Origin: a bacterium
Lineage (GTDB): Bacteria > Patescibacteriota > Gracilibacteria > Peribacterales > Peribacteraceae
Assembly (NCBI GenBank): GCA_029558515.1
Contig: JAKQEM010000039.1
Location: 34,412 to 98,411 of the forward strand
Reading direction: 5' to 3'
DNA length: 64,000 bases
A program made the position numbers and the translations under genes. The notes beneath the pieces are model-generated. The model worked only from the letters and a program-made list of their open reading frames with translations. It did not search any database and was not told the DNA's origin. Of the stretch, positions 1 through 64,000 are shown one piece after another. How positions within the stretch are numbered: the stretch's first letter is position 1; every line of letters starts with the position of its first letter.

Positions 1-21
1 CCTCACTCCACTCTTCCGCTG

Positions 22-903
22 ATGCGCCTCCTCTCCCGCTGTTCCCGGCTTCGTTGCGCGCCGCTCCTCAGTCTCTCCGTCCTGTTCCTCACTCTGTCCT
101 TCCTGCTCCTTTCCGCACATGCGCAGGCAGTGGCATCCATGCGGAGAACGGGTTTGCCGGCTGCTCTGCGTCTGCGACAGATCGAGGCGCGCGCGTCGGT
201 CCTACGGGAACAGAATGATGCGGCGGAACTGCAAGCGGCGCTTCGTACCGGCACGGAAGAGGAGATTTTGCGCATCAGCGTTCTTCCGGATGAGCCCGCT
301 CTCGATCGGTTGTTGGCTACTCTCGATCTTGTCTTCTCACATCTGCAGGACCTTGCGGTGCTGCGGGAGTTTCCCACCGTGACCGTCGGTGAGGCGCGGG
401 AACGCTCCGCCGGGGGGAGCGAGTGGCAATCGGTGCCCGTGACGTTCACCGTGGCGGCGACGGAGGAGGGGGTGGACATCCTGTTTGCCTTCCTGCGCAC
501 GGCGGGGATGCTCACCGTGAGCGATTTACTCTCTCCAGAAGACATCAGCCGACTGCTCACCCTCACCGAGGACCAGAATCCCGCGGCGATCACCGCGCTG
601 GAAGAGTTCCTCTCCGTCGATCTTCTGCGGTTTGCGGTCAGCCCCCGTCCGTATCAGGATCAGTTGCTGGGAGCCCTTTCCGCGCCGCTCTTCGCGCAGG
701 AACTGACCGCGATGCTGGATCTGCCTTCCCGACGCAGCGGCCTCGCCCTCCTCCACGATCTGGCACCCGCGCTGCGTGAACGACATTTGTGGCCCGTGCG
801 GTTTCTCTCCGTCGCGGATGCGCGCATGGAGGGCGTGAGTGATCCTTGGATGACAGCATCCTTCACACTGGAAGCTGCGGGACGCACGCCGCATCAGCGG
901 TGA
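22..903 (+). CDS. secreted/membrane-anchored hypothetical protein (N-terminal hydrophobic segment)
   Basis: Long ORF with signal-like N-terminus RLLSRCSRLRCAPLLSLSVLFLTLSFLLLSAHAQA; precedes infC. Confidence 0.6.
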   Translation: MRLLSRCSRLRCAPLLSLSVLFLTLSFLLLSAHAQAVASMRRTGLPAALRLRQIEARASVLREQNDAAELQAALRTGTEEEILRISVLPDEPALDRLLATLDLVFSHLQDLAVLREFPTVTVGEARERSAGGSEWQSVPVTFTVAATEEGVDILFAFLRTAGMLTVSDLLSPEDISRLLTLTEDQNPAAITALEEFLSVDLLRFAVSPRPYQDQLLGALSAPLFAQELTAMLDLPSRRSGLALLHDLAPALRERHLWPVRFLSVADARMEGVSDPWMTASFTLEAAGRTPHQR

Positions 904-1032
904 TTGCGCCGGAACACTTGACCATCTCGTCTCTATTTCGTAGATTCTTCGTACACACTCTTTCCCCACTCTCCCCTGCGTCAGCGCCATTCTCACGGTC
1001 GACCTGTCAAAACGCTTGAGAAGCGTCCGCGC

Positions 1033-1524
1033 ATGAACGCGCAGATCACCGCTCCGGTCGTGCTTCTCGTCGCCGATGACGGCACGGCTGAGACGCTTTC
1101 CATTGCCGATGCCATTGCGCGTGCGCAGGCGGCTGAGTCCGATCTCATCGAAGTCTCTCCCAAGGCGGAGCCTCCCGTGGTGAAGATCAGCGATTTCGGA
1201 CACTACCTCTATCAACTGCAGAAGAAGGACAAGAAGCAGAAGGCGCATAGCAAGCAGAGCGAAACGAAGATGCTGCGATTTGGTTTTCGCACGGAGAAGC
1301 ATGACTTGGATCGTCTGGCCGATCGCGCTCGGGAATTCCTCGCGGAGCGCCACATGGTCAAATTTTCCGTGCGACTCCGGGGCCGAGAACTCACCAACAA
1401 GGAGTATGCCGTCCAGAAGCTGAAGACTCTCATTACGAGCCTGAGTGATGTCGCGGAAGTGGAGATGGATGTTCGGATGCAGGGCAATCAGTTCATCGCG
1501 GTGGTACGGCCGACGGGGAAGTAG
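1033..1524 (+). CDS. infC: translation initiation factor IF-3
   Basis: IF-3-like sequence (DLIEVSPKAEPPVVKISDFGHYLYQLQKK...KFSVRLRGRE); followed by L35 and L20 as in the canonical operon. Confidence 0.95.
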   Translation: MNAQITAPVVLLVADDGTAETLSIADAIARAQAAESDLIEVSPKAEPPVVKISDFGHYLYQLQKKDKKQKAHSKQSETKMLRFGFRTEKHDLDRLADRAREFLAERHMVKFSVRLRGRELTNKEYAVQKLKTLITSLSDVAEVEMDVRMQGNQFIAVVRPTGK

Positions 1525-1562
1525 GGGGTAGGTTGTAGGCGGTAGGGAGTAGGGGGTAGACA
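1521..1562. repeat. heptad tandem repeat (GTAGGNN type)
   Basis: GTAGGGG GTAGGTT GTAGGCG GTAGGGA GTAGGGG; includes the infC stop codon. Confidence 0.85.
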
Positions 1563-1643
1563 GGTCGATTGGGTGCGGGCAGGAGGGGCATTGGTCATTT
1601 TCCCTTTGCATCCTTCCTTCTTTTCCCTATACTCCCGGCCCAC

Positions 1644-1838
1644 ATGGGCAAACTGAAGTCCCACAGCGGCGCAAAGAAGCGAGTCCGGCTCACCGGATCG
1701 GGTAAAATGGCGATCAAACGGCATGGGCGCAGCCATCTTCTGCAGCAGAAGAGCAAACGCCAGAAGCGTCTCAATCGCACCGTTCTGGTGCATCCCACCA
1801 ATCAGAAGACCTTGAAATCCCTCTTGCCTCACCTCTGA
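1644..1838 (+). CDS. rpmI: 50S ribosomal protein L35
   Basis: MGKLKSHSGAKKRVRLTGSGKMAIKRHGRSHLL; ATG at 1644 internal to ORF 1569..1838. Confidence 0.93.
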   Translation: MGKLKSHSGAKKRVRLTGSGKMAIKRHGRSHLLQQKSKRQKRLNRTVLVHPTNQKTLKSLLPHL

Positions 1839-1839
1839 T

Positions 1840-2187
1840 ATGCGTGTCAAACGCGGCATCGTCCGACATCGCAGGCACAAGAAGATTCGTTCCCTCGCCA
1901 AGGGGTATCAGGGTCTGGGGCACACCACCTTCGTCAAAGCCAAGGAGCGCCTCATCAAGGCCGGACAGCATGCGTACCGCGATCGCAAGAAGAAGAAGCG
2001 CACGTTCCGTTCCCTCTGGATCATCCGTCTGAATGCGTCGTTGCGGGAATCTGGCACCAAGTACTCCGTCTTCATCGATCAGCTCCATAAGAAGGGCATC
2101 CAGCTGGACCGCAAGACGCTCTCCGAGATGGCCATCCACGAGCCGGAGGCGTTCAAGAAGATTGTGGAGAGCGTGCAAGGCAAATAA
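1840..2187 (+). CDS. rplT: 50S ribosomal protein L20
   Basis: MRVKRGIVRHRRHKKIRSLAKGYQG...; canonical operon position. Confidence 0.95.
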   Translation: MRVKRGIVRHRRHKKIRSLAKGYQGLGHTTFVKAKERLIKAGQHAYRDRKKKKRTFRSLWIIRLNASLRESGTKYSVFIDQLHKKGIQLDRKTLSEMAIHEPEAFKKIVESVQGK

Positions 2188-2200
2188 TGTATTTGCATGT

Positions 2201-2632
2201 ATGGAATCATTAGATGATGCATATGAATTGGGCGACATTGATGCTTTCGTATCGGAATTCGAGGAGGGGTGTGGCAATGTGCCGTTGAATATCAAAAGGC
2301 TTCTTTGTCTGGCAGGAGAGATCAATGAAGGCTGTTCACAGATGCTATTGAAAATCACAAGGCGAGAGGCTGTTCTGCAGTCGGGGAAACTATTTATGAG
2401 TCTGATTGATCGATTTGCGCTGGCAGTAGATCACTTGATCGAAAACCGTGGCGGGGAAATGGATGAGCCAAGTGTGCGGAAGCTTCGGAAGTATTCATCG
2501 CATTGTTTGGAGCGTGCGGATCAATGTATGTCGCATTATCACGATTGGCTGCAAGCCGATCGGCAGTTGGATTGCATACAATCTGAAATAGCACGGCGAT
2601 GGGCAGACAAAGGATGGAATGATGAAGGCTGA
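2201..2632 (+). CDS. hypothetical protein
   Basis: ATG at 2201 in ORF 2033..2632; AT-richer than surroundings; no recognised family. Confidence 0.5.
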   Translation: MESLDDAYELGDIDAFVSEFEEGCGNVPLNIKRLLCLAGEINEGCSQMLLKITRREAVLQSGKLFMSLIDRFALAVDHLIENRGGEMDEPSVRKLRKYSSHCLERADQCMSHYHDWLQADRQLDCIQSEIARRWADKGWNDEG

Positions 2633-2673
2633 GAAATCAATAATGAGATAGAAGGATGCGGAACAAGGCAAGG

Positions 2674-3504
2674 TCAATGCAGCAATGCTCGGATCTCCCC
2701 CATCCGCTCCTTCGCAGCTTTCTCCCCTGCATCCATAAAAGCTGTGGCTTTATCGAAGCGGAAGACGGCGGCAGGCATCACGGGGGTGATGAGGAGATCG
2801 CAGGCGGCCCGGCTCTTCTCCAGTTCTTCATACCCGCGGGAGAGGAATTCCTTCCAGGGCTTTGGCAGCACTTTTTCCAGCGCGAGGTAGCGGGGGTTGG
2901 TGTCGGTGCCGATGACGATATCCGGATGCAGGTGCTCGCGCAGGGTGCGGGCGGGGATGGAGCCGAAGTGCACCAAATCGACGTACTGGACACCGTCGAT
3001 CTCCATGGGCGAGAAGAGGACGGGGATGGCGCTCGTTGCCAGCAGCGCGTCCATCAGCCGCGTCTTTGGCGGGAATACGTGGAGCGTGGCGTTTCGTAAG
3101 ATTTCTTCGGTGAAGTCCGGACGGCGCAGGATGCCGGTCCAGTCGATGGGCTTTGTGAGTTGTGCAGCCACGCAGAGAAAGGGAATGCGGCAGTCTCCGA
3201 TGCGTGCGTCGCCCAGAGTCGCACCGAGGATCGCTTCCAGATTCTGACGCAGGAGCCCGCCGTGCAGTCCGCCGCTGAGAGGTGCATCGCTCAGGCGCGC
3301 GGCGTTCCGCAGTGTCAGCGAGGCGCAGAGATCATCAAAGATCTCCGTCGTGCCCGTGAAGGCGTACAGCGCCCCCACGATCGCTCCCATACTACTCCCC
3401 GCTATGCAGTCGGGCCGGATGCCTTCGAGCTCCAACACGTGTAGTACACCTGCATTCGTGATGCCGTATGCGGCGCCGCCGGAGAGGACGAGACCGAGGG
3501 TCAT
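2674..3504 (-). CDS. patatin-like phospholipase family protein
   Basis: GLVLSGGAAYG oxyanion loop, GSSMG (GXSXG) nucleophile motif. Confidence 0.85.
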   Translation of the reverse strand: MTLGLVLSGGAAYGITNAGVLHVLELEGIRPDCIAGSSMGAIVGALYAFTGTTEIFDDLCASLTLRNAARLSDAPLSGGLHGGLLRQNLEAILGATLGDARIGDCRIPFLCVAAQLTKPIDWTGILRRPDFTEEILRNATLHVFPPKTRLMDALLATSAIPVLFSPMEIDGVQYVDLVHFGSIPARTLREHLHPDIVIGTDTNPRYLALEKVLPKPWKEFLSRGYEELEKSRAACDLLITPVMPAAVFRFDKATAFMDAGEKAAKERMGEIRALLH

Positions 3505-4131
3505 GTTCCCTGCGCCTGGATGCTTGCCTTCACCCGCATGGTGCCCACGATGGCGCCGCGCTCGGATTCATCCAGTTTCATCTTGATGTACTTCACCGTT
3601 TCCTGCAGATCGGGGATCATTTTGTGTTCCAACGCATTCACGCGACGGCGGGTAGTTTCCAGTTCGATCGCCATGTTTTCGGCTTGTTTCTCGATCTGCG
3701 CCAGTTCGATGAGGAGCGGAAACACGCGCTCGAAGGCTTCCACGGATTCATCGAGCAGTGCGTTGGTCATGGAGAAACCGTACGCGCGGCCCGTGCGTTC
3801 TCGCTGCAGCGAGAAAAGAGGGATGCGCACGCTCATGACGGTCTTGGTGTCCACGGTCAGGCGGGTGACGGCGCGGGGGCTTCCGAGTGCGTTGTCCATC
3901 TCCGCGTCACTCATCCATGCCGATGCGTGCAGGAACGATCGGAACGCTCCGCTCAATTCATCTTCCACATTCCGGCGCACTGCCTTTGCCCGGCGGACGA
4001 TCTGCAAAAATTGCTTCATGAGGCCGTCTTGCTTGTCCTTGAGCAGCTTGTGTCCGCGCTGCGCGCTCTTCGCGCGACGTTTGAGATCCATCAGTGACAT
4101 TCTCGTCGGATTGACGCGGAGGAGAGCCATA
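3501..4131 (-). CDS. atpD: V-type ATP synthase subunit D
   Basis: MALLRVNPTRMSLMDLKRRAKSAQRGHKLLKDKQDGLM...ALEHKMIPDLQETVKYIKMKLDE; in ATPase operon. Confidence 0.92.
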
Positions 4132-4134
4132 GTC

Positions 4135-4905
4135 TTAGTTGGAGACGAAGGGAACCGGTCGCTCCCTGTCGTACAGGAGCGTGAGACTGATGAGATACAG
4201 CGTGCCTGCGATCGCACTTGCCAGGCTGCCGAGGATATCCGCGAGTACCGCGAGCGCAGAGGAGGCGGATCCAAGGAGGGCTTGGGAAGCGAGTATGAGG
4301 AGTTGTGCCGGGACGTAGAGCAGAAGAACGAGTACTGCAAGTTGCAGCAGGATTGGCCAAAAACGTTTGCGAATCATCTGACTGCTCTTGCGCAGGGCGG
4401 GTCGGTAGGCGATGGCTTCCTGGAGAATGAGTACGGGAGAGAAGGCCGTGCGGACGAGGGAGGCGATCATTGCCAAGAGCGGAATCAAGAGGATCAGGAG
4501 CCAGGGCAGGATGGTGGCGGGAGATTCCTGCGTCGGTGCAGTCAGCACTGCGGGGGCAAGTTGCCAGATGATGCCGACAATGGGCAGGAGGAAGAGGATG
4601 CCCCAGAGAAGCGCGATGATGCCGCGCAGGATGCTCGTCAGGAGATACGGCAGGAAGAAGGGCGCCGCCTGCGCGAACACGGCGCGCAGCGACGTGCGCG
4701 TGCGTCCGGCCTTGGCTTGCAGCAACCGTTTCGCGATGAGCAGCACGCACGTGGATCCCCAGACGGTCACGACATTCAAAGCGATACTCAAGAGCAGCAG
4801 GACCAGATTGGATTCCGTGCTCTGCGCCCGGAAGTAGGGCAGCGCATCCTCCATGCGCGGAATCTGTGCAAGGAGGAGCATCGGCAGGAAGAGAAAGAAT
4901 CCCAT
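4135..4905 (-). CDS. multi-pass membrane protein embedded in the V-ATPase operon
   Basis: Several hydrophobic segments; frame remains open upstream toward the atpB stop, so the start is uncertain. Confidence 0.6.
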   Translation of the reverse strand: MGFFLFLPMLLLAQIPRMEDALPYFRAQSTESNLVLLLLSIALNVVTVWGSTCVLLIAKRLLQAKAGRTRTSLRAVFAQAAPFFLPYLLTSILRGIIALLWGILFLLPIVGIIWQLAPAVLTAPTQESPATILPWLLILLIPLLAMIASLVRTAFSPVLILQEAIAYRPALRKSSQMIRKRFWPILLQLAVLVLLLYVPAQLLILASQALLGSASSALAVLADILGSLASAIAGTLYLISLTLLYDRERPVPFVSN

Positions 4906-4981
4906 GACCGAGAGTGCGGCAGGTTGCTTGCGCAGGAAGGTCCAGGATTCGCCGATGATGGTGGGGACGGCGCGGGGTATG

Positions 4982-6436
4982 TCAGGCGGAGGTAGGAAGG
5001 TATTTTTCGATGTATGCCGGCTTCACCCGTTTCAGTTCGCTCCGCGGCAGTTCCGCGAGCAGGTTCCAACCGATGGCGAGTGAGTCGAAGATGGAGCGGT
5101 TTTCACGTTCGCCCTGCGCGATGAATTCGCGCTCAAAACGATCGGCGAACTTCAGGTAGGCGCGATCGGTGTCATTCAGCGAGCTCTCGCCGAGGATAAC
5201 GGCCAGTTCGCGGATTTCCGTCCCGCGTGCGTAGGCGGAAGTGAGCTGTGCGTCCATGCCGCTGTGGTCCTCGCGCGTGATGCCTTCTCCCTGGGCCTTG
5301 CCCTTCAGGCGCGAGAGCGATCCCATCGGGATGACGGGCGGGATCATGCCGCGTTGGAAGAGGCCGCGATCCAGACGGATCTGTCCTTCCGTGATGTAGC
5401 CGGTTAAGTCGGGGATCGGGTGCGTAACATCGTCTTCCGGCATCGTGAGGATGGGGATTTGCGTGATGGAGCCCTTCTTGCCTCGGATGCGTCCCGCGCG
5501 TTCGTACAGGGTGGCAAGATCAGTGTAGAGGTAGCCGGGGTAGCCGCGGCGTCCCGGGACTTCCTTGCGGGCGGCGGAGACTTCGCGCAGCGCTTCGCAG
5601 TAGTTGGTCATGTCCGTGAGAATGACGGTGACGTGATAATCGAGTTCGAAGGCCAGATATTCGGCGGCGGTAAGGGCGAGGCGCGGCGTGGCGATGCGTT
5701 CGACCACCGGGTTGTCGGCTGTGTTCAGGAAGAGCACCGCGCGCGAGAGTGCGCCCGTGCGTTCAAATTCCTTCTTGAAGTACTGCGCCTCTTCGAAGGT
5801 GATGCCCATGGCGCCGAAGACGACGGCGAATTTTCCTTCTTGGGGATTGGGGACTTGGGATTGGGGATTGGAAGTGGAGCCATTGGAATCTGGTTCGCTT
5901 CCTCGTTCGACTTCCTCTTTGGTCAGCACTCGGGCTTGGCGTGCGATCTGCGCTGCGAGGGAAGCGTGCGGCAATCCGGCGCCGGAGAAGATCGGGAGTT
6001 TTTGCCCCCGGACCAGCGTGTTGAGCACATCGATCGTCGAGATGCCTGTTTGAATGAAATCCTCCGGGAAATCTCTGGTGAAAGGATTGATCGGAGCACC
6101 GTTGATGTCGAGTTTCCTATCGGGAACGATGGCGGGTCCGCCGTCGATGGGTGTTCCCGATCCGGAGAACATGCGGCCGAGCATATCTTTGGAGACGGGC
6201 AGTTCGAAGGAGCGACCGAGGAAACGCACCTTGGTGCCGTCCGTTGTGATGCCCTGCGTGGATTCAAAGAGCTGGACGACAGCCAGTCCTTTGCGGGATT
6301 CCAGCACTTTGCCCAAACGCTGCTCGCCGGAGGACAGTTCCACGGAACAGAGCTCGTCGTAAGCGACGCCTTCCACGCCCTCGACGACGAGGAGCGGGCC
6401 GGCGATATCTCGGATGGTCTTGTAGGCGGTGGACAT
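4982..6436 (-). CDS. atpB: V-type ATP synthase subunit B
   Basis: Subunit B motifs ([45 protein letters not shown]); in-frame [10 protein letters not shown] insertion. Confidence 0.95.
5840..5871. repeat. heptad repeat (GGGGATT type) inside atpB
   Basis: TTGGGGATTGGGGACTTGGGATTGGGGATTGG. Confidence 0.9.
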
Positions 6437-6439
6437 GGG

Positions 6440-6532
6440 AGGGGTTGGGGATTAGGGGTTGGGGATTGGGGATTGGGGATTGGGGATTCGGGATTCGGAC
6501 TTCGGGACTCATAACTCATAACTCATCACTCA
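6440..6532. repeat. composite heptad array (GGGGATT + ACTCATA) between atpA and atpB
   Basis: GGGGTTGGGGATTAGGGGTTGGGGATT...TTCGGACTTCGGGACTCATAACTCATAACTCATCACT. Confidence 0.95.
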
Positions 6533-8308
6533 CGCACCCGTGCGCAGGGTTTCGATCTGGGTGCGAATCGTCGCATCAAGCGTATCGAAGTCGTTCATGT
6601 TTTCTTCCGGAATCAGGTGCGCTTGGGTGATCTGTTCTTTGACGGTGAGTGCGCGGAGTTTGTGCATATCGAAGTCCTCCGCTTCCACTACGGGCAGCGC
6701 GTGATCGAAGAACGTGAGGATGGTACGCAGCAGACGGTGCTGTTTCTTCAACGAGGTATATGCGTCGATGGGATCGTAGGCGTTCTGGAAGAGGAAGTCT
6801 TCGCGAATCATGCGCGCCGTTTCCAGGGTGAGCTGTTCCCGGGGCGAGAGGGCATCGGTGCCCACAAGGCGGACGATTTCCTCCAAGCGGCTCTCTTCCT
6901 GCAGAATCTTCATGGCGCGTTCGCGGTTTTCCACAAATTCCTCCGCGACGGATCGGCCGAAGTAGTCGGCGAGGTTATCGGCGTAGAGCGTGTAGCTCTG
7001 CAGCCAATTGATGGCGGGGAAGTGGCGGCGGTACGCGAGTTTGGCATCCAGCGCCCAGAAGACTTTGGTGACGCGCAGCGTGTTCTGCGTGACCGGTTCG
7101 GAGAAGTCTCCTCCCGGGGGTGACACCGCGCCGATGACGGTGAGCGATCCTTTGCGTTTATCACCACCCAGACAGTCGACGGTGCCTGCACGTTCGTAGA
7201 AGCCCGCCGTGCGGGAACCGAGGTAGGCGGGGTAGCCTTCCTCACCGGGCATCTCTTCCAGACGGCCGGAAATTTCGCGCATTGCTTCGGCCCATCGGGA
7301 GGTGGAATCGGCCATGAGCGCCACGTCGTATCCCATGTCGCGGTAGTACTCGGCGATGGTTATCCCCGTATAGACGCTCGCTTCGCGGGCGGCTACCGGC
7401 ATGTTGCTGGTGTTGGCGATGAGAACGGTACGTTTCATGAGTGGTTCGCCGGAATGCGGATCGATGAGGTGCGGGAATTCTTTCAGCACCTCCGTCATCT
7501 CGTTGCCGCGCTCGCCGCAGCCGATGTAGACGATCACCTGCGCGTCGCAGTACTTGGCCAAGCTTTGCTGGGTGACGGTCTTGCCTGCGCCGAAGGGGCC
7601 CGGAATGGCGCCGGCACCGCCTTTGGCGATGGGGAAAAGGGTATCGAGGATGCGCATGCCGGTGACGAGCGGTGTCGTCGGGATGCCCTTGGCGGAGACG
7701 GGGCGCGGAATGCGGATGGGCCAGCGCTGGAGCATGGATACGGAAATGGGATGAGGGATTGGGGATTCGGGATTTGGAGTGATCACGGCGATGGTTTCTT
7801 CAATGGTGAATGACCCCTTCCTGATGTCCGTGACGGTTCCCGCGACGCCGGGAGGCACCATGATGCGGTGTTCGATGAGCGTCGTCTCCTGCACCGTTCC
7901 CAGAATATCGCCGCTGACAACGTTTGCACCCTTCTCGACCGACGGGACGAATGTCCATTTTTGCGCGCGGTCGATGGCGGGGACGGAAATGCCGCGGGTA
8001 ATGTACGGGCTTTTGGCCTCTCTCTCGATGAGTGGCAGCGGACGCTGGATGCCGTCGTAGATGGAGGTGAGGAGCCCCGGCGCAAGATCCACCGAAAGCG
8101 TCTGTCCCGTCAGTTCCACGGGTTCCCCGGGTCCGATGCCGGAGGTTTCCTCGTAGACTTGGATGGAAGCCGTATCGCCGTGCAGCTCGATGACTTCGCC
8201 GATGAGGCGCTCTTTGGAGACGCGAACGACTTCGTACATTTTCGCGCTCTTCATGCTGTCTGCGACGACGAGCGGACCGGCGACTTTGATGATGGTGGCG
8301 GTGGGCAT
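6530..8308 (-). CDS. atpA: V-type ATP synthase subunit A
   Basis: Walker [35 protein letters not shown]; in-frame [10 protein letters not shown] segment. Confidence 0.95.
7746..7778. repeat. heptad repeat inside atpA
   Basis: TGGGATGAGGGATTGGGGATTCGGGATTTGGAG. Confidence 0.85.
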
Positions 8309-8346
8309 AGAGAGGTGAGAAAGGTGAGGAAGGGCAGGAAGGGAGG

Positions 8347-8410
8347 AAGGACTAAGGACTAGGGACTAGGGATTCGGACTTCGGGACTCATAACTCATAA
8401 CTCATCACTA
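8347..8410. repeat. composite heptad array between atpF and atpA
   Basis: AAGGACTAAGGACTAGGGACTAGGGATTCGGACTTCGGGACTCATAACTCATAACTCATCACTA. Confidence 0.95.
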
Positions 8411-8758
8411 TCCCAGAATATTGCTACCGATGGCGCGTTCCACGATGGTGCGCAGACGCTCGGGGCCAAAACCCGTAGCGCCGCGATGTGAGGGGAGAGG
8501 AATAATGGCAGGGAGTGCTCCGCGCGCAAGCTTACGCAGGTCGTCGGCCCCGATGCTCTGCAGCAGGTCTTCGGTGACGAAGAGGATGGCGTAGGCATTG
8601 CGCTCGATGCCGTGCTCATCGGTTTGCATGGTGCGCTTCAGGCGGATGAGTGCCTCCAGAGCCTGTGTGCCGTCCTCTACCGGGACTACCTCCGCACCGA
8701 GCAGGGTGAATCCCGCAATGGTATCGCGGGGGCCGATCATGGCGATGCGGTACATCAT
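8408..8758 (-). CDS. atpF: V-type ATP synthase subunit F
   Basis: MYRIAMIGPRDTIAGFTLLGAEVVPV; operon position between C and A. Confidence 0.85.
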   Translation of the reverse strand: MMYRIAMIGPRDTIAGFTLLGAEVVPVEDGTQALEALIRLKRTMQTDEHGIERNAYAILFVTEDLLQSIGADDLRKLARGALPAIIPLPSHRGATGFGPERLRTIVERAIGSNILG

Positions 8759-9759
8759 GAAGAGTAGCGGGTGGCGGAGAGGAAGGGGGGTAAGAGCCGT
8801 TTGATTTCCTGAGGGGAGAGGTCGCTTAGCTTGCCGATGAGGATGGCGCGCAGGAGGGAGAGCTGGTTGAGAGCGACGGCGGCGAATGCGAAGACGGGTT
8901 CGATGGTGAGCGGATGGTTCCAGAGGAGCTCGATGTCTTCCGCGCGGATGGCACTGAGCGCCTGTTCGATGTCCGATCCGGTGATTCCAGGTGCTTCCAG
9001 CCTGTCGGCCAGAGCATAGAAGCCGGAGCGTCGCACGAGTGAGGCGATCGAGCCGTTGATTCCTCTGAGATCTTTCGGATCGATGGTGCCGCCCGGGAGC
9101 ATCTGCGACGCGTCCTTAGAGCCTGCGACGAGGCGCAGAGCGGTACGGATATTGCGCACATCGATGGCATGGCGCACAAAACGCAGGAGAAGAATGCTCC
9201 CGCTGCGCTCCGCCAATCGGAGCGATTTTTCCATTCTGAAGACGGAGACGCGCTCATCGATTTCTGCGGGATCTGACGCTTGCGAGGCGATCATCTCCTG
9301 CACGAATGCCGTTTCCTCCGCGGGGAGGGCGTGCGGGTCACTTTCCAACACGAGTCGTGCCCAGGCATCGGAAGGATGGGCGGTGACGGACGGCGTCGGC
9401 CTGCGGCTCATGTCGGACGTCAGACCCAGCCGTTCCTTCAGGAGCGCGGCGAGCAGCGGGGCATCCCCTTTCCACCAGAGAATATCGAACGGAGCACGCT
9501 TGTGCTCCGGCACCATCGCAGCAACTTCCGTGCGCACCCAGGCACCGAGTGCCGCAATGACATGGTCGGGATTGCGCTGCGATTGATCGAGAAGCTTGGT
9601 GAAGGGAAGGTCCGACAGGATGGTCTGCACTTCTGCGCGATCATGCGCCCCCAGCAGCCGATCGAGATCGGTCTGCGTCAGGAGGGAGAGCTGCAGCACG
9701 CCGGAGCGTCCGTGAGCGAACGCGAAGTGCTGGCCGAGAACGGCGGAAGTGCGGAGCAT
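8755..9759 (-). CDS. atpC: V-type ATP synthase subunit C
   Basis: Size, operon position and V-ATPase C/d-like helical sequence. Confidence 0.8.
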   Translation of the reverse strand: MLRTSAVLGQHFAFAHGRSGVLQLSLLTQTDLDRLLGAHDRAEVQTILSDLPFTKLLDQSQRNPDHVIAALGAWVRTEVAAMVPEHKRAPFDILWWKGDAPLLAALLKERLGLTSDMSRRPTPSVTAHPSDAWARLVLESDPHALPAEETAFVQEMIASQASDPAEIDERVSVFRMEKSLRLAERSGSILLLRFVRHAIDVRNIRTALRLVAGSKDASQMLPGGTIDPKDLRGINGSIASLVRRSGFYALADRLEAPGITGSDIEQALSAIRAEDIELLWNHPLTIEPVFAFAAVALNQLSLLRAILIGKLSDLSPQEIKRLLPPFLSATRYSS

Positions 9760-10325
9760 CAGGAGAGGGGCGGAAAGAGTTGCCCGGCGACGGCGGCTTC
9801 CGTCTGCGGCCGCAGAATATCGTTGACGAGGGTGGCAAACGTGCAGTCGCGTTCCTCCTTTTCCGAAACAAACACGAATCCGCCGGAGGTCTGGAGCGGT
9901 TCACCCGGCGTCAGACGCGCGTTACCTTTGAGCAGATCCGCAAGCAGAGCGGCGTGCGCTTTCGCGGGGCGGATGACGCCCGTTCCATGAATGTGCGCCA
10001 AGAGACCCTGCAGGAGCGGCTTGATCTTCGCGGGGGGCTGTTGCGCCAGTTGCCGCTCGATGTCCGCGTACACATGGTCGAGCAGGGCGCGCTTCGTGGA
10101 GAGCAGGGCGTTGCGACGGTGTACGGTCATGGCCGCTTCTCCTTTCATGTGCATTTGGCGTTTTTTGTCCTCACGTTGTGCATTGATGTCCTGCTTCTTC
10201 TTCACCAGGCGACGATCACTCTCCTCCCGCAGTTGCGAGAGGCGCTTTTGGTGGGCTGTCCGCGCGTCGGCGATCTGCCGGTTTGCGTCGGAGACGATGG
10301 CGTCGAGAATGTCTTGGAGGGCCAT
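9759..10325 (-). CDS. atpE: V-type ATP synthase subunit E
   Basis: Charged coiled-coil N-terminus and position between K and C genes. Confidence 0.8.
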   Translation of the reverse strand: MALQDILDAIVSDANRQIADARTAHQKRLSQLREESDRRLVKKKQDINAQREDKKRQMHMKGEAAMTVHRRNALLSTKRALLDHVYADIERQLAQQPPAKIKPLLQGLLAHIHGTGVIRPAKAHAALLADLLKGNARLTPGEPLQTSGGFVFVSEKEERDCTFATLVNDILRPQTEAAVAGQLFPPLS

Positions 10326-10340
10326 GGGAGAGAGGAGGAC

Positions 10341-10420
10341 GAAGGACTAGGGACGAGGGATTCGGGATTCGGACTTCGGGACTCATAACTCATAACTCAT
10401 AACTTACAACTCATCACTAT
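10341..10420. repeat. composite heptad array between atpK and atpE
   Basis: GGGATTCGGGATTCGGACTTCGGGACTCATAACTCATAACTCATAACTTACAACTCATCACTA. Confidence 0.95.
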
Positions 10421-11001
10421 CCGAGAATGGAACCGCGGAAGGAATTGAGCAGGAAGAAGGAGATCAGGAATCCGAGGAGGGCGTACGTCTCCACGAGTGC
10501 GGCGAGCGTGATGACGCGTCCCGCGAGTCTGCCGTCCTTGGCCAGCATGTGGAGACCGGCAGTGCAGACCTTGGCCTGGTACGGCGCGGAGGTGAAGCAG
10601 GTGACGGCGACCGGCAGGAACGTAGCGAGGAGAATGAGACCCTGTGCCATGGAGAGCGGCACCTCGCCGGAAATGACGGGGCCGAAGTTAAAGATGAAGA
10701 GCAGCGAGATGACCATGCCGTAGAGACCTTGGGAGCCCGGGAGCACGGCGAGCGTGATCACTTTGCCGGCGAGATCGGGCTTCTCGGAGATGAGCCCGGA
10801 ACCTGCCTGGCCTACCATGCTCACTCCCAAGACCGATCCGATGCACGCGAGGAACGTGGCCATGCCGGCACCGAAGAAAGCGAACATCAGGCCCCAGGGG
10901 GCTGCGGAGGCGACGGTTTCCGGTAGCACGGCATCCTGTGCGAAGACCAGTGCGGGAGTGGCGAATGCCGCCAGTGCCGCGAGGGACGTATACTTGTTCA
11001 T
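10417..11001 (-). CDS. atpK: V-type ATP synthase subunit K (double-hairpin c subunit)
   Basis: LPGSQGLYGMVI and LVETYALLGFLISFFLL resemble Enterococcus NtpK; ATG at 11001. Confidence 0.92.
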   Translation of the reverse strand: MNKYTSLAALAAFATPALVFAQDAVLPETVASAAPWGLMFAFFGAGMATFLACIGSVLGVSMVGQAGSGLISEKPDLAGKVITLAVLPGSQGLYGMVISLLFIFNFGPVISGEVPLSMAQGLILLATFLPVAVTCFTSAPYQAKVCTAGLHMLAKDGRLAGRVITLAALVETYALLGFLISFFLLNSFRGSILG

Positions 11002-11069
11002 AGGAAGGGAAGAAAGGAGGTAAAGAGAGTAATCGGCTTCGTCTGAGGACTCCGCCGTATAGAAACGCA

Positions 11070-12998
11070 CTAGGAGGAGCGCTGGAAAGGCGCGAAGGGG
11101 CGACCGCCGCCCTCGAAGAATTGACTGAAGAATTCGATGAACTGCAAACGGCCGGAATGGATGAAGCTGCCGAGCGTATTAAGGGCGATGGAGACGAGGT
11201 GTCCGCCGAGGAAGATGACGATGATGACGGGAATCGCAAGCCATGCGGGAAAGAATTTACTCATTTCCACCGCGACTTGATTCACCGCGAGCGCCATGGC
11301 ACCGGTGACGAGCCCGAGTGCCAGGATGCGCAGGTAACTGAGTCCGTTCGACAGCATGCTGATCGCAAAGTTCAGCAGGCCGATTACGCCCATGACGGGG
11401 CGCAGATACCACGCATTCCCGTAGCCCTTTCCCCAGAGTGCCAGTACCACGCCCGCGTACAAAACGTATTGCGCGATGTCCCGCAGTTCGGCCGGTGCCA
11501 TGAAGCGGAAGATGATTGCTCCCAGGAGGATGTGCGAGGAGAAATCCATCCAGAACGCTTCGGCTTTTTTCCCGTGCATCCACTTGTGGAATCCTGCCAG
11601 GAACATGCCGAGGAAGAGGTGCGTCAGTCCCAGTGCCAGCGCGAGGTTTTGCAGGAAGGTCACGCCCGTTTGCTGCGAGAGATTCCAGAATTGCCCCTTA
11701 AACCACAGTTCGCCCGTCGGCGTCATCGTGGTCAGAGCCGCGGGCACCTGCTGCGGCGTGAGGCCGAAGTATCCCCCGAAGAGGATGCCGACGAACATGG
11801 AAACGATGCCGCTGAAGAACAGCAGCCAGAGGAGGGGCGCCTGCGTGACGGATTTCTTCATCTTCCAGAGTGCGATACCGAAGATGAGGGCGAGCGCCAA
11901 ACCGTAGCCGGCGTCCGTGAGGCAGAGTGCGAAAAAGAGAATGAAGAACGGAGAGAGAGCGGGTGTGGGATCCATGTCCGTCGGACGAGGCAGGCCGTAG
12001 AGCGCCGTGACGCTGATGAACGGTGCGATGAACGGCAGATGTTTCAGGAGGATCGGCGCTTCCTCGTTCTCCTCCTGTTTCATGCGCAGCACTGCAATTG
12101 CCGGGGAAATGCGATGCAAACGGCGTTCCAGGTGAGGTATGAGTTTTTTGGGGACCCATCCGAGGAGTGTGACGGTGCTCAGCGTCGCGCCCATCGACTC
12201 ACGGACGGACTGCTTATCCGCAAGCCACTCTACGTACCGCTCCACCTTTAGCAGAGACGGGAGCTCCAGCGTCAGCTGTTTGCGTTCGTCACGTATGCTT
12301 TCCCTGTGTCTTTTTGCTTCTTCCAGGCGGGCAACCGCATCCTCATACAGATCGGCTGCCGTTCCTTCCCAGGCGGGCAGGACGACGGTGGTCCAACCGT
12401 GGGCGGTCACGACTTCCTCGAAGGCGTGCTCTTCTTCCCTGTGTACCAGCGCGACGGCGCTCGCCACTTCCTCCGAATGCCCCAGGAGGTCGATGTGCGA
12501 ACGGGGGGCTTTCTTCGCGATGTCGTCCCGCACAGTTTGGGCCTGCGCCACGGGCAGCGTCCCGAGAATACGTCGCACGTACCGTGACCGGTCCGGACCG
12601 TGCAGAGGGTAGGGCAGCGTGGTCCAGGAACGCAGCATCGCGATGCGATCCGTGTATTCCTGTATGATCTTCTGTGCGTCGGCTTCTTGCTCCGCAAGGC
12701 GATGGAGTTGATCGACGATGCCGCGAACATCGGTATGGAGAGCGGCGCGCGTGATGTCACTCTGTTGAGCCGGACGATGTGCCAGGGCAAGGATGTCTTT
12801 CGAGGCAACGGCAGAGAGGGTCCGGATGGCAAATTGCAGTTCCGCGATGCGGAAATTGACTTCGGTGTGATCGATGTCCGGTGCCTGTTTCCTTTCACAA
12901 ATCTCCATGACACCCTCCTCGTGCAAATACTCGATGAGTTTCTCCCGCTGAGAGCGGTGTGCGAGAATGGCCACTTTTTGCATGCGGACGATTGCCAT
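11070..12998 (-). CDS. atpI: V-type ATP synthase subunit I
   Basis: N-terminal coiled coil plus C-terminal multi-TM domain (GLTHLFLGMFLAGFHKW, NGLSYLRILALGLV). Confidence 0.92.
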   Translation of the reverse strand: MAIVRMQKVAILAHRSQREKLIEYLHEEGVMEICERKQAPDIDHTEVNFRIAELQFAIRTLSAVASKDILALAHRPAQQSDITRAALHTDVRGIVDQLHRLAEQEADAQKIIQEYTDRIAMLRSWTTLPYPLHGPDRSRYVRRILGTLPVAQAQTVRDDIAKKAPRSHIDLLGHSEEVASAVALVHREEEHAFEEVVTAHGWTTVVLPAWEGTAADLYEDAVARLEEAKRHRESIRDERKQLTLELPSLLKVERYVEWLADKQSVRESMGATLSTVTLLGWVPKKLIPHLERRLHRISPAIAVLRMKQEENEEAPILLKHLPFIAPFISVTALYGLPRPTDMDPTPALSPFFILFFALCLTDAGYGLALALIFGIALWKMKKSVTQAPLLWLLFFSGIVSMFVGILFGGYFGLTPQQVPAALTTMTPTGELWFKGQFWNLSQQTGVTFLQNLALALGLTHLFLGMFLAGFHKWMHGKKAEAFWMDFSSHILLGAIIFRFMAPAELRDIAQYVLYAGVVLALWGKGYGNAWYLRPVMGVIGLLNFAISMLSNGLSYLRILALGLVTGAMALAVNQVAVEMSKFFPAWLAIPVIIVIFLGGHLVSIALNTLGSFIHSGRLQFIEFFSQFFEGGGRPFAPFQRSS

Positions 12999-13001
12999 GG
13001 G

Positions 13002-13379
13002 TCAAACGGCGAGAGAGAGGAACTCGGGGGAGAGGACTGTTTCCACCTGTCGGTTCACGATCTCGGGTATCCGCTCCCGCGCATCCGCCTCCAGCGCCTG
13101 CAGTTCTTTCTGCATGATTCCTTCCTGTCGTTCCATCTCTCTGCCGATCGCGTCGCGCTCTTCCCTTAGCAGCAGTCTTGCTTCCTCGCGGAGTTTCTCT
13201 TCCTGGGTTGCTTCGGCATCGCGCATCGCCTGCTGCGCTTCCTTCTCCGTACGTTCCAACTCCTCCATCATGGCTTTGACTCGCGCTTCTTCGTGTTCTT
13301 CATGGGAGAGCACCTGGTCGAAGGGCGTGACGTGGGTGTGGGGATTTGTCCTGCCAGATGCAGCAACTGCTTCGTTCAT
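13002..13379 (-). CDS. V-type ATPase G/H-like peripheral stalk subunit
   Basis: Short coiled-coil protein at head of ATPase operon; ATG at 13379. Confidence 0.65.
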   Translation of the reverse strand: MNEAVAASGRTNPHTHVTPFDQVLSHEEHEEARVKAMMEELERTEKEAQQAMRDAEATQEEKLREEARLLLREERDAIGREMERQEGIMQKELQALEADARERIPEIVNRQVETVLSPEFLSLAV

Positions 13380-13553
13380 GGGTGGAGGGGGCGAAAGTGG
13401 GCGGAATGTAGGTTTGAAGAAGAAAAATGTCAATGCTCGCGGGATGCAAACTCGCGGGAGAAACAGTGGGAGAATCCGGCACAAGAGGCATGGACATCCG
13501 GCGTCGGCATCTGACGCAGTCTCTCTGCCATGCGGCGTCATCGCGGCCTACCG

Positions 13554-14516
13554 CTATGTTCGCTCCACACGGATGAAGCCTGATACCGGAAGAATCGTCA
13601 GATCTTTCTCCTCCTGTTGCAGGATGTCGAAGAGCAGGTTGATGCCGATCGTATCCGAAGCGATGTGGCTGCACTGGATCATATTCACATGATGCTTCTT
13701 GGCTTCCTCCAGCGTCTTCTCCGTCACGTGCATGGAGAGGATGGTGCCGACGCCCGCTTGGGATTGCTCCGCGAGATACTCCTCCGGACCGTTGGTGCCG
13801 CCCGTGAATTCCGTCGCGACGATCTTCCCGGGGCGTGATCGCTCCGATCCGTTCACGATGATCGGCGGGTTGCCCTTCTTCGCGTATTGCGCGTACTCGG
13901 GGATATCCAGAATGGCTTGCAGAATGGCGCCGAGATCATCGAATTCCTTCGCGCAAATAGTCTTCTCCATGAAGCGCCACACCAAGTTGTCGCTCACGGT
14001 GTGGCAACCGAACATCGGGAACTTCAACAGTTCCGCCGCCCGTTCGGTGCGGAAGAGGTTATCGGCGTGAATGGAGCGCCAGATGCGGTCCATGCGGGGC
14101 TTCATCTGTCCTTCGGCGTGGTTGACCGGGACGCCGCACTGCGCCAGAAGATCCACCTGCAGCGGCATCACTTTATCCAGATCCGCCAGCGCGCGGCCCT
14201 CCGGGTGGTGCGTCATGATGCAATCGATCTTCACTCCCTTCTCCCGCAAGCGGTCGGCCAGCAGCAATTCCGGCGTTTCCACATCGATGCCGATCATGAG
14301 GTTCTGCACCTCTTCCTCTCCCGTCCCCGCGATGATCCGAGAGTCACCGTACGGATTCCATGTGCGCTCGTCGTCGAAGAGGTCCATTTCCTTTCCCGTC
14401 AGCTTTTTTGCTCGTTCCGCCTGTTTCTTCAGGATTTTTTCCAACTCTTTTTTACTGCGGGGATCGGCGTCCATGCCGATTTCGACGGCGCGACGGAAAA
14501 GTGCGTTCAGTTTCAT
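13554..14516 (-). CDS. NIF3-like protein
   Basis: DCIMTHHPEG and VNMIQCSHIASDTIGIN histidine motifs of the Nif3/DUF34 type. Confidence 0.7.
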   Translation of the reverse strand: MKLNALFRRAVEIGMDADPRSKKELEKILKKQAERAKKLTGKEMDLFDDERTWNPYGDSRIIAGTGEEEVQNLMIGIDVETPELLLADRLREKGVKIDCIMTHHPEGRALADLDKVMPLQVDLLAQCGVPVNHAEGQMKPRMDRIWRSIHADNLFRTERAAELLKFPMFGCHTVSDNLVWRFMEKTICAKEFDDLGAILQAILDIPEYAQYAKKGNPPIIVNGSERSRPGKIVATEFTGGTNGPEEYLAEQSQAGVGTILSMHVTEKTLEEAKKHHVNMIQCSHIASDTIGINLLFDILQQEEKDLTILPVSGFIRVERT

Positions 14517-14614
14517 GGAAACAGTGGTGAACAGGGATAGAGATTGCTGCTAGAGTAGAACGCGATCTCCTCTTGTGCAAAGAAGGAATCGATTTTCTCC
14601 CGTTCTCCGTCTTC

Positions 14615-16411
14615 ATGTCATCCGTCGCGGTCACCATTACCGGCGCGCAGGGGCAGGGCATCGATTCCGTCGGCGGCATCCTCGCCCGGGCGTGCAAGCG
14701 TTCCGGTCGTTGCGTGTTTGCGTATCGAGAGTACATGTCACTCATCAAAGGGGGGCACAGTCGCTATCAAATCGATATCGCCGACCGTTTCATCGGCAGC
14801 AGCGTGTCGCAGACCGACCTGCTTCTCACGCTCAATCACCACGGATTCGAGCACGATCTCAAGCACATGCGTCCCGGCGGCATTGTCCTGCACGATCAGG
14901 AAGGATGGAAATTTTCCTCCGCGCAGCAAGCGTGGATCGCTGAGCGGAACCTGCGGGTCGTTGCGGTGCCGGTGCACGCTCTCCTGCGGGATATCGGCGG
15001 GACGCCGCTTCTACGCAACGTGGTGCTCGCTGCGTTTGCGTGGTCGATGTTCGGGGAGGATCGCGCTCTGCTCGCGGACATGGTCAAAGAGCGCTATGCG
15101 CGGAAGGAAGATGTGCTCGCCGCCAACATGCGCGCCATTGATGCCGGCATCCGTGCGCGCGAGGAACAGGTACCGGATCTGACGTTTGCACTTCCTCCCG
15201 CTGACGCGCGGTGGAAGGACCGGTTGCTTCTGTCGGGGAGCCAGGCGATGGGGCTGGGGTTGGTGCGGGCGGGGATGCGCGCATTCTTCAGCTATCCGAT
15301 GACGCCGGCGTCGCCACTTCTCACGGTCATCGCTGATCTGCAGAATGAGACCGGGATCCTCGTGAAGCAGGCGGAGGATGAGATCACGGCGGCGCAGATG
15401 ATGAGCGGGGCGATGTTCATGGGCACGCGCGCGGCGACGGCCACGTCCGGCGGAGGATTTGATTTGATGACCGAAACGCTCTCCATGAACGCGATTGCGG
15501 AGAATCCTGCACTCTTCATTCTGGCGCAGCGGCCGGGGCCCGGGACGGGACTTCCCACGTGGACGGCGCAGGGCGATCTGCACATGGCGATCCACTGCGG
15601 TCACGGAGAATTCGCTCGCGGAGTCCTGGCTGTGAGTGATGCAAACGACGCGTACTCGCTGATGAACGACGCATTCAATACGGCCGAGACACTGCAGACG
15701 CCCGTCATCGTTCTCACGGACAAGCACGTTGCCGAAGGCATCTTCACGCAGGAACCCTTTGCCGCGGCTGCGCCGACGCTCTCTCGGGGACTGGTGACGG
15801 ATCCCGCCGCTCTGGCATCGCTGCAGTCTGCCGATCGGTACGATCCGACCGCCGCCACCGGCGTCTCTCCCCGCTGGCTGCCCGGCAGTCACGCCGCGAC
15901 CTATGCGGGGCAGGCCGATGAGCATCGCGGTGACGGATCGGTGGAGGAATCCGCGGACAATGCAGGAGCGCAGATGGACAAGCGATTGCGCAAAATGAAG
16001 GCGATGAAGGCTGCGCTGCCGGAACCGGTTTTGTATGAAGTTGTGAGTCGTGAGTTACGAGTTGTGAGTGATGATGTGCCGGAGGTTGATATTCTGATTG
16101 TCGGATGGGGTTCGTCGAAAGGAGCCATCTTGGATGCCCTTCTTGATGTGACTCAGGACTCAGGACTTAACACTCAAGACTCGATCGGTTTCCTTCACTA
16201 CTCCTGGCTCTGGCCGCTCAAAACCGATCGCTTCGAACGTCTCGCGAAACAAGCGAGGAAGATCGTGCTCATCGAAGGCAACGCGCAGGGGCAGCTGGGC
16301 AGGTTGCTGCGCCAGGAAACGGGCATTGAGATCACGGAGAAAATTCTGAAGTACGACGGGAGGCCGTTCTTTAGAGATGAGCTTGCTGCGGCGATACGTG
16401 CGAAGTTATGA
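14615..16411 (+). CDS. 2-oxoacid:acceptor oxidoreductase, fused gamma/alpha subunit
   Basis: ITGAQGQGIDSVGGILARA (gamma domain) followed by MGLGLVRAGMRAFFSYPMTPASPLL (alpha); next gene is beta subunit. Confidence 0.85.
   Translation: MSSVAVTITGAQGQGIDSVGGILARACKRSGRCVFAYREYMSLIKGGHSRYQIDIADRFIGSSVSQTDLLLTLNHHGFEHDLKHMRPGGIVLHDQEGWKFSSAQQAWIAERNLRVVAVPVHALLRDIGGTPLLRNVVLAAFAWSMFGEDRALLADMVKERYARKEDVLAANMRAIDAGIRAREEQVPDLTFALPPADARWKDRLLLSGSQAMGLGLVRAGMRAFFSYPMTPASPLLTVIADLQNETGILVKQAEDEITAAQMMSGAMFMGTRAATATSGGGFDLMTETLSMNAIAENPALFILAQRPGPGTGLPTWTAQGDLHMAIHCGHGEFARGVLAVSDANDAYSLMNDAFNTAETLQTPVIVLTDKHVAEGIFTQEPFAAAAPTLSRGLVTDPAALASLQSADRYDPTAATGVSPRWLPGSHAATYAGQADEHRGDGSVEESADNAGAQMDKRLRKMKAMKAALPEPVLYEVVSRELRVVSDDVPEVDILIVGWGSSKGAILDALLDVTQDSGLNTQDSIGFLHYSWLWPLKTDRFERLAKQARKIVLIEGNAQGQLGRLLRQETGIEITEKILKYDGRPFFRDELAAAIRAKL
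16040..16075. repeat. heptad repeat (GTGAGTT type) inside the oxidoreductase alpha gene
   Basis: GTTGTGAGTCGTGAGTTACGAGTTGTGAGTGATGAT. Confidence 0.85.
16149..16185. repeat. second heptad repeat (ACTCAGG type) inside the oxidoreductase alpha gene
   Basis: ACTCAGGACTCAGGACTTAACACTCAAGACTCG. Confidence 0.75.
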
Positions 16412-16495
16412 GTGATGAGTCTTGAGTGATGAGTTACGAAATAACGAAGTAACGAAATAACGAACGAACAATCCCCAATCCCAATCCCCAATTCC
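16405..16495. repeat. composite heptad array between oxidoreductase alpha and beta genes
   Basis: TTATGAGTGATGAGTCTTGAGTGATGAGTTACGAAATAACGAAGTAACG...CAATCCCCAATCCCAATCCCCAA. Confidence 0.9.
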
Positions 16496-17383
16496 ATGTC
16501 TATACCATTGGACACCACCGGCTCCCTCCCCACGATGCAGGACTATGCCTCGGAAAACGCCTGTACCTGGTGCGATGGTTGCGGCGATTACGGCATCTGG
16601 ACCGCGGTGAAGCGCGCGCTGGTCGAGCTTCAGATTCATCCTTGGCAAACGCTGCTCTGCTTCGATGTCGGGTGTCATGGGAACATGAGTGACAAGATCG
16701 ACGGATACCGTTTCCACGGACTCCACGGCCGCGTGATCCCCTTCGCGGCGGGCGCCAAGCTCGCGCGCATGGATATGCCCGTTCTGGCGTTCGGCGGTGA
16801 CGGCGCCAGTTTTTCGGAAGGCGTCGGACATCTGGTCCATGCCATTCGCTCCAACTATCCCATCGTCTTTCTCCTGCACAATAACGGGAATTACGGTCTG
16901 ACCACGGGACAGGCGAGTGCGCTCACGAAGCAGGGGGTGCGGATGAACGCCTCCCCCAACGGCATTCCCGAAGCGACGCTCCCGAGCATGGATTTCATCT
17001 TCTCCCTGCAGCCCACATTCGTCGCCCGCACCTTCAGCGGCGATATCCCGCAGATGACGCGTGTGATCAAGCAAGCCATCGGGCACCGGGGATTTGCTTT
17101 CGTCGATATTCTGCAGGCGTGTCCCACCTACAATAAGTTCGCGACGCATGAGTATTTGCTGGCGCACTGCAGGGAGGTAAAGAACCACGATTCGTCCGAT
17201 TTCAACCGCGCGCGGCAATTGGCTATCGATACGTCCGATTCCATCGCGACGGGCGTCCTCTATCAAAACGTTACTATTCCCAATTTCTACGAACGGCTCA
17301 GGAGCCGGGAGGGGAGGGAGACGCGACTCGTGGATGAAGTCACGCCGTACGACATCGGGGGGTTGATGGGGAGGTTGGTGTGA
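16496..17383 (+). CDS. 2-oxoacid:ferredoxin oxidoreductase beta subunit (TPP-binding)
   Basis: CTWCDGCGDYGIW...AFGGDGASFSEGVGHLVHAIRSNYPIVFLLHNNGNYGLTTGQ. Confidence 0.9.
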   Translation: MSIPLDTTGSLPTMQDYASENACTWCDGCGDYGIWTAVKRALVELQIHPWQTLLCFDVGCHGNMSDKIDGYRFHGLHGRVIPFAAGAKLARMDMPVLAFGGDGASFSEGVGHLVHAIRSNYPIVFLLHNNGNYGLTTGQASALTKQGVRMNASPNGIPEATLPSMDFIFSLQPTFVARTFSGDIPQMTRVIKQAIGHRGFAFVDILQACPTYNKFATHEYLLAHCREVKNHDSSDFNRARQLAIDTSDSIATGVLYQNVTIPNFYERLRSREGRETRLVDEVTPYDIGGLMGRLV

Positions 17384-17435
17384 GGGGGATGATGGGCAAT
17401 TGACATAATAAATATTTAATTAATAATGGGTATTC

Positions 17436-18293
17436 ATGTCATTGGATTCTTCGGCAGACACCGGTTCTCAGGCATCGGCACATCCCCTTCTGCAGAGCAA
17501 GGTGAATGCTGCCATCGCACATGACACACTCCTGGGCATACTCTGTGAAGGAGTGAAGCGAAATGTCGGCCTGAAAACGCTTGCTACTCTGGCACGCGCC
17601 GCAGGTGTCACCGGTAACGATACGACCGTACGCAAGACAGTCGAGCTTCTTCTGGAACATTGTGTTGCAGTGGGAAGAATATCACCTTCTTTGTTACGGA
17701 GATGGCATGAGGGCGTACGGCATGTTAATGCACTGGAGGAGCGTCAAGTGTGGGTACGAGAACAATTGGAACGATTGGTGGATTGTCGGTGCGATCCCCA
17801 TCTCGATACTCTTCTTCGTCGGTTGCACCATGGTGGGCAATTAGCAGAACGTGATATTCCGTGGAAGGTCATCGTGCAGGCCATGCAACTCATTGATGAT
17901 GGGGAATGGACGATTGAAAAATGTAAACTGCAGGCACGATTTCGCTCGACCGGACGTCGGAGAAGTGCGCAAGCGGCGGAAGGACATATTCCGGAGAATC
18001 TGCTGCGCGTCGCTGAAAGAATCGTACAGATAAAAGATGAGCCACCTGCGATTGCGAAGACTCTGGAACAATTACTTGGTCTCTACGAAAAAAGATTACT
18101 CCGCCTTTCCTCCTTTCAATTCCGCATTCTGCGAACGTTGTACACCATGCTCAAGTCGCGCATCCGTCGTGCGCAGGGAGGGGATGCGTATCGCCCCCTT
18201 TTGCGGCGCGCAGAAGCGTTGCTGCATCCGGATGGACCTGTGAAGGAGATACCGGAGGACAGAGCGGCTGTGTCGGAGGATAGTCCTGCATAG
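17436..18293 (+). CDS. hypothetical protein (helix-rich)
   Basis: 285-aa ORF with plausible codon usage; no recognised family. Confidence 0.55.
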   Translation: MSLDSSADTGSQASAHPLLQSKVNAAIAHDTLLGILCEGVKRNVGLKTLATLARAAGVTGNDTTVRKTVELLLEHCVAVGRISPSLLRRWHEGVRHVNALEERQVWVREQLERLVDCRCDPHLDTLLRRLHHGGQLAERDIPWKVIVQAMQLIDDGEWTIEKCKLQARFRSTGRRRSAQAAEGHIPENLLRVAERIVQIKDEPPAIAKTLEQLLGLYEKRLLRLSSFQFRILRTLYTMLKSRIRRAQGGDAYRPLLRRAEALLHPDGPVKEIPEDRAAVSEDSPA

Positions 18294-18383
18294 CATCTCC
18301 GTAGTACACCCCCATGCGCATCGGTCCGGCTTCGCCAGTTCTCGCGCATTCCGACGAGATGTGCCGGGGTGTACCATATCGCC

Positions 18384-19121
18384 ATGCGCATTGACGTCAT
18401 CACGCTCTTCCCGGGAATGTTTACGGGTCCTCTGACGGAGAGCATTCTGCAGCGGGCACGGGAGACGCGTTCCGACGGAACGTCTTTACTGGACGTGCAC
18501 TTTCATGATCTGCGGCAATTTGGGACGGGCACGTACAAGCAGGTGGATGATCGGCCGTACGGCGGCGGGGCGGGGATGGTGCTGAGGGCGGATGTGGTTG
18601 TGAAAGCGATTGAGAAGGTGACGGAGGAAGGACGGACTGAAGGGATTCGGGATTCGGACTTCGGGATTCGGACGTCAAAACTCAACACTCAACACTCAAA
18701 ACTCAAAACTCCACATCGGATCTATTTTTCTCCTCGTGGCAAACGCCTGACACAGGCGAACGTCGAAAAGACGGCGAAGCGCGATTGGCTGATCCTCTTG
18801 TGCGGACACTACGAGGGGATCGATCAGCGCATCATCGACGGCGGTTGGATCGATGAAGAAATCAGCATCGGGGATTATGTGCTCACGGGCGGCGAACTGC
18901 CCGCAATGGTGCTGATCGATGCCGTGGCACGGCAGATTCCCGGGGTCCTCGGGAAAGAGGAATCGGCGCAGGAAGAGAGTTTTTCCGCTTCACTGGGTCG
19001 CAAAAAGGAGTATCCGCACTACACGCGGCCGGAGGAATTCCGCGGGATGCGGGTTCCTGATGTGTTGCTTTCGGGTCATCACAAGGAAATTGAGAAGTGG
19101 AGAAAGGAGATGAGTGGTTAG
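18384..19121 (+). CDS. trmD: tRNA (guanine-N1)-methyltransferase
   Basis: MRIDVITLFPGMF...VDDRPYGGGAGMV...LLCGHYEGIDQRII...IGDYVLTGGELPAMVLIDAV...HYTRPEEFRGM; contains two repeat-derived insertions. Confidence 0.95.
   Translation: MRIDVITLFPGMFTGPLTESILQRARETRSDGTSLLDVHFHDLRQFGTGTYKQVDDRPYGGGAGMVLRADVVVKAIEKVTEEGRTEGIRDSDFGIRTSKLNTQHSKLKTPHRIYFSPRGKRLTQANVEKTAKRDWLILLCGHYEGIDQRIIDGGWIDEEISIGDYVLTGGELPAMVLIDAVARQIPGVLGKEESAQEESFSASLGRKKEYPHYTRPEEFRGMRVPDVLLSGHHKEIEKWRKEMSG
18463..18488. repeat. palindromic AGACG..CGTCT element inside trmD
   Basis: AGACGCGTTCCGACGGAACGTCTTTAC. Confidence 0.8.
18642..18712. repeat. composite heptad array inside trmD
   Basis: GGGATTCGGGATTCGGACTTCGGGATTCGGACGTCAAAACTCAACACTCAACACTCAAAACTCAAAACTCC. 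Confidence 0.92.
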
Positions 19122-19192
19122 CCAGGAGCGATTAGCCATGAGAATGAGAGAGGCGGGGGTGAGGAGAGGGAATTCAGTGGTAGACTGTTCTC

Positions 19193-19471
19193 ATGTTCTG
19201 CGCACTGCAATCACGTTTATCCGCCGAGGGAAAGATTGAACTGCTCGTGCGGGCGCGGCCGCATGCGGCGCAGTCGCGGGTGACCGGTGTGTTGGAGGAT
19301 GGCAGCATCAAGGTGGACCTTGCGGCGCCCGCGGAGGACGGCAAGGGGAACAAGGCGCTCTGCAAACTGCTCGCGGAAGCGTTTGGCGTGAGCACCCATC
19401 ACGTGTGCATTCTTTCTGGCAAGGCGGCGCGACTCAAATTGGTGCGCATCACCGCGACAGCGCCTCGTTGA
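19193..19471 (+). CDS. DUF167 (YggU-like) family protein
   Basis: VRARPHAAQSRVTGV...IKVDLAAPAEDGKGNKALCKLLAEAFGV...ILSGKAARLK. Confidence 0.8.
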   Translation: MFCALQSRLSAEGKIELLVRARPHAAQSRVTGVLEDGSIKVDLAAPAEDGKGNKALCKLLAEAFGVSTHHVCILSGKAARLKLVRITATAPR

Positions 19472-20093
19472 TTTGCCCCCGCAATTCCGGCCATTCCGGC
19501 AGGCCCGTGTAGAGCGTATCGTTGATCGCGTAACTCGGGACGAGGGTGACGGTGCTTGGTGGGAGGAGCCGGTCGTTGTCGGAGGATGCTGTGCAGGTCT
19601 CCAGAGCATCACCATCAATCTCCATGGCGCGCAGTCGCTCCTCGGATGGTTGTCCGTCAAAGAGCGCGCGGTGCATCGCCCAGCCTTTTCCCTGCTTTGT
19701 CGCGCAGGAGAGGAGCAGCATCTGCTCTGTGCTCTCGGGATACTTCTGCAGAGGAACGGGCACGACGGTCAGGCGGACGCGTCCGCGCTCCACGAATTCC
19801 GTCAGGATGCGGTCCGTCAGCATGGCATCGAAGGTTCTGCAGTACGCGCAGGAGTGGTGCGTGAAGAGTGTGAATGCCACCGGGGCCTGCGGATGGCCGA
19901 TTTCCAGCATGCCCGAGGGGAGCATGCGTTCCTCCAACGTCGAGCCGGTAAATGCATCGACGGTGCGTTCTGATGCAACGAACGCCGCATCGGTTTCGTC
20001 CGCAGTCGGTGATGAGATTGCCTCGCGGGGCGCCGGAATCGTGCAGGCTGACTGAAGGAGGAGAGCCAGCAGAAGGAAAGGCGCACGCTGCAT
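19449..20093 (-). CDS. DsbA/thioredoxin-like thiol oxidoreductase lipoprotein
   Basis: Lipobox LLLQSAC, HHSCAYCRTFDAML (CXXC); ATG at 20093. Confidence 0.8.
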   Translation of the reverse strand: MQRAPFLLLALLLQSACTIPAPREAISSPTADETDAAFVASERTVDAFTGSTLEERMLPSGMLEIGHPQAPVAFTLFTHHSCAYCRTFDAMLTDRILTEFVERGRVRLTVVPVPLQKYPESTEQMLLLSCATKQGKGWAMHRALFDGQPSEERLRAMEIDGDALETCTASSDNDRLLPPSTVTLVPSYAINDTLYTGLPEWPELRGQINEALSR

Positions 20094-20098
20094 GCCGC

Positions 20099-20659
20099 TC
20101 AGCTGACGCGGGTCATATACCACCCCGTCTCCGTGTTCACCTTCACCGTGTCGCCTTCGTTGATGAACAGCGGGACGTTCACCGTGATGCCCGATTCCAG
20201 TTTCGCAGGCTTGTTGCCCCCCGTCGCGGTGTCGCCCTTCACTCCCGGAATCGTTTCCACGACTTTCAGATCGACGGTCGCTTTCAACTGTATGCCGATG
20301 GGCGCATCCTCGAACATCAGCGCGTCCACTTCGTTCCCCTCCACCAGATAGCCCGCCGCGTCTCCGATGACATCGGTGGAGAGTTCGAACTGATCGTAGG
20401 ATTCCAGGTCCATGAAGGTGTAGTTCGCACCGTCGTTGTACAGGTACTGCACCTTGCGGTAGCCCACGTCCGCCGGTTCGATCTTCTCGCTTCCCTGGAA
20501 GTTGCGCGCCACGACTGCGTTGGTCTTCAGGTTTCGGAGCTTGCACTGCATGTTGGCTTTGCTCTGGCTCTTGCGGCCGAACACGGAGGAGAGAACGACG
20601 AAGGGTTCTCCGTCGAGTTGAATGGCGCGGCCGGGTTTGAGGTCGGTGATCTCGTACAT
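20099..20659 (-). CDS. efp: elongation factor P
   Basis: MYEITDLKPGRAIQLDGEPFVVLSSVFGRKSQSKANMQCKLRNLKT... Confidence 0.93.
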   Translation of the reverse strand: MYEITDLKPGRAIQLDGEPFVVLSSVFGRKSQSKANMQCKLRNLKTNAVVARNFQGSEKIEPADVGYRKVQYLYNDGANYTFMDLESYDQFELSTDVIGDAAGYLVEGNEVDALMFEDAPIGIQLKATVDLKVVETIPGVKGDTATGGNKPAKLESGITVNVPLFINEGDTVKVNTETGWYMTRVS

Positions 20660-20769
20660 AGGTACGGGGGAGTGTGGCGAAAAGGGGGAGGAATTGTCAA
20701 GGAAGCAGCGAAGCCAAGTGCCTGGCGTCCCATCGCACGCACCCAGTCTCACAGTACCCGAGAGGAACA

Positions 20770-22590
20770 TCACTCTTCACGTTTCACCCGGTCGCTGAGC
20801 TCCTCGATCGCCGGACGAACGTACCGGGCCAACTCGGGCTCCAGTCCGCGTAGCAGTCGTCGCAGGATCGATCCTTCCGCCGGATGACCCTTGATTCTGT
20901 CCAACTCGTACTGCAACTGATTGTACCGTGAGCGGGGGAGATCGTAGATTTCGATGCGCGTGAGAATGCCGCTCAGCAGGGCATCGATTTCTTCCGGCGT
21001 GATCGGGGCGGCACGCTGCGGCGCAGCATCCGGGAGGAAGGAGGAGAGCTTCTCCGTGACATCTGCGATGAGCGTTCCGGTGCCGCTTTCCTGTGCCTCC
21101 TGTGCTTGCAGGGACTGAGCGGTGTCCGCGAGAAGCGCAAGAATTTCCTTCCGGGTGTCTTCCGGCAATCCGCCGTCCTCCTCGGACAGATCGAGCATGT
21201 TCAGTGACGGCTGCAGCGCGTCAAAGATGTCCCGCATGTCCTCCGTATTCCCGAGGGCGATGGTCTGGCGCAGACTGTTGAGACTGTCGACCAGCAGCAT
21301 GCTCTCCACGTCCTGCTCCTTGATGGCGCCGTCCGAGAGTTCCGCAGAGGTCTCCAGCACCGTGCGCTTCAGGAGGTAGAGCTCGTCGGCGGGAAGAGCG
21401 GCTGCGAGATCCGCGCTGGCCTCCTCCAACTCCCGGTCCAGCATTGCGCGTGCGAGGTCCGTGCCGGAGGCGCTCGCCACCGCCACCAGCTGTTCTCGGT
21501 ATTCCGTCAGCTGCGTCGTCGCGCCCGATGCCCCCTCGGCGATGAGTGCGGCGGCTTCGTCCAAGCGGGTGGATGCGTTGTCGATTTGTTTTCGTACGCG
21601 GGAATCGGCGCCGAAGGTCAGGAGGACATCCACTTTTTCCGCGACGCGTTTGACGGGATACAAGGCGGATGTGGGGAGGATGCCTGCCCGGGAGGCACGT
21701 CGTTCCTGCTGCATTTGTGCGATTTCCCGTTGGTGCACCGCGTCACGATCGAGGTTCTGTTTCACCCAGGGGTCTTCGTAGTCTGCGGGAGCGATGGGGT
21801 GGGAGGAGCGTTCTCCGATCGTGATTTGCTCGCCTGCCAGGAGCGTCCGTTGTTCCCCGTCGCGGACGATCACAGCAGTTCGGTCCCAGACGCGCATGTG
21901 TGTCGATCGCTCCGCTTCGGCTACGAGGGAGACACTGCCGCGATGCACGATGACATGTCCGCCGGGGGTGACCACTTCGATGCCTCGCAGATGCACGGGC
22001 AGCAAGCCTTGCAGCCAGATGCCGCCGGCGGTGAGAGTGAGCGTGGGGCTGCCGATGCCGGGTGCAGGCCGGTCGGAGACATCGTGGAGGGTGACGGTCG
22101 TGTGGGGAGCAAGACGGATGGTGCCGTCGTCGTGGAGGAGGATGGTGGCTTCGCCGTTGCCCGTGCGGATGCTGACTCCTTCGGTGAGTTCCACTTCTTC
22201 CGCAATCGGTTGCCACATGCCCTGCAGCGAAAGCAGCACGTCGCCCTGTGTCGGGAGAATCATGACGGAAGAGCGGGCGATGCCCTGCGGAGCGAGGAAG
22301 AGGAGCGGACCGGTACGCAGCCCGATGAGTACCAGCGCGAATGCCGCGACCCACTTGGGGAAGCGGTAGGAGAAACGAGCGGGGGTGGAGACGAGGCGAT
22401 TCATCACCGGTGCGCGCAGCCGGAGACGCAGAGCATCCGATGGCTGCAGCAGCGAGCGCACGCGTTGGAGCAGATCTGCGGACGCGGGTTGTCGAATGCG
22501 CCGCATGACGTCCTGCCGCACGCGGTCCCGTGCGTCTTCCGCAGGGTCCAGGGTCTGGCGGAGCCGGTGCAGGGAGGGAAGGGGTGTCAT
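20770..22590 (-). CDS. FecR-domain anti-sigma-like membrane protein with C-terminal helical domain
   Basis: Single TM (FPKWVAAFALVLIGLRTGPLLFL) then FecR-like segment; start overlaps the ECF sigma gene end. Confidence 0.75.
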   Translation of the reverse strand: MTPLPSLHRLRQTLDPAEDARDRVRQDVMRRIRQPASADLLQRVRSLLQPSDALRLRLRAPVMNRLVSTPARFSYRFPKWVAAFALVLIGLRTGPLLFLAPQGIARSSVMILPTQGDVLLSLQGMWQPIAEEVELTEGVSIRTGNGEATILLHDDGTIRLAPHTTVTLHDVSDRPAPGIGSPTLTLTAGGIWLQGLLPVHLRGIEVVTPGGHVIVHRGSVSLVAEAERSTHMRVWDRTAVIVRDGEQRTLLAGEQITIGERSSHPIAPADYEDPWVKQNLDRDAVHQREIAQMQQERRASRAGILPTSALYPVKRVAEKVDVLLTFGADSRVRKQIDNASTRLDEAAALIAEGASGATTQLTEYREQLVAVASASGTDLARAMLDRELEEASADLAAALPADELYLLKRTVLETSAELSDGAIKEQDVESMLLVDSLNSLRQTIALGNTEDMRDIFDALQPSLNMLDLSEEDGGLPEDTRKEILALLADTAQSLQAQEAQESGTGTLIADVTEKLSSFLPDAAPQRAAPITPEEIDALLSGILTRIEIYDLPRSRYNQLQYELDRIKGHPAEGSILRRLLRGLEPELARYVRPAIEELSDRVKREE

Positions 22591-23198
22591 TCTTGCGCTT
22601 GTGCAAACGATGTTCCGGTCTCGGTGTTACGTTCGGTTGACCTGAATTCCGGCGGAAGGGCCGTTTCCAGCTTGCGCAATGCCCGCATTTTGAGGATACG
22701 CACTCCTCCCTCCGAGAGATGGAGTGCCCGTGCAACGTCCCTGTGGGGCAGTTCACCGATGTACGAGAGGAGGAGGACCTCCCGGTAGCGCCGGGGCAGA
22801 CTGTCCAGAGCATTGCGTACCACTTGCAGCAATTCCCCTTGTTCCAGGCGGTGCTCCGTACGGTTAAGGGTGTCGGTGTCCGGAAGGCTTTCGGAGATTT
22901 CCTCACATCCCCGTCGCGAACGATAGGTGTCGATGACGCAGCGCCGCGCGATGGAGAAGAGCCACGCTCCCAGCGGGACATTCTTCCGCGGACGGTAGGT
23001 GTGGATCTTCTCCCACGCTTTCACGAACACGTCGCTCACGGTGTCTTCCGCGATTTCGCGCGGCAGCCGGAAGGCGGCGTACCGGTAGATCGATGCGAAG
23101 AAGTGATCGTAGAGACGGCCGAAGGCCTCGCTATCGCCTTCCTGCGCCAGCCGGACACACTCCTGCAGCTGCTCCTCCGTCAGTGAATCGGATTCCAT
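22587..23198 (-). CDS. ECF-type RNA polymerase sigma factor
   Basis: Sigma region 2 (GRLYDHFFASIYRYAAFRL...VSDVFVKAWEKI) and region 4 (LPRRYREVLLLSYIGELPHRDVARALHLSEGGV). Confidence 0.9.
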   Translation of the reverse strand: MESDSLTEEQLQECVRLAQEGDSEAFGRLYDHFFASIYRYAAFRLPREIAEDTVSDVFVKAWEKIHTYRPRKNVPLGAWLFSIARRCVIDTYRSRRGCEEISESLPDTDTLNRTEHRLEQGELLQVVRNALDSLPRRYREVLLLSYIGELPHRDVARALHLSEGGVRILKMRALRKLETALPPEFRSTERNTETGTSFAQAQE

Positions 23199-23480
23199 AG
23201 GACAATGAGTATAACGATAAGCAGTACTTTTGAGGATTGATTATTGCATTTGATTCCTTTTCTTTTCCACCTTTGTCCATTGCGACAAAGGTGGAGCCAA
23301 AACGCAACCGCGCGCAACGGCGACCCGCCCGCCCCGCGCTTCGCCGTTTTCTCCTTCCAAGGCTTCAGTCGAAAACGGCTCGCAGGCCATTTCGATGCGG
23401 GGCTTCCCCTACACCCCCCTGCGCGCGGACCTCCCATTTGCCGAAAAAGCCGCCTGACACACAAGGTGCAGGCGGTTGAG

Positions 23481-23554
23481 TGATGGGGAAGGGACTCGAA
23501 CCCTTAACCTCTTGGATGCCATCCAAGCGCTCTCCCAATTGAGCTACCCCGATC
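23481..23554 (-). tRNA. tRNA-Ala(GGC), atypical acceptor stem
   Basis: Anticodon arm CTTGG-ATGGCAT-CCAAG, T arm AAGGG-TTCGAGT-CCCTT; 5' GATCGGGG versus 3' CCCCATC leaves a bulged C. Confidence 0.8.
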
Positions 23555-23638
23555 ATTCCACTTCAGTTTCCCGAAGTGGCCAGTGATCCTATCTCCTCTC
23601 TCTTTAAAGTCAAGTTTGGTTTTCTTCTCTCTTTCTCC

Positions 23639-25459
23639 TCACTCCCACTCAATTGTTGCGGGAGGCTTATTCGTCAAATCCAAAAATACAAGATCGATTC
23701 CCGGGAGCGCCCGCAGACGCTTGACCATGGGATCCAGCACTTCGGCAGGCAGCGCGACGGCGTTCGCGGTCATCGCTTCCTGTGATTGGATCGGACGCAG
23801 GACGATCGACTGTCCGCCCTCCCGTGTTCCAAAGGGGAGCAGTACGACGGGGAATTGCCAGATGTGTTCGTAGAGCTCCGCCCGTCGCATCTCCTCATCC
23901 ACGATGTTGTCCGCTTCCTGCAGGAGCAGTGCGCGCTCCGGCGTGACGGTGCCGGGTGTGAAGACGAATGGTTGCGCAGTGGGATGGGAGACGCACTGCA
24001 GCACGCGGTTGAAGGCGGGGATGGCATTGGGGATCTTCGTCGCAAGACGCCGGTACTCTTCGGTGACCTGCAGGGGAGTATCCGCGAACAGAGCGAGCGC
24101 ATGACGGTACGTCCGCCCGTCCCCTTGGACGCCGACGGATCGGACGGGAAGCGCGCAATGTGGGACGGGAACGCCCGTTGCGTCGAAGGACGGGTCGAAG
24201 GGTTCCGTGGCGCAGAGGATGCGGACTCCCAGGCCCGGGCCGGGGAAGGGATGTCTCCACACCAGTGCGTGCGGCAGTCCCAGTTCTTCTCCCAGTCGCC
24301 GCACTTCATCTTTGTAGAGTTCCTTGAGCGGCTCGATCACCAGACCCTGCTCGATCATTTTCTGCACGGCTTCCACGCGGTTATGGTGTGTCTTGATGGT
24401 GGCGGCGTGTTTGGTGCCGCCCGTTTCGATGGTATCGGGGTAGATGGTTCCCTGCCCCATGATCCATCCTTCTTCCAGCCGCAGACCCATCGCATCGCTC
24501 TCACGCTTCTGCACGGCGAGGAACGTCTCGCCGATGATACGACGCTTTTCTTCCGGTTCAGTGATTCCTGCGAGATTGCGGAAGAATTCCTCGGATGCGT
24601 CGACGACGTGGAGGTTATCGATGCCCAGCACATCGAAGGCGTTGCGGATCATACGCACTTCATCCTTGCGCATCAGCCCCGTATCGATCAGGAGTCCCTG
24701 CACGCGGTGGGAGCCGATGGTTTCATTGAGCAGCGTGAAGGCGACCGTGGAATCGACGCCTCCGGAAACAAGCATGAAGACGCGTCGATCACCGATTTCC
24801 GCGATGATTTGTTCCCCGACGTGCCGCGCATAGTTTTCGACGGACCACGGAGCGTGATCAGTGAGTGCGACGAATCGCTTGAGCACGTCCGACCCGTGCT
24901 GAGAGTGCGCGACTTCCGGATGGAATTGCAGGGCAAAAATCTTCCTGTCCTCGTCGGAGAAGGCCGCATGCGCACAGTTGTCGCTGGTTGCGATGGGGGA
25001 GAATCCTTCGGGCAAACGCACGGCCTCATCACCGTGGGACATCCATACGACACATTCGCCGCCGCAATCTTGCAGCAGCGCGCCGCCGCCATGGACGGTC
25101 GTGATCCGGGTGTGCCCGTATTCCTTCTCCTTGCCCGGTTTCACCTCTCCTCCCAGTGTTTGTGCGATCCAGTGGAGTCCGTAGCACAGTCCCAGGATCG
25201 GAATGCCGAGTTCCAGAATGCCGGGATCGGCCTGCGGGCTGTCCGTATCATAGACGCTCTGCGGACCGCCGGAGAGGATGATCCCTGCGGCATCCCGGAG
25301 CGCTGCGAGAGGTGTTTCCGGCGGGAGAATCTCCGAATACGCTCCGCATTCGCGCACGCGCCGTCCGATGAGATGCGCGTACTGTCCGCCAAAATCCAGA
25401 ATGACGATGCTTTTGGCGCGCAGCGGGGGGCGTTGGGATGATGAATCAGGTTGTGTCAT
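23639..25459 (-). CDS. guaA: GMP synthase (glutamine-hydrolysing)
   Basis: GATase motif GLCYGLHWIA, LVSGGVDSTVAFTLL PP-loop, C-terminal KPPATIEWE; ATG at 25459. Confidence 0.95.
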   Translation of the reverse strand: MTQPDSSSQRPPLRAKSIVILDFGGQYAHLIGRRVRECGAYSEILPPETPLAALRDAAGIILSGGPQSVYDTDSPQADPGILELGIPILGLCYGLHWIAQTLGGEVKPGKEKEYGHTRITTVHGGGALLQDCGGECVVWMSHGDEAVRLPEGFSPIATSDNCAHAAFSDEDRKIFALQFHPEVAHSQHGSDVLKRFVALTDHAPWSVENYARHVGEQIIAEIGDRRVFMLVSGGVDSTVAFTLLNETIGSHRVQGLLIDTGLMRKDEVRMIRNAFDVLGIDNLHVVDASEEFFRNLAGITEPEEKRRIIGETFLAVQKRESDAMGLRLEEGWIMGQGTIYPDTIETGGTKHAATIKTHHNRVEAVQKMIEQGLVIEPLKELYKDEVRRLGEELGLPHALVWRHPFPGPGLGVRILCATEPFDPSFDATGVPVPHCALPVRSVGVQGDGRTYRHALALFADTPLQVTEEYRRLATKIPNAIPAFNRVLQCVSHPTAQPFVFTPGTVTPERALLLQEADNIVDEEMRRAELYEHIWQFPVVLLPFGTREGGQSIVLRPIQSQEAMTANAVALPAEVLDPMVKRLRALPGIDLVFLDLTNKPPATIEWE

Positions 25460-25558
25460 GGGGGTGGAGTATAGGGGAGAGTGTGACGAGGGAGGAGGGG
25501 TTGCAAATAGTTTTATTTTGTTTAAAATATATTTTCCTTGTTTCCCTTCTCCCTCGTT

Positions 25559-26377
25559 ATGCGCCCGTACACCGTCGTCGGCTCTCTGTGCTTCGTCGCG
25601 TTCCTCATGAGCGGTACGTTCGTGATGCAAGCGTCCGCCGCATCGCGCACGCGTTCGCAGGCGAAGGTGCGACCGATTTGCAGCACCGCGCTTCTCTCCC
25701 GCGGATGCTCTCCCGTGTGTACCACCGCCACGTACGGTATGTCCGTCGGAGGATACCTGAGACGGGAAACACACTGCTCATGCCGGTGTCAGCCGATCGT
25801 TCCTTCGCCCGTACCCGCATCTTCCGCCCCCGTCTCTTCCGCTATTTCCGTTGCGTCCTCCGCGGCACCGTTGCCTCCCACGGATGACTCGGGAGTGACC
25901 GGCATGATGCTGCGACCGATAACCGTGCAGCGCCCGTACGACGACGGATCTGCGCTGTTTTTATTCACCGATCCTTCTTTCCCCGCAGTCCTCGGAGACA
26001 TGGGTACCGTGCGCTTATGGATTTTATCGGAGCACGGCTGGGTACGCAGCGGCCCCGCATCACGAACGTTGCAGCCCGTTTATTGGAAAACGCCTCCGTA
26101 CAATCAAAGTGTCACCGTCCCGCTCGTGGCGGGAGAGGAACAGACCATTCCTCTGCGTCGGTTGACGCTGGGCATCGCGCCGCAGTCGGGCGGAGCGCGC
26201 TTCGTGCTGAGTTTTCCGTATTTTAAGCAGGGCACGTGGCGGGAGCTCTACCATCCGTTCAAGATTCGACAGTCCATGATGCAAGCGCTCACCGTCCAGT
26301 TTTCCGGCACCATTGCGATGCAGGATGGATTGCCACCCCTTACGACGGAGACGGTGCGGTTGACGGTGGGAGAGTAA
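25559..26377 (+). CDS. secreted hypothetical protein with Ser/Pro/Ala-rich linker
   Basis: Signal peptide-like N-terminus MRPYTVVGSLCFVAFLMSGTFVMQASAA. Confidence 0.6.
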   Translation: MRPYTVVGSLCFVAFLMSGTFVMQASAASRTRSQAKVRPICSTALLSRGCSPVCTTATYGMSVGGYLRRETHCSCRCQPIVPSPVPASSAPVSSAISVASSAAPLPPTDDSGVTGMMLRPITVQRPYDDGSALFLFTDPSFPAVLGDMGTVRLWILSEHGWVRSGPASRTLQPVYWKTPPYNQSVTVPLVAGEEQTIPLRRLTLGIAPQSGGARFVLSFPYFKQGTWRELYHPFKIRQSMMQALTVQFSGTIAMQDGLPPLTTETVRLTVGE

Positions 26378-27953
26378 TCCTTGAGCGGATACGGTCGTCG
26401 TTTCCCCGTGACGGCAGTGTGCAGGCGAGCAGGATCCCTATCGTCCAGGCGGTGGCGGCATCTTCCCATGCGTGAAGGAAGAGGGCGGCGATGGAGAGCG
26501 AGAGAAATGATAGGTATGCAGAATAATTGTTGTTCGTTTGTCTGCGAAGGGAGACGAGTACGCGTAGCGTGAGCAAGAGATAGAGCAGGAAGCCGAGCAC
26601 CCCCAATTCCACTCCGATCTGCAGATACCAGTTTTCGGGAAGGAAGGGGCACTGACAGGTGCGATCGAGCGGTTGGACTTGGATGTTTTCCACAAAGACG
26701 CAGAGATCCGGACGGTCGTGCGCCCACGAGGGATCGGAGCCCGCTTCCAGAAAGACGCATGCATCGCTCGTTCGATTGGATGCCGGCCCCGCGGTGCCCA
26801 GTCCCAGTCCGAGCGGATGCGCGATCATTGTCCGTATGGCTTCCATCGGTCGGATCAGATGATCGCGGGAGGAGGCCAGGCGCAGGACGACCGACGGGGC
26901 GAGCAGCGTGAGCAGAACCGCCCCCGCGACGACGAGCAGACTGAGTGGCATGAAGATCTTTGCATGCATTCCGCGCGGAACGATGCGGATCAACGTGATC
27001 AGAATGATCACGCACGCGCCGATCCAGGCGGCACGGGAAAAGGTCAGCAGTTGTGCGGTTGTAAGGAGCAATGCAAGGATGCCTGTGATGACGATGGAAG
27101 CCTTCTTTCTTTTGTCTGCCATACAAAAGAAAGAAGCAATGAAAAAATCACCGCGAACCAAACCCCCTCCGTACGTGCTTTCGTGGGGATGAACCATGAC
27201 GGAACAACCCTCGATCGCATCGTTGGACAGTTTGGAATTGTCGGGCAACGCTTTCGCACCCCCCGTGGTTCGCGGATCCCCTCCGGTCACTGCATGGCAT
27301 ACGATCCTGGGAAGGAGCATGCTGAGTGGAATCAGGAGCCACAGACCCAATTGATTCGGTCCGCTCATGGTCGACTGTATGCGGCGCAGTCCGGAGGAAC
27401 CGATTTGTTGAAATGCAGCGAGTGGCGCATCGGGAACGTACAGGGAGTGGAGGTCGGAGTACCCCAGCCACGTGAAGAATGTCGCAGGGAGGAAGAAGCT
27501 GATGATGCCATATGCAGCGACGAGTGCCCCGATGCATAGGAGAGCTATCGGGAGAATGCTTTTGAAACGATCCGACCATGGGACGCGACGAAGGATCAGG
27601 AAGGAGAGGAGAGGGACGAAGTCGTAGCGAAAGCCGTGGGCGAAGGTTGTAGGTTGTAGGTTGTAGGGAGTAGGGAGTAAGAAGTGTTGGAGAAGGGCGA
27701 TGGCGAGGAGGGAGAGGATGAGGAGGTCGGGAATATCAAGTTTTAAGTTTTGAGTTTTGAGGTTTGAGGTTATTTCGGCGCAGGCGATCAGGAGGATCAC
27801 GGCGAGGAGGCCTTCTTTCCAGAGAGCCGGCATTGTCAGGGGCGCATGGCCCGGTCCCGCGATCCATTTCGTCCCCACGGTCACGAAGAGCGCGTGCAGC
27901 GGAAGGAGCGTGAGGAGGGCGAGGGCCAGATGTTCGCGGATTTTTTGGAGCAC
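26340..27953 (-). CDS. O-antigen ligase/polymerase-like membrane protein
   Basis: Multi-TM, SGPNQLGLWLLIPLSMLLP and ENWYLQIGVELGVLGFLLYLLL Wzy_C-like motifs; in-frame heptad-derived peptides. Confidence 0.75.
   Translation of the reverse strand: MLQKIREHLALALLTLLPLHALFVTVGTKWIAGPGHAPLTMPALWKEGLLAVILLIACAEITSNLKTQNLKLDIPDLLILSLLAIALLQHFLLPTPYNLQPTTFAHGFRYDFVPLLSFLILRRVPWSDRFKSILPIALLCIGALVAAYGIISFFLPATFFTWLGYSDLHSLYVPDAPLAAFQQIGSSGLRRIQSTMSGPNQLGLWLLIPLSMLLPRIVCHAVTGGDPRTTGGAKALPDNSKLSNDAIEGCSVMVHPHESTYGGGLVRGDFFIASFFCMADKRKKASIVITGILALLLTTAQLLTFSRAAWIGACVIILITLIRIVPRGMHAKIFMPLSLLVVAGAVLLTLLAPSVVLRLASSRDHLIRPMEAIRTMIAHPLGLGLGTAGPASNRTSDACVFLEAGSDPSWAHDRPDLCVFVENIQVQPLDRTCQCPFLPENWYLQIGVELGVLGFLLYLLLTLRVLVSLRRQTNNNYSAYLSFLSLSIAALFLHAWEDAATAWTIGILLACTLPSRGNDDRIRSRITLPPSTAPSPS
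27646..27680. repeat. heptad repeat inside O-antigen ligase-like gene
   Basis: GTTGTAGGTTGTAGGTTGTAGGGAGTAGGGAGTAA. Confidence 0.9.
27739..27772. repeat. heptad repeat (AGTTTTG type) inside O-antigen ligase-like gene
   Basis: AGTTTTAAGTTTTGAGTTTTGAGGTTTGAGGTTA. Confidence 0.9.
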
Positions 27954-27959
27954 GAATTA

Positions 27960-28060
27960 GGAATGCTAAATGCTAAATGCGAAATGATTTCTGGAGCAGG
28001 TTGATTTCATATGCAACATTCTACCGTCCATTTTTCATTTTGCATTTCTCATTTTGCGTT
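27960..28060. repeat. inverted pair of ATTTTGC-type heptad arrays
   Basis: GAATGCTAAATGCTAAATGCGAAATG ... CATTTTTCATTTTGCATTTCTCATTTTGC. Confidence 0.85.
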
Positions 28061-29399
28061 ACGCCGACTGGTGCAGTCGCTCCTCCTCCGACCGAAATAG
28101 TTCCCCCTTTTTCAGGACGTCTTCCACGGCGTCGATGCATCTCGATGAGACGTTTTCTCCGTAGAGCTGCGGGGCGTTCTTCATCTCTCGATGGTCCCAT
28201 GCATGGGTGATGATGCGTGCGATCAGCGCACCGTCGACGGGCGGGGCGATCAGGTTGCCGCCGTTGATGATCGATTCACCGCGGTCGGACCCGAAGCGCA
28301 GCGTGACGCACGGGACGCCCAGGACGTTCATCTCTTCTTGCATGGATCCCGAATCGGTGGCGCAGACCGCCGCTCTGCTCATGGCGGCGATGACGTCGCG
28401 GTACTCCGGCCAGACAGGGGAATAGATGAAGTTCGTATGATCTTTCCGCAGGTTGTCGATGTCTTTGCGCAGACCGAAGCGGTCGATGGCGGCTTCCGTC
28501 TGGAAAAGCGAAATGAGGAGCACCGTGCGGCCTTCCTCAATGAGATGTTTCATCGCATCGTAGATTGCCGTGAAGCGTGTCTGCGAAGCGCAATTTTCCC
28601 TCCTATGGATGCAGAAGCGGACGAAGTTCCCTTCCGCAAGCAACGGATACGTTTCGAATACCGTCGCATTCTTCGCATCAGCCAAGGCCGCGCGTGTGGC
28701 ATCCACCACGGAATTGCCGACCACCGTGATGCGATCTTCCGGATAGCCTTCCGCCAGCAAGAATGCGCGGTCGAGTTCCACGGGGGCCAAGTGCAGTCCG
28801 GTGGCCGCCTCCGCACTGCGCGTGTTGAATTGCTCGGGATAGGGCTCCAGCGAGCTGCGTTCCCAGTGATTTGTGTCCTGCAGAAATGTTCGCCAGGCTT
28901 CGACATCGAATGTGTTCGCGTGTCCTTCCTCCGGCATGTCAAAATCACGGTAGCGGGGCGTGAGGGTCCGGATGCCCGCTTCCACGTGGACCGCGGAGAA
29001 GCCGTTGCAGAACCCTGCGTTGGCTGCCGCCATCGCGGTGGTTGTATCGCCGTGGACAAAGGGAATCACGATCTTTCCTCGTTCTTTCATCTGCGCGATG
29101 AGCCGTCCGAGCCGTCCGATGATCTGGCTGACGATCTCGTGCATGGAGCCGCGCACGTTGAGGTTGATGTCGGGCTCCACGCCAAATTCCTTCAGCATGC
29201 CGCCGCTCAAGTTCTCGTCGTAGTGCTGGCCGGTGTGAACGAGGAGGGCGCGGTGTCCGCGTTTGATCAGTTCTTTGTAGAGCGGCACCTGTTTGATGAT
29301 GTCGGGTTTGGTGGCGATCAGTACGAGGTGCACGCGCGCGTCCCCGTTTTTGGTGAGGTCTTCGAAGAACGTCGGAGAACGGAAGGTAATCTCGTGCAT
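28059..29399 (-). CDS. UDP-N-acetylglucosamine 2-epimerase family protein
   Basis: LLVHTGQHYDENLSGGMLKEFGV...VHGDTTTAMAAANAGF...VHVEAGIRT...CATDSGSMQEEMNVLGVPCVTLR. Confidence 0.9.
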   Translation of the reverse strand: MHEITFRSPTFFEDLTKNGDARVHLVLIATKPDIIKQVPLYKELIKRGHRALLVHTGQHYDENLSGGMLKEFGVEPDINLNVRGSMHEIVSQIIGRLGRLIAQMKERGKIVIPFVHGDTTTAMAAANAGFCNGFSAVHVEAGIRTLTPRYRDFDMPEEGHANTFDVEAWRTFLQDTNHWERSSLEPYPEQFNTRSAEAATGLHLAPVELDRAFLLAEGYPEDRITVVGNSVVDATRAALADAKNATVFETYPLLAEGNFVRFCIHRRENCASQTRFTAIYDAMKHLIEEGRTVLLISLFQTEAAIDRFGLRKDIDNLRKDHTNFIYSPVWPEYRDVIAAMSRAAVCATDSGSMQEEMNVLGVPCVTLRFGSDRGESIINGGNLIAPPVDGALIARIITHAWDHREMKNAPQLYGENVSSRCIDAVEDVLKKGELFRSEEERLHQSA

Positions 29400-29479
29400 G
29401 GGGAGAGGGTAGCGACAGATGACATCTTGCCCAAGTGATACAAATTTGATACACTTCTCTTACTGTTCCCTTTTGCTCT

Positions 29480-29722
29480 ATGGCCAGCGTTAAAAAGAAG
29501 GTTCCGAAGAAGCGAATCAACGTCAGTTTGCCCGATTCCACAGTGCTCTACCTGCAGCATATCGCTCTGCGCGATCAGGTGCCTCCGGCAACGAAAGCGG
29601 CGGAATTGATTGAGAAAGCATTGGAGATGGAAGAAGATGCGTACCTCAGTGCCATCGGCGATGCGAGGGCTTCGGAAGATGTGGCCTACCTTCCAATGAC
29701 AGATGAATCCTGGGGGCTTTAG
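29480..29722 (+). CDS. putative ribbon-helix-helix antitoxin
   Basis: KKRINVSLPDSTVLYLQHIA; overlaps downstream RelE-like ORF. Confidence 0.65.
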   Translation: MASVKKKVPKKRINVSLPDSTVLYLQHIALRDQVPPATKAAELIEKALEMEEDAYLSAIGDARASEDVAYLPMTDESWGL

Positions 29723-29987
29723 CATTGAGCAGCATCCGAAAATAGTCAGTGAGGATGTTCCCCGTCTCGGGCATCCGATCCGAAAACGTATTTTTTCTGT
29801 TATTATGAATAAGCTCACCGTCAATCCATATCTCTTTGGCAAACCGCTGAGTCAATCTCTTAAAAACTGTCGCTCTCTTCGCATCGGTGATTACAGAGTG
29901 GTGTACGTTATCATCGGCTCGCGCGTTCGCATCCTGTCCGTTCGTCATCGGAGCAAAGGGTATGAGGGAATCGAGGGGCGTTTGTGA
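29703..29987 (+). CDS. RelE/ParE-family toxin
   Basis: LSQSLKNCRSLRIGDYRVVYVIIGSRVRILSVRHRSKGYE. Confidence 0.8.
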   Translation: MNPGGFSIEQHPKIVSEDVPRLGHPIRKRIFSVIMNKLTVNPYLFGKPLSQSLKNCRSLRIGDYRVVYVIIGSRVRILSVRHRSKGYEGIEGRL

Positions 29988-30087
29988 TTCTCGCACTCGT
30001 TTGTAACATCAAATTGCTTTCTATGCATGCGGTATTTTCCTCCTTCTTTGTCGCGTCACATGCAACTCAGCCAAGGGCAATTTTCCC

Positions 30088-30495
30088 TTAATACAGCGCT
30101 TGCGTCATCTGACGTGAAAAATTTTCGGATGTTTTTTCCATATTTTGTCGCTGCAATGCGGCAATTTCATTTCTATTTTCTCGCAATGCTTCAATGCAAC
30201 TTCGTATCATGTCCTGTAGGTCTGTATTATCGAGCGGCACGATTTCCCCCTTCCATCTGATAATCGGAGCATTGTTCAGTTCTCTTGCACCATCATCCGT
30301 ATGAATGGTTACCGCACATTGCGGTTCGTGTTGTGTGATTGTCATTGCATTGTTTGCTTCCATCCGCACTGTATAATTGTTCCCGAGCACATATCCATGC
30401 GGTGGCACGAGAGTTGATAAGTCCCGTATCAATCCTGCCCATAAAAATCCGGAATGCTGCTCTTGGTTATGTTCGTTGGTGGATCCGCTGTTCAT
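30088..30495 (-). CDS. hypothetical protein
   Basis: 135-aa ORF, locally AT-rich; no family recognised. Confidence 0.4.
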   Translation of the reverse strand: MNSGSTNEHNQEQHSGFLWAGLIRDLSTLVPPHGYVLGNNYTVRMEANNAMTITQHEPQCAVTIHTDDGARELNNAPIIRWKGEIVPLDNTDLQDMIRSCIEALRENRNEIAALQRQNMEKTSENFSRQMTQALY

Positions 30496-30657
30496 TGCTG
30501 TGGGGAAATGCAGATAGCGGCCCGTTCAATTCTCTCTCATCGGTTTTGTCAACGGGGACTCTCGGTAGTGTAGGAGCGTCCGGCATCTTCGGGTCGCATC
30601 TCCTCCGGCACCTCTATTCCCATCAGTCGCAGACAGAGCGGCGCGATGTTTCTGTGA

Positions 30658-31305
30658 TTATTTGGCTACCGAAGCTGTCCCTTTGATCTCCATGCCCGGC
30701 ACATCCCGAATGATTTTCTTCACGACTTTGTCCCCCTGGAATTCGTACTGATAGGGAACGGAACAGAATATTTCCATGACTGCCGCCGCATCAGGTTCCA
30801 AAGCATCAAGATGTTTGATAATCGGTTTGATGCTGTTGCCGTGTGCGACGATCAGCACCTTTTGTCCCTCTGCGATGAGCGGCAAAACGTATTGCCGGAA
30901 GAACGGCCACGTGCGTCGTTCACAATCCTCCAGACTCTCTCCGCCCGGCGGCCTGGTCGCGTAGCTCCTGCGCCAGAGCATCACCTGTTTTTCCCCGTAC
31001 TGCTTGATGGTGTCTGCTTTATTGAGTCCCTGCAGGTCTCCGTAGTGACGTTCATTGAGTGCGGAATCTTCCCAAACGGGCGCGTCCAATGGGCCGTATC
31101 CTTCCACCAGACACTCGAACGTTTCCTTCGATCGCTTCAGCCGGGAGAGAAATACAGTGTCAAATCGCATATCCTGCAAGCTTTTCCCAGCCAGTTTCGC
31201 ATCTTCTCTTCCCTGTGGAGTCAGTGAAACATCCGTCCAGCCGGTGAAACGGTTTTCCAGATTCCATTGTGATTGTCCGTGCCGGATGAGCAGAAGGGTA
31301 CCCAT
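30658..31305 (-). CDS. gpmA: 2,3-bisphosphoglycerate-dependent phosphoglycerate mutase
   Basis: LLIRHGQSQWNLENRFTGWTDVSLTPQG...LNERHYGDLQGLNK...VAHGNSIKPIIKHLD. Confidence 0.93.
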   Translation of the reverse strand: MGTLLLIRHGQSQWNLENRFTGWTDVSLTPQGREDAKLAGKSLQDMRFDTVFLSRLKRSKETFECLVEGYGPLDAPVWEDSALNERHYGDLQGLNKADTIKQYGEKQVMLWRRSYATRPPGGESLEDCERRTWPFFRQYVLPLIAEGQKVLIVAHGNSIKPIIKHLDALEPDAAAVMEIFCSVPYQYEFQGDKVVKKIIRDVPGMEIKGTASVAK

Positions 31306-31367
31306 GCTGGTAGCTTAGCAGAGCACCATCTGGCACAGAAATGGCAAATATGCTACACTGATGCGAA

Positions 31368-31700
31368 ATGGCAAAGTTTCAAATCCAATCCCTTTCCCGG
31401 CATGGCTACAAGCGCACGGCGCTCTGGTCGATGATCCTCTGCACGCTGATCGTCATCGCGGCGGCGACGCTCGGACGCGCGGCGCATAATTTCAAGGCGG
31501 CGCTGACTGAGAAGCCGGACGTCGCTCTGTATTTGCTTCTGCCGGAGGAGGAGATCACGCACTCAACGCTCTTGAAGGAAGGAGAGACGCAGCGCGATTA
31601 TCTGGCGGAAACCAAGAACGGCCCGACGTTGATTCAATTGAAGAAGGGAGAAGATGTATGGTACGTGGGGTTTGTGGAGAGGCTGCACGAAGGCGAATGA
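31368..31700 (+). CDS. hypothetical membrane-anchored protein
   Basis: N-terminal TM (ALWSMILCTLIVIAAATLG). Confidence 0.5.
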   Translation: MAKFQIQSLSRHGYKRTALWSMILCTLIVIAAATLGRAAHNFKAALTEKPDVALYLLLPEEEITHSTLLKEGETQRDYLAETKNGPTLIQLKKGEDVWYVGFVERLHEGE

Positions 31701-31773
31701 GAAATGATCGTTCGCTGCGACTCACTCAATGCAAAAAGAGAAATGACGATGTGCTGAGGGGGAGTGCCTATGA

Positions 31774-32598
31774 TTATTTTGCATTTTGCATTTTGCATTT
31801 TGCAGTGTCTTCCGTCACCACCTTCCACGGGAACACCACCGTCGCCGTCAGGATCCTCGGGAGCCGGGAGGGTTCGATGAGCAGTCGCCAGAGCCATTCC
31901 AATCCGAGACGTTGCAACACTCGCGGCGCGCGTTTTCTCGTTCCCGCCAAAAAATCAAACGTGCCGCCGATGCCCATGGCCACGCGTACGCATGGCATCT
32001 CCGCGAGATGTGCGTGTATCCACACGTCTTGTGCCGGTGCGCCGTAGGCGACGAGGAGCAGCTTGGCTTCTGACGCGTTGATCCGTTGCACGATTGCCTC
32101 TGCTTCCTCCGCTTTGGGTGATCCCGCATACGTTCCGGCGATGACCAATGCGGGATTGAGCGATTGCAGTTTCTCCGCTGCTCGCTTGGCAACACCGTCC
32201 GCCGCGCCCAGCAGGAAGATCGGTGTCGTGCCATCCAATTGTCTGCAGAGCGCGATGACCGTATCTATACCCGTGACGCGCTCGGGCAGCCGCTGTCCCG
32301 TTTGTTTTGCCGCCCACAGCAGACCGGCGGAGTCGGGGAGATTGAGGCTCGTTTGATTCAATATTTCTTTGAAAGCAGGATTTCTCGATGCTTCCACCAG
32401 CATTTCACTGTTGGGTGTGGCGATGTGGTGCTGCGTAGCGGAGTGCAGGAATGCGGTGATGCGTTTCACTGCCTCAGCTTGCGTGAGAGGGTCAAGAGGA
32501 ATGCCGAGAAGGAGGATGCGTGGAGTATTGGGTATGGCGTATTGGGTAGGGAGCGGCTGTCCTGCCTGATCAGTCATGTTATACTTCACATTTTGCAT
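31774..32598 (-). CDS. WecG/TagA/CpsF family glycosyltransferase
   Basis: HIATPNSEMLVEASRNPAF...LPDSAGLLWAAK...YGAPAQDVWIHAHL...AMGIGGTFDFLAGTRKRAPRVLQRLGLEWLWRL; both termini contain repeat-derived residues. Confidence 0.9.
   Translation of the reverse strand: MQNVKYNMTDQAGQPLPTQYAIPNTPRILLLGIPLDPLTQAEAVKRITAFLHSATQHHIATPNSEMLVEASRNPAFKEILNQTSLNLPDSAGLLWAAKQTGQRLPERVTGIDTVIALCRQLDGTTPIFLLGAADGVAKRAAEKLQSLNPALVIAGTYAGSPKAEEAEAIVQRINASEAKLLLVAYGAPAQDVWIHAHLAEMPCVRVAMGIGGTFDFLAGTRKRAPRVLQRLGLEWLWRLLIEPSRLPRILTATVVFPWKVVTEDTAKCKMQNAK
31775..31804. repeat. ATTTTGC heptad array at 3' end of wecG-like gene
   Basis: ATTATTTTGCATTTTGCATTTTGCATTTTGC. Confidence 0.9.
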
Positions 32599-32619
32599 TC
32601 GAGAAATGAATGGAAGTGC

Positions 32620-34065
32620 TCACGTCAGTTGCTTTCTGAGCAGTTCATTCACCTTCCTTGGGTCCGCTTGCCCTTTGCTCTCTTTCATGATCCAGCCGAC
32701 GAGGGAACCCAATGCCGCCTGTTTTCCCGCTTTGAAATCTGCGATCGGGCCGGGGTTCTGCGCGATGGCATCGGCGACGAGTTTTGAAAGTGTGTCGGTA
32801 TCCGCGATCTGCTGCATCCCTTTTTCCTCAATGATTGCATCGGCGGATTTGCCCGTTTGCACCATGAGCAGGAGGACGTCTTTTCCCGCATTTGCGGAGA
32901 TGGTGCCCGTATCGATGGCGGCTATCAGTTCCAGCATCGCCTCCGGACTCGGTGCATCGGCGATCGTTTTGTTCTCCGCTTTCAGGAAGCCGAGGAGTTG
33001 CGTCAAGATCAAGCCCGATGTGCGTTTGCCGTTTTTCGTTTTCTCGTACACGGCATCGAAGAGACGACGCAACGCCGCATCATCGGTCAGTTGGAATGCT
33101 TGCGCGTCATCGAGTCCCAGGGAGACGTAGTGCGCGCGTTTCGCGCGGGGGAGCATGGGGAGAGTGGAACGCACTTTCTCGATATCCACCTCCGTGAATG
33201 CGAGGGGTGGAATGTCCGGCTCCGGGAAGTAGCGGTAGTCCTGCGCATCTTCCTTGTCACGCAGCATGCGCGTTTTCTCCTCATCGTCCTGCCATCCCAC
33301 CGTGATGTTTCCTTTCAGCGGTCCGCCCGTTTCCTCCCAGAGATTGCGCAGGCGTTTCTCCTCGTAGATCAACGCTTTTTCCAATGCCTTGAAGGAGTTT
33401 AAGTTCTTGATTTCACTGCGGGGATTGAGTGCGTTCGTGCCCGTTGCACGCAGCGAGATCGATGCGTCGAAACGCATCATCCCCTTGAACATGTCGGCGT
33501 CCGATGCGTCCACGGCGATGAGAATCCTGCGCAGTTCCTGCGCGAATGCCACCGCTTCCTCCGCCGAGCGCAGGTCGGGTTCCGTGACGATCTCCATCAG
33601 CGGCGTGCCCGCGCGATTGTAGTCGCAGAGCGTGGTGGTTCCTCTATGCGTCAATTTGCCCGCGTCATTCTCCATGTGCAGTCTCGTGATGCGACATGTT
33701 TTCTCTTCCCGCACTCTGCCGCTATTTTCCAGCACGTCAAAGGTGACGGCTCCCGCTTTTGCCAACGGGAAATCGTACTGTGAGATTTGATAGCCAGCGG
33801 GGAGATCGGGGTAGAAGTAGTGCTTGCGGTCGAAGTGGCACTGCGTCGCTACGGTGCAGCCGATGGCGAGGGACGCTTTGACGGCTTTCGCGACCGCTTC
33901 CGCATTGGGGACGGGCAGCGTCCCGGGATGTCCCATGCAGACGGGGCAGACAGTCGTATTGGGTGCCCTGTTCCAGGCGTCATTGTCGCAAGCGCAGAAC
34001 ATCTTCGTCTTCGTGCTCATCTGCGCGTGGACTTCCAGGCCGATGATCGCTTCTAAGGCAGGCAT
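32620..34065 (-). CDS. gatB: aspartyl/glutamyl-tRNA amidotransferase subunit B
   Basis: MPALEAIIGLEVHAQMSTKTKMFC...VCPVCMGHPGTLPVPN. Confidence 0.95.
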   Translation of the reverse strand: MPALEAIIGLEVHAQMSTKTKMFCACDNDAWNRAPNTTVCPVCMGHPGTLPVPNAEAVAKAVKASLAIGCTVATQCHFDRKHYFYPDLPAGYQISQYDFPLAKAGAVTFDVLENSGRVREEKTCRITRLHMENDAGKLTHRGTTTLCDYNRAGTPLMEIVTEPDLRSAEEAVAFAQELRRILIAVDASDADMFKGMMRFDASISLRATGTNALNPRSEIKNLNSFKALEKALIYEEKRLRNLWEETGGPLKGNITVGWQDDEEKTRMLRDKEDAQDYRYFPEPDIPPLAFTEVDIEKVRSTLPMLPRAKRAHYVSLGLDDAQAFQLTDDAALRRLFDAVYEKTKNGKRTSGLILTQLLGFLKAENKTIADAPSPEAMLELIAAIDTGTISANAGKDVLLLMVQTGKSADAIIEEKGMQQIADTDTLSKLVADAIAQNPGPIADFKAGKQAALGSLVGWIMKESKGQADPRKVNELLRKQLT

Positions 34066-34232
34066 TGTGCAGGGAACCGAGGAATCCGATGCAACTGAGA
34101 CAATCAAGGGCAGACACTGGGCAGATGGATCACCGTATGTGGAGCATCGTTAATAATGAGAGGAGTGTGCCGAATGTGACGATAGTTTGCCAGTGGCTGG
34201 ACAGATGCGATTATAGTAGTACAGTGCCGATC

Positions 34233-34871
34233 ATGAGCGTACATGATATCAAATCACCGAAGTTCACTTTGGTCGATCTGATACAGCAAGCACAAGATGG
34301 GAGTCGTGATGCATTTGGTGAGCTTTATATAATGTATCGCAAGCCTATTTATCAAGTATGTTTGCAGCGGTTATTGAATAAGGATGATGCGGAAGAGTTA
34401 ATGCAGGAAGTCTTCGCAGAGGCATTTCAAAACCTTGAAACACTTAAAGATGGGGGGGCATTTTTTCAATGGTTATGTAAAATCGCCTCTAATATGAGTA
34501 TCGATAGGGTGAGGTTTAATTCTAGACATCCAATGAAACAGATAGAAAATTTCGATTACTTGCCGGCTGACGGAGATTCTCCGGTGGATGTTGCTTTACG
34601 CAGTGAACGTAGTAATTTAATTCTATTGGGATTTTCGCGCTTGAGAGATTCAGATACAGTAAATGGTCACAGGAGAACTATTGAGCTTCGTACAAGGATT
34701 GCCAATCTTCTTGAGGAGCGCTATTTTTTTGAAAAAAGTGAGCGGGAACTTCAAGATGCGCATCCAACATTGCCACCAGGAACGATTAAGCAGAATTTGA
34801 GTAGAGGAAGAGCAAGCTTAGGACATATATTGGAGGAACTTGGTCTTGGTCCGGAGGACAGTTATTTGTGA
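34233..34871 (+). CDS. sigma-70 family (ECF-like) RNA polymerase sigma factor
   Basis: FGELYIMYRKPIYQVCLQRLLNKDDAEELMQEVFAEAFQNLETL region 2; AT-rich; ATG at 34233. Confidence 0.75.
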   Translation: MSVHDIKSPKFTLVDLIQQAQDGSRDAFGELYIMYRKPIYQVCLQRLLNKDDAEELMQEVFAEAFQNLETLKDGGAFFQWLCKIASNMSIDRVRFNSRHPMKQIENFDYLPADGDSPVDVALRSERSNLILLGFSRLRDSDTVNGHRRTIELRTRIANLLEERYFFEKSERELQDAHPTLPPGTIKQNLSRGRASLGHILEELGLGPEDSYL

Positions 34872-34921
34872 ATCAAACCCTTTTTCTTTTTTAAGCATGT
34901 AACTTACAATCTATCCCCTTC

Positions 34922-35380
34922 TCACATCGCCCTCGCATGCGGGGCGTAATCCACGATGAGGATGCCGTCGAGGTGATCGACCTCGTGCTGGACGATGCGC
35001 GCTTCCATGCCGCTCAGATGCCGTTCCTGTTCCGCTCCATTCACATCCGTATAGCGCACGACGATTTCTTTGGAACGCTCCACGTTGAGCCAGACATCGG
35101 GCAGACTCAGGCATCCTTCCTCCGCCGATTCCCTGTCGGCACTCTTGCGGATGATGTCGGGATTGATGAGCGGGGTGGTGCGCCCTGCGATCTGCGCGAG
35201 GCAGAGGCGCAAGCTCTCGTTCACCTGCGGCGCGGCGAGCCCGAGCCCATTGGCATGTTTCAGCGTCGCTTCCATGTTTTTCACGAGCGTACGGATTTCT
35301 TTGGTGACACGAGGCACCCTCTTCGTTTTTGCTCGCAGCATCGGGTGATCGGCGCCGGTGATTATTGGCAAGGTAGCCAT
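34922..35380 (-). CDS. def: peptide deformylase
   Basis: GLGLAAPQV, EGCLSLPDVW, QHEVDHLDGIL. Confidence 0.95.
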   Translation of the reverse strand: MATLPIITGADHPMLRAKTKRVPRVTKEIRTLVKNMEATLKHANGLGLAAPQVNESLRLCLAQIAGRTTPLINPDIIRKSADRESAEEGCLSLPDVWLNVERSKEIVVRYTDVNGAEQERHLSGMEARIVQHEVDHLDGILIVDYAPHARAM

Positions 35381-35413
35381 GAGCGTTATGATACCACAGT
35401 ATGCATGGATGCT

Positions 35414-35442
35414 GTAGACACGCCCTATAGGGCGTCTTTACC
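35414..35442. repeat. palindromic AGAC..GTCT element
   Basis: GTAGACACGCCCTATAGGGCGTCTTTACC. Confidence 0.75.
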
Positions 35443-35453
35443 ATGTCCGGTGA

Positions 35454-36041
35454 TCATGCTCCTCTCCGTGCGATGTTCACCGTCATCCCCGCTCTCCTCC
35501 GCAACTCATCCATCGAGCTGATCTTTCCACGATCCAGCATTTTGAGCAGGAGTTTGGCCGTTTGCAGGACATCGGGCAGTGCGCGGTGGCGATTGTCCGG
35601 CGGCGGCAGGTTGAAGCGCTGCGCGAGGGCATCCAGATTATGGTAGCCCGTGGGGAACAGACTCTGACTGAGGCGCATGGTACAGAGAATTTCGGGGAGA
35701 TCGAGGTAGCCCCAGCAGAACTCCTTCTCCGCTTGCAGGAACGAGTGATCAAACTGCGCGTTGTGCGCCATGAGGATCGATCCTCCGGCAAACTCCAGAA
35801 ATTGCGGCAGCACCGTCATGATGGTCGGGGCGTTGCGGACATCGTCGTCGCTGATGCCGTTCACGCGGCGCGCTTCCCAGGGGATCTCCCGCTCCGGCTG
35901 GATGAGGCTTGAAAACGGGCGGTCCTCCAAAATAATGCCGTTTTCGATGCGTACGCCGGCGATTTCGATGATGCGGTGTCCGCGATACGGGTCGAGTCCG
36001 GTGGTTTCCACATCGAAGACGGTCAGCGGCGGCAGAGGCAT
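35454..36041 (-). CDS. 3'-5' exonuclease (DnaQ/epsilon-like)
   Basis: TVFDVETTGLDPYRGHRIIEIAGV, LMAHNAQFDHSFL, HRALPDV; ATG at 36041. Confidence 0.9.
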   Translation of the reverse strand: MPLPPLTVFDVETTGLDPYRGHRIIEIAGVRIENGIILEDRPFSSLIQPEREIPWEARRVNGISDDDVRNAPTIMTVLPQFLEFAGGSILMAHNAQFDHSFLQAEKEFCWGYLDLPEILCTMRLSQSLFPTGYHNLDALAQRFNLPPPDNRHRALPDVLQTAKLLLKMLDRGKISSMDELRRRAGMTVNIARRGA

Positions 36042-36054
36042 GGGACGGGTATGA

Positions 36055-36163
36055 TAATGCAAAATGCAAAATGCAAAATGCAAAATACTTCGGGATTGTC
36101 CTTTTCGGGAATGGGGCATCATCCAATTGTCATTTCGCATTTCGCATTTCTCATTTAGCATTC
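36055..36163. repeat. inverted pair of AATGCAA / CATTTCG heptad arrays
   Basis: AATGCAAAATGCAAAATGCAAAATGCAAAATA ... CATTTCGCATTTCGCATTTCTCATTTAGCATTCG. Confidence 0.88.
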
Positions 36164-36167
36164 GCAC

Positions 36168-36851
36168 ATGGCCCTCACCGCTTCCTCCGTCCTCCGCGCT
36201 CTCTCGCGTCTCTATCATCCGCCCAAGACGTTCCTGCATTTTCGCACGCCGCTCGATTTGCTCGTGGCGACCATCCTCAGTGCGCAGTGCACCGATGATC
36301 GCGTGAACGTTGTGACGGAAACGATCGTCTATCCCAAGTATCGCACGCCTGACGATTACCTGCGTGTTCTCCCGGCGGAACTGGAAGAGGACGTTCATTC
36401 CTGCGGGACGTTTCGCATGAAGGCCAAGCACATTCGGGAAGCCTGCGCGATGGTCGAGGAGCGCTTCAGCGGACAGGTGCCGCAGACGATGGAGGAATTG
36501 ACGCAACTCCCCGGTGTCGGGCGCAAGACGGCGTCTGTCATTCTCTCCGCTGCATTCGGCAAAAATGAAGGCATCGCGGTGGATACGCATGTTCTGCGTC
36601 TCTCGCAACGACTGGGGCTTTCGCGTCACGGCGATCCCAAGCGCATCGAACTTGATTTGATGGCGCAGCTGCCCCGCAAGGACTGGGCGCGTTTCAATCC
36701 GCTCCTCATTTCTCACGGCCGTGCCGTCTGCACGGCGCGGAACAGAAGATGCGGTGCGTGCGTGTTTTCGGAGGAGTGTCCGTCGTCCTCGGTGCATGGC
36801 AGGACGGATAAGGCGAAGGCGAAGAGACCCGTGCGGCGGCGCAGCGTGTAA
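36168..36851 (+). CDS. nth: endonuclease III
   Basis: LVATILSAQCTDDRVN, LPGVGRKTASVIL, VDTHVLRLSQRLGL, C-terminal cysteine cluster. Confidence 0.93.
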   Translation: MALTASSVLRALSRLYHPPKTFLHFRTPLDLLVATILSAQCTDDRVNVVTETIVYPKYRTPDDYLRVLPAELEEDVHSCGTFRMKAKHIREACAMVEERFSGQVPQTMEELTQLPGVGRKTASVILSAAFGKNEGIAVDTHVLRLSQRLGLSRHGDPKRIELDLMAQLPRKDWARFNPLLISHGRAVCTARNRRCGACVFSEECPSSSVHGRTDKAKAKRPVRRRSV

Positions 36852-36933
36852 TGTCCAGAAAATCATACTTTCGCAGCGGACGATGTCCGCTATGCTTCCC
36901 CCTGCTTTTTTTAATTCTTTACCTCCTTTTTCA

Positions 36934-37197
36934 ATGTCCAAGAAACTCATTTCTCTCCTCTCCCTTTCCCTGCTGACCCTCGCTGCGTGCTCCTCCACTT
37001 CTGCTGACGTCTCCAATGAAGACGCCGCGTTCGACGAGGAGGTACCGGTGCTGGAGGATGTTTCGATCGATGATCTGCTTCTCGATGAAGAAGTGACGGA
37101 CGAAGGCACGGTCGTTGATGAGTCGGTCGGGGAAGAGGCTGCCGTGGATGCGGATGCCGATGCCGATGCCGCGGTCGAGGCTGAAGTATTGGAATAG
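36934..37197 (+). CDS. acidic lipoprotein
   Basis: MSKKLISLLSLSLLTLAAC lipobox then D/E-rich sequence with DADADADA. Confidence 0.65.
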   Translation: MSKKLISLLSLSLLTLAACSSTSADVSNEDAAFDEEVPVLEDVSIDDLLLDEEVTDEGTVVDESVGEEAAVDADADADAAVEAEVLE

Positions 37198-37227
37198 TGA
37201 AACGTGACGCAGTGCGTCTCCTTCCTC

Positions 37228-37256
37228 AAAAACGACGGGATACGCTCGTCGTTTTT
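37228..37256. terminator. rho-independent terminator-like hairpin
   Basis: AAAAACGACG-loop-CGTCGTTTTT perfect 10-bp stem with T/A tails. Confidence 0.7.
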
Positions 37257-37366
37257 GGTGTGGGTCAAAGACTGCGGTATGCTCCTTTCATGCGGCAGTA
37301 CCTCGATCTTCTCCCGCCTTCGCTCTCGCTTCGCTTGAGCTACGTCGGGCAGGCCGGCACATTCCA

Positions 37367-38287
37367 ATGAAACAATACCTTCAACTTCTCAGGCATATTC
37401 TTGCGACTGGTTCGGAGAAATCCGACCGGACGGGAACCGGGACCATCAGCACGTTCGGCTACCAGCTGCGCATCCCGCTGTCGGATGGCTTTCCGTTATT
37501 GACGACGAAGAAGATGGCGACGAAGGCGATCGTGCATGAGCTTCTGTGGTTCATTGCGGGGGATACGAACATCAAGTACCTCGTCGATCACGATGTGCAC
37601 ATCTGGGACGAGTGGCCATTCGATGATTACCTCACCGCGCACGGGCTGCAGGCTCGGTTCCCGCGGTACTCGGATGCGTGGAAGGAGAAGAAGACGGAGT
37701 TCATCACGCACATCAAGGAAGATGCCGCATTTGCCGAGGAGTGGGGGGAATTGGGCCCCGTGTACGGCAAGCAGTGGCGCAGGTGGGAGGGGCCGGACGG
37801 GAAGGTGATCGATCAACTCGGCAATGCCATCGACCAAATCAAAACGAATCCCGACTCGCGCCGCATTCTCGTTTCCGCCTGGAACGTCTCCGATGTGGCG
37901 TCCCACAGGAAATCCGCTCCGCCGCTTTGCCATACGCTCTTTCAATTCTATGTTTCTGGTGGTCGGTTATCATGTCAGTTGTACCAACGCTCCGCGGATG
38001 TCTTCCTCGGCGTGCCGTTCAATATCGCCAGCTACAGTTTGCTGACGCACATGATCGCGCAGGTGTGTGGTTTGGAGGTCGGCGACTTCATTCATACCTT
38101 TGGCGACGTGCATATCTACAATAATCACGTCGATCAAGTCGCAGAGCAGCTTGCGCGCGAGCCAAAGTCCCTGCCGCACCTCCGTCTCAATCCATCGATC
38201 AAAGACATCAACTCCTTCCGTTTCGAGGACATTTCTTTCGATGGCTACGATCCGTATCCGGCGATCAAAGCTCCTATCGCAGTGTAG
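37367..38287 (+). CDS. thyA: thymidylate synthase
   Basis: [29 protein letters not shown]...[13 protein letters not shown]...[23 protein letters not shown]. Confidence 0.95.
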
Positions 38288-38320
38288 GGATTGGAGATTG
38301 GTATATTGGGGATTGGGAGG
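38285..38320. repeat. heptad array (GGGGATT type) after thyA
   Basis: TAGGGATTGGAGATTGGTATATTGGGGATTGGGAGG. Confidence 0.85.
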
Positions 38321-38338
38321 CACGGGTATACTGGAGAT

Positions 38339-38740
38339 ATGGGATCATTTCTTGATTTGGACGCAACAAAGAGCGCATTGGATCTTGTCGAAGAGATATA
38401 TTTGCTTTGCAAGAAGCTGCCAAAAGAGGAAATGTATGGATTGTCTTCTCAAATAAAAAGAGCGTCATCGAGCGTTGTGGCAAACATTGCAGAGGGATTT
38501 GGGAGGTATGCGTACGCAGACAAGGCAAATCGTTACACGATTGCAAGAGGCGAATGTACTGAAGTCGTTGCCCATCTTCATATTGCCGTTCGCGTTGGAT
38601 TTGTTTCGATGGATGAAATCCAAAGAGGGCTGATTCTTGCTGATCAAACTGGAAAGCTACTTTCAGGATTGATTTCATTTTGTCGTAAGAAGGGGTCTTC
38701 CCCCAATTCCAAATCCCCAATCCCATGCTCGTCTCCCTGA
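38339..38740 (+). CDS. four helix bundle protein (23S rRNA intervening-sequence protein family)
   Basis: LPKEEMYGLSSQIKRASSSVVANIAEGFGR motif; C-terminus encoded by a repeat array. Confidence 0.85.
   Translation: MGSFLDLDATKSALDLVEEIYLLCKKLPKEEMYGLSSQIKRASSSVVANIAEGFGRYAYADKANRYTIARGECTEVVAHLHIAVRVGFVSMDEIQRGLILADQTGKLLSGLISFCRKKGSSPNSKSPIPCSSP
38699..38724. repeat. heptad array in inverted orientation before folA
   Basis: CCCCCAATTCCAAATCCCCAATCCC. Confidence 0.85.
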
Positions 38741-39222
38741 TAGCAGCGGCCTCTGAAAACAATGTCATCGGCAAGGGCAATGCGCTGCCGTGGGATTTGC
38801 CCCGAGAACTTCGGTACTTTCGCGATACGACGCGGGGCAAGCCTGTCATCATGGGACGCAAAACGTACGATTCCATCGGGCGGCCGATGCCGGGGAGGCA
38901 CAACATCGTGGTGAGTCGCGATGCCGGTTTGCGGATCGCAGGGTGCGATACGGCGACCTCGGTGGAGGAGGCGATTGCCTTGGCGCAGGAGGATGGCGCA
39001 GGGGAAATCTTCGTCATCGGCGGAGAGCAACTCTACCGCGCGGCGCTGCCGCTCTGTGATCGCATCTACCTGACGCGCGTCCATACGGTCATCGAGGGCG
39101 GCGAAGCGTTCTTCCCGGCGTTTGATATGACGGAATGGGAAGAAATCAAGAATGAGGAGCATCCAGCGGACAACGAAAATCCGCTTGCGTATACGATCCA
39201 TGTGTATCAACGGAAATCGTAG
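38725..39222 (+). CDS. folA: dihydrofolate reductase
   Basis: VSLIAAASENNVIGKGNALPWDLPRELRYFRDTTRGKPVIMGRKTYDSIGRPMPGR. Confidence 0.95.
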   Translation: MLVSLIAAASENNVIGKGNALPWDLPRELRYFRDTTRGKPVIMGRKTYDSIGRPMPGRHNIVVSRDAGLRIAGCDTATSVEEAIALAQEDGAGEIFVIGGEQLYRAALPLCDRIYLTRVHTVIEGGEAFFPAFDMTEWEEIKNEEHPADNENPLAYTIHVYQRKS

Positions 39223-39241
39223 ACGTTCCGACGGAACGTCT
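39221..39241. repeat. palindromic AGACG..CGTCT element after folA
   Basis: AGACGTTCCGACGGAACGTCT, perfect arms around one central A. Confidence 0.85.
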
Positions 39242-39276
39242 CTCCTCGAACCAATACCCTTCAATGGATGGGAGAG

Positions 39277-39296
39277 AGACGCCCCACGGGGCGTCT
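39277..39296. repeat. palindromic AGACG..CGTCT element
   Basis: AGACGCCCCACGGGGCGTCT. Confidence 0.85.
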
Positions 39297-39307
39297 GTAC
39301 AAATACG

Positions 39308-40006
39308 ATGCATAGTTTGTGGCGCTACACGGGAGATGCTGATAGGGTGTGGGGGATGGAGAATTTTGCACCATGGTCGGCGGAGGAAGGTCTGAGTGCG
39401 GAAGTGTTCATTGCGGCGAATTTTGAGGAGAACGGGGGTTCCCAGGAAACACTCCACGATTTGGAAGCGAGCAAGGGTGTATTGGCATCTGAGGAACGGC
39501 GTACCGTAGAAGCGTATATCAACGCGTTGCGTCCCATTTATGCAGAGATGATCGTGCGGGATTTCGCCGGCAACACCGCCGGATTGTACGACGGTTCCGC
39601 CATCTATCTCGATCGTTCCGTTCCGGCGGTAGACGCTTCCGTGGAAGAGACCATCGCGCGGGCGAAGGAAGTGTACGGTCATGAGGGGTATCACCAATTG
39701 CATCGGCATACCGAACCGTTGCAGGTCATCGCGGAAACAAAAGACGATATTGCCGCGGTCATCGGTGGGGTGGAATTCACGGAAACTGCGTTGATCGAAG
39801 GTCTGACGGTGAGGGAGACGGGGGATCAATTCGTTTCAGAAGAATATCTGGAATACGAACGTATGATCGATCGGGCGGTTGCGCGTTCCGAGCGGACATT
39901 GGAGGATATCAAACACTCGGTGAACGTCACGAAAAACATTGCGGCGATTGATGATCGGGCATCACAGCGACACGACGCAGAGACGCAGTGGGCGGTATCG
40001 ATCTAA
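39308..40006 (+). CDS. putative HEXXH-containing protein
   Basis: YGHEGYHQLHRH contains HEXXH; no family recognised. Confidence 0.45.
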   Translation: MHSLWRYTGDADRVWGMENFAPWSAEEGLSAEVFIAANFEENGGSQETLHDLEASKGVLASEERRTVEAYINALRPIYAEMIVRDFAGNTAGLYDGSAIYLDRSVPAVDASVEETIARAKEVYGHEGYHQLHRHTEPLQVIAETKDDIAAVIGGVEFTETALIEGLTVRETGDQFVSEEYLEYERMIDRAVARSERTLEDIKHSVNVTKNIAAIDDRASQRHDAETQWAVSI

Positions 40007-40740
40007 TTTTCCTCGTACTGAATGCCACAGCAGCATCGGTTGCCTGCCGGAAGAGAGCGCTCTTTCTCGTGCTCAGGAAGTTGGTGCTCGCTCATTGTTT
40101 GATCTTCCCGCAGCCACTTAACGCCCCAGTACACCAGCGGCGTCACGAGAGCTGACATCAGGCACTTGAGGAGCCAGTAGGGCAGGAGCAGGCTCCAGAG
40201 GAAGGCGATGTTTTCACTCAGGCCTTTGTCGAATGCGAAGAATGCGAGCGTGAGAAAGATGGCGCTGTCCAGAAATTGCGATACCCAGTTGCTGACGTTA
40301 TTGCGGAGCCACAGCGCTTTGGCGCCCAGGGCAGAGCGGATCTTCACGAAGACGAAGAGATCGGTGAATTCCGCGAGCGCGAAGGCCATCAGGCTCGCAA
40401 ATGCCATGCGCATCGAACTGTGGAAAATCGCATCGTACGCGGCTTCGGTCGGTGCGAAACGAACGGAGGGGGGGAGGCTCGTCACGAGCCATGCGAAGAG
40501 GAAGAGGAGTGCCACGACGATGAGGCCGGAGCGGATGATGCTGCGGGTACGCTCGCGTCCGCAGACCTCGGTGACGACGTCATTGATGGAGAAGATCAGC
40601 GGAAGCGTAAAGATCGCGACGGAGGAATTGAGCGTCAGCCAATCGGTTTGGATGATGGGGAACGTTTTGGCGCCCATCAGTTCCGATACCGCGATGCAGA
40701 AGATGTACAGCGCGATGAGGAGATCAAATTTCCTCATCAT
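40003..40740 (-). CDS. queuosine precursor transporter (YhhQ/VUT family)
   Basis: SELMGAKTFPI...FSINDVVTEVCGRERTRSII...ALAEFTDLFVFVKIR...NNVSNWVSQFLDSAIFLTLAFF. Confidence 0.88.
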   Translation of the reverse strand: MMRKFDLLIALYIFCIAVSELMGAKTFPIIQTDWLTLNSSVAIFTLPLIFSINDVVTEVCGRERTRSIIRSGLIVVALLFLFAWLVTSLPPSVRFAPTEAAYDAIFHSSMRMAFASLMAFALAEFTDLFVFVKIRSALGAKALWLRNNVSNWVSQFLDSAIFLTLAFFAFDKGLSENIAFLWSLLLPYWLLKCLMSALVTPLVYWGVKWLREDQTMSEHQLPEHEKERSLPAGNRCCCGIQYEEN

Positions 40741-43157
40741 TTTCTCATGCCGGGGAAGAGCCACACCTTTTCCGCAATCGGCCATTTCGCCACCGTGCGG
40801 CTGATCCGGCGGGTGATGATCATGCCGGTGAACATGGAGACGACAACGCCGATGCCCAGTGTCACCGCAAAGCCCCGGACGATGGACGTGCCGATGATGA
40901 AGAGCAGCGCGCACGTGATGATCGTCGAAATATTGGAGTCACGAATGGAAGGCCAGGCCTTTTCAAATCCGATTTCCACCGCGGTTTTCAATGTTTTGCC
41001 GAGCTTCAGTTCCTCTTTCACGCGTTCGAAGACGAGGACGTTCGTATCCACGGCCATGCCGATGGACAGGATCAATCCCGCCGCGCCCGCGAGCGTCAGG
41101 ACGATGTACTGATCCGTGACGAGGAAGAGCGGGAGCTTCAGCAGCGCGAGGAAGATGACGGCGTAGATGGTGAGCGCAACGTTGGCGATGATACCGAGGA
41201 ATCGATAGACGAGGAGCATGTAGAGCATGACGATGAGGGCGCCGACGATGCCAGCGAGCACCGACGTCTCCAGTGCCTGTGCGCCGAGCGTGGCTTCCAC
41301 CGTGCGCTGGCCGCTTAAGTAGATGGGAGCCGGAATGGCGCCGGTGTTGAGATCGGTGGCCAGTTCCTGCGCTTCCTGGATGGTACCTGCGCCGGTGATG
41401 ACGGCCGAGCCGCCGCTGATCTCCCCCTGGACCGTGGGGGCCGAGACCAATTGTCCTCCCACGAAGATCGCGATGCGTTTGCCGACATTGTTCTTCGTCA
41501 GTTCTTGGAACATCCGTCCCCCTTCCTCATCGAAGAGAATCTGCACGACGGGCAAATTGGTGGTGGGGTCGAGGGTGACGGCGGCGGAACGGAAGTGGGT
41601 TCCGGTGAGGGCGGTGTCTTTCCAGCCGGTCGGTTGCAGGGAGAAGAAGAGCAGACGCAGCGTGATCGCCTCTTCCATGCGTTGGACCAGTCCTTGCTCC
41701 AGACGTGTTTTCAGGGCGGCTGCACGGTTTTCACTGTCCGTGCCCGAGAGGGTGAGAGCGTCATAGGAGGCGATGTCCGCGGAGGTTTCCGGGGCTTTGT
41801 CGACGCGAATCAGATGGTAGCCGAAGGGAGTTTCCACCGGGTCGCTGATGACGCCGGGTTCCGCTGTGAAAGCGATGTCCTCGAACGCAGGGACGAGTTC
41901 GCCCCGCGCGATGGCCCCCAGACTGCCGGCGTTCTCCGCCGAGGGTCCGTCGGATTCCGCGCGTGCCAGGTCTTCGAAGACAGCGCCGTCATCGAGATGT
42001 CTTTTGAGTTCCTGCGCGCGCAGCAAGGCTTCTTCCTTGGTGCGCAGCACGTCGGACGTCGCGGCATTGGCACCGGAGAAGGCCACCAGGATGTGACTGG
42101 TTTCCACGCGTTCGCGCCCCTTGGTGAAGGAGCGCAGGAAGAGAAGTTTGGCCGTGCCGTCTTCCAGTGTCGCAACTCCGAGGCTTCCCGGTTCCATGCT
42201 GCGCAGCGTGCCGATGAGCCTGCTCGATGTCAGCATGTCCAATGATTGATCGTTTTCCACGGAAGCGACGGCTCCCGTCTCCGTCTCCGCAAGCAACGCA
42301 AACGCGGCAGCCGCTTCCAGAACCGTGCGTCCCGTCAGGCTCTTGGGCGCGACGACTTCCGCGAGGAAGATACCGGGGATCTGCTGTTCCACGGGTTGCT
42401 GCTCCTCATTGAGGGCCTGGACGGTCAGTGTTCCTTCCCGTCGCACGACGCCCGTGTTCTCCGTTGCGTCCCATACGGTTTCGAGTCCTTCGGGCAGCGT
42501 ATCGCGGAAGAATGCCCGGCGGTCTTCAAAACCCATGCCGAGGTTGCCGCCGATGTCCTGCCCGATGACGGCGAGACTCACGCCGCTCTGCGTGATGCGG
42601 CGCATGGCATCATCGGCGCGCGCGCGGACGGAAGCTTCATACTCCTCGGTTGCTTCCGTGAACTCTTCCTTGAATTCCAGTTGGATGGTTTTGCCGACCG
42701 TATCGATGCACTCCTGCACGTCGATGACACCGGGGCACTCCACGAGGAGATGCTTCTCCTTGCCGATGTAGGACGGTGTGATGACGGCCTCACTCACGCC
42801 CAGTGCGTTGATGCGTCGTTCCAGCACGGTGCGAATGGCTTCAACGATATTCTGGCTCTGCGTTTCGACGATCTGCCGTTCCAGACGCAGCTGCGCAATG
42901 CGGTCTCCCGAGCCGTTCGCTGCTTCCAACGTGGCGATCTCTTCATCGATGCGTCGCAGCTGTTCTTGGATCTCCTGTTCCGAGATGCGGAAATCCAGCT
43001 GCGTGCCCCCCGCGAGATCCAGCCCCAGGTGCAGCCCGGGGTTGAGCCAGGCGGGTGCCCATCCCTGTTTCCAGTCATCCGGCAGTGCGATGACGAGGAT
43101 GAAAGCGGCGATGACGGCGATGAGGATCGGTTTGAGTGCGGCGGAACGGGAAGTCAT
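40737..43157 (-). CDS. secD: protein translocase subunit SecD with inserted PpiC-type (parvulin) domain
   Basis: GLHLGLDLAGGTQLDFRI, GGSAVITGAGTIQEAQELATDLNTGAIPAPI, GMAVDTNVLVFERVKEEL; parvulin motifs SHILVAF..FEDLARAESDGPSAENAGSLGAIARGELVPAFEDIAF..PVETPFGYHLIRV. Confidence 0.9.
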   Translation of the reverse strand: MTSRSAALKPILIAVIAAFILVIALPDDWKQGWAPAWLNPGLHLGLDLAGGTQLDFRISEQEIQEQLRRIDEEIATLEAANGSGDRIAQLRLERQIVETQSQNIVEAIRTVLERRINALGVSEAVITPSYIGKEKHLLVECPGVIDVQECIDTVGKTIQLEFKEEFTEATEEYEASVRARADDAMRRITQSGVSLAVIGQDIGGNLGMGFEDRRAFFRDTLPEGLETVWDATENTGVVRREGTLTVQALNEEQQPVEQQIPGIFLAEVVAPKSLTGRTVLEAAAAFALLAETETGAVASVENDQSLDMLTSSRLIGTLRSMEPGSLGVATLEDGTAKLLFLRSFTKGRERVETSHILVAFSGANAATSDVLRTKEEALLRAQELKRHLDDGAVFEDLARAESDGPSAENAGSLGAIARGELVPAFEDIAFTAEPGVISDPVETPFGYHLIRVDKAPETSADIASYDALTLSGTDSENRAAALKTRLEQGLVQRMEEAITLRLLFFSLQPTGWKDTALTGTHFRSAAVTLDPTTNLPVVQILFDEEGGRMFQELTKNNVGKRIAIFVGGQLVSAPTVQGEISGGSAVITGAGTIQEAQELATDLNTGAIPAPIYLSGQRTVEATLGAQALETSVLAGIVGALIVMLYMLLVYRFLGIIANVALTIYAVIFLALLKLPLFLVTDQYIVLTLAGAAGLILSIGMAVDTNVLVFERVKEELKLGKTLKTAVEIGFEKAWPSIRDSNISTIITCALLFIIGTSIVRGFAVTLGIGVVVSMFTGMIITRRISRTVAKWPIAEKVWLFPGMRK

Positions 43158-43831
43158 GGGAGTGAGGGGAGAGAGGAGGTCGGCGTGAAGGTGACATGCG
43201 CGCCGACGATGACATCGTCGGCGAAGATGTCCGCGAGTACGGGGTCCGGGATCCCGCGAATGGTGATATCAGTGGAGTCGGTCGCGGCTGCGGGGAGCAC
43301 GCCCATGAGGACGTCCCGGACGAACACCCCGATGGTGTTGCCCTTCTCCGCCGTCATCAGCGCCTGCATTTTCCCCCGTCCGATTTCCGTAAAAAGAATG
43401 CGTATCGCGCCCTTCCCCTCACTGTCCTGCGCTGATTCCACCCAGTCGACATCCTCTTCCGTGATATCCGTGAGGCGGAAGCCGCCCTGCCCCTCCACGG
43501 TGACGTCGGCTTCCTCCGCGGGAGCCCCGGCCATCACGCGCAGAGAGAACGGCCGGGTGAGCTGCTCGGAGAGGAGTGCGATGGTGGCGGGATCATCGAC
43601 CTGTACATCGATGGCTATGGCACCCTCCTCCTGGCGGAGCGTCTGTTCGAGCATCGGCACTTGCATGCTCTGGATGCGTCGTTCGATCACGCGCATCGCC
43701 GCGAGACTCAACGCTTCCTGCCGGGTCGGTTCCTCCGTGTCCATCGTGAGATCATACGAGCCCGTCACCGCCTCGCCGGAGCAAGCCGTGAGGAATAGGA
43801 GGACGCCGAAGAAGGCTACGGGGCGTTTCAT
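43154..43831 (-). CDS. lipoprotein with SecD P1-head-like region
   Basis: Lipobox LLFLTAC; ILFTEIGRGKMQALMTAEKGNTIGVFVRDVLMGVLPAA parallels SecD ILFDEEGGRMFQELTKNNVGKRIAIFVGGQLVSAPTV. Confidence 0.65.
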   Translation of the reverse strand: MKRPVAFFGVLLFLTACSGEAVTGSYDLTMDTEEPTRQEALSLAAMRVIERRIQSMQVPMLEQTLRQEEGAIAIDVQVDDPATIALLSEQLTRPFSLRVMAGAPAEEADVTVEGQGGFRLTDITEEDVDWVESAQDSEGKGAIRILFTEIGRGKMQALMTAEKGNTIGVFVRDVLMGVLPAAATDSTDITIRGIPDPVLADIFADDVIVGAHVTFTPTSSLPSLP

Positions 43832-44781
43832 GGGAGGTGCCGAGTGTAGAGTAACCGTGTACCCGCCCGCAACATCTTGCCTGTCAGGTCTATACCCTTC
43901 AGGACGCAGCCATCATCGATGACGCAGTCCTCGATGACGCAGTCCTGAAACACGACGGTATTGCGCAGCGTGCCGCCGATCACACGGGAATTGCGGCCCA
44001 GCACGACAGATCCTTCCATCCGAGTATCTTGGGAGTGAGCATGTTCTCCGTACAGCGCGTGCGGGCCGACGAGCGCTTGCGTCGCCTGCACATACGACGC
44101 AAACGAGCCGATGTCGAACCACGGCGCGCGGAACGTCCTGCAATCCACGTCGATGTTGCGGCGCAGGCACTCTTCGAAGAGTCCGCCGATGTTATCCGGT
44201 TTGCGTTGTGCGTAGACGATCAAGAGAGGGAGCACGCGCGCCGGGATCACCGAACAGCCGGTGCTCACGATGCTGCTCCTCGGTTCCGACGGCTTCTCCT
44301 CAAATCCGATGACGCGCCGTCCGTCTTCGTCCAGTACCACCGTCCCGAAGGCGCTCGCTTTGGCGCGATCTCCCAGATCGACGGCGGCGAGGAGCGGCGT
44401 GCGTGGGCGGAAGGCGGCGAGGAACGTCTCGAAATCAAATCCGCAGTAGTTGTCTCCTGCAAGCAGCAGGATGTCGTCTTGGATGCCCTCGCGCGTGATC
44501 CACTGCGAGAGCGCCCCGAGGGCGCCCAGCTTATCGTCATCACTCTTCGTTTCTTCGATGCGGATGGAGAGAGCAGACTGGTGCAGTGTGCGCGCCCATT
44601 CTTCAAATGCCTCGCGGAAGACGGCATTGGTGCTGACGGTGACAGGGAGATCGTGCGGCAGTCGCCGGACCAGATGTGTCAGGAGGGGAACCCCCGCGAG
44701 GGGCAGCAGCGGTTTGGCGCGCTTTTCCGTGAGGGGCCACAGACGTGTGGCGTAGCCGCCGGCGAGGATGAAGCAGCGCAC
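43828..44781 (-). CDS. sugar-nucleotide nucleotidyltransferase
   Basis: FILAGGYATRLWPLTEKRAKPLLPLAGVPLL; C-terminal left-handed helix-like region. Confidence 0.88.
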   Translation of the reverse strand: MRCFILAGGYATRLWPLTEKRAKPLLPLAGVPLLTHLVRRLPHDLPVTVSTNAVFREAFEEWARTLHQSALSIRIEETKSDDDKLGALGALSQWITREGIQDDILLLAGDNYCGFDFETFLAAFRPRTPLLAAVDLGDRAKASAFGTVVLDEDGRRVIGFEEKPSEPRSSIVSTGCSVIPARVLPLLIVYAQRKPDNIGGLFEECLRRNIDVDCRTFRAPWFDIGSFASYVQATQALVGPHALYGEHAHSQDTRMEGSVVLGRNSRVIGGTLRNTVVFQDCVIEDCVIDDGCVLKGIDLTGKMLRAGTRLLYTRHLP

Positions 44782-44797
44782 GAGAGGAAGAATACAC

Positions 44798-45385
44798 TCA
44801 TCTCAAACCCTCCGTCACCGCTACCCGTGCAGGTCTTCTGCGAATGCCGAGCACCGATCCCCCTGCCGAGGATGCGGCGGAGGCGGCAGACACTGCGGAG
44901 GACGTTGCGCCGGCCATCGCGACTGTTTCGGCATTCTCACATCCGCTGTCGGCGGGGCCTTGCTCCAGGTAATCGGCGAGCACCCTGACGCGTCCCGCTT
45001 GTTGATAGATGCGGTATCCCGTGTAGTCTGGATTCGCTTCCCTGCCGTCGAATGCGATGCAGGAGACGTAGACGGGAACCAGGGCGTCGATCGTGATGCA
45101 GCCGATGTTCGTTTTCCCGTAACGACAAATCGGTTTGGCATTGGCTTCCCCCTCCGGAATGGCGGCGGAGGCGGCGGCGTACTCCCCTTCATCTATCAGG
45201 TACTGGTACTGCGCTTTTTCGGTTTCGCGCATGACGCTTCTGCGCTCCGTATCTTGCGTTTTTCCCAATTGCTCAAAAGGATTGACCGCCATGATGACGA
45301 TGCCCGCCACTACGCCGATGACGCCGATGACGAGCAGCAGTTCGATGAGCGTGAAGCCCGCATGCATGGTTCGCATGGTTCGCAT
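44798..45385 (-). CDS. type IV pilin-like (prepilin) protein
   Basis: HAGFTLIELLLVIGVIGVVAGIVIMAV class III signal; start choice uncertain (tandem ATGCGAACC codons). Confidence 0.85.
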   Translation of the reverse strand: MRTMRTMHAGFTLIELLLVIGVIGVVAGIVIMAVNPFEQLGKTQDTERRSVMRETEKAQYQYLIDEGEYAAASAAIPEGEANAKPICRYGKTNIGCITIDALVPVYVSCIAFDGREANPDYTGYRIYQQAGRVRVLADYLEQGPADSGCENAETVAMAGATSSAVSAASAASSAGGSVLGIRRRPARVAVTEGLR

Positions 45386-45428
45386 GGTGCGTGTCCGTAT
45401 CGTACGTGTCAAGAAAGGGGAGGAGCCG

Positions 45429-46232
45429 TCACTGGAAAAACCAAGCCCATCGTGCTGTTTTCGGTCGCACCACCGTCAATGGATGTCCTTCCAGCGTTTC
45501 GACCCGTTCATCGCGTTCCACGATGCCCAGGACCGAAGGGAGCAGCATGTAGGTGACCGCGTGATTGCGGCAGGCGCCGATCAGGTTGAGGGATTGTTCC
45601 AAGTCGCTGCACTGGATGAGGTGGGTGATCTTGCGGCCGATCAGGACATCTTCGAGCTTGTTCAGTTTGCCTGCAACCGGCACCCCCTCGATTTCCGTCT
45701 CGGACGTGCCTCGACCATCCAGAATCGCGACCGGCGTCAGCGGATTACTCTTGTGCTGCAAGGTCTTGATCAACGCTTTCGCTTCGCGCGTGGCGCCGAT
45801 GATGAGCGTCGGATAGACGGGGGGGCTGCGTCGCAGCATCCGCCGCATCCATCGCTCGAAGAGCACATGCCAGCCCCAGACGGGGACCGTGCTCAGCGCG
45901 AGTGCATAGAGCAGCAGGAGTCGACTGAAGAAGAGTCCGTAGAGGAAGTAGTAGCCCAGTGCGAAGAGCGCCGTGCTCATGATGCCGGCGTAGAGAATGT
46001 ACATGCCTGTTCGCAGGTTTCTCTGGTTGCGCATCAGTGCGAATGTGCGCGTCAGCAGCAGTGTCAGTATCCAGAACGGTGAGACGAGCAGGGCGATGGT
46101 GAAGAACGCTTGAAACGGAAAGACCGTGGAGAACACCCAGCCCACCCGCAGGAAGTACGCGAGTGCGTAGGCCCCCAGAAAGAGTGCACTGTCCGTGAGG
46201 AGCCAGAGAATGAGGAAGAGGGAACGGCGCAT
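45429..46232 (-). CDS. polyprenyl glycosylphosphotransferase-like protein lacking the C-terminal sugar transferase domain
   Basis: N-terminal TM helices and nucleotide-binding-like LIIGATREAKALIKTLQHK; ORF stops before a transferase domain. Confidence 0.7.
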   Translation of the reverse strand: MRRSLFLILWLLTDSALFLGAYALAYFLRVGWVFSTVFPFQAFFTIALLVSPFWILTLLLTRTFALMRNQRNLRTGMYILYAGIMSTALFALGYYFLYGLFFSRLLLLYALALSTVPVWGWHVLFERWMRRMLRRSPPVYPTLIIGATREAKALIKTLQHKSNPLTPVAILDGRGTSETEIEGVPVAGKLNKLEDVLIGRKITHLIQCSDLEQSLNLIGACRNHAVTYMLLPSVLGIVERDERVETLEGHPLTVVRPKTARWAWFFQ

Positions 46233-46238
46233 GACGGA

Positions 46239-46326
46239 AGTATAGAGTATGCGGTATGGAGTATGGCATATAATTCATGACCATACCCAATTCCCAATAC
46301 TCAATACTCAATACTCAATACTCAAC
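46239..46326. repeat. heptad arrays (GAGTATG / AATACTC) around a gene junction
   Basis: AGTATAGAGTATGCGGTATGGAGTATGG ... CCATACCCAATTCCCAATACTCAATACTCAATACTCAATACTCAA. Confidence 0.9.
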
Positions 46327-47177
46327 TTCGTAATATCCCACGGAATCGCCGCATCCATCACGTACGTACTGGTTGCCAGAGCGTTCTCCTGCAGGGGCAC
46401 ATAGGCTTCCATCCACGCGAGTTTGGCGGCGATGGCGGCGTTTGTTTTGGCACGTTCTCGCAGCAGTTCCCTATGGAGCACGTAGGCGGCAAAACTTTCG
46501 GAGAAGTCCTCAAAGGCATCGGTCTTGGCGTATCCGGAAACGAAGTCCTGCGAGAGCGCACGTTCATGCAGCACGTTTTCGTTTTCCCAGGAAATGGCGA
46601 AGAAGGCCGCTGCGGGACTATCAACGAAGAAGCGGTCGCGCCCGTCCAGAAAGGCGCTGTTGCCGGATGCCCGCGTCCCCGTGAGATTGCCGTGCGTCAC
46701 GTGGCCGCACTCGTGCACCAGGAGCGACAAGAACTCTTCATCCGATACCGAACCGTCCAGAATGATCGTCGTCTTGCCCCCCAGTCCCCGCTGGCGGGCG
46801 TTCTCGTAGAGCACGAAGAAATGTTGCAAGTTTGTCCGGCAGTGCGGCGGCAGCGTCATGAGAACGCGCTGCGCGATCAGGCGGTGATGGGGTCGGATGT
46901 CTTGCTGGTCGACGATGGGCAGGAGCGCAGGCCCGGCCCGGGTGCTTGTCTTCGCCAGGACCGTGCTTTGGGAGGTGATGCGCTTCTGTTTGAGAACAGA
47001 GGGGAAGGGACGGGTGCGGGGGAGGGGGAGAGGACGTCTGTCCGCCGCTTCCTGCAGTCCGATGACGGACCATTGTCTTGCCGACGTTTGCATCCATGGT
47101 ACACTTGCAGACAGAAGAACCAGGGCGGTGGGAACGCCGATAGCGCAGGCGATGACGGCGGAATGTCGTCTGTTCAT
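46308..47177 (-). CDS. putative HEXXH zinc metallopeptidase, membrane-anchored
   Basis: N-terminal hydrophobic segment; LLVHECGHVTHG; downstream ESFAAYVLH. Confidence 0.6.
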   Translation of the reverse strand: MNRRHSAVIACAIGVPTALVLLSASVPWMQTSARQWSVIGLQEAADRRPLPLPRTRPFPSVLKQKRITSQSTVLAKTSTRAGPALLPIVDQQDIRPHHRLIAQRVLMTLPPHCRTNLQHFFVLYENARQRGLGGKTTIILDGSVSDEEFLSLLVHECGHVTHGNLTGTRASGNSAFLDGRDRFFVDSPAAAFFAISWENENVLHERALSQDFVSGYAKTDAFEDFSESFAAYVLHRELLRERAKTNAAIAAKLAWMEAYVPLQENALATSTYVMDAAIPWDITKLSIEY

Positions 47178-47225
47178 AGTTGAGCAGTTGGCAAAAGGTA
47201 CGATTTATAACATTTATTCATTAGC

Positions 47226-48677
47226 ATGTCAACACTTGCTTCGAGTACGGTCCGTAACGGACAGCAACTCGTCCTCACCATCGAGAAATTGACTCATGGC
47301 GGCGCCGGTCTGGCCTTCGTCGACGGTTTGCCCGTCTTCGTCCCCGGCGCCGTTCCCGGTCAGCAGGTGGAAGTGACCATTCTCAAGCATCGGGGCAACT
47401 ACGCCGAAGCCAGGCAGGATCGCGTCGTTCGTCGCGCCATCGACGAAATTCCCGCCCGCTGCCAGCACATGCACGAGTGCGGCGGCTGCAGCTGGCAGAA
47501 TCTCCCGTACAACAAGCAGCTCACCTACAAGGAGGAGATCGTTCGCGAGACGCTTGCGCACCTCACGCCCGTCGATGAGGAACTGCGTCGTCAGTTGCCC
47601 GGACGCGTGCTGAAGATCATCCCCAGCCCGCAGGTGTTTCACTACCGCAATAAGCTGGAACTTTCCTTTGGGTTCTCCACCATGCGGACCGAGGACCGAG
47701 ACGGCAAGCGTATCTACTTCGATGAGGATCCTACGATCGGATTTCACCGCCCTCATGACTGGGCGACCGTACTGCCCGTCGGCGAGTGCCATCTGTACGA
47801 TGAGCAGAGTGCGTCCCTCCTGGCGGATATTCGCCGCTTTCTGCAGGAATCACGTCTATCCGTCTACAATCCCAAGATTCACAAAGGCTTGCTGCGGTCC
47901 CTCCTTCTGCGACGGGGCGTGCATACGGACGAGCACATGCTCTGCTTCATCGTCAATGCGCGGAAGAAGGAACTCGAACCGCTCTTCCAGCACTTCATGC
48001 GCTTCGGCGGGCGGGCGGGATTGAAGAGTTTGCTCGTGGTGGAGCACACCGGCATCGGCGACAAGCCCGAGCAGCCCGTCATCCATGCGCTCCTCGGAAA
48101 GCCGTTCATCACGGAGCGCCTCTTCGATCTTTCCTTCGACATCTCCCCGTTCTCCTTCTTCCAGACCAATACGTTGGGTGCGGAGAAGCTGTACCAGGCC
48201 ATTTCTGCCGGAGCGGATCTGCGACGCACGGACACCGTTTTAGACGCCTACTGCGGCATGGGCACCATCGGGCAGTATCTGGCGCGGTACTGCGAGAAGG
48301 TCGTCGGCATCGAGAGCCACCCCTCCGCCGTGGAAGATGCGCTGACGTCCAGCGGCAAGAATCGCATCGCCAATATCAGCTTCTACAAAGGTCGAACCGA
48401 ACAGATCCTCCGCGATCAGCTCAAGCCCGGCGGCAAGTACGCGTTCGATGTCATCGTCGTGGATCCTCCCCGCGCAGGACTGCATCCGCAGGCGTTGCAG
48501 GCGATGATCGCGCACGCCCCCCGTTCCATCGTGTACGTTTCCTGCAACACGGCGACGCTCGCGCGGGATATGGGCGGCTTCCTGAAAGCCGGCTGGGAAC
48601 TCCGCACCGTGCAGCCCGTCGACATGTTCCCGCACACCCCGCACATCGAGACGGTGAGCGTGCTGGAGAGGAAGTGA
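47226..48677 (+). CDS. 23S rRNA (uracil-5-)-methyltransferase, RlmD/RumA-like
   Basis: TRAM-like N-terminus, CQHMHECGGCSWQNLPYNKQ Fe-S cysteines, VLDAYCGMGTIGQYLA, VVDPPRAGLHPQALQ, IVYVSCNTATLARD. Confidence 0.92.
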   Translation: MSTLASSTVRNGQQLVLTIEKLTHGGAGLAFVDGLPVFVPGAVPGQQVEVTILKHRGNYAEARQDRVVRRAIDEIPARCQHMHECGGCSWQNLPYNKQLTYKEEIVRETLAHLTPVDEELRRQLPGRVLKIIPSPQVFHYRNKLELSFGFSTMRTEDRDGKRIYFDEDPTIGFHRPHDWATVLPVGECHLYDEQSASLLADIRRFLQESRLSVYNPKIHKGLLRSLLLRRGVHTDEHMLCFIVNARKKELEPLFQHFMRFGGRAGLKSLLVVEHTGIGDKPEQPVIHALLGKPFITERLFDLSFDISPFSFFQTNTLGAEKLYQAISAGADLRRTDTVLDAYCGMGTIGQYLARYCEKVVGIESHPSAVEDALTSSGKNRIANISFYKGRTEQILRDQLKPGGKYAFDVIVVDPPRAGLHPQALQAMIAHAPRSIVYVSCNTATLARDMGGFLKAGWELRTVQPVDMFPHTPHIETVSVLERK

Positions 48678-48780
48678 GCGGGCGTGTATCGTGCGATGAT
48701 GCGCAAGGACGCAGTCAGGCAGTGCATGCACATGCATAACGATAATTATTTATTGACTAACGATAAATACTGGATATGAT

Positions 48781-49272
48781 GTGGCTGTGAAAAGAAGCGT
48801 AACAATCGTTCTGCAGGCAGTGGTCGTACTCCTTGGCATCGGTGTGCTGATCGCACTGCTCTGGGAGCCCCACGTCGAGGGCAGGAACGTGCATGCCACG
48901 CTCTTTGAGATGTATTTCAACGATCCCTTCCTGGCGTATGTCTATTTGGGGTCCCTGCTGTTTTTCGTGGGGCTCTATAAGGCATTCAAGATGTTGGGAT
49001 ATGCCGGGACACAGAGGGTGTTTTCACAAGCGGCGGTGAACGCTCTGCGGACCATCAACTACTGCGCGCTCATGACTGCGTGTGCAATCGTCGTGGCAGA
49101 TGTCTACCTCATGTTCGCCGCGCGCAGCAGTGGTGAAGATGCTGCGGGTGCCGTCGCACTGGGCATCGTCGCCGGTTTCGGTTCCATCGTGGTTGCCGCC
49201 GCCGCGACATTGTTTGCACGAGTGTTGCAGAGTGCCGTGGCAATACAATCCGAGAACGAATTAACGGTGTAA
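48781..49272 (+). CDS. DUF2975-like membrane protein
   Basis: Four hydrophobic segments; FSQAAVNALRTINYCALM; paired with similar gene and XRE regulator. Confidence 0.65.
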   Translation: MAVKRSVTIVLQAVVVLLGIGVLIALLWEPHVEGRNVHATLFEMYFNDPFLAYVYLGSLLFFVGLYKAFKMLGYAGTQRVFSQAAVNALRTINYCALMTACAIVVADVYLMFAARSSGEDAAGAVALGIVAGFGSIVVAAAATLFARVLQSAVAIQSENELTV

Positions 49273-49293
49273 AGCACTACCTCTTCTTTCCGT

Positions 49294-49791
49294 ATGAACA
49301 TTCCATCTCCGCGACAAGCATCCACGTTGTTCCTCAAACTGGTCCTCATTCTCATCGGGGGGAGCGTCCTCGCTTTCTGTGCGTATTTCTTTCCGTACGT
49401 CTGGGTTGGTGCGACAAAGGAATGGCCGATCTCCGCATACGTTCTCTATCCCGGATTGATCTGCATTTTTGCGACCATCATTCCGTTCCTGTTCGCGCTG
49501 CTTCAGGCTTTCAGGCTCCTGCAGTACATCGATAGGAACCATGCGTTCTCGGAACCCTCCATTCTTGCGCTGAGGACCATCACATTCTGCGCGGTTGCCA
49601 TGAGCGTATTGTATTGGATGGGAATGCCGCTGGTTTTCGCTCTGGCTGATCTTGATGACGCTCCGGGTGGCGTTCTCATCGGTGCCGCTTTTGCGTCCGC
49701 TCCTTTGGTCGTCGCCACGTTTGCGGCAGTGCTGCAGAAGCTGGTACGCAGCGCACTCGCTCTGAAGATCGAGCAAGATTTTACCATTTGA
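49294..49791 (+). CDS. DUF2975-like membrane protein
   Basis: FSEPSILALRTITFCAVAMSVLYW; overlaps downstream XRE ORF. Confidence 0.75.
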   Translation: MNIPSPRQASTLFLKLVLILIGGSVLAFCAYFFPYVWVGATKEWPISAYVLYPGLICIFATIIPFLFALLQAFRLLQYIDRNHAFSEPSILALRTITFCAVAMSVLYWMGMPLVFALADLDDAPGGVLIGAAFASAPLVVATFAAVLQKLVRSALALKIEQDFTI

Positions 49792-49802
49792 TGTACAGTG
49801 CC

Positions 49803-50006
49803 ATGCCCATTGTCATACACCTTGATGTCATGCTGGCGAAGCGAAAAATGAGTGTCACCACGCTCTCCGAAAAGGTGGGCATTACCATGGCGAATATTTC
49901 CATATTGAAAACTGGCAAGGCAAGAGCCGTTCGCTTCTCCACACTCGATGCGATATGCCGCGCGCTCGATTGTCAGCCCGGGGATATTTTGGAATACATT
50001 CCATAA
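49803..50006 (+). CDS. XRE-family (YozG-like) transcriptional regulator
   Basis: IHLDVMLAKRKMSVTTLSEKVGITMANISILKTGKARAVRFSTLDAICRALDCQPGDILEYIP. Confidence 0.9.
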   Translation: MPIVIHLDVMLAKRKMSVTTLSEKVGITMANISILKTGKARAVRFSTLDAICRALDCQPGDILEYIP

Positions 50007-50158
50007 CGGTATGGGGCAAGAGCCGAAACGGTTCCACGGAATCCTGAGAGGCAGGCAATGCATAGTCCAACGGTCGTGTCCCTGAAGAGAAGCGTGTTTT
50101 CGCCGGATAAAGTCAACATCAACACGTTTGTCGATTGCACTGTATCAAGAAGTGTCCT

Positions 50159-51370
50159 ATGAGTATCGCTATACCCATCGAACAGACATCAATGGCAGTA
50201 GGTAACAACGTATGGAAGCTTCGTGTGTTGCTCATGACCAGAGGAGCACTGTTTTTCAGTCCTATCGGTGTGCTCTTCTACATGGCCAATGGATTGAGCC
50301 TTGCACACGTGTTCTACATCCAGGCTGCATTCACTGTTGCCAGCATGATCCTCGAAATCCCATCGGGGTACCTCTCCGATCGTTGGGGGCGCAGGAACAC
50401 GCTCATTGTAGGGTCTGCTGTCGGTTTGCTGGGGATGGTAGTGTTTGCACTCGGAACGGGGTTTTGGGAATTTTTTACGGCAAACATGCTCATAGCTGTT
50501 TTCGTGAGCTTTCACTCCGGCACGATCGAAGCCATGACCTTCGACACGCTCCTAGAGATCGGCACGTCCGAACGCTACCGCGAAATCATCGGTAATCAAC
50601 TATTTTGGAGTTTGATCACACAGAGCATCGTGAGCATCTTGGGCGGCCTTCTCGCGACCGTATCGCTTCGCACACCTTTCTACATGACAATCCTCTCTTT
50701 CATGCTGGGCCTCTTGATCGTTTTCGTACTGCGGGAACCGAGTCGCCATAAATTGCAGGAGACACGCCACTTCGCGACGATCTGGCACATTACGAAAACC
50801 AGCCTGATGCAGAACGTACCGCTCCGGAGCATGATTGCGCTGTATGCAGTACTGAGTACGATCGTGTTTTCCCTCATGTGGTTCGCGCAGCCTTACCAAA
50901 CGCTCGTTGGCTTGCCGGTCGGCCTGTTTGGACTTGCACACGCCGCGCTCACCATTGGCGGTGCGTTTACCGCAAGAATGACGCATAGGGCAAAGCACTA
51001 CGTGGATGATAGATGGTTTCTGGTGTTCCTTTCGGCGCTCGTCATAGGCTGTTACTTGGCACTGGGCTTCTTCACTTCCTTGTGGGCGATCCTCTTCCTG
51101 ATCATTGGAAGCAGTGTCTTTGGTGCAGTGAATGCACTCATAGGTGATATCGTGAACAAGATGACTGCTTCCGATATTCGCGCGACCGTCCTTTCCATAC
51201 AAATCTTCGCATTTCGAGCGGTGTACGCCATTGTCGCTCCGGTGCTCGGCTATGTAACGGGCATCTTCACTCTCTCCCAAACCCTCCTCTATACGGGTAT
51301 CGTGAGCTGTATCATCGTGCTGATGATTTTCGCCATGATGCGGCGTGTGTGGAAACAACTGCCGGCATAA
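50159..51370 (+). CDS. MFS transporter
   Basis: 12-TM-like ORF; EIPSGYLSDRWGRRNTLIVGSAVG signature. Confidence 0.88.
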   Translation: MSIAIPIEQTSMAVGNNVWKLRVLLMTRGALFFSPIGVLFYMANGLSLAHVFYIQAAFTVASMILEIPSGYLSDRWGRRNTLIVGSAVGLLGMVVFALGTGFWEFFTANMLIAVFVSFHSGTIEAMTFDTLLEIGTSERYREIIGNQLFWSLITQSIVSILGGLLATVSLRTPFYMTILSFMLGLLIVFVLREPSRHKLQETRHFATIWHITKTSLMQNVPLRSMIALYAVLSTIVFSLMWFAQPYQTLVGLPVGLFGLAHAALTIGGAFTARMTHRAKHYVDDRWFLVFLSALVIGCYLALGFFTSLWAILFLIIGSSVFGAVNALIGDIVNKMTASDIRATVLSIQIFAFRAVYAIVAPVLGYVTGIFTLSQTLLYTGIVSCIIVLMIFAMMRRVWKQLPA

Positions 51371-51457
51371 GGTAGTTCTCCGTGTTGATTGGCATTCTCA
51401 CAGTGAGTCACCATTCGTTGCTTGCTCATGCGAGCGCAGCGAGCGCGTGGTTCATGG

Positions 51458-51529
51458 CAGCCTCACGGGGAATCGAACCCCGATTTGCAGGATGAGAACC
51501 TGCTGTCCTAACCGTTAGACGATGAGGCC
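51458..51529 (-). tRNA. tRNA-Glu(CTC), CCA encoded
   Basis: GGCCTCA/TGAGGCT acceptor, anticodon arm GCAGG-TTCTCAT-CCTGC, T arm CGGGG-TTCGATT-CCCCG; CCA follows at 51455-51457. Confidence 0.93.
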
Positions 51530-51673
51530 GTCTGCGGACGCAGAGTATAGAAAAGTGTGTGGGACGCAACAACTCCAATGGGAAGGTGTGGCGCATGCCG
51601 CAAGTTGGACAGAGAATGAAGTGAGACGGTGGGGAATGGTATCTGGTGTTGCATTTTTGAACAGAATGCCTAT

Positions 51674-52084
51674 TTAAGACCACATTCTAATAATTTTTTG
51701 GATTGTCTTCTTATGGTTTGCTTTTTTCAAATCACTCTCTGTGATTCTGAGCACTTTCCAGTTTGATTTTTTGAGTATTGAATTCACTTCATTATCTCTG
51801 GAAATGTTGCGCTCAATTTTTGGTATCCAGAATTTCCGGTTCGATTTGAATGTTCGTTTTTGTTTGTGCCAATCGGCTCCGTGCCAGAATGCGCTATCAA
51901 AAAATACTGCGATTTTTTTCCCTTTATGCCCCGCATCGGGATTGCCTGGTACGTTTTTCGGATGTTTGCGGAAACGCACTCCCGCAGTCTTTAACAATGC
52001 CCATCCCGTCTTTTCCAATTGAGTCTCTTTTCCTTTGATTCGCGACATAATATCACTGCGTTTTTCCTTGGAATATACGTCCAT
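51674..52084 (-). CDS. vsr: very short patch repair (Vsr) endonuclease
   Basis: MDVYSKEKRSDIMSRIKGKETQLEKTGWALLKTAGVRFRKHPKNVPGNPDAGHKGKKIAVFFDSAFWHG. Confidence 0.93.
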   Translation of the reverse strand: MDVYSKEKRSDIMSRIKGKETQLEKTGWALLKTAGVRFRKHPKNVPGNPDAGHKGKKIAVFFDSAFWHGADWHKQKRTFKSNRKFWIPKIERNISRDNEVNSILKKSNWKVLRITESDLKKANHKKTIQKIIRMWS

Positions 52085-52144
52085 GTTCGAATGGTACATC
52101 AGTTATCATTGTCATTGCATGGCAAGTCGGTCTATTCTCGGCGC

Positions 52145-52792
52145 ATGCCCGGAGCCAAGAAAAAATTGTTGGATTACTTTTTGGAGCATGTCGGCATTCC
52201 CCTTTCAAAAAATAATCTTGCGTCTGTTGCTTCAGTTCATGATTGGGCGCGTGTGATCAGAACGTTGAGACAGGAGGGGTGGGACATTATTTTGCTTGAG
52301 AACGGGGATTATGTATTGCGTTCGTCTCAAAAAAGCCATGGTCATCTGCGTGAGAAAATTGATCAAAAAACACGATATCGCATTCTCCAGCGCGATTATT
52401 CTACGTGTCAGCGATGTGGCAAAACAATTCAAGACGGTGTGAAACTTATGATCGATCATAAATTGCCGGTTGATTTCGGTGGTAAATCCGTTGATGAAAA
52501 CTTATGGGCTCTTTGTGCGGAATGTAATTTGGGAAAGAAACATTGGTTTACGGACAATGATCCGGAAGTGATGAAAAGAATTTTTGCATTGGACAGCGGT
52601 TATCAAAAATTGAAAGCGTATTTTGAATCTTATCCTAATGTATTGCTTCGTGTTTCAGACTTAAATTTTGTTTCGGGGATAAGAGATTGGGAGAGGACAT
52701 TGCGGCTGATAAGAAGAAAAGAGGGAATGAATATCGAATATATTTCAAATGATTCCACATCAGGAATGGAAGGGTATATGTACGTGACATGA
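52145..52792 (+). CDS. HNH endonuclease, putative type II restriction enzyme
   Basis: CQRCGKTIQDGVKLMIDHKLPVDFGGKSVDENLWALCAECNLGK; abuts methyltransferase. Confidence 0.85.
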   Translation: MPGAKKKLLDYFLEHVGIPLSKNNLASVASVHDWARVIRTLRQEGWDIILLENGDYVLRSSQKSHGHLREKIDQKTRYRILQRDYSTCQRCGKTIQDGVKLMIDHKLPVDFGGKSVDENLWALCAECNLGKKHWFTDNDPEVMKRIFALDSGYQKLKAYFESYPNVLLRVSDLNFVSGIRDWERTLRLIRRKEGMNIEYISNDSTSGMEGYMYVT

Positions 52793-53752
52793 TCAAGCAG
52801 CCAATGCCAATCGACGATTATCGATGGTCCATGTATCGAGAATCGCCACGTGTGGTTTTGTGATGAGCTGATTGACCAATGCTTTGCCTGTTTCATAGAT
52901 CGCATTCACCGCGACGCTGTTTCCGAGTTGTTTCATGGCTTGCACTTCGGTTACGGGAAATTCGAAATCATCGGGAAAGCCCATCATCTTCTTGCCTTCG
53001 TTCGGTTTGAGTGCTCGTACTTTCCCGTCCGCCAAATAACTGTCCCAGTTGCGACGGTCATGCAAACCGGATCCTCTGCCCCCCACACGCAGCGTGAACC
53101 CGATGCGTCGTGGGCAGGAAGCACCGAGAATGTCAGACATGGTCAATTGCAACGGAATCGGTTTCGGGAATTCGAATTTGAACGTACTTGGATCGACGAG
53201 GTCATCTCTGAAACCGATCATATAGACTCTTGGTCTGTGTGTGGGCAGGCCGAAATCGGATGCGCGAATCAGTTGATAATCAAAGGAATATCCCAAGCTG
53301 CGGAGCGTATTTTCAATGACTTCTATGGTTTTTCCATTATCATGTTTTGCGAGATTTCTGACATTTTCCAAGAAGAATGCTTTGGGTTTTTTCGTGTCGA
53401 TGATCTCAGCGATGTCGAAGAAAAGCGTGCCTCTCGTTTCCTCAAACCCTCGTTTGAATCCGGCTTGACTGAATGGTTGGCAGGGGAAGCCGGCACACAA
53501 CACATCGAAATTTTCGGGAATCATCGCTTTGTTTTCCGGTAATGTGATATCTCCCGTGAACATGCCGTTTTCAAACAATTCAGGATCGATTTTCTTGAAA
53601 TTATGTTCGTAAGTCTGGCGTGCGTGTTTATCCCATTCACTTGCATATACGCATTTTCCCCCCAGTCGGTGCATTGCAATGTGGAATCCTCCGATTCCTG
53701 CGAACAGATCGATGAATGTAAAACTGTGTTTCTTCCTTGTCAGGATCTTCAT
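52793..53752 (-). CDS. DNA (cytosine-5-)-methyltransferase
   Basis: FIDLFAGIGGFHIA, GFPCQPFSQAG, ENVRNL, MKQLGNSVAV. Confidence 0.93.
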   Translation of the reverse strand: MKILTRKKHSFTFIDLFAGIGGFHIAMHRLGGKCVYASEWDKHARQTYEHNFKKIDPELFENGMFTGDITLPENKAMIPENFDVLCAGFPCQPFSQAGFKRGFEETRGTLFFDIAEIIDTKKPKAFFLENVRNLAKHDNGKTIEVIENTLRSLGYSFDYQLIRASDFGLPTHRPRVYMIGFRDDLVDPSTFKFEFPKPIPLQLTMSDILGASCPRRIGFTLRVGGRGSGLHDRRNWDSYLADGKVRALKPNEGKKMMGFPDDFEFPVTEVQAMKQLGNSVAVNAIYETGKALVNQLITKPHVAILDTWTIDNRRLALAA

Positions 53753-53909
53753 GGTTGTAACCATAACAAATATGACGTTTGGGTGTCCATTTAATGATAA
53801 TGCAGCATTATACAATTATTGTCCGGTTGAACATTCGTACACTCATACCAAATAAATTACATAAAAATCTCATACATCTGAACTATTCGCGAGCATGTAC
53901 AATCCCTCC

Positions 53910-54374
53910 ATGCAGCGCATGACGCTCCTCTGCATCGGCGCGCTACGGGAATCTTGGGCCAAGGACGCGGCGCGGCTGTACCGCGAGCGGCTGGGCGCAT
54001 CGGTCGATCTGCGCGTGGTGGAGCTGCAGCAGAGCCGTCATCCGCATCCTGCAAAGCAGCGCGAGGAGGAGTCCGAGCGACTCTTGCTCTCTGCACGCAA
54101 GCAGCCGGGGGCGCTGTGGGCATTGGATGAAACGGGCGACGCACTGACTTCGCAGAAATTTGCCGCGGAGATCGGTGCGCTGCGCGATCGCGGGGAGGCG
54201 CTCACGATTCTCTTGGGTGGCAGCTACGGCCTCTCCGATGCGGTGCGCTCCGCAGCCCGTCGGGTGATCAGTCTCAGCGCCATGACGCTGCCTCATGAAC
54301 TCTGCCGCATCGTCTTTCTGGAGCAGCTCTACCGCGCGCAGGAAATCCTGAAAGGGAGCGGGTATCATCATTGA
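53910..54374 (+). CDS. rlmH: 23S rRNA (pseudouridine1915-N3)-methyltransferase
   Basis: LTILLGGSYGLSDAVR, ALDETGDALTSQKFA, C-terminal [28 protein letters not shown]. Confidence 0.93.
   Translation: MQRMTLLCIGALRESWAKDAARLYRERLGASVDLRVVELQQSRHPHPAKQREEESERLLLSARKQPGALWALDETGDALTSQKFAAEIGALRDRGEALTILLGGSYGLSDAVRSAARRVISLSAMTLPHELCRIVFLEQLYRAQEILKGSGYHH
54277..54374 (+). repeat. rlmH 3'-end repeat, copy 1 (within intact rlmH)
   Basis: 98 bp GCGCCATGACGCTG...GAAATCCTGAAAGGGAGCGGGTATCATCATTGA. Confidence 0.95.
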
Positions 54375-54465
54375 GTGAATATTGTTGCACCATAGGTGCG
54401 ATGCGTATGGCAGGCTTTTTGCTTTTTTCATTCGTTCTTCTGTGGTAGAATATGTCCATACCATG

Positions 54466-54487
54466 AAAAGGGATGCATGTCCCTTTT
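54466..54487 (+). other. RNA hairpin in leader of NYN gene
   Basis: AAAAGGGA-TGCATG-TCCCTTTT perfect 8-bp stem. Confidence 0.6.
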
Positions 54488-54490
54488 AGA

Positions 54491-54518
54491 GTCCGAGCAT
54501 TGCCTCGGGCTTTTTTTT
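54491..54518 (+). terminator. rho-independent terminator upstream of NYN gene
   Basis: GTCCGAG-CATTGC-CTCGGGC followed by TTTTTTTT. Confidence 0.8.
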
Positions 54519-54524
54519 GATACT

Positions 54525-55205
54525 ATGTGGAACGTGAGAAGTATGTTTTTCGTTGACGGCTTCAATCTCTATCATGCGATGGACAGAAATCCCGCCTATC
54601 GAAAATACAAATGGTTGAACTTGTCCGCTCTTGCCGAGGATTTGCTTGTGGGTCGTGATGAGACTGTGGCGCAGGTGTTGTATTTTACAGCGTATTGCAC
54701 TTGGGATCATGGAAAGAAGCAGCGACATAAGCAGTATGTGGAAGCGCTCACCAAGTATGGAGTGCATGTGGTACCGGGGAAGTTCAGTCCGGTTACCAAA
54801 CGATTCAATAAGCACACGATGCGTATCACGGATATGGCTCCGGTCGTCACTGAGCTTTCCGTGTTACCTGATGAGATCACCTTTCAGACCAATGAAGAGA
54901 AGAGAACTGACGTGAACCTTGCGACGAAAATTGTGGACTATGCCTATCAGGACAAATATGACCATGCCTATATCGTGTCTGCGGATGGGGATATTGCTCC
55001 GGCAATCGAGGTTGCACAATCCAGATTCCCACATAAGAAATTTACCGCTGTCATTCCCATAGGACTCTCCGGGCAGTACATATGCAAGATATGCGATTTC
55101 AATGTCATGAAAATTGAAGAGCGTCATCTTCAAAAATCGCAACTTCCCGATCCTGTTGTGATCAATGCGTCCAGAAGTATTTGTAAACCGTCATTGTGGA
55201 CGTAG
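54525..55205 (+). CDS. NYN domain (PIN-like, LabA/DUF88-type) putative ribonuclease
   Basis: [13 protein letters not shown]...[51 protein letters not shown]. Confidence 0.85.
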
Positions 55206-55214
55206 CAAAACTTT

Positions 55215-55312
55215 GCGCCATGACCCTCCCTCACGAACTCTGCCGCATCGTCTTTCTGGAGCAGCTCTACCGCGCGCAGGAAATTTTGAAGAGGAGCGGG
55301 TATCATCACTAA
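55215..55312 (+). repeat. rlmH 3'-end repeat, copy 2
   Basis: 98 bp, same length as copy 1, 9 mismatches; encodes [31 protein letters not shown]-stop. Confidence 0.95.
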
Positions 55313-55348
55313 AGGAATCATCGATGGATGTCGTATCCTGTTGTATTC

Positions 55349-55639
55349 CTAGTGTCCGCAGCCGCATCCGCCGCCGCCGTGCATACCGCATCCCCCACCC
55401 ATGGCACCGTCCGCCATCCACTCTCCGTTCGGCATGAAGTGGCCGCCCGCGGGAGCCGCTTGTTGATCCTGTGCCGCCACGTTTGCATTGGCGAATCGGG
55501 CGTTCACTCTTCCTGCGGGTCCGACTTCCCATCCTGAGAGAAGGTAGAGCCCCGCAACGATCGCCATGCCCCAGAAGATGGATTCCGCTTTCGGCATCGG
55601 CGTTATCATACCTCCACCGGAGGTGTTGGGAAAGTACAA
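55349..55639 (-). CDS. small membrane-anchored Gly/Cys/His-rich protein
   Basis: AESIFWGMAIVAGLYLLSG TM segment, C-terminal GGGCGMHGGGGCGCGH. Confidence 0.5.
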   Translation of the reverse strand: MYFPNTSGGGMITPMPKAESIFWGMAIVAGLYLLSGWEVGPAGRVNARFANANVAAQDQQAAPAGGHFMPNGEWMADGAMGGGCGMHGGGGCGCGH

Positions 55640-55704
55640 ATCGGGGCTGCTCTCGCTGAGGGATGTTCACTGCCATCGATGACGAGGGGCAGGATCTGAG
55701 ATCG

Positions 55705-55745
55705 AGCGCGCCCACGAAATCCTGAAGGGCAGCGGGTATCATCAC
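55705..55745 (+). repeat. rlmH 3'-end repeat, copy 3 (truncated)
   Basis: GAGCGCGCCCACGAAATCCTGAAGGGCAGCGGGTATCATCACT. Confidence 0.85.
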
Positions 55746-55789
55746 TGTTTCTTTTCTCCGATCATACGGGAAGGTGTAACATATGAGGC

Positions 55790-55957
55790 ATGCAAAAAAT
55801 TCACGTTGAACAGCACTCCTTCACCGGCGGCATGTGGTTTGCGCTCTGGCTCTTCACCATCGGGTTTCTGCAGCTCTCGTTCTGGAAGGGCGTTCTGGCA
55901 GTCGTGCTGTGGCCGTATTTTTTGGGAGTGGCGGTGCGAGCAATGGCGGCGGCATAG
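55790..55957 (+). CDS. small hypothetical membrane protein (55 aa)
   Basis: MQKIHVEQHSFTGGMWFALWLFTIGFLQLSFWKGVLAVVLWPYFLGVAVRAMAAA; below the ORF-track length limit. Confidence 0.5.
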   Translation: MQKIHVEQHSFTGGMWFALWLFTIGFLQLSFWKGVLAVVLWPYFLGVAVRAMAAA

Positions 55958-56044
55958 ACACGTCTGCCCCTCTCACGTTTCAAACGAGAGCGAAGAGATC
56001 GTCGATCGTCGGTTCCTTCGGTTACCTTGGTTGACACCGTCGCA

Positions 56045-56668
56045 TCATTTTCCCGCCACCGCTCTAAAGAGCCACACGCCTGCGACCGCTCCGACGATGG
56101 GCCCCAGGATGTACGCCCATGTGAAGGAGGAGAGTGTGAGGGCGACTGCGGGATTCAGAATGCCGTTGCCCGCCGTGGAGGCGACGAGGATACCCAGCAG
56201 CAGCGAGCCGCCGATCGTGACGCCACTCATGCTCTCCGGGGCCTTCTTCCACACCACCGCGGAGATGCCGAAGAGGAAGATCGCGGCGCCCGCCATTTCC
56301 GCGAGGAAGATGATGGGGAGGGAGGAGGAATTGATGGCGAGAGGCGCGCTCACGAACACCGGCGCGAGGACGAGTGCGATGGCGGCGCCGATCAATTGCG
56401 CGACGATGTAGAGAGCGGCATCCTGCACCGAAATTTTCCGGATACTGAGCAGTCCCAGTGTCACCGCAGGATTCACGTGCGCGCCCGAGATCGGTGCGAT
56501 CATGAAGACGATCAGCATCAGCGTGACGCCCGCGAGGACGGGGGTGGCCAGCGGGAAGGCGGTGACGAGAGACAGGCGCACGACGAACGCGAGGAGAAAC
56601 GTGCCGATGAGTTCAGCCAGGTACGCGCGGGGACGCATAGGGAGGTGGGGAGAAGAAGAAGTAATCAA
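56045..56668 (-). CDS. MIP/aquaporin family protein
   Basis: Two NPA motifs: GAHVNPAVTLG and NGILNPAVALTL. Confidence 0.9.
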   Translation of the reverse strand: MITSSSPHLPMRPRAYLAELIGTFLLAFVVRLSLVTAFPLATPVLAGVTLMLIVFMIAPISGAHVNPAVTLGLLSIRKISVQDAALYIVAQLIGAAIALVLAPVFVSAPLAINSSSLPIIFLAEMAGAAIFLFGISAVVWKKAPESMSGVTIGGSLLLGILVASTAGNGILNPAVALTLSSFTWAYILGPIVGAVAGVWLFRAVAGK

Positions 56669-56785
56669 CGTAGCAATGATCGTTGCGCAGGATCAATTGA
56701 CCTTTTGGACCGATTTTCACTTTCTCTCATTTGAAAACGAAGGTCGTTTTGCGTTTGATTCCGGCGTTTCTGCTATGATGCGCGC

Positions 56786-57796
56786 ATGAAGGAAGCCCGA
56801 TTGCGCACTACGTTCTTCCTGCTCCTGCTGGGGGGTGCGCTGCTCCTGACGTTTTTCATCGTGCGGCCGTACCTTGTGACACTCGCCGTCGCGGCGACCG
56901 CGGCGGTCATTTTGCATCCACTGCACGAGTGGCTGCTCTCCAAGACGGGCAACCGTCCTTCCGTTGCGGCGTTCCTCATGGTGGTCCTGACCATCCTGCT
57001 GCTCCTCATTCCGCTCACGCTCCTCGGAGTCACCATCGCGGCCGAAGCGACGAATCTGTATGCGGCACTGAGCGGCGGCACGTTGCCCGTCGATTTGCTC
57101 GGTCAGTTGGAAGATTTGCTGCGACACTATTTGCCCGGTGTTTCTCTGAATTTGAATGAGTATGCCGGCCAGGGATTGCAGTGGATAGCGAGCAATCTGC
57201 AGTCCTTCTTCGCGGGAACGATACGTGCGGTATTCCTCGTGTTTTTGGGCATCATCGCGTACTACTTCCTGTTGAAGGACGGCAAACGGTTCATGGAAGC
57301 GCTCATCGATTTGAGCCCGCTCACGGACAAGGAAGATCGTCAGTTGATCCTCCGCCTGCGCGCAGCGGTCAATTCGGTCATTCGGGGGTCGCTCATCATC
57401 GCGGTGCTGCAGGGCGTGACGACGGGCATCGGTCTTCTGATCTTCGACGTGCCCAGTGCGGTGCTGCTGGGAAGCTTGGCGGGCGTGGGCGCGCTCATTC
57501 CGACCATCGGCACCTCCATCGTGCTCGTGCCAACGGTGCTGTACCTCGTGTTCACGGGCCAGTACTTTTCGGCGGCAGGGTTGACGGTGTGGGGGGCGCT
57601 CGCGGTCGGCATGATCGACAATGTCCTCCATCCCATGCTCGTGGGGCGCGGCATGCGCATGCATCCGCTCTTCATCTTCCTCGCGGTCATCGGCGGCATC
57701 GGCGTGTTCGGCATGGCGGGATTCATCCTGGGACCGCTGGCGGTGAGTCTGCTGTTTGGGCTCCTCGATATTTTCCGTATGGAACGGACGGCATAA
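56786..57796 (+). CDS. AI-2E family transporter
   Basis: Multi-TM; VLQGVTTGIGLLIFDVPSAVLLGSLAGVGALIPTIGT and DNVLHPMLVGRGMRMHPLFIFLAVIGGIGVFG. Confidence 0.88.
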   Translation: MKEARLRTTFFLLLLGGALLLTFFIVRPYLVTLAVAATAAVILHPLHEWLLSKTGNRPSVAAFLMVVLTILLLLIPLTLLGVTIAAEATNLYAALSGGTLPVDLLGQLEDLLRHYLPGVSLNLNEYAGQGLQWIASNLQSFFAGTIRAVFLVFLGIIAYYFLLKDGKRFMEALIDLSPLTDKEDRQLILRLRAAVNSVIRGSLIIAVLQGVTTGIGLLIFDVPSAVLLGSLAGVGALIPTIGTSIVLVPTVLYLVFTGQYFSAAGLTVWGALAVGMIDNVLHPMLVGRGMRMHPLFIFLAVIGGIGVFGMAGFILGPLAVSLLFGLLDIFRMERTA

Positions 57797-57801
57797 ACAA
57801 A

Positions 57802-57821
57802 GGGAGGACGCTTGTCCTCCC
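57802..57821. terminator. terminator-like hairpin between convergent genes
   Basis: GGGAGGAC-GCTT-GTCCTCCC. Confidence 0.6.
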
Positions 57822-57848
57822 CTTGAGAAACCAATGGTGTACGATGAT

Positions 57849-60800
57849 TTATTCCTGCACGATGGCGGTCGTGTTGCCGCTCGTGCCGGTGACATTGACC
57901 GTTGATGTCGTATTCGCGGTTCCTGTCGCATCGGCAGATTGATTGCCTCCTCCCGTCTGCGTGACCGCGGTGTCATTGAGCGATGCGGCATCCTGTGAGG
58001 CGTCGATGGCCGTGGTCGCATCGTCGGTGACGTCCGCCGTTTGATTGCTCTGATCTCCGCTGCCGGTCTGTTCCACCGTCGTCTCGTTGGTGGCATCACC
58101 CGTGACGTTCTGCTCGGCCTGCGTATCCGCATTGAGATCGACTTCCGTGTACTGCGCGCACACGCTCATGTCTACCGTGCACGTCTGGAAGACGGTCGTT
58201 GTGTTCGCCGCCGCAGCATCCTGCGCCGCGTTTACGTCCGTCGCAGCCGTGTTCTCGACGACGGCATCCTGATTGGCTTGGTCGCCATCCCCGCCGTCCT
58301 GGCTGACATCGGTGGTGTTTCCTGACGTACCCGCGACGTTCTGATCAGCCGTCGTGGACGCAACCGGAATGACGTAGAAGTATTGAGCACACGCTCCCTG
58401 CGTCACGTCGCATTCCTGGATGATGTCCACGAGGTTTTCAGAGGCGGCGTTCTGGTCCGCGCTGACTTGCGTGTCCGCATCGGCGTCGATGGTCGCATCC
58501 TGATTGGCTTGGTCGCCGTCCCCGCCGTCCTGGCTGATGCCGGAGAGGTTGCCGGATGTTCCCGACACGTCCTGGCTCGCCGCAGTCGTCGCTACCGGAG
58601 CGACTTCACCGGCCTGCGCCACCGCGCCGTGATCGGCGGTCGCGCTCTGCTGCAGAGTGATGACATTGGTCGCGGTCGAATCCTGTCCGGCCTGCACATC
58701 CGTGGAGGCCGCCGCATCGATGCCCGCGTCTTGGTTGGTTTGCTCCCCGCCTTCCGCGTTCTGCTCGATGCCCGAGATGTTGCCCGCATCACCCGAGACG
58801 TCCTGCACGGCCGCCACACCGGCGACCGGTGCGATCATCACCCACTGTGCGCCCGCGCCGTGATCGATGTCCTGTTCCTGGGAGGCGTCGACGACGTTGA
58901 CGGCTGCCGCCGTCTGCTCGGCTCCGACGTTCGTCGAAGCGTCCGCCGTACTGTCTGCCGCTTGGTTCGCGTCGCCGTCTTCCGCGTTCTGCGCGATGCC
59001 CGAGATATTGCCGGACTGTCCCGATACCTGCTGCACCGCCACCGCCTGCGCCGTCGGATCGATGATCATCGATTGCGCGCCCGCTCCGTGATCCACCTCC
59101 GCTTCCTGGTTGGCGGTGATGTCGTTGAGAGCGATGACGCCCTGCAGTGCCGCGACCGTGCTCTCGCTGTCACTTCCCATCTCCGCATCTTGATTGTGCG
59201 CACCGTCCCCGTCCGCGTTCTGTCCGATGCCTGAGACAATGACGGACGCGCCATTGGCCGCCTGGACGCCGGTTGCATCGCTCGCGGCGTCGATATCCAA
59301 GGACTGAGCCACCGAGCCCGCATCGGCGTCGGCGGACTGGCTGACGTCCGCTGCATTGGTGGAGACGATCTCTTGTTCCGCGTCCACCGTCGCAGCGCTG
59401 TCATTGACCATGTCTGCGTTCTGGTTGGTTCCGCTCGCCTCCTGCTCGATGATGGCTCCGATCATCGAGACCCCGCCGACGATCTGCGTGCCGTTTGCGG
59501 AGCTGTCCAGCGCCACGGTCGCATTTTGATTGCCTTGGTCGCCGTCATTGACTTGCTCCAGATCGGCGACGTTGAAGGAGACAGCGGCTTGATCCGCACT
59601 CACGTCGACACTGCCGTCGTTGTTTGCCGTCGCCTGTTGGTTGATGTCGCCGTCTCCGCTCGCGCTCTGTCCCGCCGCCAGCACGACGACCGATGTGCCG
59701 TCGATCACTTGCACGCCGCTCGCTTCGCTGTCGGCGGCGACGGCCGCCTGCTGATTCCCCTGATCGCCGCCATTTTCTTGCGAAGCATCGATGATGTTGA
59801 ACGAGAGCACCGATTGCGCGCCGTCGACCTCCGTTTCGCTGTCATTCTCCAGGTCCATGTTCTGGTTGGCGCTCCCGTCGGTATCGGCTGTCTGGGCGGC
59901 ATCCACCAGGACCACGGAATCACCCGTGAGCACCTGCAGGCCCTCGGCGTCGCTTTCCGCCGCGATGTCCGCCAACTGGTTGCTGCTCTCGCCGCCCTCC
60001 TGTGCCAGTCCGATCTCATTGAAGGAAACCACGGACTGGTCGCCGTTGATGTCCGTCCCTGCGGATTGCTCCGCGTCCATCGCTTGATTGGCAGATCCAT
60101 CGCCGCTGCTGTCCTGGCTCAAATCTGCGATGACGGTCGAGTCGCCGGTGACGACTTGCACGCCGGTTGCCAGCGCATTGGCGATGACGTTTGCCACCTG
60201 ATTGCACTGTCCGTTGCAGGTTTGCAGAACGGTCAGGATGTTCATGGATGTGAGCTGCTGCAGCGTGTCGATGAATGTATTGGCGTTGAAGATGTTGGTA
60301 ATGTACTGATTGGTCGGCCCGCCGCTTGCAGTTTGCGCGGTCGATCCGATGGCGCTCGCCGCGCCCGCGATCACCACCACGCCGTCTCCGTCGGCATCCG
60401 CTTGCGTGTCCGCCAGTTGGTTTGCTTGGTCACCGTCACTTTCCTGCTTCGCCGTCAGAATATTGAGCGTCGCTCCCACTGCCGCCATCTCCACGTCTGT
60501 CTCCGCATCGGCGGCCGCATCGGCATCCTGATTGGCCGGTCCGTCGCCGTTTGATTCCTGCGCGATGTCCGTCATGCTCTGCGCCGTCGTATCCGCCGCG
60601 AGTCCCAGGAGCAGATCGGCATCGAGCCCGCCGGTCATTTCCTGATTGCTCTGCTCTGCGGCAGCCGTCTGCGTGGCATCCACAGCGTTGTCCGCCGTCA
60701 GATCGCCGTCGACCGCCAGCACCGCATCGGCATCGGTCGCCGCATCCGCTTCCTGGTTGGCGGCCTCCTCATCCGCTTCCTGCGTGACGGTCGCTCCATT

Positions 60801-61001
60801 CTGCGAGAGGGACGTGAACCCGGCGAACACACTGGTCACCGCCGACGTTCCCATGTCCATGAGTTGATTCATGAAGGGGGCGGCTCCCGCGCCGCTCACC
60901 CAAAAGAAAAGAGAGGCAACCGTTACCGTTGCCGAGATCCGGATGATCCGGGCCGATGATGTGTGTGGGGAGAACGCTCTCCCCGTGTTCGGAGTGGGCA
61001 T
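57849..61001 (-). CDS. large secreted Q/N-rich repeat protein (~1050 aa)
   Basis: N-terminal signal-like segment (RIIRISATVTVASLFFWVSGAGA), then repeats of the form Q-x(3-5)-G-D-x-x-NQ; ATG at 61001. Confidence 0.85.
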   Translation of the reverse strand: MPTPNTGRAFSPHTSSARIIRISATVTVASLFFWVSGAGAAPFMNQLMDMGTSAVTSVFAGFTSLSQNGATVTQEADEEAANQEADAATDADAVLAVDGDLTADNAVDATQTAAAEQSNQEMTGGLDADLLLGLAADTTAQSMTDIAQESNGDGPANQDADAAADAETDVEMAAVGATLNILTAKQESDGDQANQLADTQADADGDGVVVIAGAASAIGSTAQTASGGPTNQYITNIFNANTFIDTLQQLTSMNILTVLQTCNGQCNQVANVIANALATGVQVVTGDSTVIADLSQDSSGDGSANQAMDAEQSAGTDINGDQSVVSFNEIGLAQEGGESSNQLADIAAESDAEGLQVLTGDSVVLVDAAQTADTDGSANQNMDLENDSETEVDGAQSVLSFNIIDASQENGGDQGNQQAAVAADSEASGVQVIDGTSVVVLAAGQSASGDGDINQQATANNDGSVDVSADQAAVSFNVADLEQVNDGDQGNQNATVALDSSANGTQIVGGVSMIGAIIEQEASGTNQNADMVNDSAATVDAEQEIVSTNAADVSQSADADAGSVAQSLDIDAASDATGVQAANGASVIVSGIGQNADGDGAHNQDAEMGSDSESTVAALQGVIALNDITANQEAEVDHGAGAQSMIIDPTAQAVAVQQVSGQSGNISGIAQNAEDGDANQAADSTADASTNVGAEQTAAAVNVVDASQEQDIDHGAGAQWVMIAPVAGVAAVQDVSGDAGNISGIEQNAEGGEQTNQDAGIDAAASTDVQAGQDSTATNVITLQQSATADHGAVAQAGEVAPVATTAASQDVSGTSGNLSGISQDGGDGDQANQDATIDADADTQVSADQNAASENLVDIIQECDVTQGACAQYFYVIPVASTTADQNVAGTSGNTTDVSQDGGDGDQANQDAVVENTAATDVNAAQDAAAANTTTVFQTCTVDMSVCAQYTEVDLNADTQAEQNVTGDATNETTVEQTGSGDQSNQTADVTDDATTAIDASQDAASLNDTAVTQTGGGNQSADATGTANTTSTVNVTGTSGNTTAIVQE

Positions 61002-61279
61002 AACGGGTGAAAAGAAAGGAAGTACAAAACAAGGTAGGTGACGTGCCTTCCCCGTTGCTCTTACGAATCTTTCGGACGTTTCGCCTTTTGGTTTGTCGTT
61101 CACCTTGGTTCATTTTTGACGGAGACCATGAGAAGGACCGTGCGTCGCGCATATTTTCGAAGGATGCGCAGAAATATTGTTGGCTTTTCTGTCATGGCTC
61201 TGCCGCTTTGGCGTCTCCGCATGACGTGAGGCGCGTTTGCCGCCTCCATTCCTTTTATCCCTCTTTCCCACCTTTCTCT

Positions 61280-62269
61280 ATGATGCGTGCACACATACGC
61301 AATCGGTTGGCCGCGAAGGCGGTCTCCGCGGCGGCGAGCATCGCGCTCGTCCTTTCAGTATCGGCGCCGGGCATCGCTGCCGCCGCCGGCAATCAAACAT
61401 CGGGTCTCAGCGTGTCATCTTGGACCGTCATCCAGGCGCTCCTGGGAGGTTTGTCCATGAATGCGCAGGTCATCGGTCAGCAGGGCGACGAGGACATGAA
61501 TAATCAGGAGGCGGATGTCGGTCAGGAGGCGGATCTGAACGTGGAATTGTCGGGTGCGGTCGACGCCACCAATGCCACCGAGGTGGAACAGGAGGCCGAT
61601 GATGACGATCAGGCCAATCAGGAGTCCGAGGCGGAAGTGGAAGCCGGCCTTTCCTTCGGCGCGCTCGTCGAGGCGCTGCTCTCCAATGTAGGCGAAGTCG
61701 AACAGGAGGCCGGGGGTGATCAGAACAATCAGGAGGTCGCTGTCGATCAAGAGGGGGAGAGCGACGTCGCACTCGACGCGGAAGCGGAAGCATCCAACGA
61801 TTTTTCCGTTGCACAGGATGCAAACGATGCGGAGCAGACCAATCAGGAAAGTGATGCCGCCGTTGCCGCCGAGATTGACATCGAAGCCATGGTTGACGCC
61901 GTGCTGACCAATGCAAGTTCCGTGGAGCAAGCTGCGGACGGTGAGCAGAACAATCAAGCGGCCGACGTCGGGCAATCGGGCGAGCAGGACGTAGAGTCAT
62001 CCATCGATGCGGCGGCGGAGAATGAAGTGGAAGTCGTGCAGGAAGGCGGCGGCGATCAGAGCAATCAGGAGTCGGCGCTCGAGGTGGATGCAGCGGCCGA
62101 AGTGGCGTCCACGGTCGAATCTGCGGTGGTGAATGCCTCCGAAGTGTCGCAGGAGGACGGGGGTGATCAGGGCAATCAGGCGGCTGCCGTCTCGCAGAGC
62201 GCGAGCAACACCGTCACGTCCAGCATCACCGCGACGAGCGGCAACACCGTTTCCGTCACGCAGGAGTAA
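61280..62269 (+). CDS. secreted Q/N-rich repeat protein (~330 aa), divergent paralogue
   Basis: Signal-like AAKAVSAAASIALVLSVSAPGIAAA; repeats VEQEAGGDQNNQ, VVQEGGGDQSNQ, VSQEDGGDQGNQ. Confidence 0.85.
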   Translation: MMRAHIRNRLAAKAVSAAASIALVLSVSAPGIAAAAGNQTSGLSVSSWTVIQALLGGLSMNAQVIGQQGDEDMNNQEADVGQEADLNVELSGAVDATNATEVEQEADDDDQANQESEAEVEAGLSFGALVEALLSNVGEVEQEAGGDQNNQEVAVDQEGESDVALDAEAEASNDFSVAQDANDAEQTNQESDAAVAAEIDIEAMVDAVLTNASSVEQAADGEQNNQAADVGQSGEQDVESSIDAAAENEVEVVQEGGGDQSNQESALEVDAAAEVASTVESAVVNASEVSQEDGGDQGNQAAAVSQSASNTVTSSITATSGNTVSVTQE

Positions 62270-62298
62270 CACAGAACCGTCATCACACATCGGCACGG

Positions 62299-62326
62299 AA
62301 GAAGAGGGGCCTCGGCTCCTCTTCTT
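62299..62326. terminator. terminator-like hairpin
   Basis: AAGAAGAGG-loop-CCTCTTCTT between convergent genes. Confidence 0.6.
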
Positions 62327-62331
62327 GCGGA

Positions 62332-63039
62332 TTATGAGCGTTCCATCATGCCCCCGAAGTGCTGCACCCAGTAGCCGTCCGCGTATCCCACGCCCATCTC
62401 CTCAAATTGCGGGTGCAAGATGTTGGCACGGTGCGGGGGGGAATCCATCCACGCATCCATGGCGGCAGCGGGGATGGCTTGGTTGTGCGCGAGGTTTTCG
62501 CCGGTCACATATCGATAGGCGCAGTCGCAGGGCGGATGCAAATAGCCCGTCTCTCGTATGCGATCGACGGAGGATCCGCCGTCGGGATCGGTATGGGAAA
62601 AAAATCGGTCTTGCGCCATCCACTCGGCATACCGTTGCGCGGATGCCTGGAGCTGCGGATGCAGGGTCAGTGCCGTGAGTCCAACTGCCGCACGTTCCCC
62701 GTTCACGAGGCGGAGCATCTCTTCCTGCAACGGATGGACTGATGCCGCCGCGTGCACCGCGGTCACCTGTTTCCTGCGATCAGTCGCGGTGCGTCGCACC
62801 ATGACGCGGGCCGTCTCCCTGCGCACACTGACGCGGGTTCTGCTGCTTGCCACTGCCGTCGATTCCCTTTCTTGCCGGGAGAGTCGGTGCTCCCTTCGTT
62901 GCTCCCTTCGCTGCAGCAATCGTGTGGCTTGCGGCTCCGGATCGGAGGGGAGACGGCTCGCTTCCCATGCCCATGCCGTGGTTGCCGTGCCGCATGTGAA
63001 CGCAAGAGTGATGACGGTCAGAAGTATGGTGCGGGTCAT
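62332..63039 (-). CDS. secreted CAP (SCP/YkwD-like) domain protein
   Basis: EEMLRLVNGERAAVGLTALTLHPQLQASAQRYAEWMAQDRFFSHTDPDGGSSVDRI...GENLAHN...AMDAWMDSPPHRANILHPQFEEMGVGY. Confidence 0.92.
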   Translation of the reverse strand: MTRTILLTVITLAFTCGTATTAWAWEASRLPSDPEPQATRLLQRREQRREHRLSRQERESTAVASSRTRVSVRRETARVMVRRTATDRRKQVTAVHAAASVHPLQEEMLRLVNGERAAVGLTALTLHPQLQASAQRYAEWMAQDRFFSHTDPDGGSSVDRIRETGYLHPPCDCAYRYVTGENLAHNQAIPAAAMDAWMDSPPHRANILHPQFEEMGVGYADGYWVQHFGGMMERS

Positions 63040-63085
63040 AGAGGAGGCGGGGGACCATCCTTCTACCCAAAGCAGGAGGTGTTCG

Positions 63086-63685
63086 TCAAAGAATCGGGAG
63101 GGTTTTTTTCTCCGGTTGCATCAGTTCCGCGAAGATGACCAGACGCCTGTCATACGTTTGCCGATTCCATTGCCCGATGCATGTGATGAGATTGAGGTAG
63201 CGGCCGCTTGCGGCACCGAAGATCTCTTGCATCGGAGCTCTGTCGTAGGGGAATGCCTCCGTTCGGGTCACGCGGAACTTGAGTGGCCCATTCTCCGTTT
63301 CCACCACGATGATTTCTCCCGGTTGCATGCCTGAGAGTGCCCAGAAGATGCCGGGCGTGCCAAGCGCCGTATCACGATGGCCGGCGAGCACCGCGTTGCC
63401 TGTGTCGCCCGGAACGAATCCGTGCTCGTACCATCCCACCGAGAATGCGCTTTGGGGAATGTCCATATTTCCGCGTTCCGTCAGGCCGACGGGTTCCACC
63501 GGAGCATCGATGCCGTGCGCTGGAATGCGTAGTCGCAGGGGGCGCTGCGGGATCGTCTGCTCCTCCATGAGTACCGGTGCGTCCTGCGGACGCATGTGAC
63601 GATCCTGCGGGAGCAGCAGGAGGTTTGTCAGCATGATCACGATCATGATGCCCATGGTGCCGTTGAGGATGCCGTGCAGGCTCAT
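63086..63685 (-). CDS. sortase family protein
   Basis: GNAVLAGHRDTALG catalytic His, YLNLITCIGQWNRQTYDRRLVIFAEL catalytic Cys/Arg. Confidence 0.88.
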   Translation of the reverse strand: MSLHGILNGTMGIMIVIMLTNLLLLPQDRHMRPQDAPVLMEEQTIPQRPLRLRIPAHGIDAPVEPVGLTERGNMDIPQSAFSVGWYEHGFVPGDTGNAVLAGHRDTALGTPGIFWALSGMQPGEIIVVETENGPLKFRVTRTEAFPYDRAPMQEIFGAASGRYLNLITCIGQWNRQTYDRRLVIFAELMQPEKKTLPIL

Positions 63686-64000
63686 CGCAGTCCGGTAAGA
63701 CGGATGCGTTTGTCATTCGCCCGGTTCGACGAGGGCAGCGCGGAGATGAGTTCGAAGACGGGAAGCGGTGCCGGACCGTTTCCGGCGGCGGGCATGCCCA
63801 ACGGCACATCCCCACCGAACCCCGGCGGGGGAAGATCTCCTTCAGTGGTAGGAGAGGGTGTCCTCTCTCCTCCTCCCGGGGCGTTGCTGTTCTCTCCCCC
63901 TCCACCCCCTCCTCTGTTCTCATTTTGATTGACTCCTCCTCCACCCCCTCCACCTCCACCTCCACCTCCGCCTCCTCCACCCCCACCCCCACCCCCCTCA
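63683..64000 (-). CDS. C-terminal part of a Gly-rich protein running off the window (partial)
   Basis: Frame ending with TGA at 63683-63685 reads ...GGGVNQNENRGGGGGENSNAPGGGERTPSPTTEGDLPPPGFGGDVPLGMPAAGNGPAPLPVFELISALPSSNRANDKRIRLTGLR-stop; absent from the ORF track (no start in window). Confidence 0.55.

Follow-up and report, generated by a model that had tools for sequence, protein, structure and literature searches.

The window analysed here is a 64,000-nucleotide stretch of DNA from an uncultured, ultra-small bacterium (Candidatus Peribacteria), represented by a metagenome-type genome of 49 contigs. It carries an intact rlmH gene, and the 3′ end of this gene occurs three times on one strand (+), with cargo in the intervals. 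The features at and around this array are as follows.

51455-51529, minus strand: tRNA-Glu (ctc), adjoining the Vsr/HNH/Dcm cluster
51674-52099, minus strand: Vsr, in a restriction-modification-type cluster 5′ of rlmH
52019-52792, plus strand: HNH endonuclease, same cluster
52793-53815, minus strand: Dcm methylase, same cluster
53895-54374, plus strand: intact rlmH, 159 aa (PF02590, E 1e-40; NCBIfam RlmH models)
54277-54374, plus strand: copy 1, the last 98 bp of rlmH itself (repeat search)
54455-54519, plus strand: two tandem hairpins followed by a T-run, an attenuator/terminator-like leader of the NYN gene (MFE -28 kcal/mol, z -3.2)
54543-55205, plus strand: cargo 1, NYN-domain protein, 220 aa (Pfam NYN, 1e-10; PADLOC HEC-09, 2.2e-42)
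55215-55312, plus strand: copy 2 of the rlmH 3′ end, 98 bp, with frame and stop codon retained (repeat search)
55349-55639, minus strand: cargo 2, 96-aa protein with one hydrophobic segment and a Gly/Cys/His-rich tail (ORF list)
55699-55747, plus strand: copy 3 of the rlmH 3′ end, recognisable over 41-49 bp, stop codon missing (sequence, repeat and pattern search)
55790-55957, plus strand: p57, small membrane-protein-like ORF of 55 aa, accessory and patchily distributed

The first ATG-initiated ORF of rlmH begins at 53895 (the first-pass annotation had set the start of the array at 53910). Copy 2 is 92.6% identical to the rlmH end over 94 bp, or 89% over 104 bp in the repeat search, and was picked up independently with the Pfam rlmH model (E 1e-10). 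Copy 3 is recognisable from 55699 or 55705 to 55745-55747, with 84% identity over 49 bp. All three ends terminate in AGCGGGTATCATCA(T/C)T; the stop codon is TAA in copy 2 and is lost in copy 3 (CACTGT). A whole-genome pattern search with the 19-bp rlmH end returned only these three sites at 0-1 mismatch, and the reversed-pattern control returned none. The directly oriented triplication described in the first-pass annotation is thus confirmed by sequence, repeat and whole-genome pattern searches; the three rlmH 3′ ends are real and do not reflect chance similarity. The same scan, applied to 369 ORFs in 453 kb of the window genome, revealed no other gene followed by a solo copy of its 3′ end (hereafter referred to as a stub), the further high-scoring pairs having the appearance of tandem paralogues or repetitive sequence.

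The intervals hold unrelated cargo, as had been reported, namely the NYN gene and the 96-aa ORF. The NYN gene, which ends about 10 bp before copy 2, is probably a candidate anti-phage gene of the PADLOC family HEC-09, as judged from its profile match. Its closest homologue, 71% identical, is found in another genome (G222) with a similar two-hairpin leader: the aligned region is retained before the homologue, and the palindrome of the first hairpin is conserved with changes on both arms. The leader matched no Rfam family at its cut-off, and the Rfam matches in the window lay far below gathering scores. Possibly it is an attenuator, or a self-cleavage site of the RNase-like NYN protein. G222 has no detectable rlmH, nor was rlmH found in any of the five genomes of genus g35 (G034 and G222-G225), although most of the family has the gene. 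Cargo 2 has no match in Pfam, PADLOC or NCBIfam. To the right of the array, p57 was considered as an ancestral neighbour; its orientation differs in G013 and G016, and we treat it as an accessory gene. Clear matches to it occur in 8 of the 74 family genomes, and in four of these the match lies less than 7 kb from rlmH or an rlmH stub.

The three ends differ from one another in the manner of alleles. By hand count, copy 2 differs from rlmH by seven synonymous changes and one non-synonymous change, and copy 3 by four and one, respectively. Neutral decay of junk sequence would be expected to yield about three quarters non-synonymous changes, a model under which the binomial probabilities of the observed counts are 5e-4 for copy 2 and 0.018 for copy 3. 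Because the differences are almost exclusively synonymous, one of the window copies is a foreign allele rather than a decayed duplicate, and the excess of synonymous changes indicates that the copies separated mostly while serving as functional gene ends in different genomes and came together later.

We searched for similar arrangements in 74 genomes of the family and in 353 genomes of the class (one genome per species; 274 with rlmH), all of them assemblies, in which stubs shorter than about 20 aa are detectable by motif only. Extra rlmH 3′ ends were found in two other family genomes of the 74 (G216 and G198) and, in the class search, in G145. In G216, rlmH ends in YHH-stop, whereas it ends in YHHA-stop in all four congeners (G028, G215, G217 and G218), where the ATPase gene directly follows rlmH and the site is empty. 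The G216 gene is followed by 660 bp with a 187-aa ORF and then, at the contig end, by a 19-bp stub flanked by sequence similar to the family flank; another contig of this genome (C14) begins with at least 62 bp of an rlmH end, followed by the ATPase gene of the congeners. Both displaced ends, the one behind the cargo and the one at the start of C14, code for YHHA-stop. In G198, 26 bp separate rlmH from a 48-bp stub behind it, a second stub of 150 bp is located on a different contig, and the tRNA-Glu gene lies about 0.75 kb further from rlmH than in the congeners G199 and G200. Some of the G198 and G216 stubs thus sit on separate contigs. No deletion of recipient DNA was seen beside the insertions at G216 or G198 in comparison with their congeners. 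The empty or variable sites that the first-pass annotation had proposed to look for are therefore present among relatives, the comparison covering congeners of G216 and G198 rather than of the window genome, and these empty sites support the notion that DNA was inserted with displacement of the gene end.

The third genome, G145, belongs to another family and reads TGA as Gly. Its 63-bp stub, with three mismatches, lies 2.06 kb behind rlmH on the same contig. All three differences are non-synonymous, such that the allele pattern is not seen there. The cargo is an M3 peptidase gene that continues into the stub in another reading frame and terminates there; the product is without roughly 20 C-terminal residues that the neighbouring paralogue has. 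Thus, the join cut the cargo gene. Taken together, the left borders define stubs of 98 and 49 bp in the window, 48 and 150 bp in G198, 19 and at least 62 bp in G216, and 63 bp in G145. Two further candidates were set aside: the short rlmH of G211 is an assembly gap of Ns, and a weak match in G299, possibly a third fragment, falls short of the gene end. As a separate observation, G194 has, in comparison with its congener G032, a 515-bp insert with a single gene (L221, 6944-7460) immediately after the stop codon of rlmH, and no stub accompanies it.

To assess how far the footprint is peculiar to rlmH, we applied a protein-level test to the ORFs surrounding rlmH in about 62 family genomes and to parts of the window genome. 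For rlmH, 2 of 62 loci had such a stub, as against 3 of about 1240 other genes (p 0.02, post hoc). Two of the three non-rlmH stubs are clear. In G028, acs (L034, 690-2777, minus strand) has a displaced stub with 88% identity and mostly synonymous differences, with a small lipoprotein-like ORF between; in G002, a transferase gene has a 59-bp stub that is 100% identical (L049, 7562-7620 and 8252-8310). The footprint is therefore not specific to rlmH. More than one rlmH stub occurs in each of three genomes, and these results suggest that rlmH is an insertion hot spot, hit oftener than other genes.

In our interpretation, to which we assign a probability of roughly 55%, foreign DNA was captured immediately behind rlmH in at least two successive events, of which the array is the footprint; each event would have used homology within the gene on one side and non-homologous closure on the other. 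The imported DNA would bring the rlmH 3′ end of a relative together with unrelated downstream DNA. The resident rlmH would recombine with it through the homology in the gene, giving a whole gene with the donor's end; the other side would be joined, with no homology involved, just upstream of the resident stop codon, leaving the old 3′ end as a stub behind the cargo. Repetition of this cycle would build the stacked array in the order of events proposed here. The reaction may have been one-sided, like homology-facilitated illegitimate recombination (HFIR), or a single crossover, and the DNA may have been taken up by natural transformation. The window genome encodes a protein of the ComEC family (PF03772, 6.7e-52; contig C32), and Com-dependent (ComEC) transformation has been demonstrated in one Patescibacterium, a Saccharibacterium (PMC10633639). 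The cargo, a candidate defence gene, may be what was selected.

The comparison systems are HFIR and insertion-duplication as described for foreign DNA taken up by Streptococcus pneumoniae, Acinetobacter baylyi and Pseudomonas stutzeri, and the single crossovers of E. coli, in a study that defines HFIR and recovered gene-end duplications from such crossovers (PMC3240628). HFIR shares with the events proposed here a foreign insert of about a kilobase, homology on one side and closure without homology on the opposite side. Duplication of part of a gene end is common to the E. coli single crossovers and the present array. The homologous join with a donor allele is apparent here in the near-synonymous divergence and in the YHH-stop and YHHA-stop ends of G216, and the non-homologous join is seen in G145 only. 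The differences are that the stub here is a diverged allele, that events stack at one gene and that no deletion is seen in G216 or G198. Since recipient DNA is usually lost, and not duplicated, in classical HFIR (PMC3240628), the array resembles HFIR by mechanism and is not a strict member of the class. The preference for rlmH over other genes, the lack of deletion in G216 and G198, the non-synonymous pattern of G145 and the placing of some G198 and G216 stubs on separate contigs count against an HFIR-like capture.

Little is known about gene gain in Patescibacteria, whose genomes are small and most of which are uncultured. If the capture of imported DNA is the correct reading, gene-end stubs are a readable footprint of it, one that preserves the cargo alongside both the earlier and the later allele, so that the donors, order and rate of gene gain could be derived from genomes alone.

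Among the alternatives, site-specific integration at the rlmH 3′ end, by a recombinase acting in trans or since lost, is possible but in our judgement doubtful. The attP of such an element could carry the rlmH 3′ end and restore the gene, as at icd/e14, or, in the manner of SCC/ECC, the reaction could cut at the last codons. In agreement with this explanation, insertions recur and stack at one gene end and leave the gene intact, the right border is invariably at the stop codon, small patchy genes such as p57 recur beside rlmH, and a 19-bp stub in G216 would fit an SCC-like core. The left borders, however, differ nearly everywhere, the cargo gene of G145 is truncated at the border, and other genes bear the footprint. 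At icd-type sites (E. coli e14 and phage 21), the incoming DNA supplies a synonymous-variant 3′ end and the target gene stays whole. The likeness lies in the displacement of the old gene end and in the keeping of the target whole by an incoming variant end; there, however, a single integrase uses one crossover point, whereas the crossover points in the present case are variable and lack a linked integrase.

The first-pass annotation had taken the locus for a stacked array of SCC-like cassettes with no visible recombinase. Insertion, displacement of the gene end and stacking are supported; an SCC-like cassette moved by a recombinase is not, because the borders vary where a fixed att core should keep them constant, and the truncated G145 cargo and the acs and transferase footprints likewise speak against it. 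Like the array in the window, SCC/SCCmec and ECC are inserted at the 3′ end of rlmH, have direct repeats that finish in its last codons, stack and carry variable cargo. They differ in that the present array is without ccr genes and without a constant att length, in that the window inserts are well under 1 kb, and in that genes other than rlmH bear the same footprint. The att motif of SCC/ECC, TATCATAA, and its counterpart here, TATCATCA, both code for the conserved RlmH C-terminus; the shared TATCAT motif is hence expected and proves nothing. Targeting of rlmH by Ccr outside staphylococci has already been published for the Enterococcus ECC (PMC6222049). That Peribacteria and related Patescibacteria possess an rlmH-end cassette system convergent with SCC/ECC, with small single-gene (defence) cassettes and a recombinase encoded elsewhere in the genome, seems to us more doubtful still. 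If the rlmH end has been hit independently in two families of Patescibacteria, in staphylococci and in enterococci, this would point to a general attraction or to an unknown recombinase.

We found no recombinase gene between or beside the window repeats, as had been noted before, and none linked to any rlmH copy. The window genome does contain five PF07508 matches (large serine recombinases, LSRs) and two tyrosine recombinases, which could act from a distance. Four of its LSRs score 52-104 bits at best against Ccr models with cut-offs of 700-900, so that the search for a Ccr-like enzyme proposed earlier yielded none, and by these scores its serine recombinases are not Ccr orthologues. Of these four, two end next to tRNA genes, and the rlmH-end motif is absent near all four in the stretch searched. 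The tyrosine recombinases lie at C38:541 and on C24, away from the restored rlmH end; the former, a protein of 277 aa at the start of the window's contig (L084, 226-1053 of C38), is integron-integrase-like (217 bits, cut-off 265) and has homologues of 78% identity in G201 and of 49-55% in about 12 other family genomes. LSRs located 1-12 kb from rlmH, or on a stub-starting contig, in G003, G200, G216 and G217 were rejected as the missing recombinase; the LSR ORFs of G003 and G216 run into or abut tRNA genes, and that of G200 lies in a prophage-like block beyond tRNA-Glu. A core match with three mismatches on C43, 1.4 kb from an LSR, falls inside a methylase ORF and is attributed to chance. No viral contig encoding an rlmH C-terminal fragment of this family was found; the phage and plasmid matches to the RlmH C-terminus look like host genes or host contigs present as contamination, the few annotated ones being rlmH/ybeA. 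LSR genes were observed near rlmH in several Peribacteria (L044, L215 and L227), located at tRNA genes, tRNA-Glu among them, or within prophage-like blocks.

Campbell-type integration, in which small circles carrying a piece of a relative's rlmH 3′ end enter by a single crossover, we consider unlikely. It would yield the same product, namely a restored gene, cargo and a partial gene end, but the homology available on the circles would be only 19-150 bp long and partly diverged, which is short for RecA-mediated recombination, and no such circle was found. In the conjugation experiments of one study, gene-end duplications were nevertheless the usual result (PMC3240628).

Local tandem duplication of the gene end within one lineage, followed by decay and unrelated insertions, is very improbable. 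The direct orientation of all copies, the degraded state of copy 3 and the non-synonymous differences in G145 would be accounted for in this way; the nearly all-synonymous differences in the window would not, and the sequence behind copies 2 and 3 is no duplicate of the DNA downstream of rlmH, while the resident and displaced ends of G216 show different allele features. An assembly chimera joining rlmH ends of different strains is scarcely credible even for a metagenome-type genome of 49 contigs, and even though contig ends coincide with a stub in G216, because the same architecture recurs in four unrelated assemblies (inside long contigs in the window genome and G145), and extra rlmH 3′ ends in three other genomes of the class make a single assembly error, which the first-pass annotation had allowed for, unlikely.

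The 5′ side of rlmH has changed as well. The Vsr/HNH/Dcm cluster, low in G+C, lies between an MFS gene and rlmH, outside the repeat array, to which it provides context. In family genomes an rlmD-like gene usually adjoins rlmH, and both flanks of rlmH have therefore gained genes. Further to the right, at 57849-62269, two large Ala/Asp/Gln/Asn-rich proteins are encoded on opposite strands, with NQ motifs and regular repeats about 75-77 codons apart; they are probably surface proteins.

What the first reader, a model, noticed from the sequence alone, without database searches (positions are those of the whole stretch)
57849..62269. Divergent pair of secreted Q/N-repeat proteins resembling curlin-type amyloid repeats
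Two divergently transcribed genes encode proteins with Sec-type signals followed by many units such as VSQDGGDGDQANQDAVVENTAATDVNAAQ and VSQEDGGDQGNQAAAVSQSASNTV. The spacing Q-x(3-5)-GD-x-x-NQ with alternating hydrophobic residues is close in style to curlin repeats (S-x5-Q-x-G-x2-N-x-A-x3-Q). The long protein has a double unit of ~77 aa and is very acidic and Cys-poor apart from three paired-Cys inserts (TCNGQC, ECDVTQGAC, TCTVDMSVC). Inference: extracellular fibre/beta-solenoid or functional amyloid, possibly a two-component major/nucleator pair. No recognisable csgE/F/G is in the window.
Basis: partly seen in the sequence, partly recalled or inferred. Interest (0 to 1): 0.8.

Follow-up and report, generated by a model that had tools for sequence, protein, structure and literature searches.

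The report
Curli-like secreted repeat-protein pair
Two neighbouring genes of a tiny, uncultured groundwater-type bacterium encode secreted proteins built from a 37-residue unit repeated 26 and 7 times, predicted to coil into rods like those of bacterial biofilm amyloids; the repeat belongs to no catalogued family and has close relatives only in the same bacterial family.

Summary
A (57852-61001, -, 1050 aa) and B (61280-62266, +, 329 aa) are divergent, acidic proteins with Sec-type signals by eye, made of 26 and 7 contiguous ~37-aa units (double unit 75-77). Acidic residues sit almost only on alternate positions of each unit (alignment-free z 9.8 and 4.9), the signature of a beta-coil with a charged outside and an N/Q/A/V core. 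AlphaFold2 gives all-beta coils every ~37 residues (pLDDT 86 and 73). The genome is a Candidatus Peribacteria (Patescibacteria/CPR) relative. Related proteins of up to 2618 aa occur in 8 of 353 genomes of the class, all in one family; the Cys-pair units and last unit keep their place. In five relatives the large gene lies at or next to an ECF sigma-factor gene. No Pfam, NCBIfam or PDB-sequence match; curlin family and CsgG were searched and not found. Weak Foldseek hits rank FapC and curlin first. Verdict: a new repeat family that works like the curlin/Fap beta-solenoids but is not a member of either; fibre or amyloid formation is inferred, not shown. The major/nucleator idea is not supported: three relatives carry one large protein and no detectable small partner.

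The parts
57852..61001 (-). Protein A, 1050 aa: signal peptide (about residues 1-41), about 31 aa lead-in, 26 contiguous ~37-aa units
   Evidence: stop codon at 57849-57851
61280..62266 (+). Protein B, 329 aa: signal peptide (about residues 1-37), about 28 aa lead-in, 7 contiguous ~37-aa units
   Evidence: stop codon 62267-62269
61002..61279 (.). Divergent intergenic region that must hold both promoters; no sigma-70 consensus site found
60120..60227 (-). 6th unit of A with Cys pair TCNGQC (residues 259-294); same ordinal place in the G031 ortholog
58305..58421 (-). 5th-last unit of A with Cys pair ECDVTQGAC-AQY (residues 861-899); conserved in place in G031 and G067, similar unit in G080
58074..58190 (-). 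3rd-last unit of A with Cys pair TCTVDMSVC-AQY (residues 938-976); conserved in place in G031 and G067, similar unit in G080
57852..57962 (-). Last unit of A, T/S/N-rich and almost uncharged (residues 1014-1050), shared with B, G031, G067 and G059 proteins
62147..62266 (+). Last unit of B (residues 290-329), same type as the last unit of A

Best explanation
A and B are Sec-exported structural proteins. Shown: a contiguous ~37-aa tandem repeat with strict in/out alternation. Predicted: each unit makes one coil of a beta-solenoid, with Q/N/A/S/V side chains stacked inside, D/E outside, one G-rich loop per coil, and a Cys pair that could clamp that loop in a few coils. Inferred: the rods (about 12 nm for A's 26 coils, about 3.5 nm for B, at 4.8 A per coil) stack end to end outside the cell into thin acidic fibres for cell-surface or matrix use, as curlin and FapC do. 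Being exported straight through the Sec system, they would need no outer-membrane pore. In five relatives an ECF sigma factor encoded at or next to the large gene may control it.
For: Periodicity 37/75-77; invariant Q and NQ columns over 77 units; D/E 1.0% in inward versus 30.4% in outward columns, and an alignment-free test gives z 9.8 (A), 4.9 (B) and 3.9-10.5 in five relatives. AlphaFold2 on repeat-shifted alignments: A C-terminal 7 units pLDDT 86, pTM 0.70, strands broken about once per ~37 aa; B pLDDT 73, pTM 0.57. Foldseek top two of 350,542 PDB chains for both models are FapC 9u4u and CsgA 8c50, though not significant. Half-motif N-$-Y-$-Y-$-Q of curlin (PMC10192328) strongly enriched. 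N/Q ladders and one cross-beta layer per 38-39-aa repeat are how FapC is built (PMC12392863). Units and Cys-unit positions conserved between genera while copy number varies: about 26, 44, 44 and more than 60 units. ECF sigma gene directly upstream of the large gene in G031, G067, G080, G013 and one gene away in G064.
Against: No sequence homology to curlin or Fap could be shown. Foldseek E-values (0.006-0.04), probabilities (0.01-0.13) and TM-scores (0.05-0.16) are too weak to claim the same fold. The repeat-shifted alignment pushes AlphaFold2 towards a solenoid, and the five models disagree in confidence (86 down to 67; 73 down to 49). High negative charge (-156) opposes end-to-end stacking unless cations or a pairing surface compensate. 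No assembly partner, chaperone or anchor was found next to the genes. Fibre formation is untested.
Confidence: 0.5

Rival explanations
1. Monomeric acidic beta-solenoid rods displayed on the surface (adhesin stalk, spacer or S-layer-associated decoration) that never polymerise.
For: Single chains already reach 26-60+ coils; charge is high; SLH-domain proteins lie near the gene in G031 and G067 and near the small member in G013; copy number varies as in stalk proteins.
Against: No SLH, LPxTG or membrane anchor in A or B; no non-repeat binding domain at the tip; the last unit is nearly uncharged, which would suit end-to-end contact.
Confidence: 0.35
2. A distant true member of the curlin or FapBC family that has lengthened or rearranged its unit.
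For: Curlin half-motif enriched; relatives G064/G013 have NNIGVNQ.GG units close to the published FapC motif GN-Y-G-Y-N; hhalign score to CsgA/B units 8.7 against a maximum of 8.1 in 60 column-permuted controls.
Against: hhalign probability 1.5%; no PF07012 in 40 relatives while E. coli rings; no CsgG in 20 relatives while four control genomes ring; no FapC or CsgA chain found by profile search of the PDB even at E 10.
Confidence: 0.1
3. A low-complexity acidic, mostly disordered secreted protein (cation or mineral binder) whose alternation is only a by-product of composition.
For: D/A/T/S/Q/N-rich composition, net charge -156.
Against: Near-invariant Q/NQ columns, in/out alternation far beyond composition shuffles, conserved Cys pairs, all-beta model with pLDDT 86.
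Confidence: 0.05

Closest known systems
CsgA/CsgB curlins (Pfam PF07012 Curlin_rpt; structure 8c50)
   Same: Secreted tandem repeats; half-motif N-$-Y-$-Y-$-Q, then a G-containing loop, then a second strand; N/Q columns; predicted stacking of one unit per coil
   Different: Unit 37 aa instead of 23 +/- 5; second strand starts with Q-$-A-$-Y and runs on for about 14 more residues; no Pfam match; no CsgG found; Cys pairs flanking the loop; strongly acidic
FapC/FapB (structures 9u4u, 9nqd)
   Same: Unit length 37 versus 38-39; conserved inward Asn/Gln; motif N-Y-G-Y-N in the G064/G013 relatives; top Foldseek hit for A
   Different: FapC mostly has three repeats separated by linkers and lies in a fapABCDEF operon; here 7 to more than 60 contiguous units; no detectable sequence match
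Cys-rich large surface proteins reported in Ca. Peribacter riflensis (PMC4736985)
   Same: Large secreted proteins of the same lineage (Peribacteria)
   Different: Those are described as very Cys-rich; A has six Cys and B none; no repeat of this kind is described in the passages read

Membership tests
Curlin (CsgA/CsgB) | Match to the curlin repeat profile PF07012 | tested here: not met
   E. coli control rings
Curlin (CsgA/CsgB) | Repeat unit of about 23 aa | tested here: not met
   period 37 and 75-77
Curlin (CsgA/CsgB) | First half-motif N-$-Y-$-Y-$-Q | tested here: met
   12 in A against shuffle mean 1.0; B only 2 against 0.2
Curlin (CsgA/CsgB) | Second half-motif N-$-Y-$-Y-$-Q closing the kernel | tested here: not met
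   second strand reads NQ-$-A-$-Y-$-x
Curlin (CsgA/CsgB) | CsgG export channel in the genome | tested here: not met
   PF03783 absent in own genome and 19 relatives, present in 4 controls
Curlin (CsgA/CsgB) | Two-sheet left-handed beta-solenoid | tested here: inconclusive
   all-beta coils predicted; coordinates could not be inspected, Foldseek match weak
Curlin (CsgA/CsgB) | Forms amyloid fibres | not testable with these tools
   needs purified protein
FapB/FapC | Sequence match to FapC | tested here: not met
   profile and single-sequence searches of all PDB chains, a copy that should include the FapC structures, find none
FapB/FapC | Three ~38-aa repeats separated by linkers | tested here: not met
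   26 and 7 contiguous units
FapB/FapC | fapABCDEF operon | not tested
   neighbours of A and B are an AI-2E transporter, a CAP protein and a sortase; a whole-genome search for Fap export genes was not made
FapB/FapC | Greek-key cross-beta coil, fibre formation | not testable with these tools
   coordinates of the models could not be inspected; fibres need purified protein
Sortase-anchored wall proteins | C-terminal LPxTG-type signal with membrane helix | tested here: not met
   A ends ...SGNTTAIVQE, B ...SGNTVSVTQE, although a class F-like sortase gene lies at 63086-63685

The most novel reading that the evidence does not exclude
Peribacteria (CPR, presumed to lack an outer membrane) make their own functional-amyloid surface fibre from a 37-residue beta-solenoid repeat, exported by the Sec system alone, length-tuned by unit copy number and clamped by disulfides at fixed coils, independently evolved from curli and Fap.
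Probability: 0.35. Interest if true: 0.82.

Novelty: new variant of a known kind. Interest (0 to 1): 0.6.

Why it matters
Little is known about what holds CPR cells to surfaces or hosts; my library searches for candidate phyla radiation with amyloid returned nothing on a functional amyloid of theirs. A lineage-restricted family of giant beta-solenoid proteins, several of them beside an ECF sigma gene, is a concrete, testable candidate. It would also show that the curlin/Fap design (one unit per cross-beta layer, inward N/Q ladder) can arise with a different coil and without the outer-membrane export machinery.

Tried and rejected
Curlin membership: rejected. Obligatory major/nucleator pair: rejected, G031, G067 and G080 have a single large gene. 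ECF sigma control of A/B by a neighbour: the own-genome member of that sigma clade is on contig C49, next to other genes, so linkage holds for relatives only; the sigma clade itself occurs in 43 of 74 genomes of the family, and most of the loci read have no large repeat gene downstream. HMM-based test of in/out alternation on held-out proteins: dropped as evidence, because shuffled proteins matched by the same HMM show the same bias; replaced by an alignment-free test. First genome-contig scan with B, and profile A1 as a scan query, gave nothing. Alignment A5 contained a row I had mistyped; it was not used and was redone as A6. Promoter scan: nothing. No shared ECF promoter motif was sought beyond looking at the upstream sequences.

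Full report
WHAT IS THERE. The two genes are real and divergent. A runs 61001 to 57852 on the minus strand (1050 aa), B runs 61280 to 62266 on the plus strand (329 aa); 278 bp lie between their likely starts. Both begin with a basic stretch, a hydrophobic core and an AxA-type end (by eye), and have no C-terminal anchor. After a lead-in of about 30 residues each is nothing but contiguous ~37-aa units: 26 in A and 7 in B. Autocorrelation peaks at 37 and at 77 (A) or 75 (B), so units alternate in two types. The window ends at the end of its contig (one search places it at C38:34412-98411; contig length 98411).

THE UNIT. Aligning 77 units from A, B and an ortholog gives Q at column 2 in 97%, N at 13 in 84%, Q at 14 in 87%, A/S at 22 and 36 in about 90%, and V/L/I at 42 in 78%. 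Every second residue from column 14 to 42 is almost uncharged: D/E make up 1.0% of these positions against 30.4% of the ones between. The alignment could favour such a pattern, so I repeated the test with no alignment, counting D/E at even and odd distances from the anchoring Q: z = 9.8 for A, 4.9 for B, and 3.9 to 10.5 for five relatives. A chain that alternates for 28 residues without a slip, repeated every 37, is what a beta-coil with an N/Q/A/V core and an acidic outside looks like. An HMM-based version of the test was biased and is discarded.

CYS PAIRS. All six Cys of A, and all six of the G031 ortholog, lie at columns 4 and 12 of a unit, that is, on both sides of the G-rich loop. The units that carry them keep their place: 6th from the start, 5th-last and 3rd-last in A (26 units) and in the ortholog (44 units). 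The two C-terminal ones are also present in G067, and similar units occur near the end of the G080 protein. So the ends are conserved while the middle expands. The last unit, T/S/N-rich and almost uncharged, is shared by A, B, G031, G067 and a G059 protein. Disulfide formation is inferred.

RELATIVES. A profile of double units (A1) finds relatives in 8 of 74 genomes of the same family, 8 of 353 of the class, and in a 380-genome sample of the phylum only in that family. Sizes: 1720 aa (G031), 1755 (G067), 2618 (G080), fragments or small proteins in G059, G009, G013 and G064. Named records for three of them are Candidatus Peribacteria RIFCSPHIGHO2_01_FULL_51_35, Candidatus Peribacteraceae STB_185 and Candidatus Peregrinibacteria E14, so the window is from the Peribacteria branch of the CPR. 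Two further large proteins, 1123 aa (G064) and 987 aa (G013), were found by their position, not by the profile. They carry NNIGVNQVGG-type units; their profile A6 matches A1 (hhalign E 5.5e-4 for one comparison) and also hits the G080 protein (E 1.4e-8), which bridges the two groups. None has a Pfam match.

GENE CONTEXT. In G031, G067, G080 and G013 the gene just upstream of the large gene encodes an ECF-type sigma factor; in G064 one gene lies between. For G031, G067 and G080 these sigmas form one clade with one own-genome protein (39%, 36% and 47% identity; other own sigmas about 20-30%). But this clade is present in 43 of 74 genomes of the family, mostly without a large repeat gene next to it in the loci read, and in the window's genome it sits on another contig. 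The link suggests regulation in relatives and is unproven for A and B. Next to A and B are an AI-2E-type transporter, a CAP-domain protein and a class F-like sortase.

STRUCTURE. Using alignments in which windows of seven units were shifted against each other, AlphaFold2 gives for the last seven units of A pLDDT 86, pTM 0.70, all beta, with about one break per unit, and for mature B pLDDT 73, pTM 0.57, eight coils. The shifted alignments favour a solenoid, and the lower-ranked models are less sure. Foldseek against the PDB puts FapC and CsgA first and second for A, and CsgA and FapC for B, but no hit has E below 0.001, probabilities for these are 0.01-0.13 and TM-scores 0.05-0.16. I read this as the same style, not a proven common fold.

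COMPARISON WITH KNOWN SYSTEMS. Curlin units average 23 aa with two half-motifs N-$-Y-$-Y-$-Q around an X-G-X-X loop (PMC10192328; $ = outward, Y = hydrophobic). Our unit has the first half-motif (12 strict copies in A, 63 loose in G080, against 1.0 and 1.6 in shuffles) but a different second strand and about 14 extra residues. There is no PF07012 or CsgG in the genomes tested, and the profile comparison with E. coli CsgA/CsgB units is at noise level, score 8.7 against a permuted maximum of 8.1. FapC has 38-39-aa repeats, one per cross-beta layer, held by inward Asn/Gln (PMC12392863): the closest parallel in size and logic, but with three spaced repeats, and no sequence match was found. So: works like these, probably; member of either, no.

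MECHANISM AND LIKELIHOOD. Beta-solenoid: about 0.9. Polymerisation into a fibre: about 0.5. Display as single rods: about 0.35. Steps shown: repeat, alternation, conservation, lineage restriction. Steps predicted: fold. Steps inferred: export route, disulfides, fibre, regulation by ECF sigma. The pair idea (major plus nucleator) fits the window, but three relatives carry only one large protein, and the extra small ones in G013 and G064 are unlinked to the large one.

NOVELTY. A new repeat family and a new variant of the curlin/Fap kind of protein. I found no paper on amyloid-like proteins of CPR bacteria among the held open-access papers; subscription papers and preprints are not covered.

Noticed in passing
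51500-53900: Local G+C dip (0.42-0.48) holding an HNH nuclease-like ORF (52019-52792, +) and a cytosine-5 DNA methyltransferase-like ORF (52793-53815, -), placed tail to tail: looks like an acquired restriction-modification pair (by eye).
   Followed up: no
4982-12998: Run of A/V-type ATPase subunit-like genes; the relatives G013 and G064 show F-type-like ATPase genes beside their small repeat gene (L036, L037) (by eye).
   Followed up: no
63086-63685: Class F-like sortase next to a CAP/YkwD-like protein (62332-63039) beside A/B, although neither A nor B has a sorting signal; the sortase substrates in this genome are unknown.
   Followed up: partly
63930-64000: Very C-rich (G-rich on the other strand) simple sequence at the very end of the contig; probably why the assembly stops there.
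   Followed up: no
L052 6190-7524; L070, L073, L074, L079, L083: Recurrent locus in the family: ECF sigma gene, sometimes one further gene that looks like an anti-sigma factor, then a Cas4/PD-(D/E)XK-like ORF (LSRSKIELFL..CPRCFYLDRR); in G013 the 987-aa repeat gene sits between sigma and that ORF.
   Followed up: partly
L015 14145-16001; L033 128-2287: Large RTX-type calcium-binding repeat proteins (PF00353) near the giant repeat genes of G031 and G080.
   Followed up: partly
L035 925-4117: G059 copy runs over a contig end and runs of N, so its full length is unknown; its units carry many Cys pairs (HCEGIVCAQ, TCDSIVCAQ, DCSGPTCAQ).
   Followed up: no
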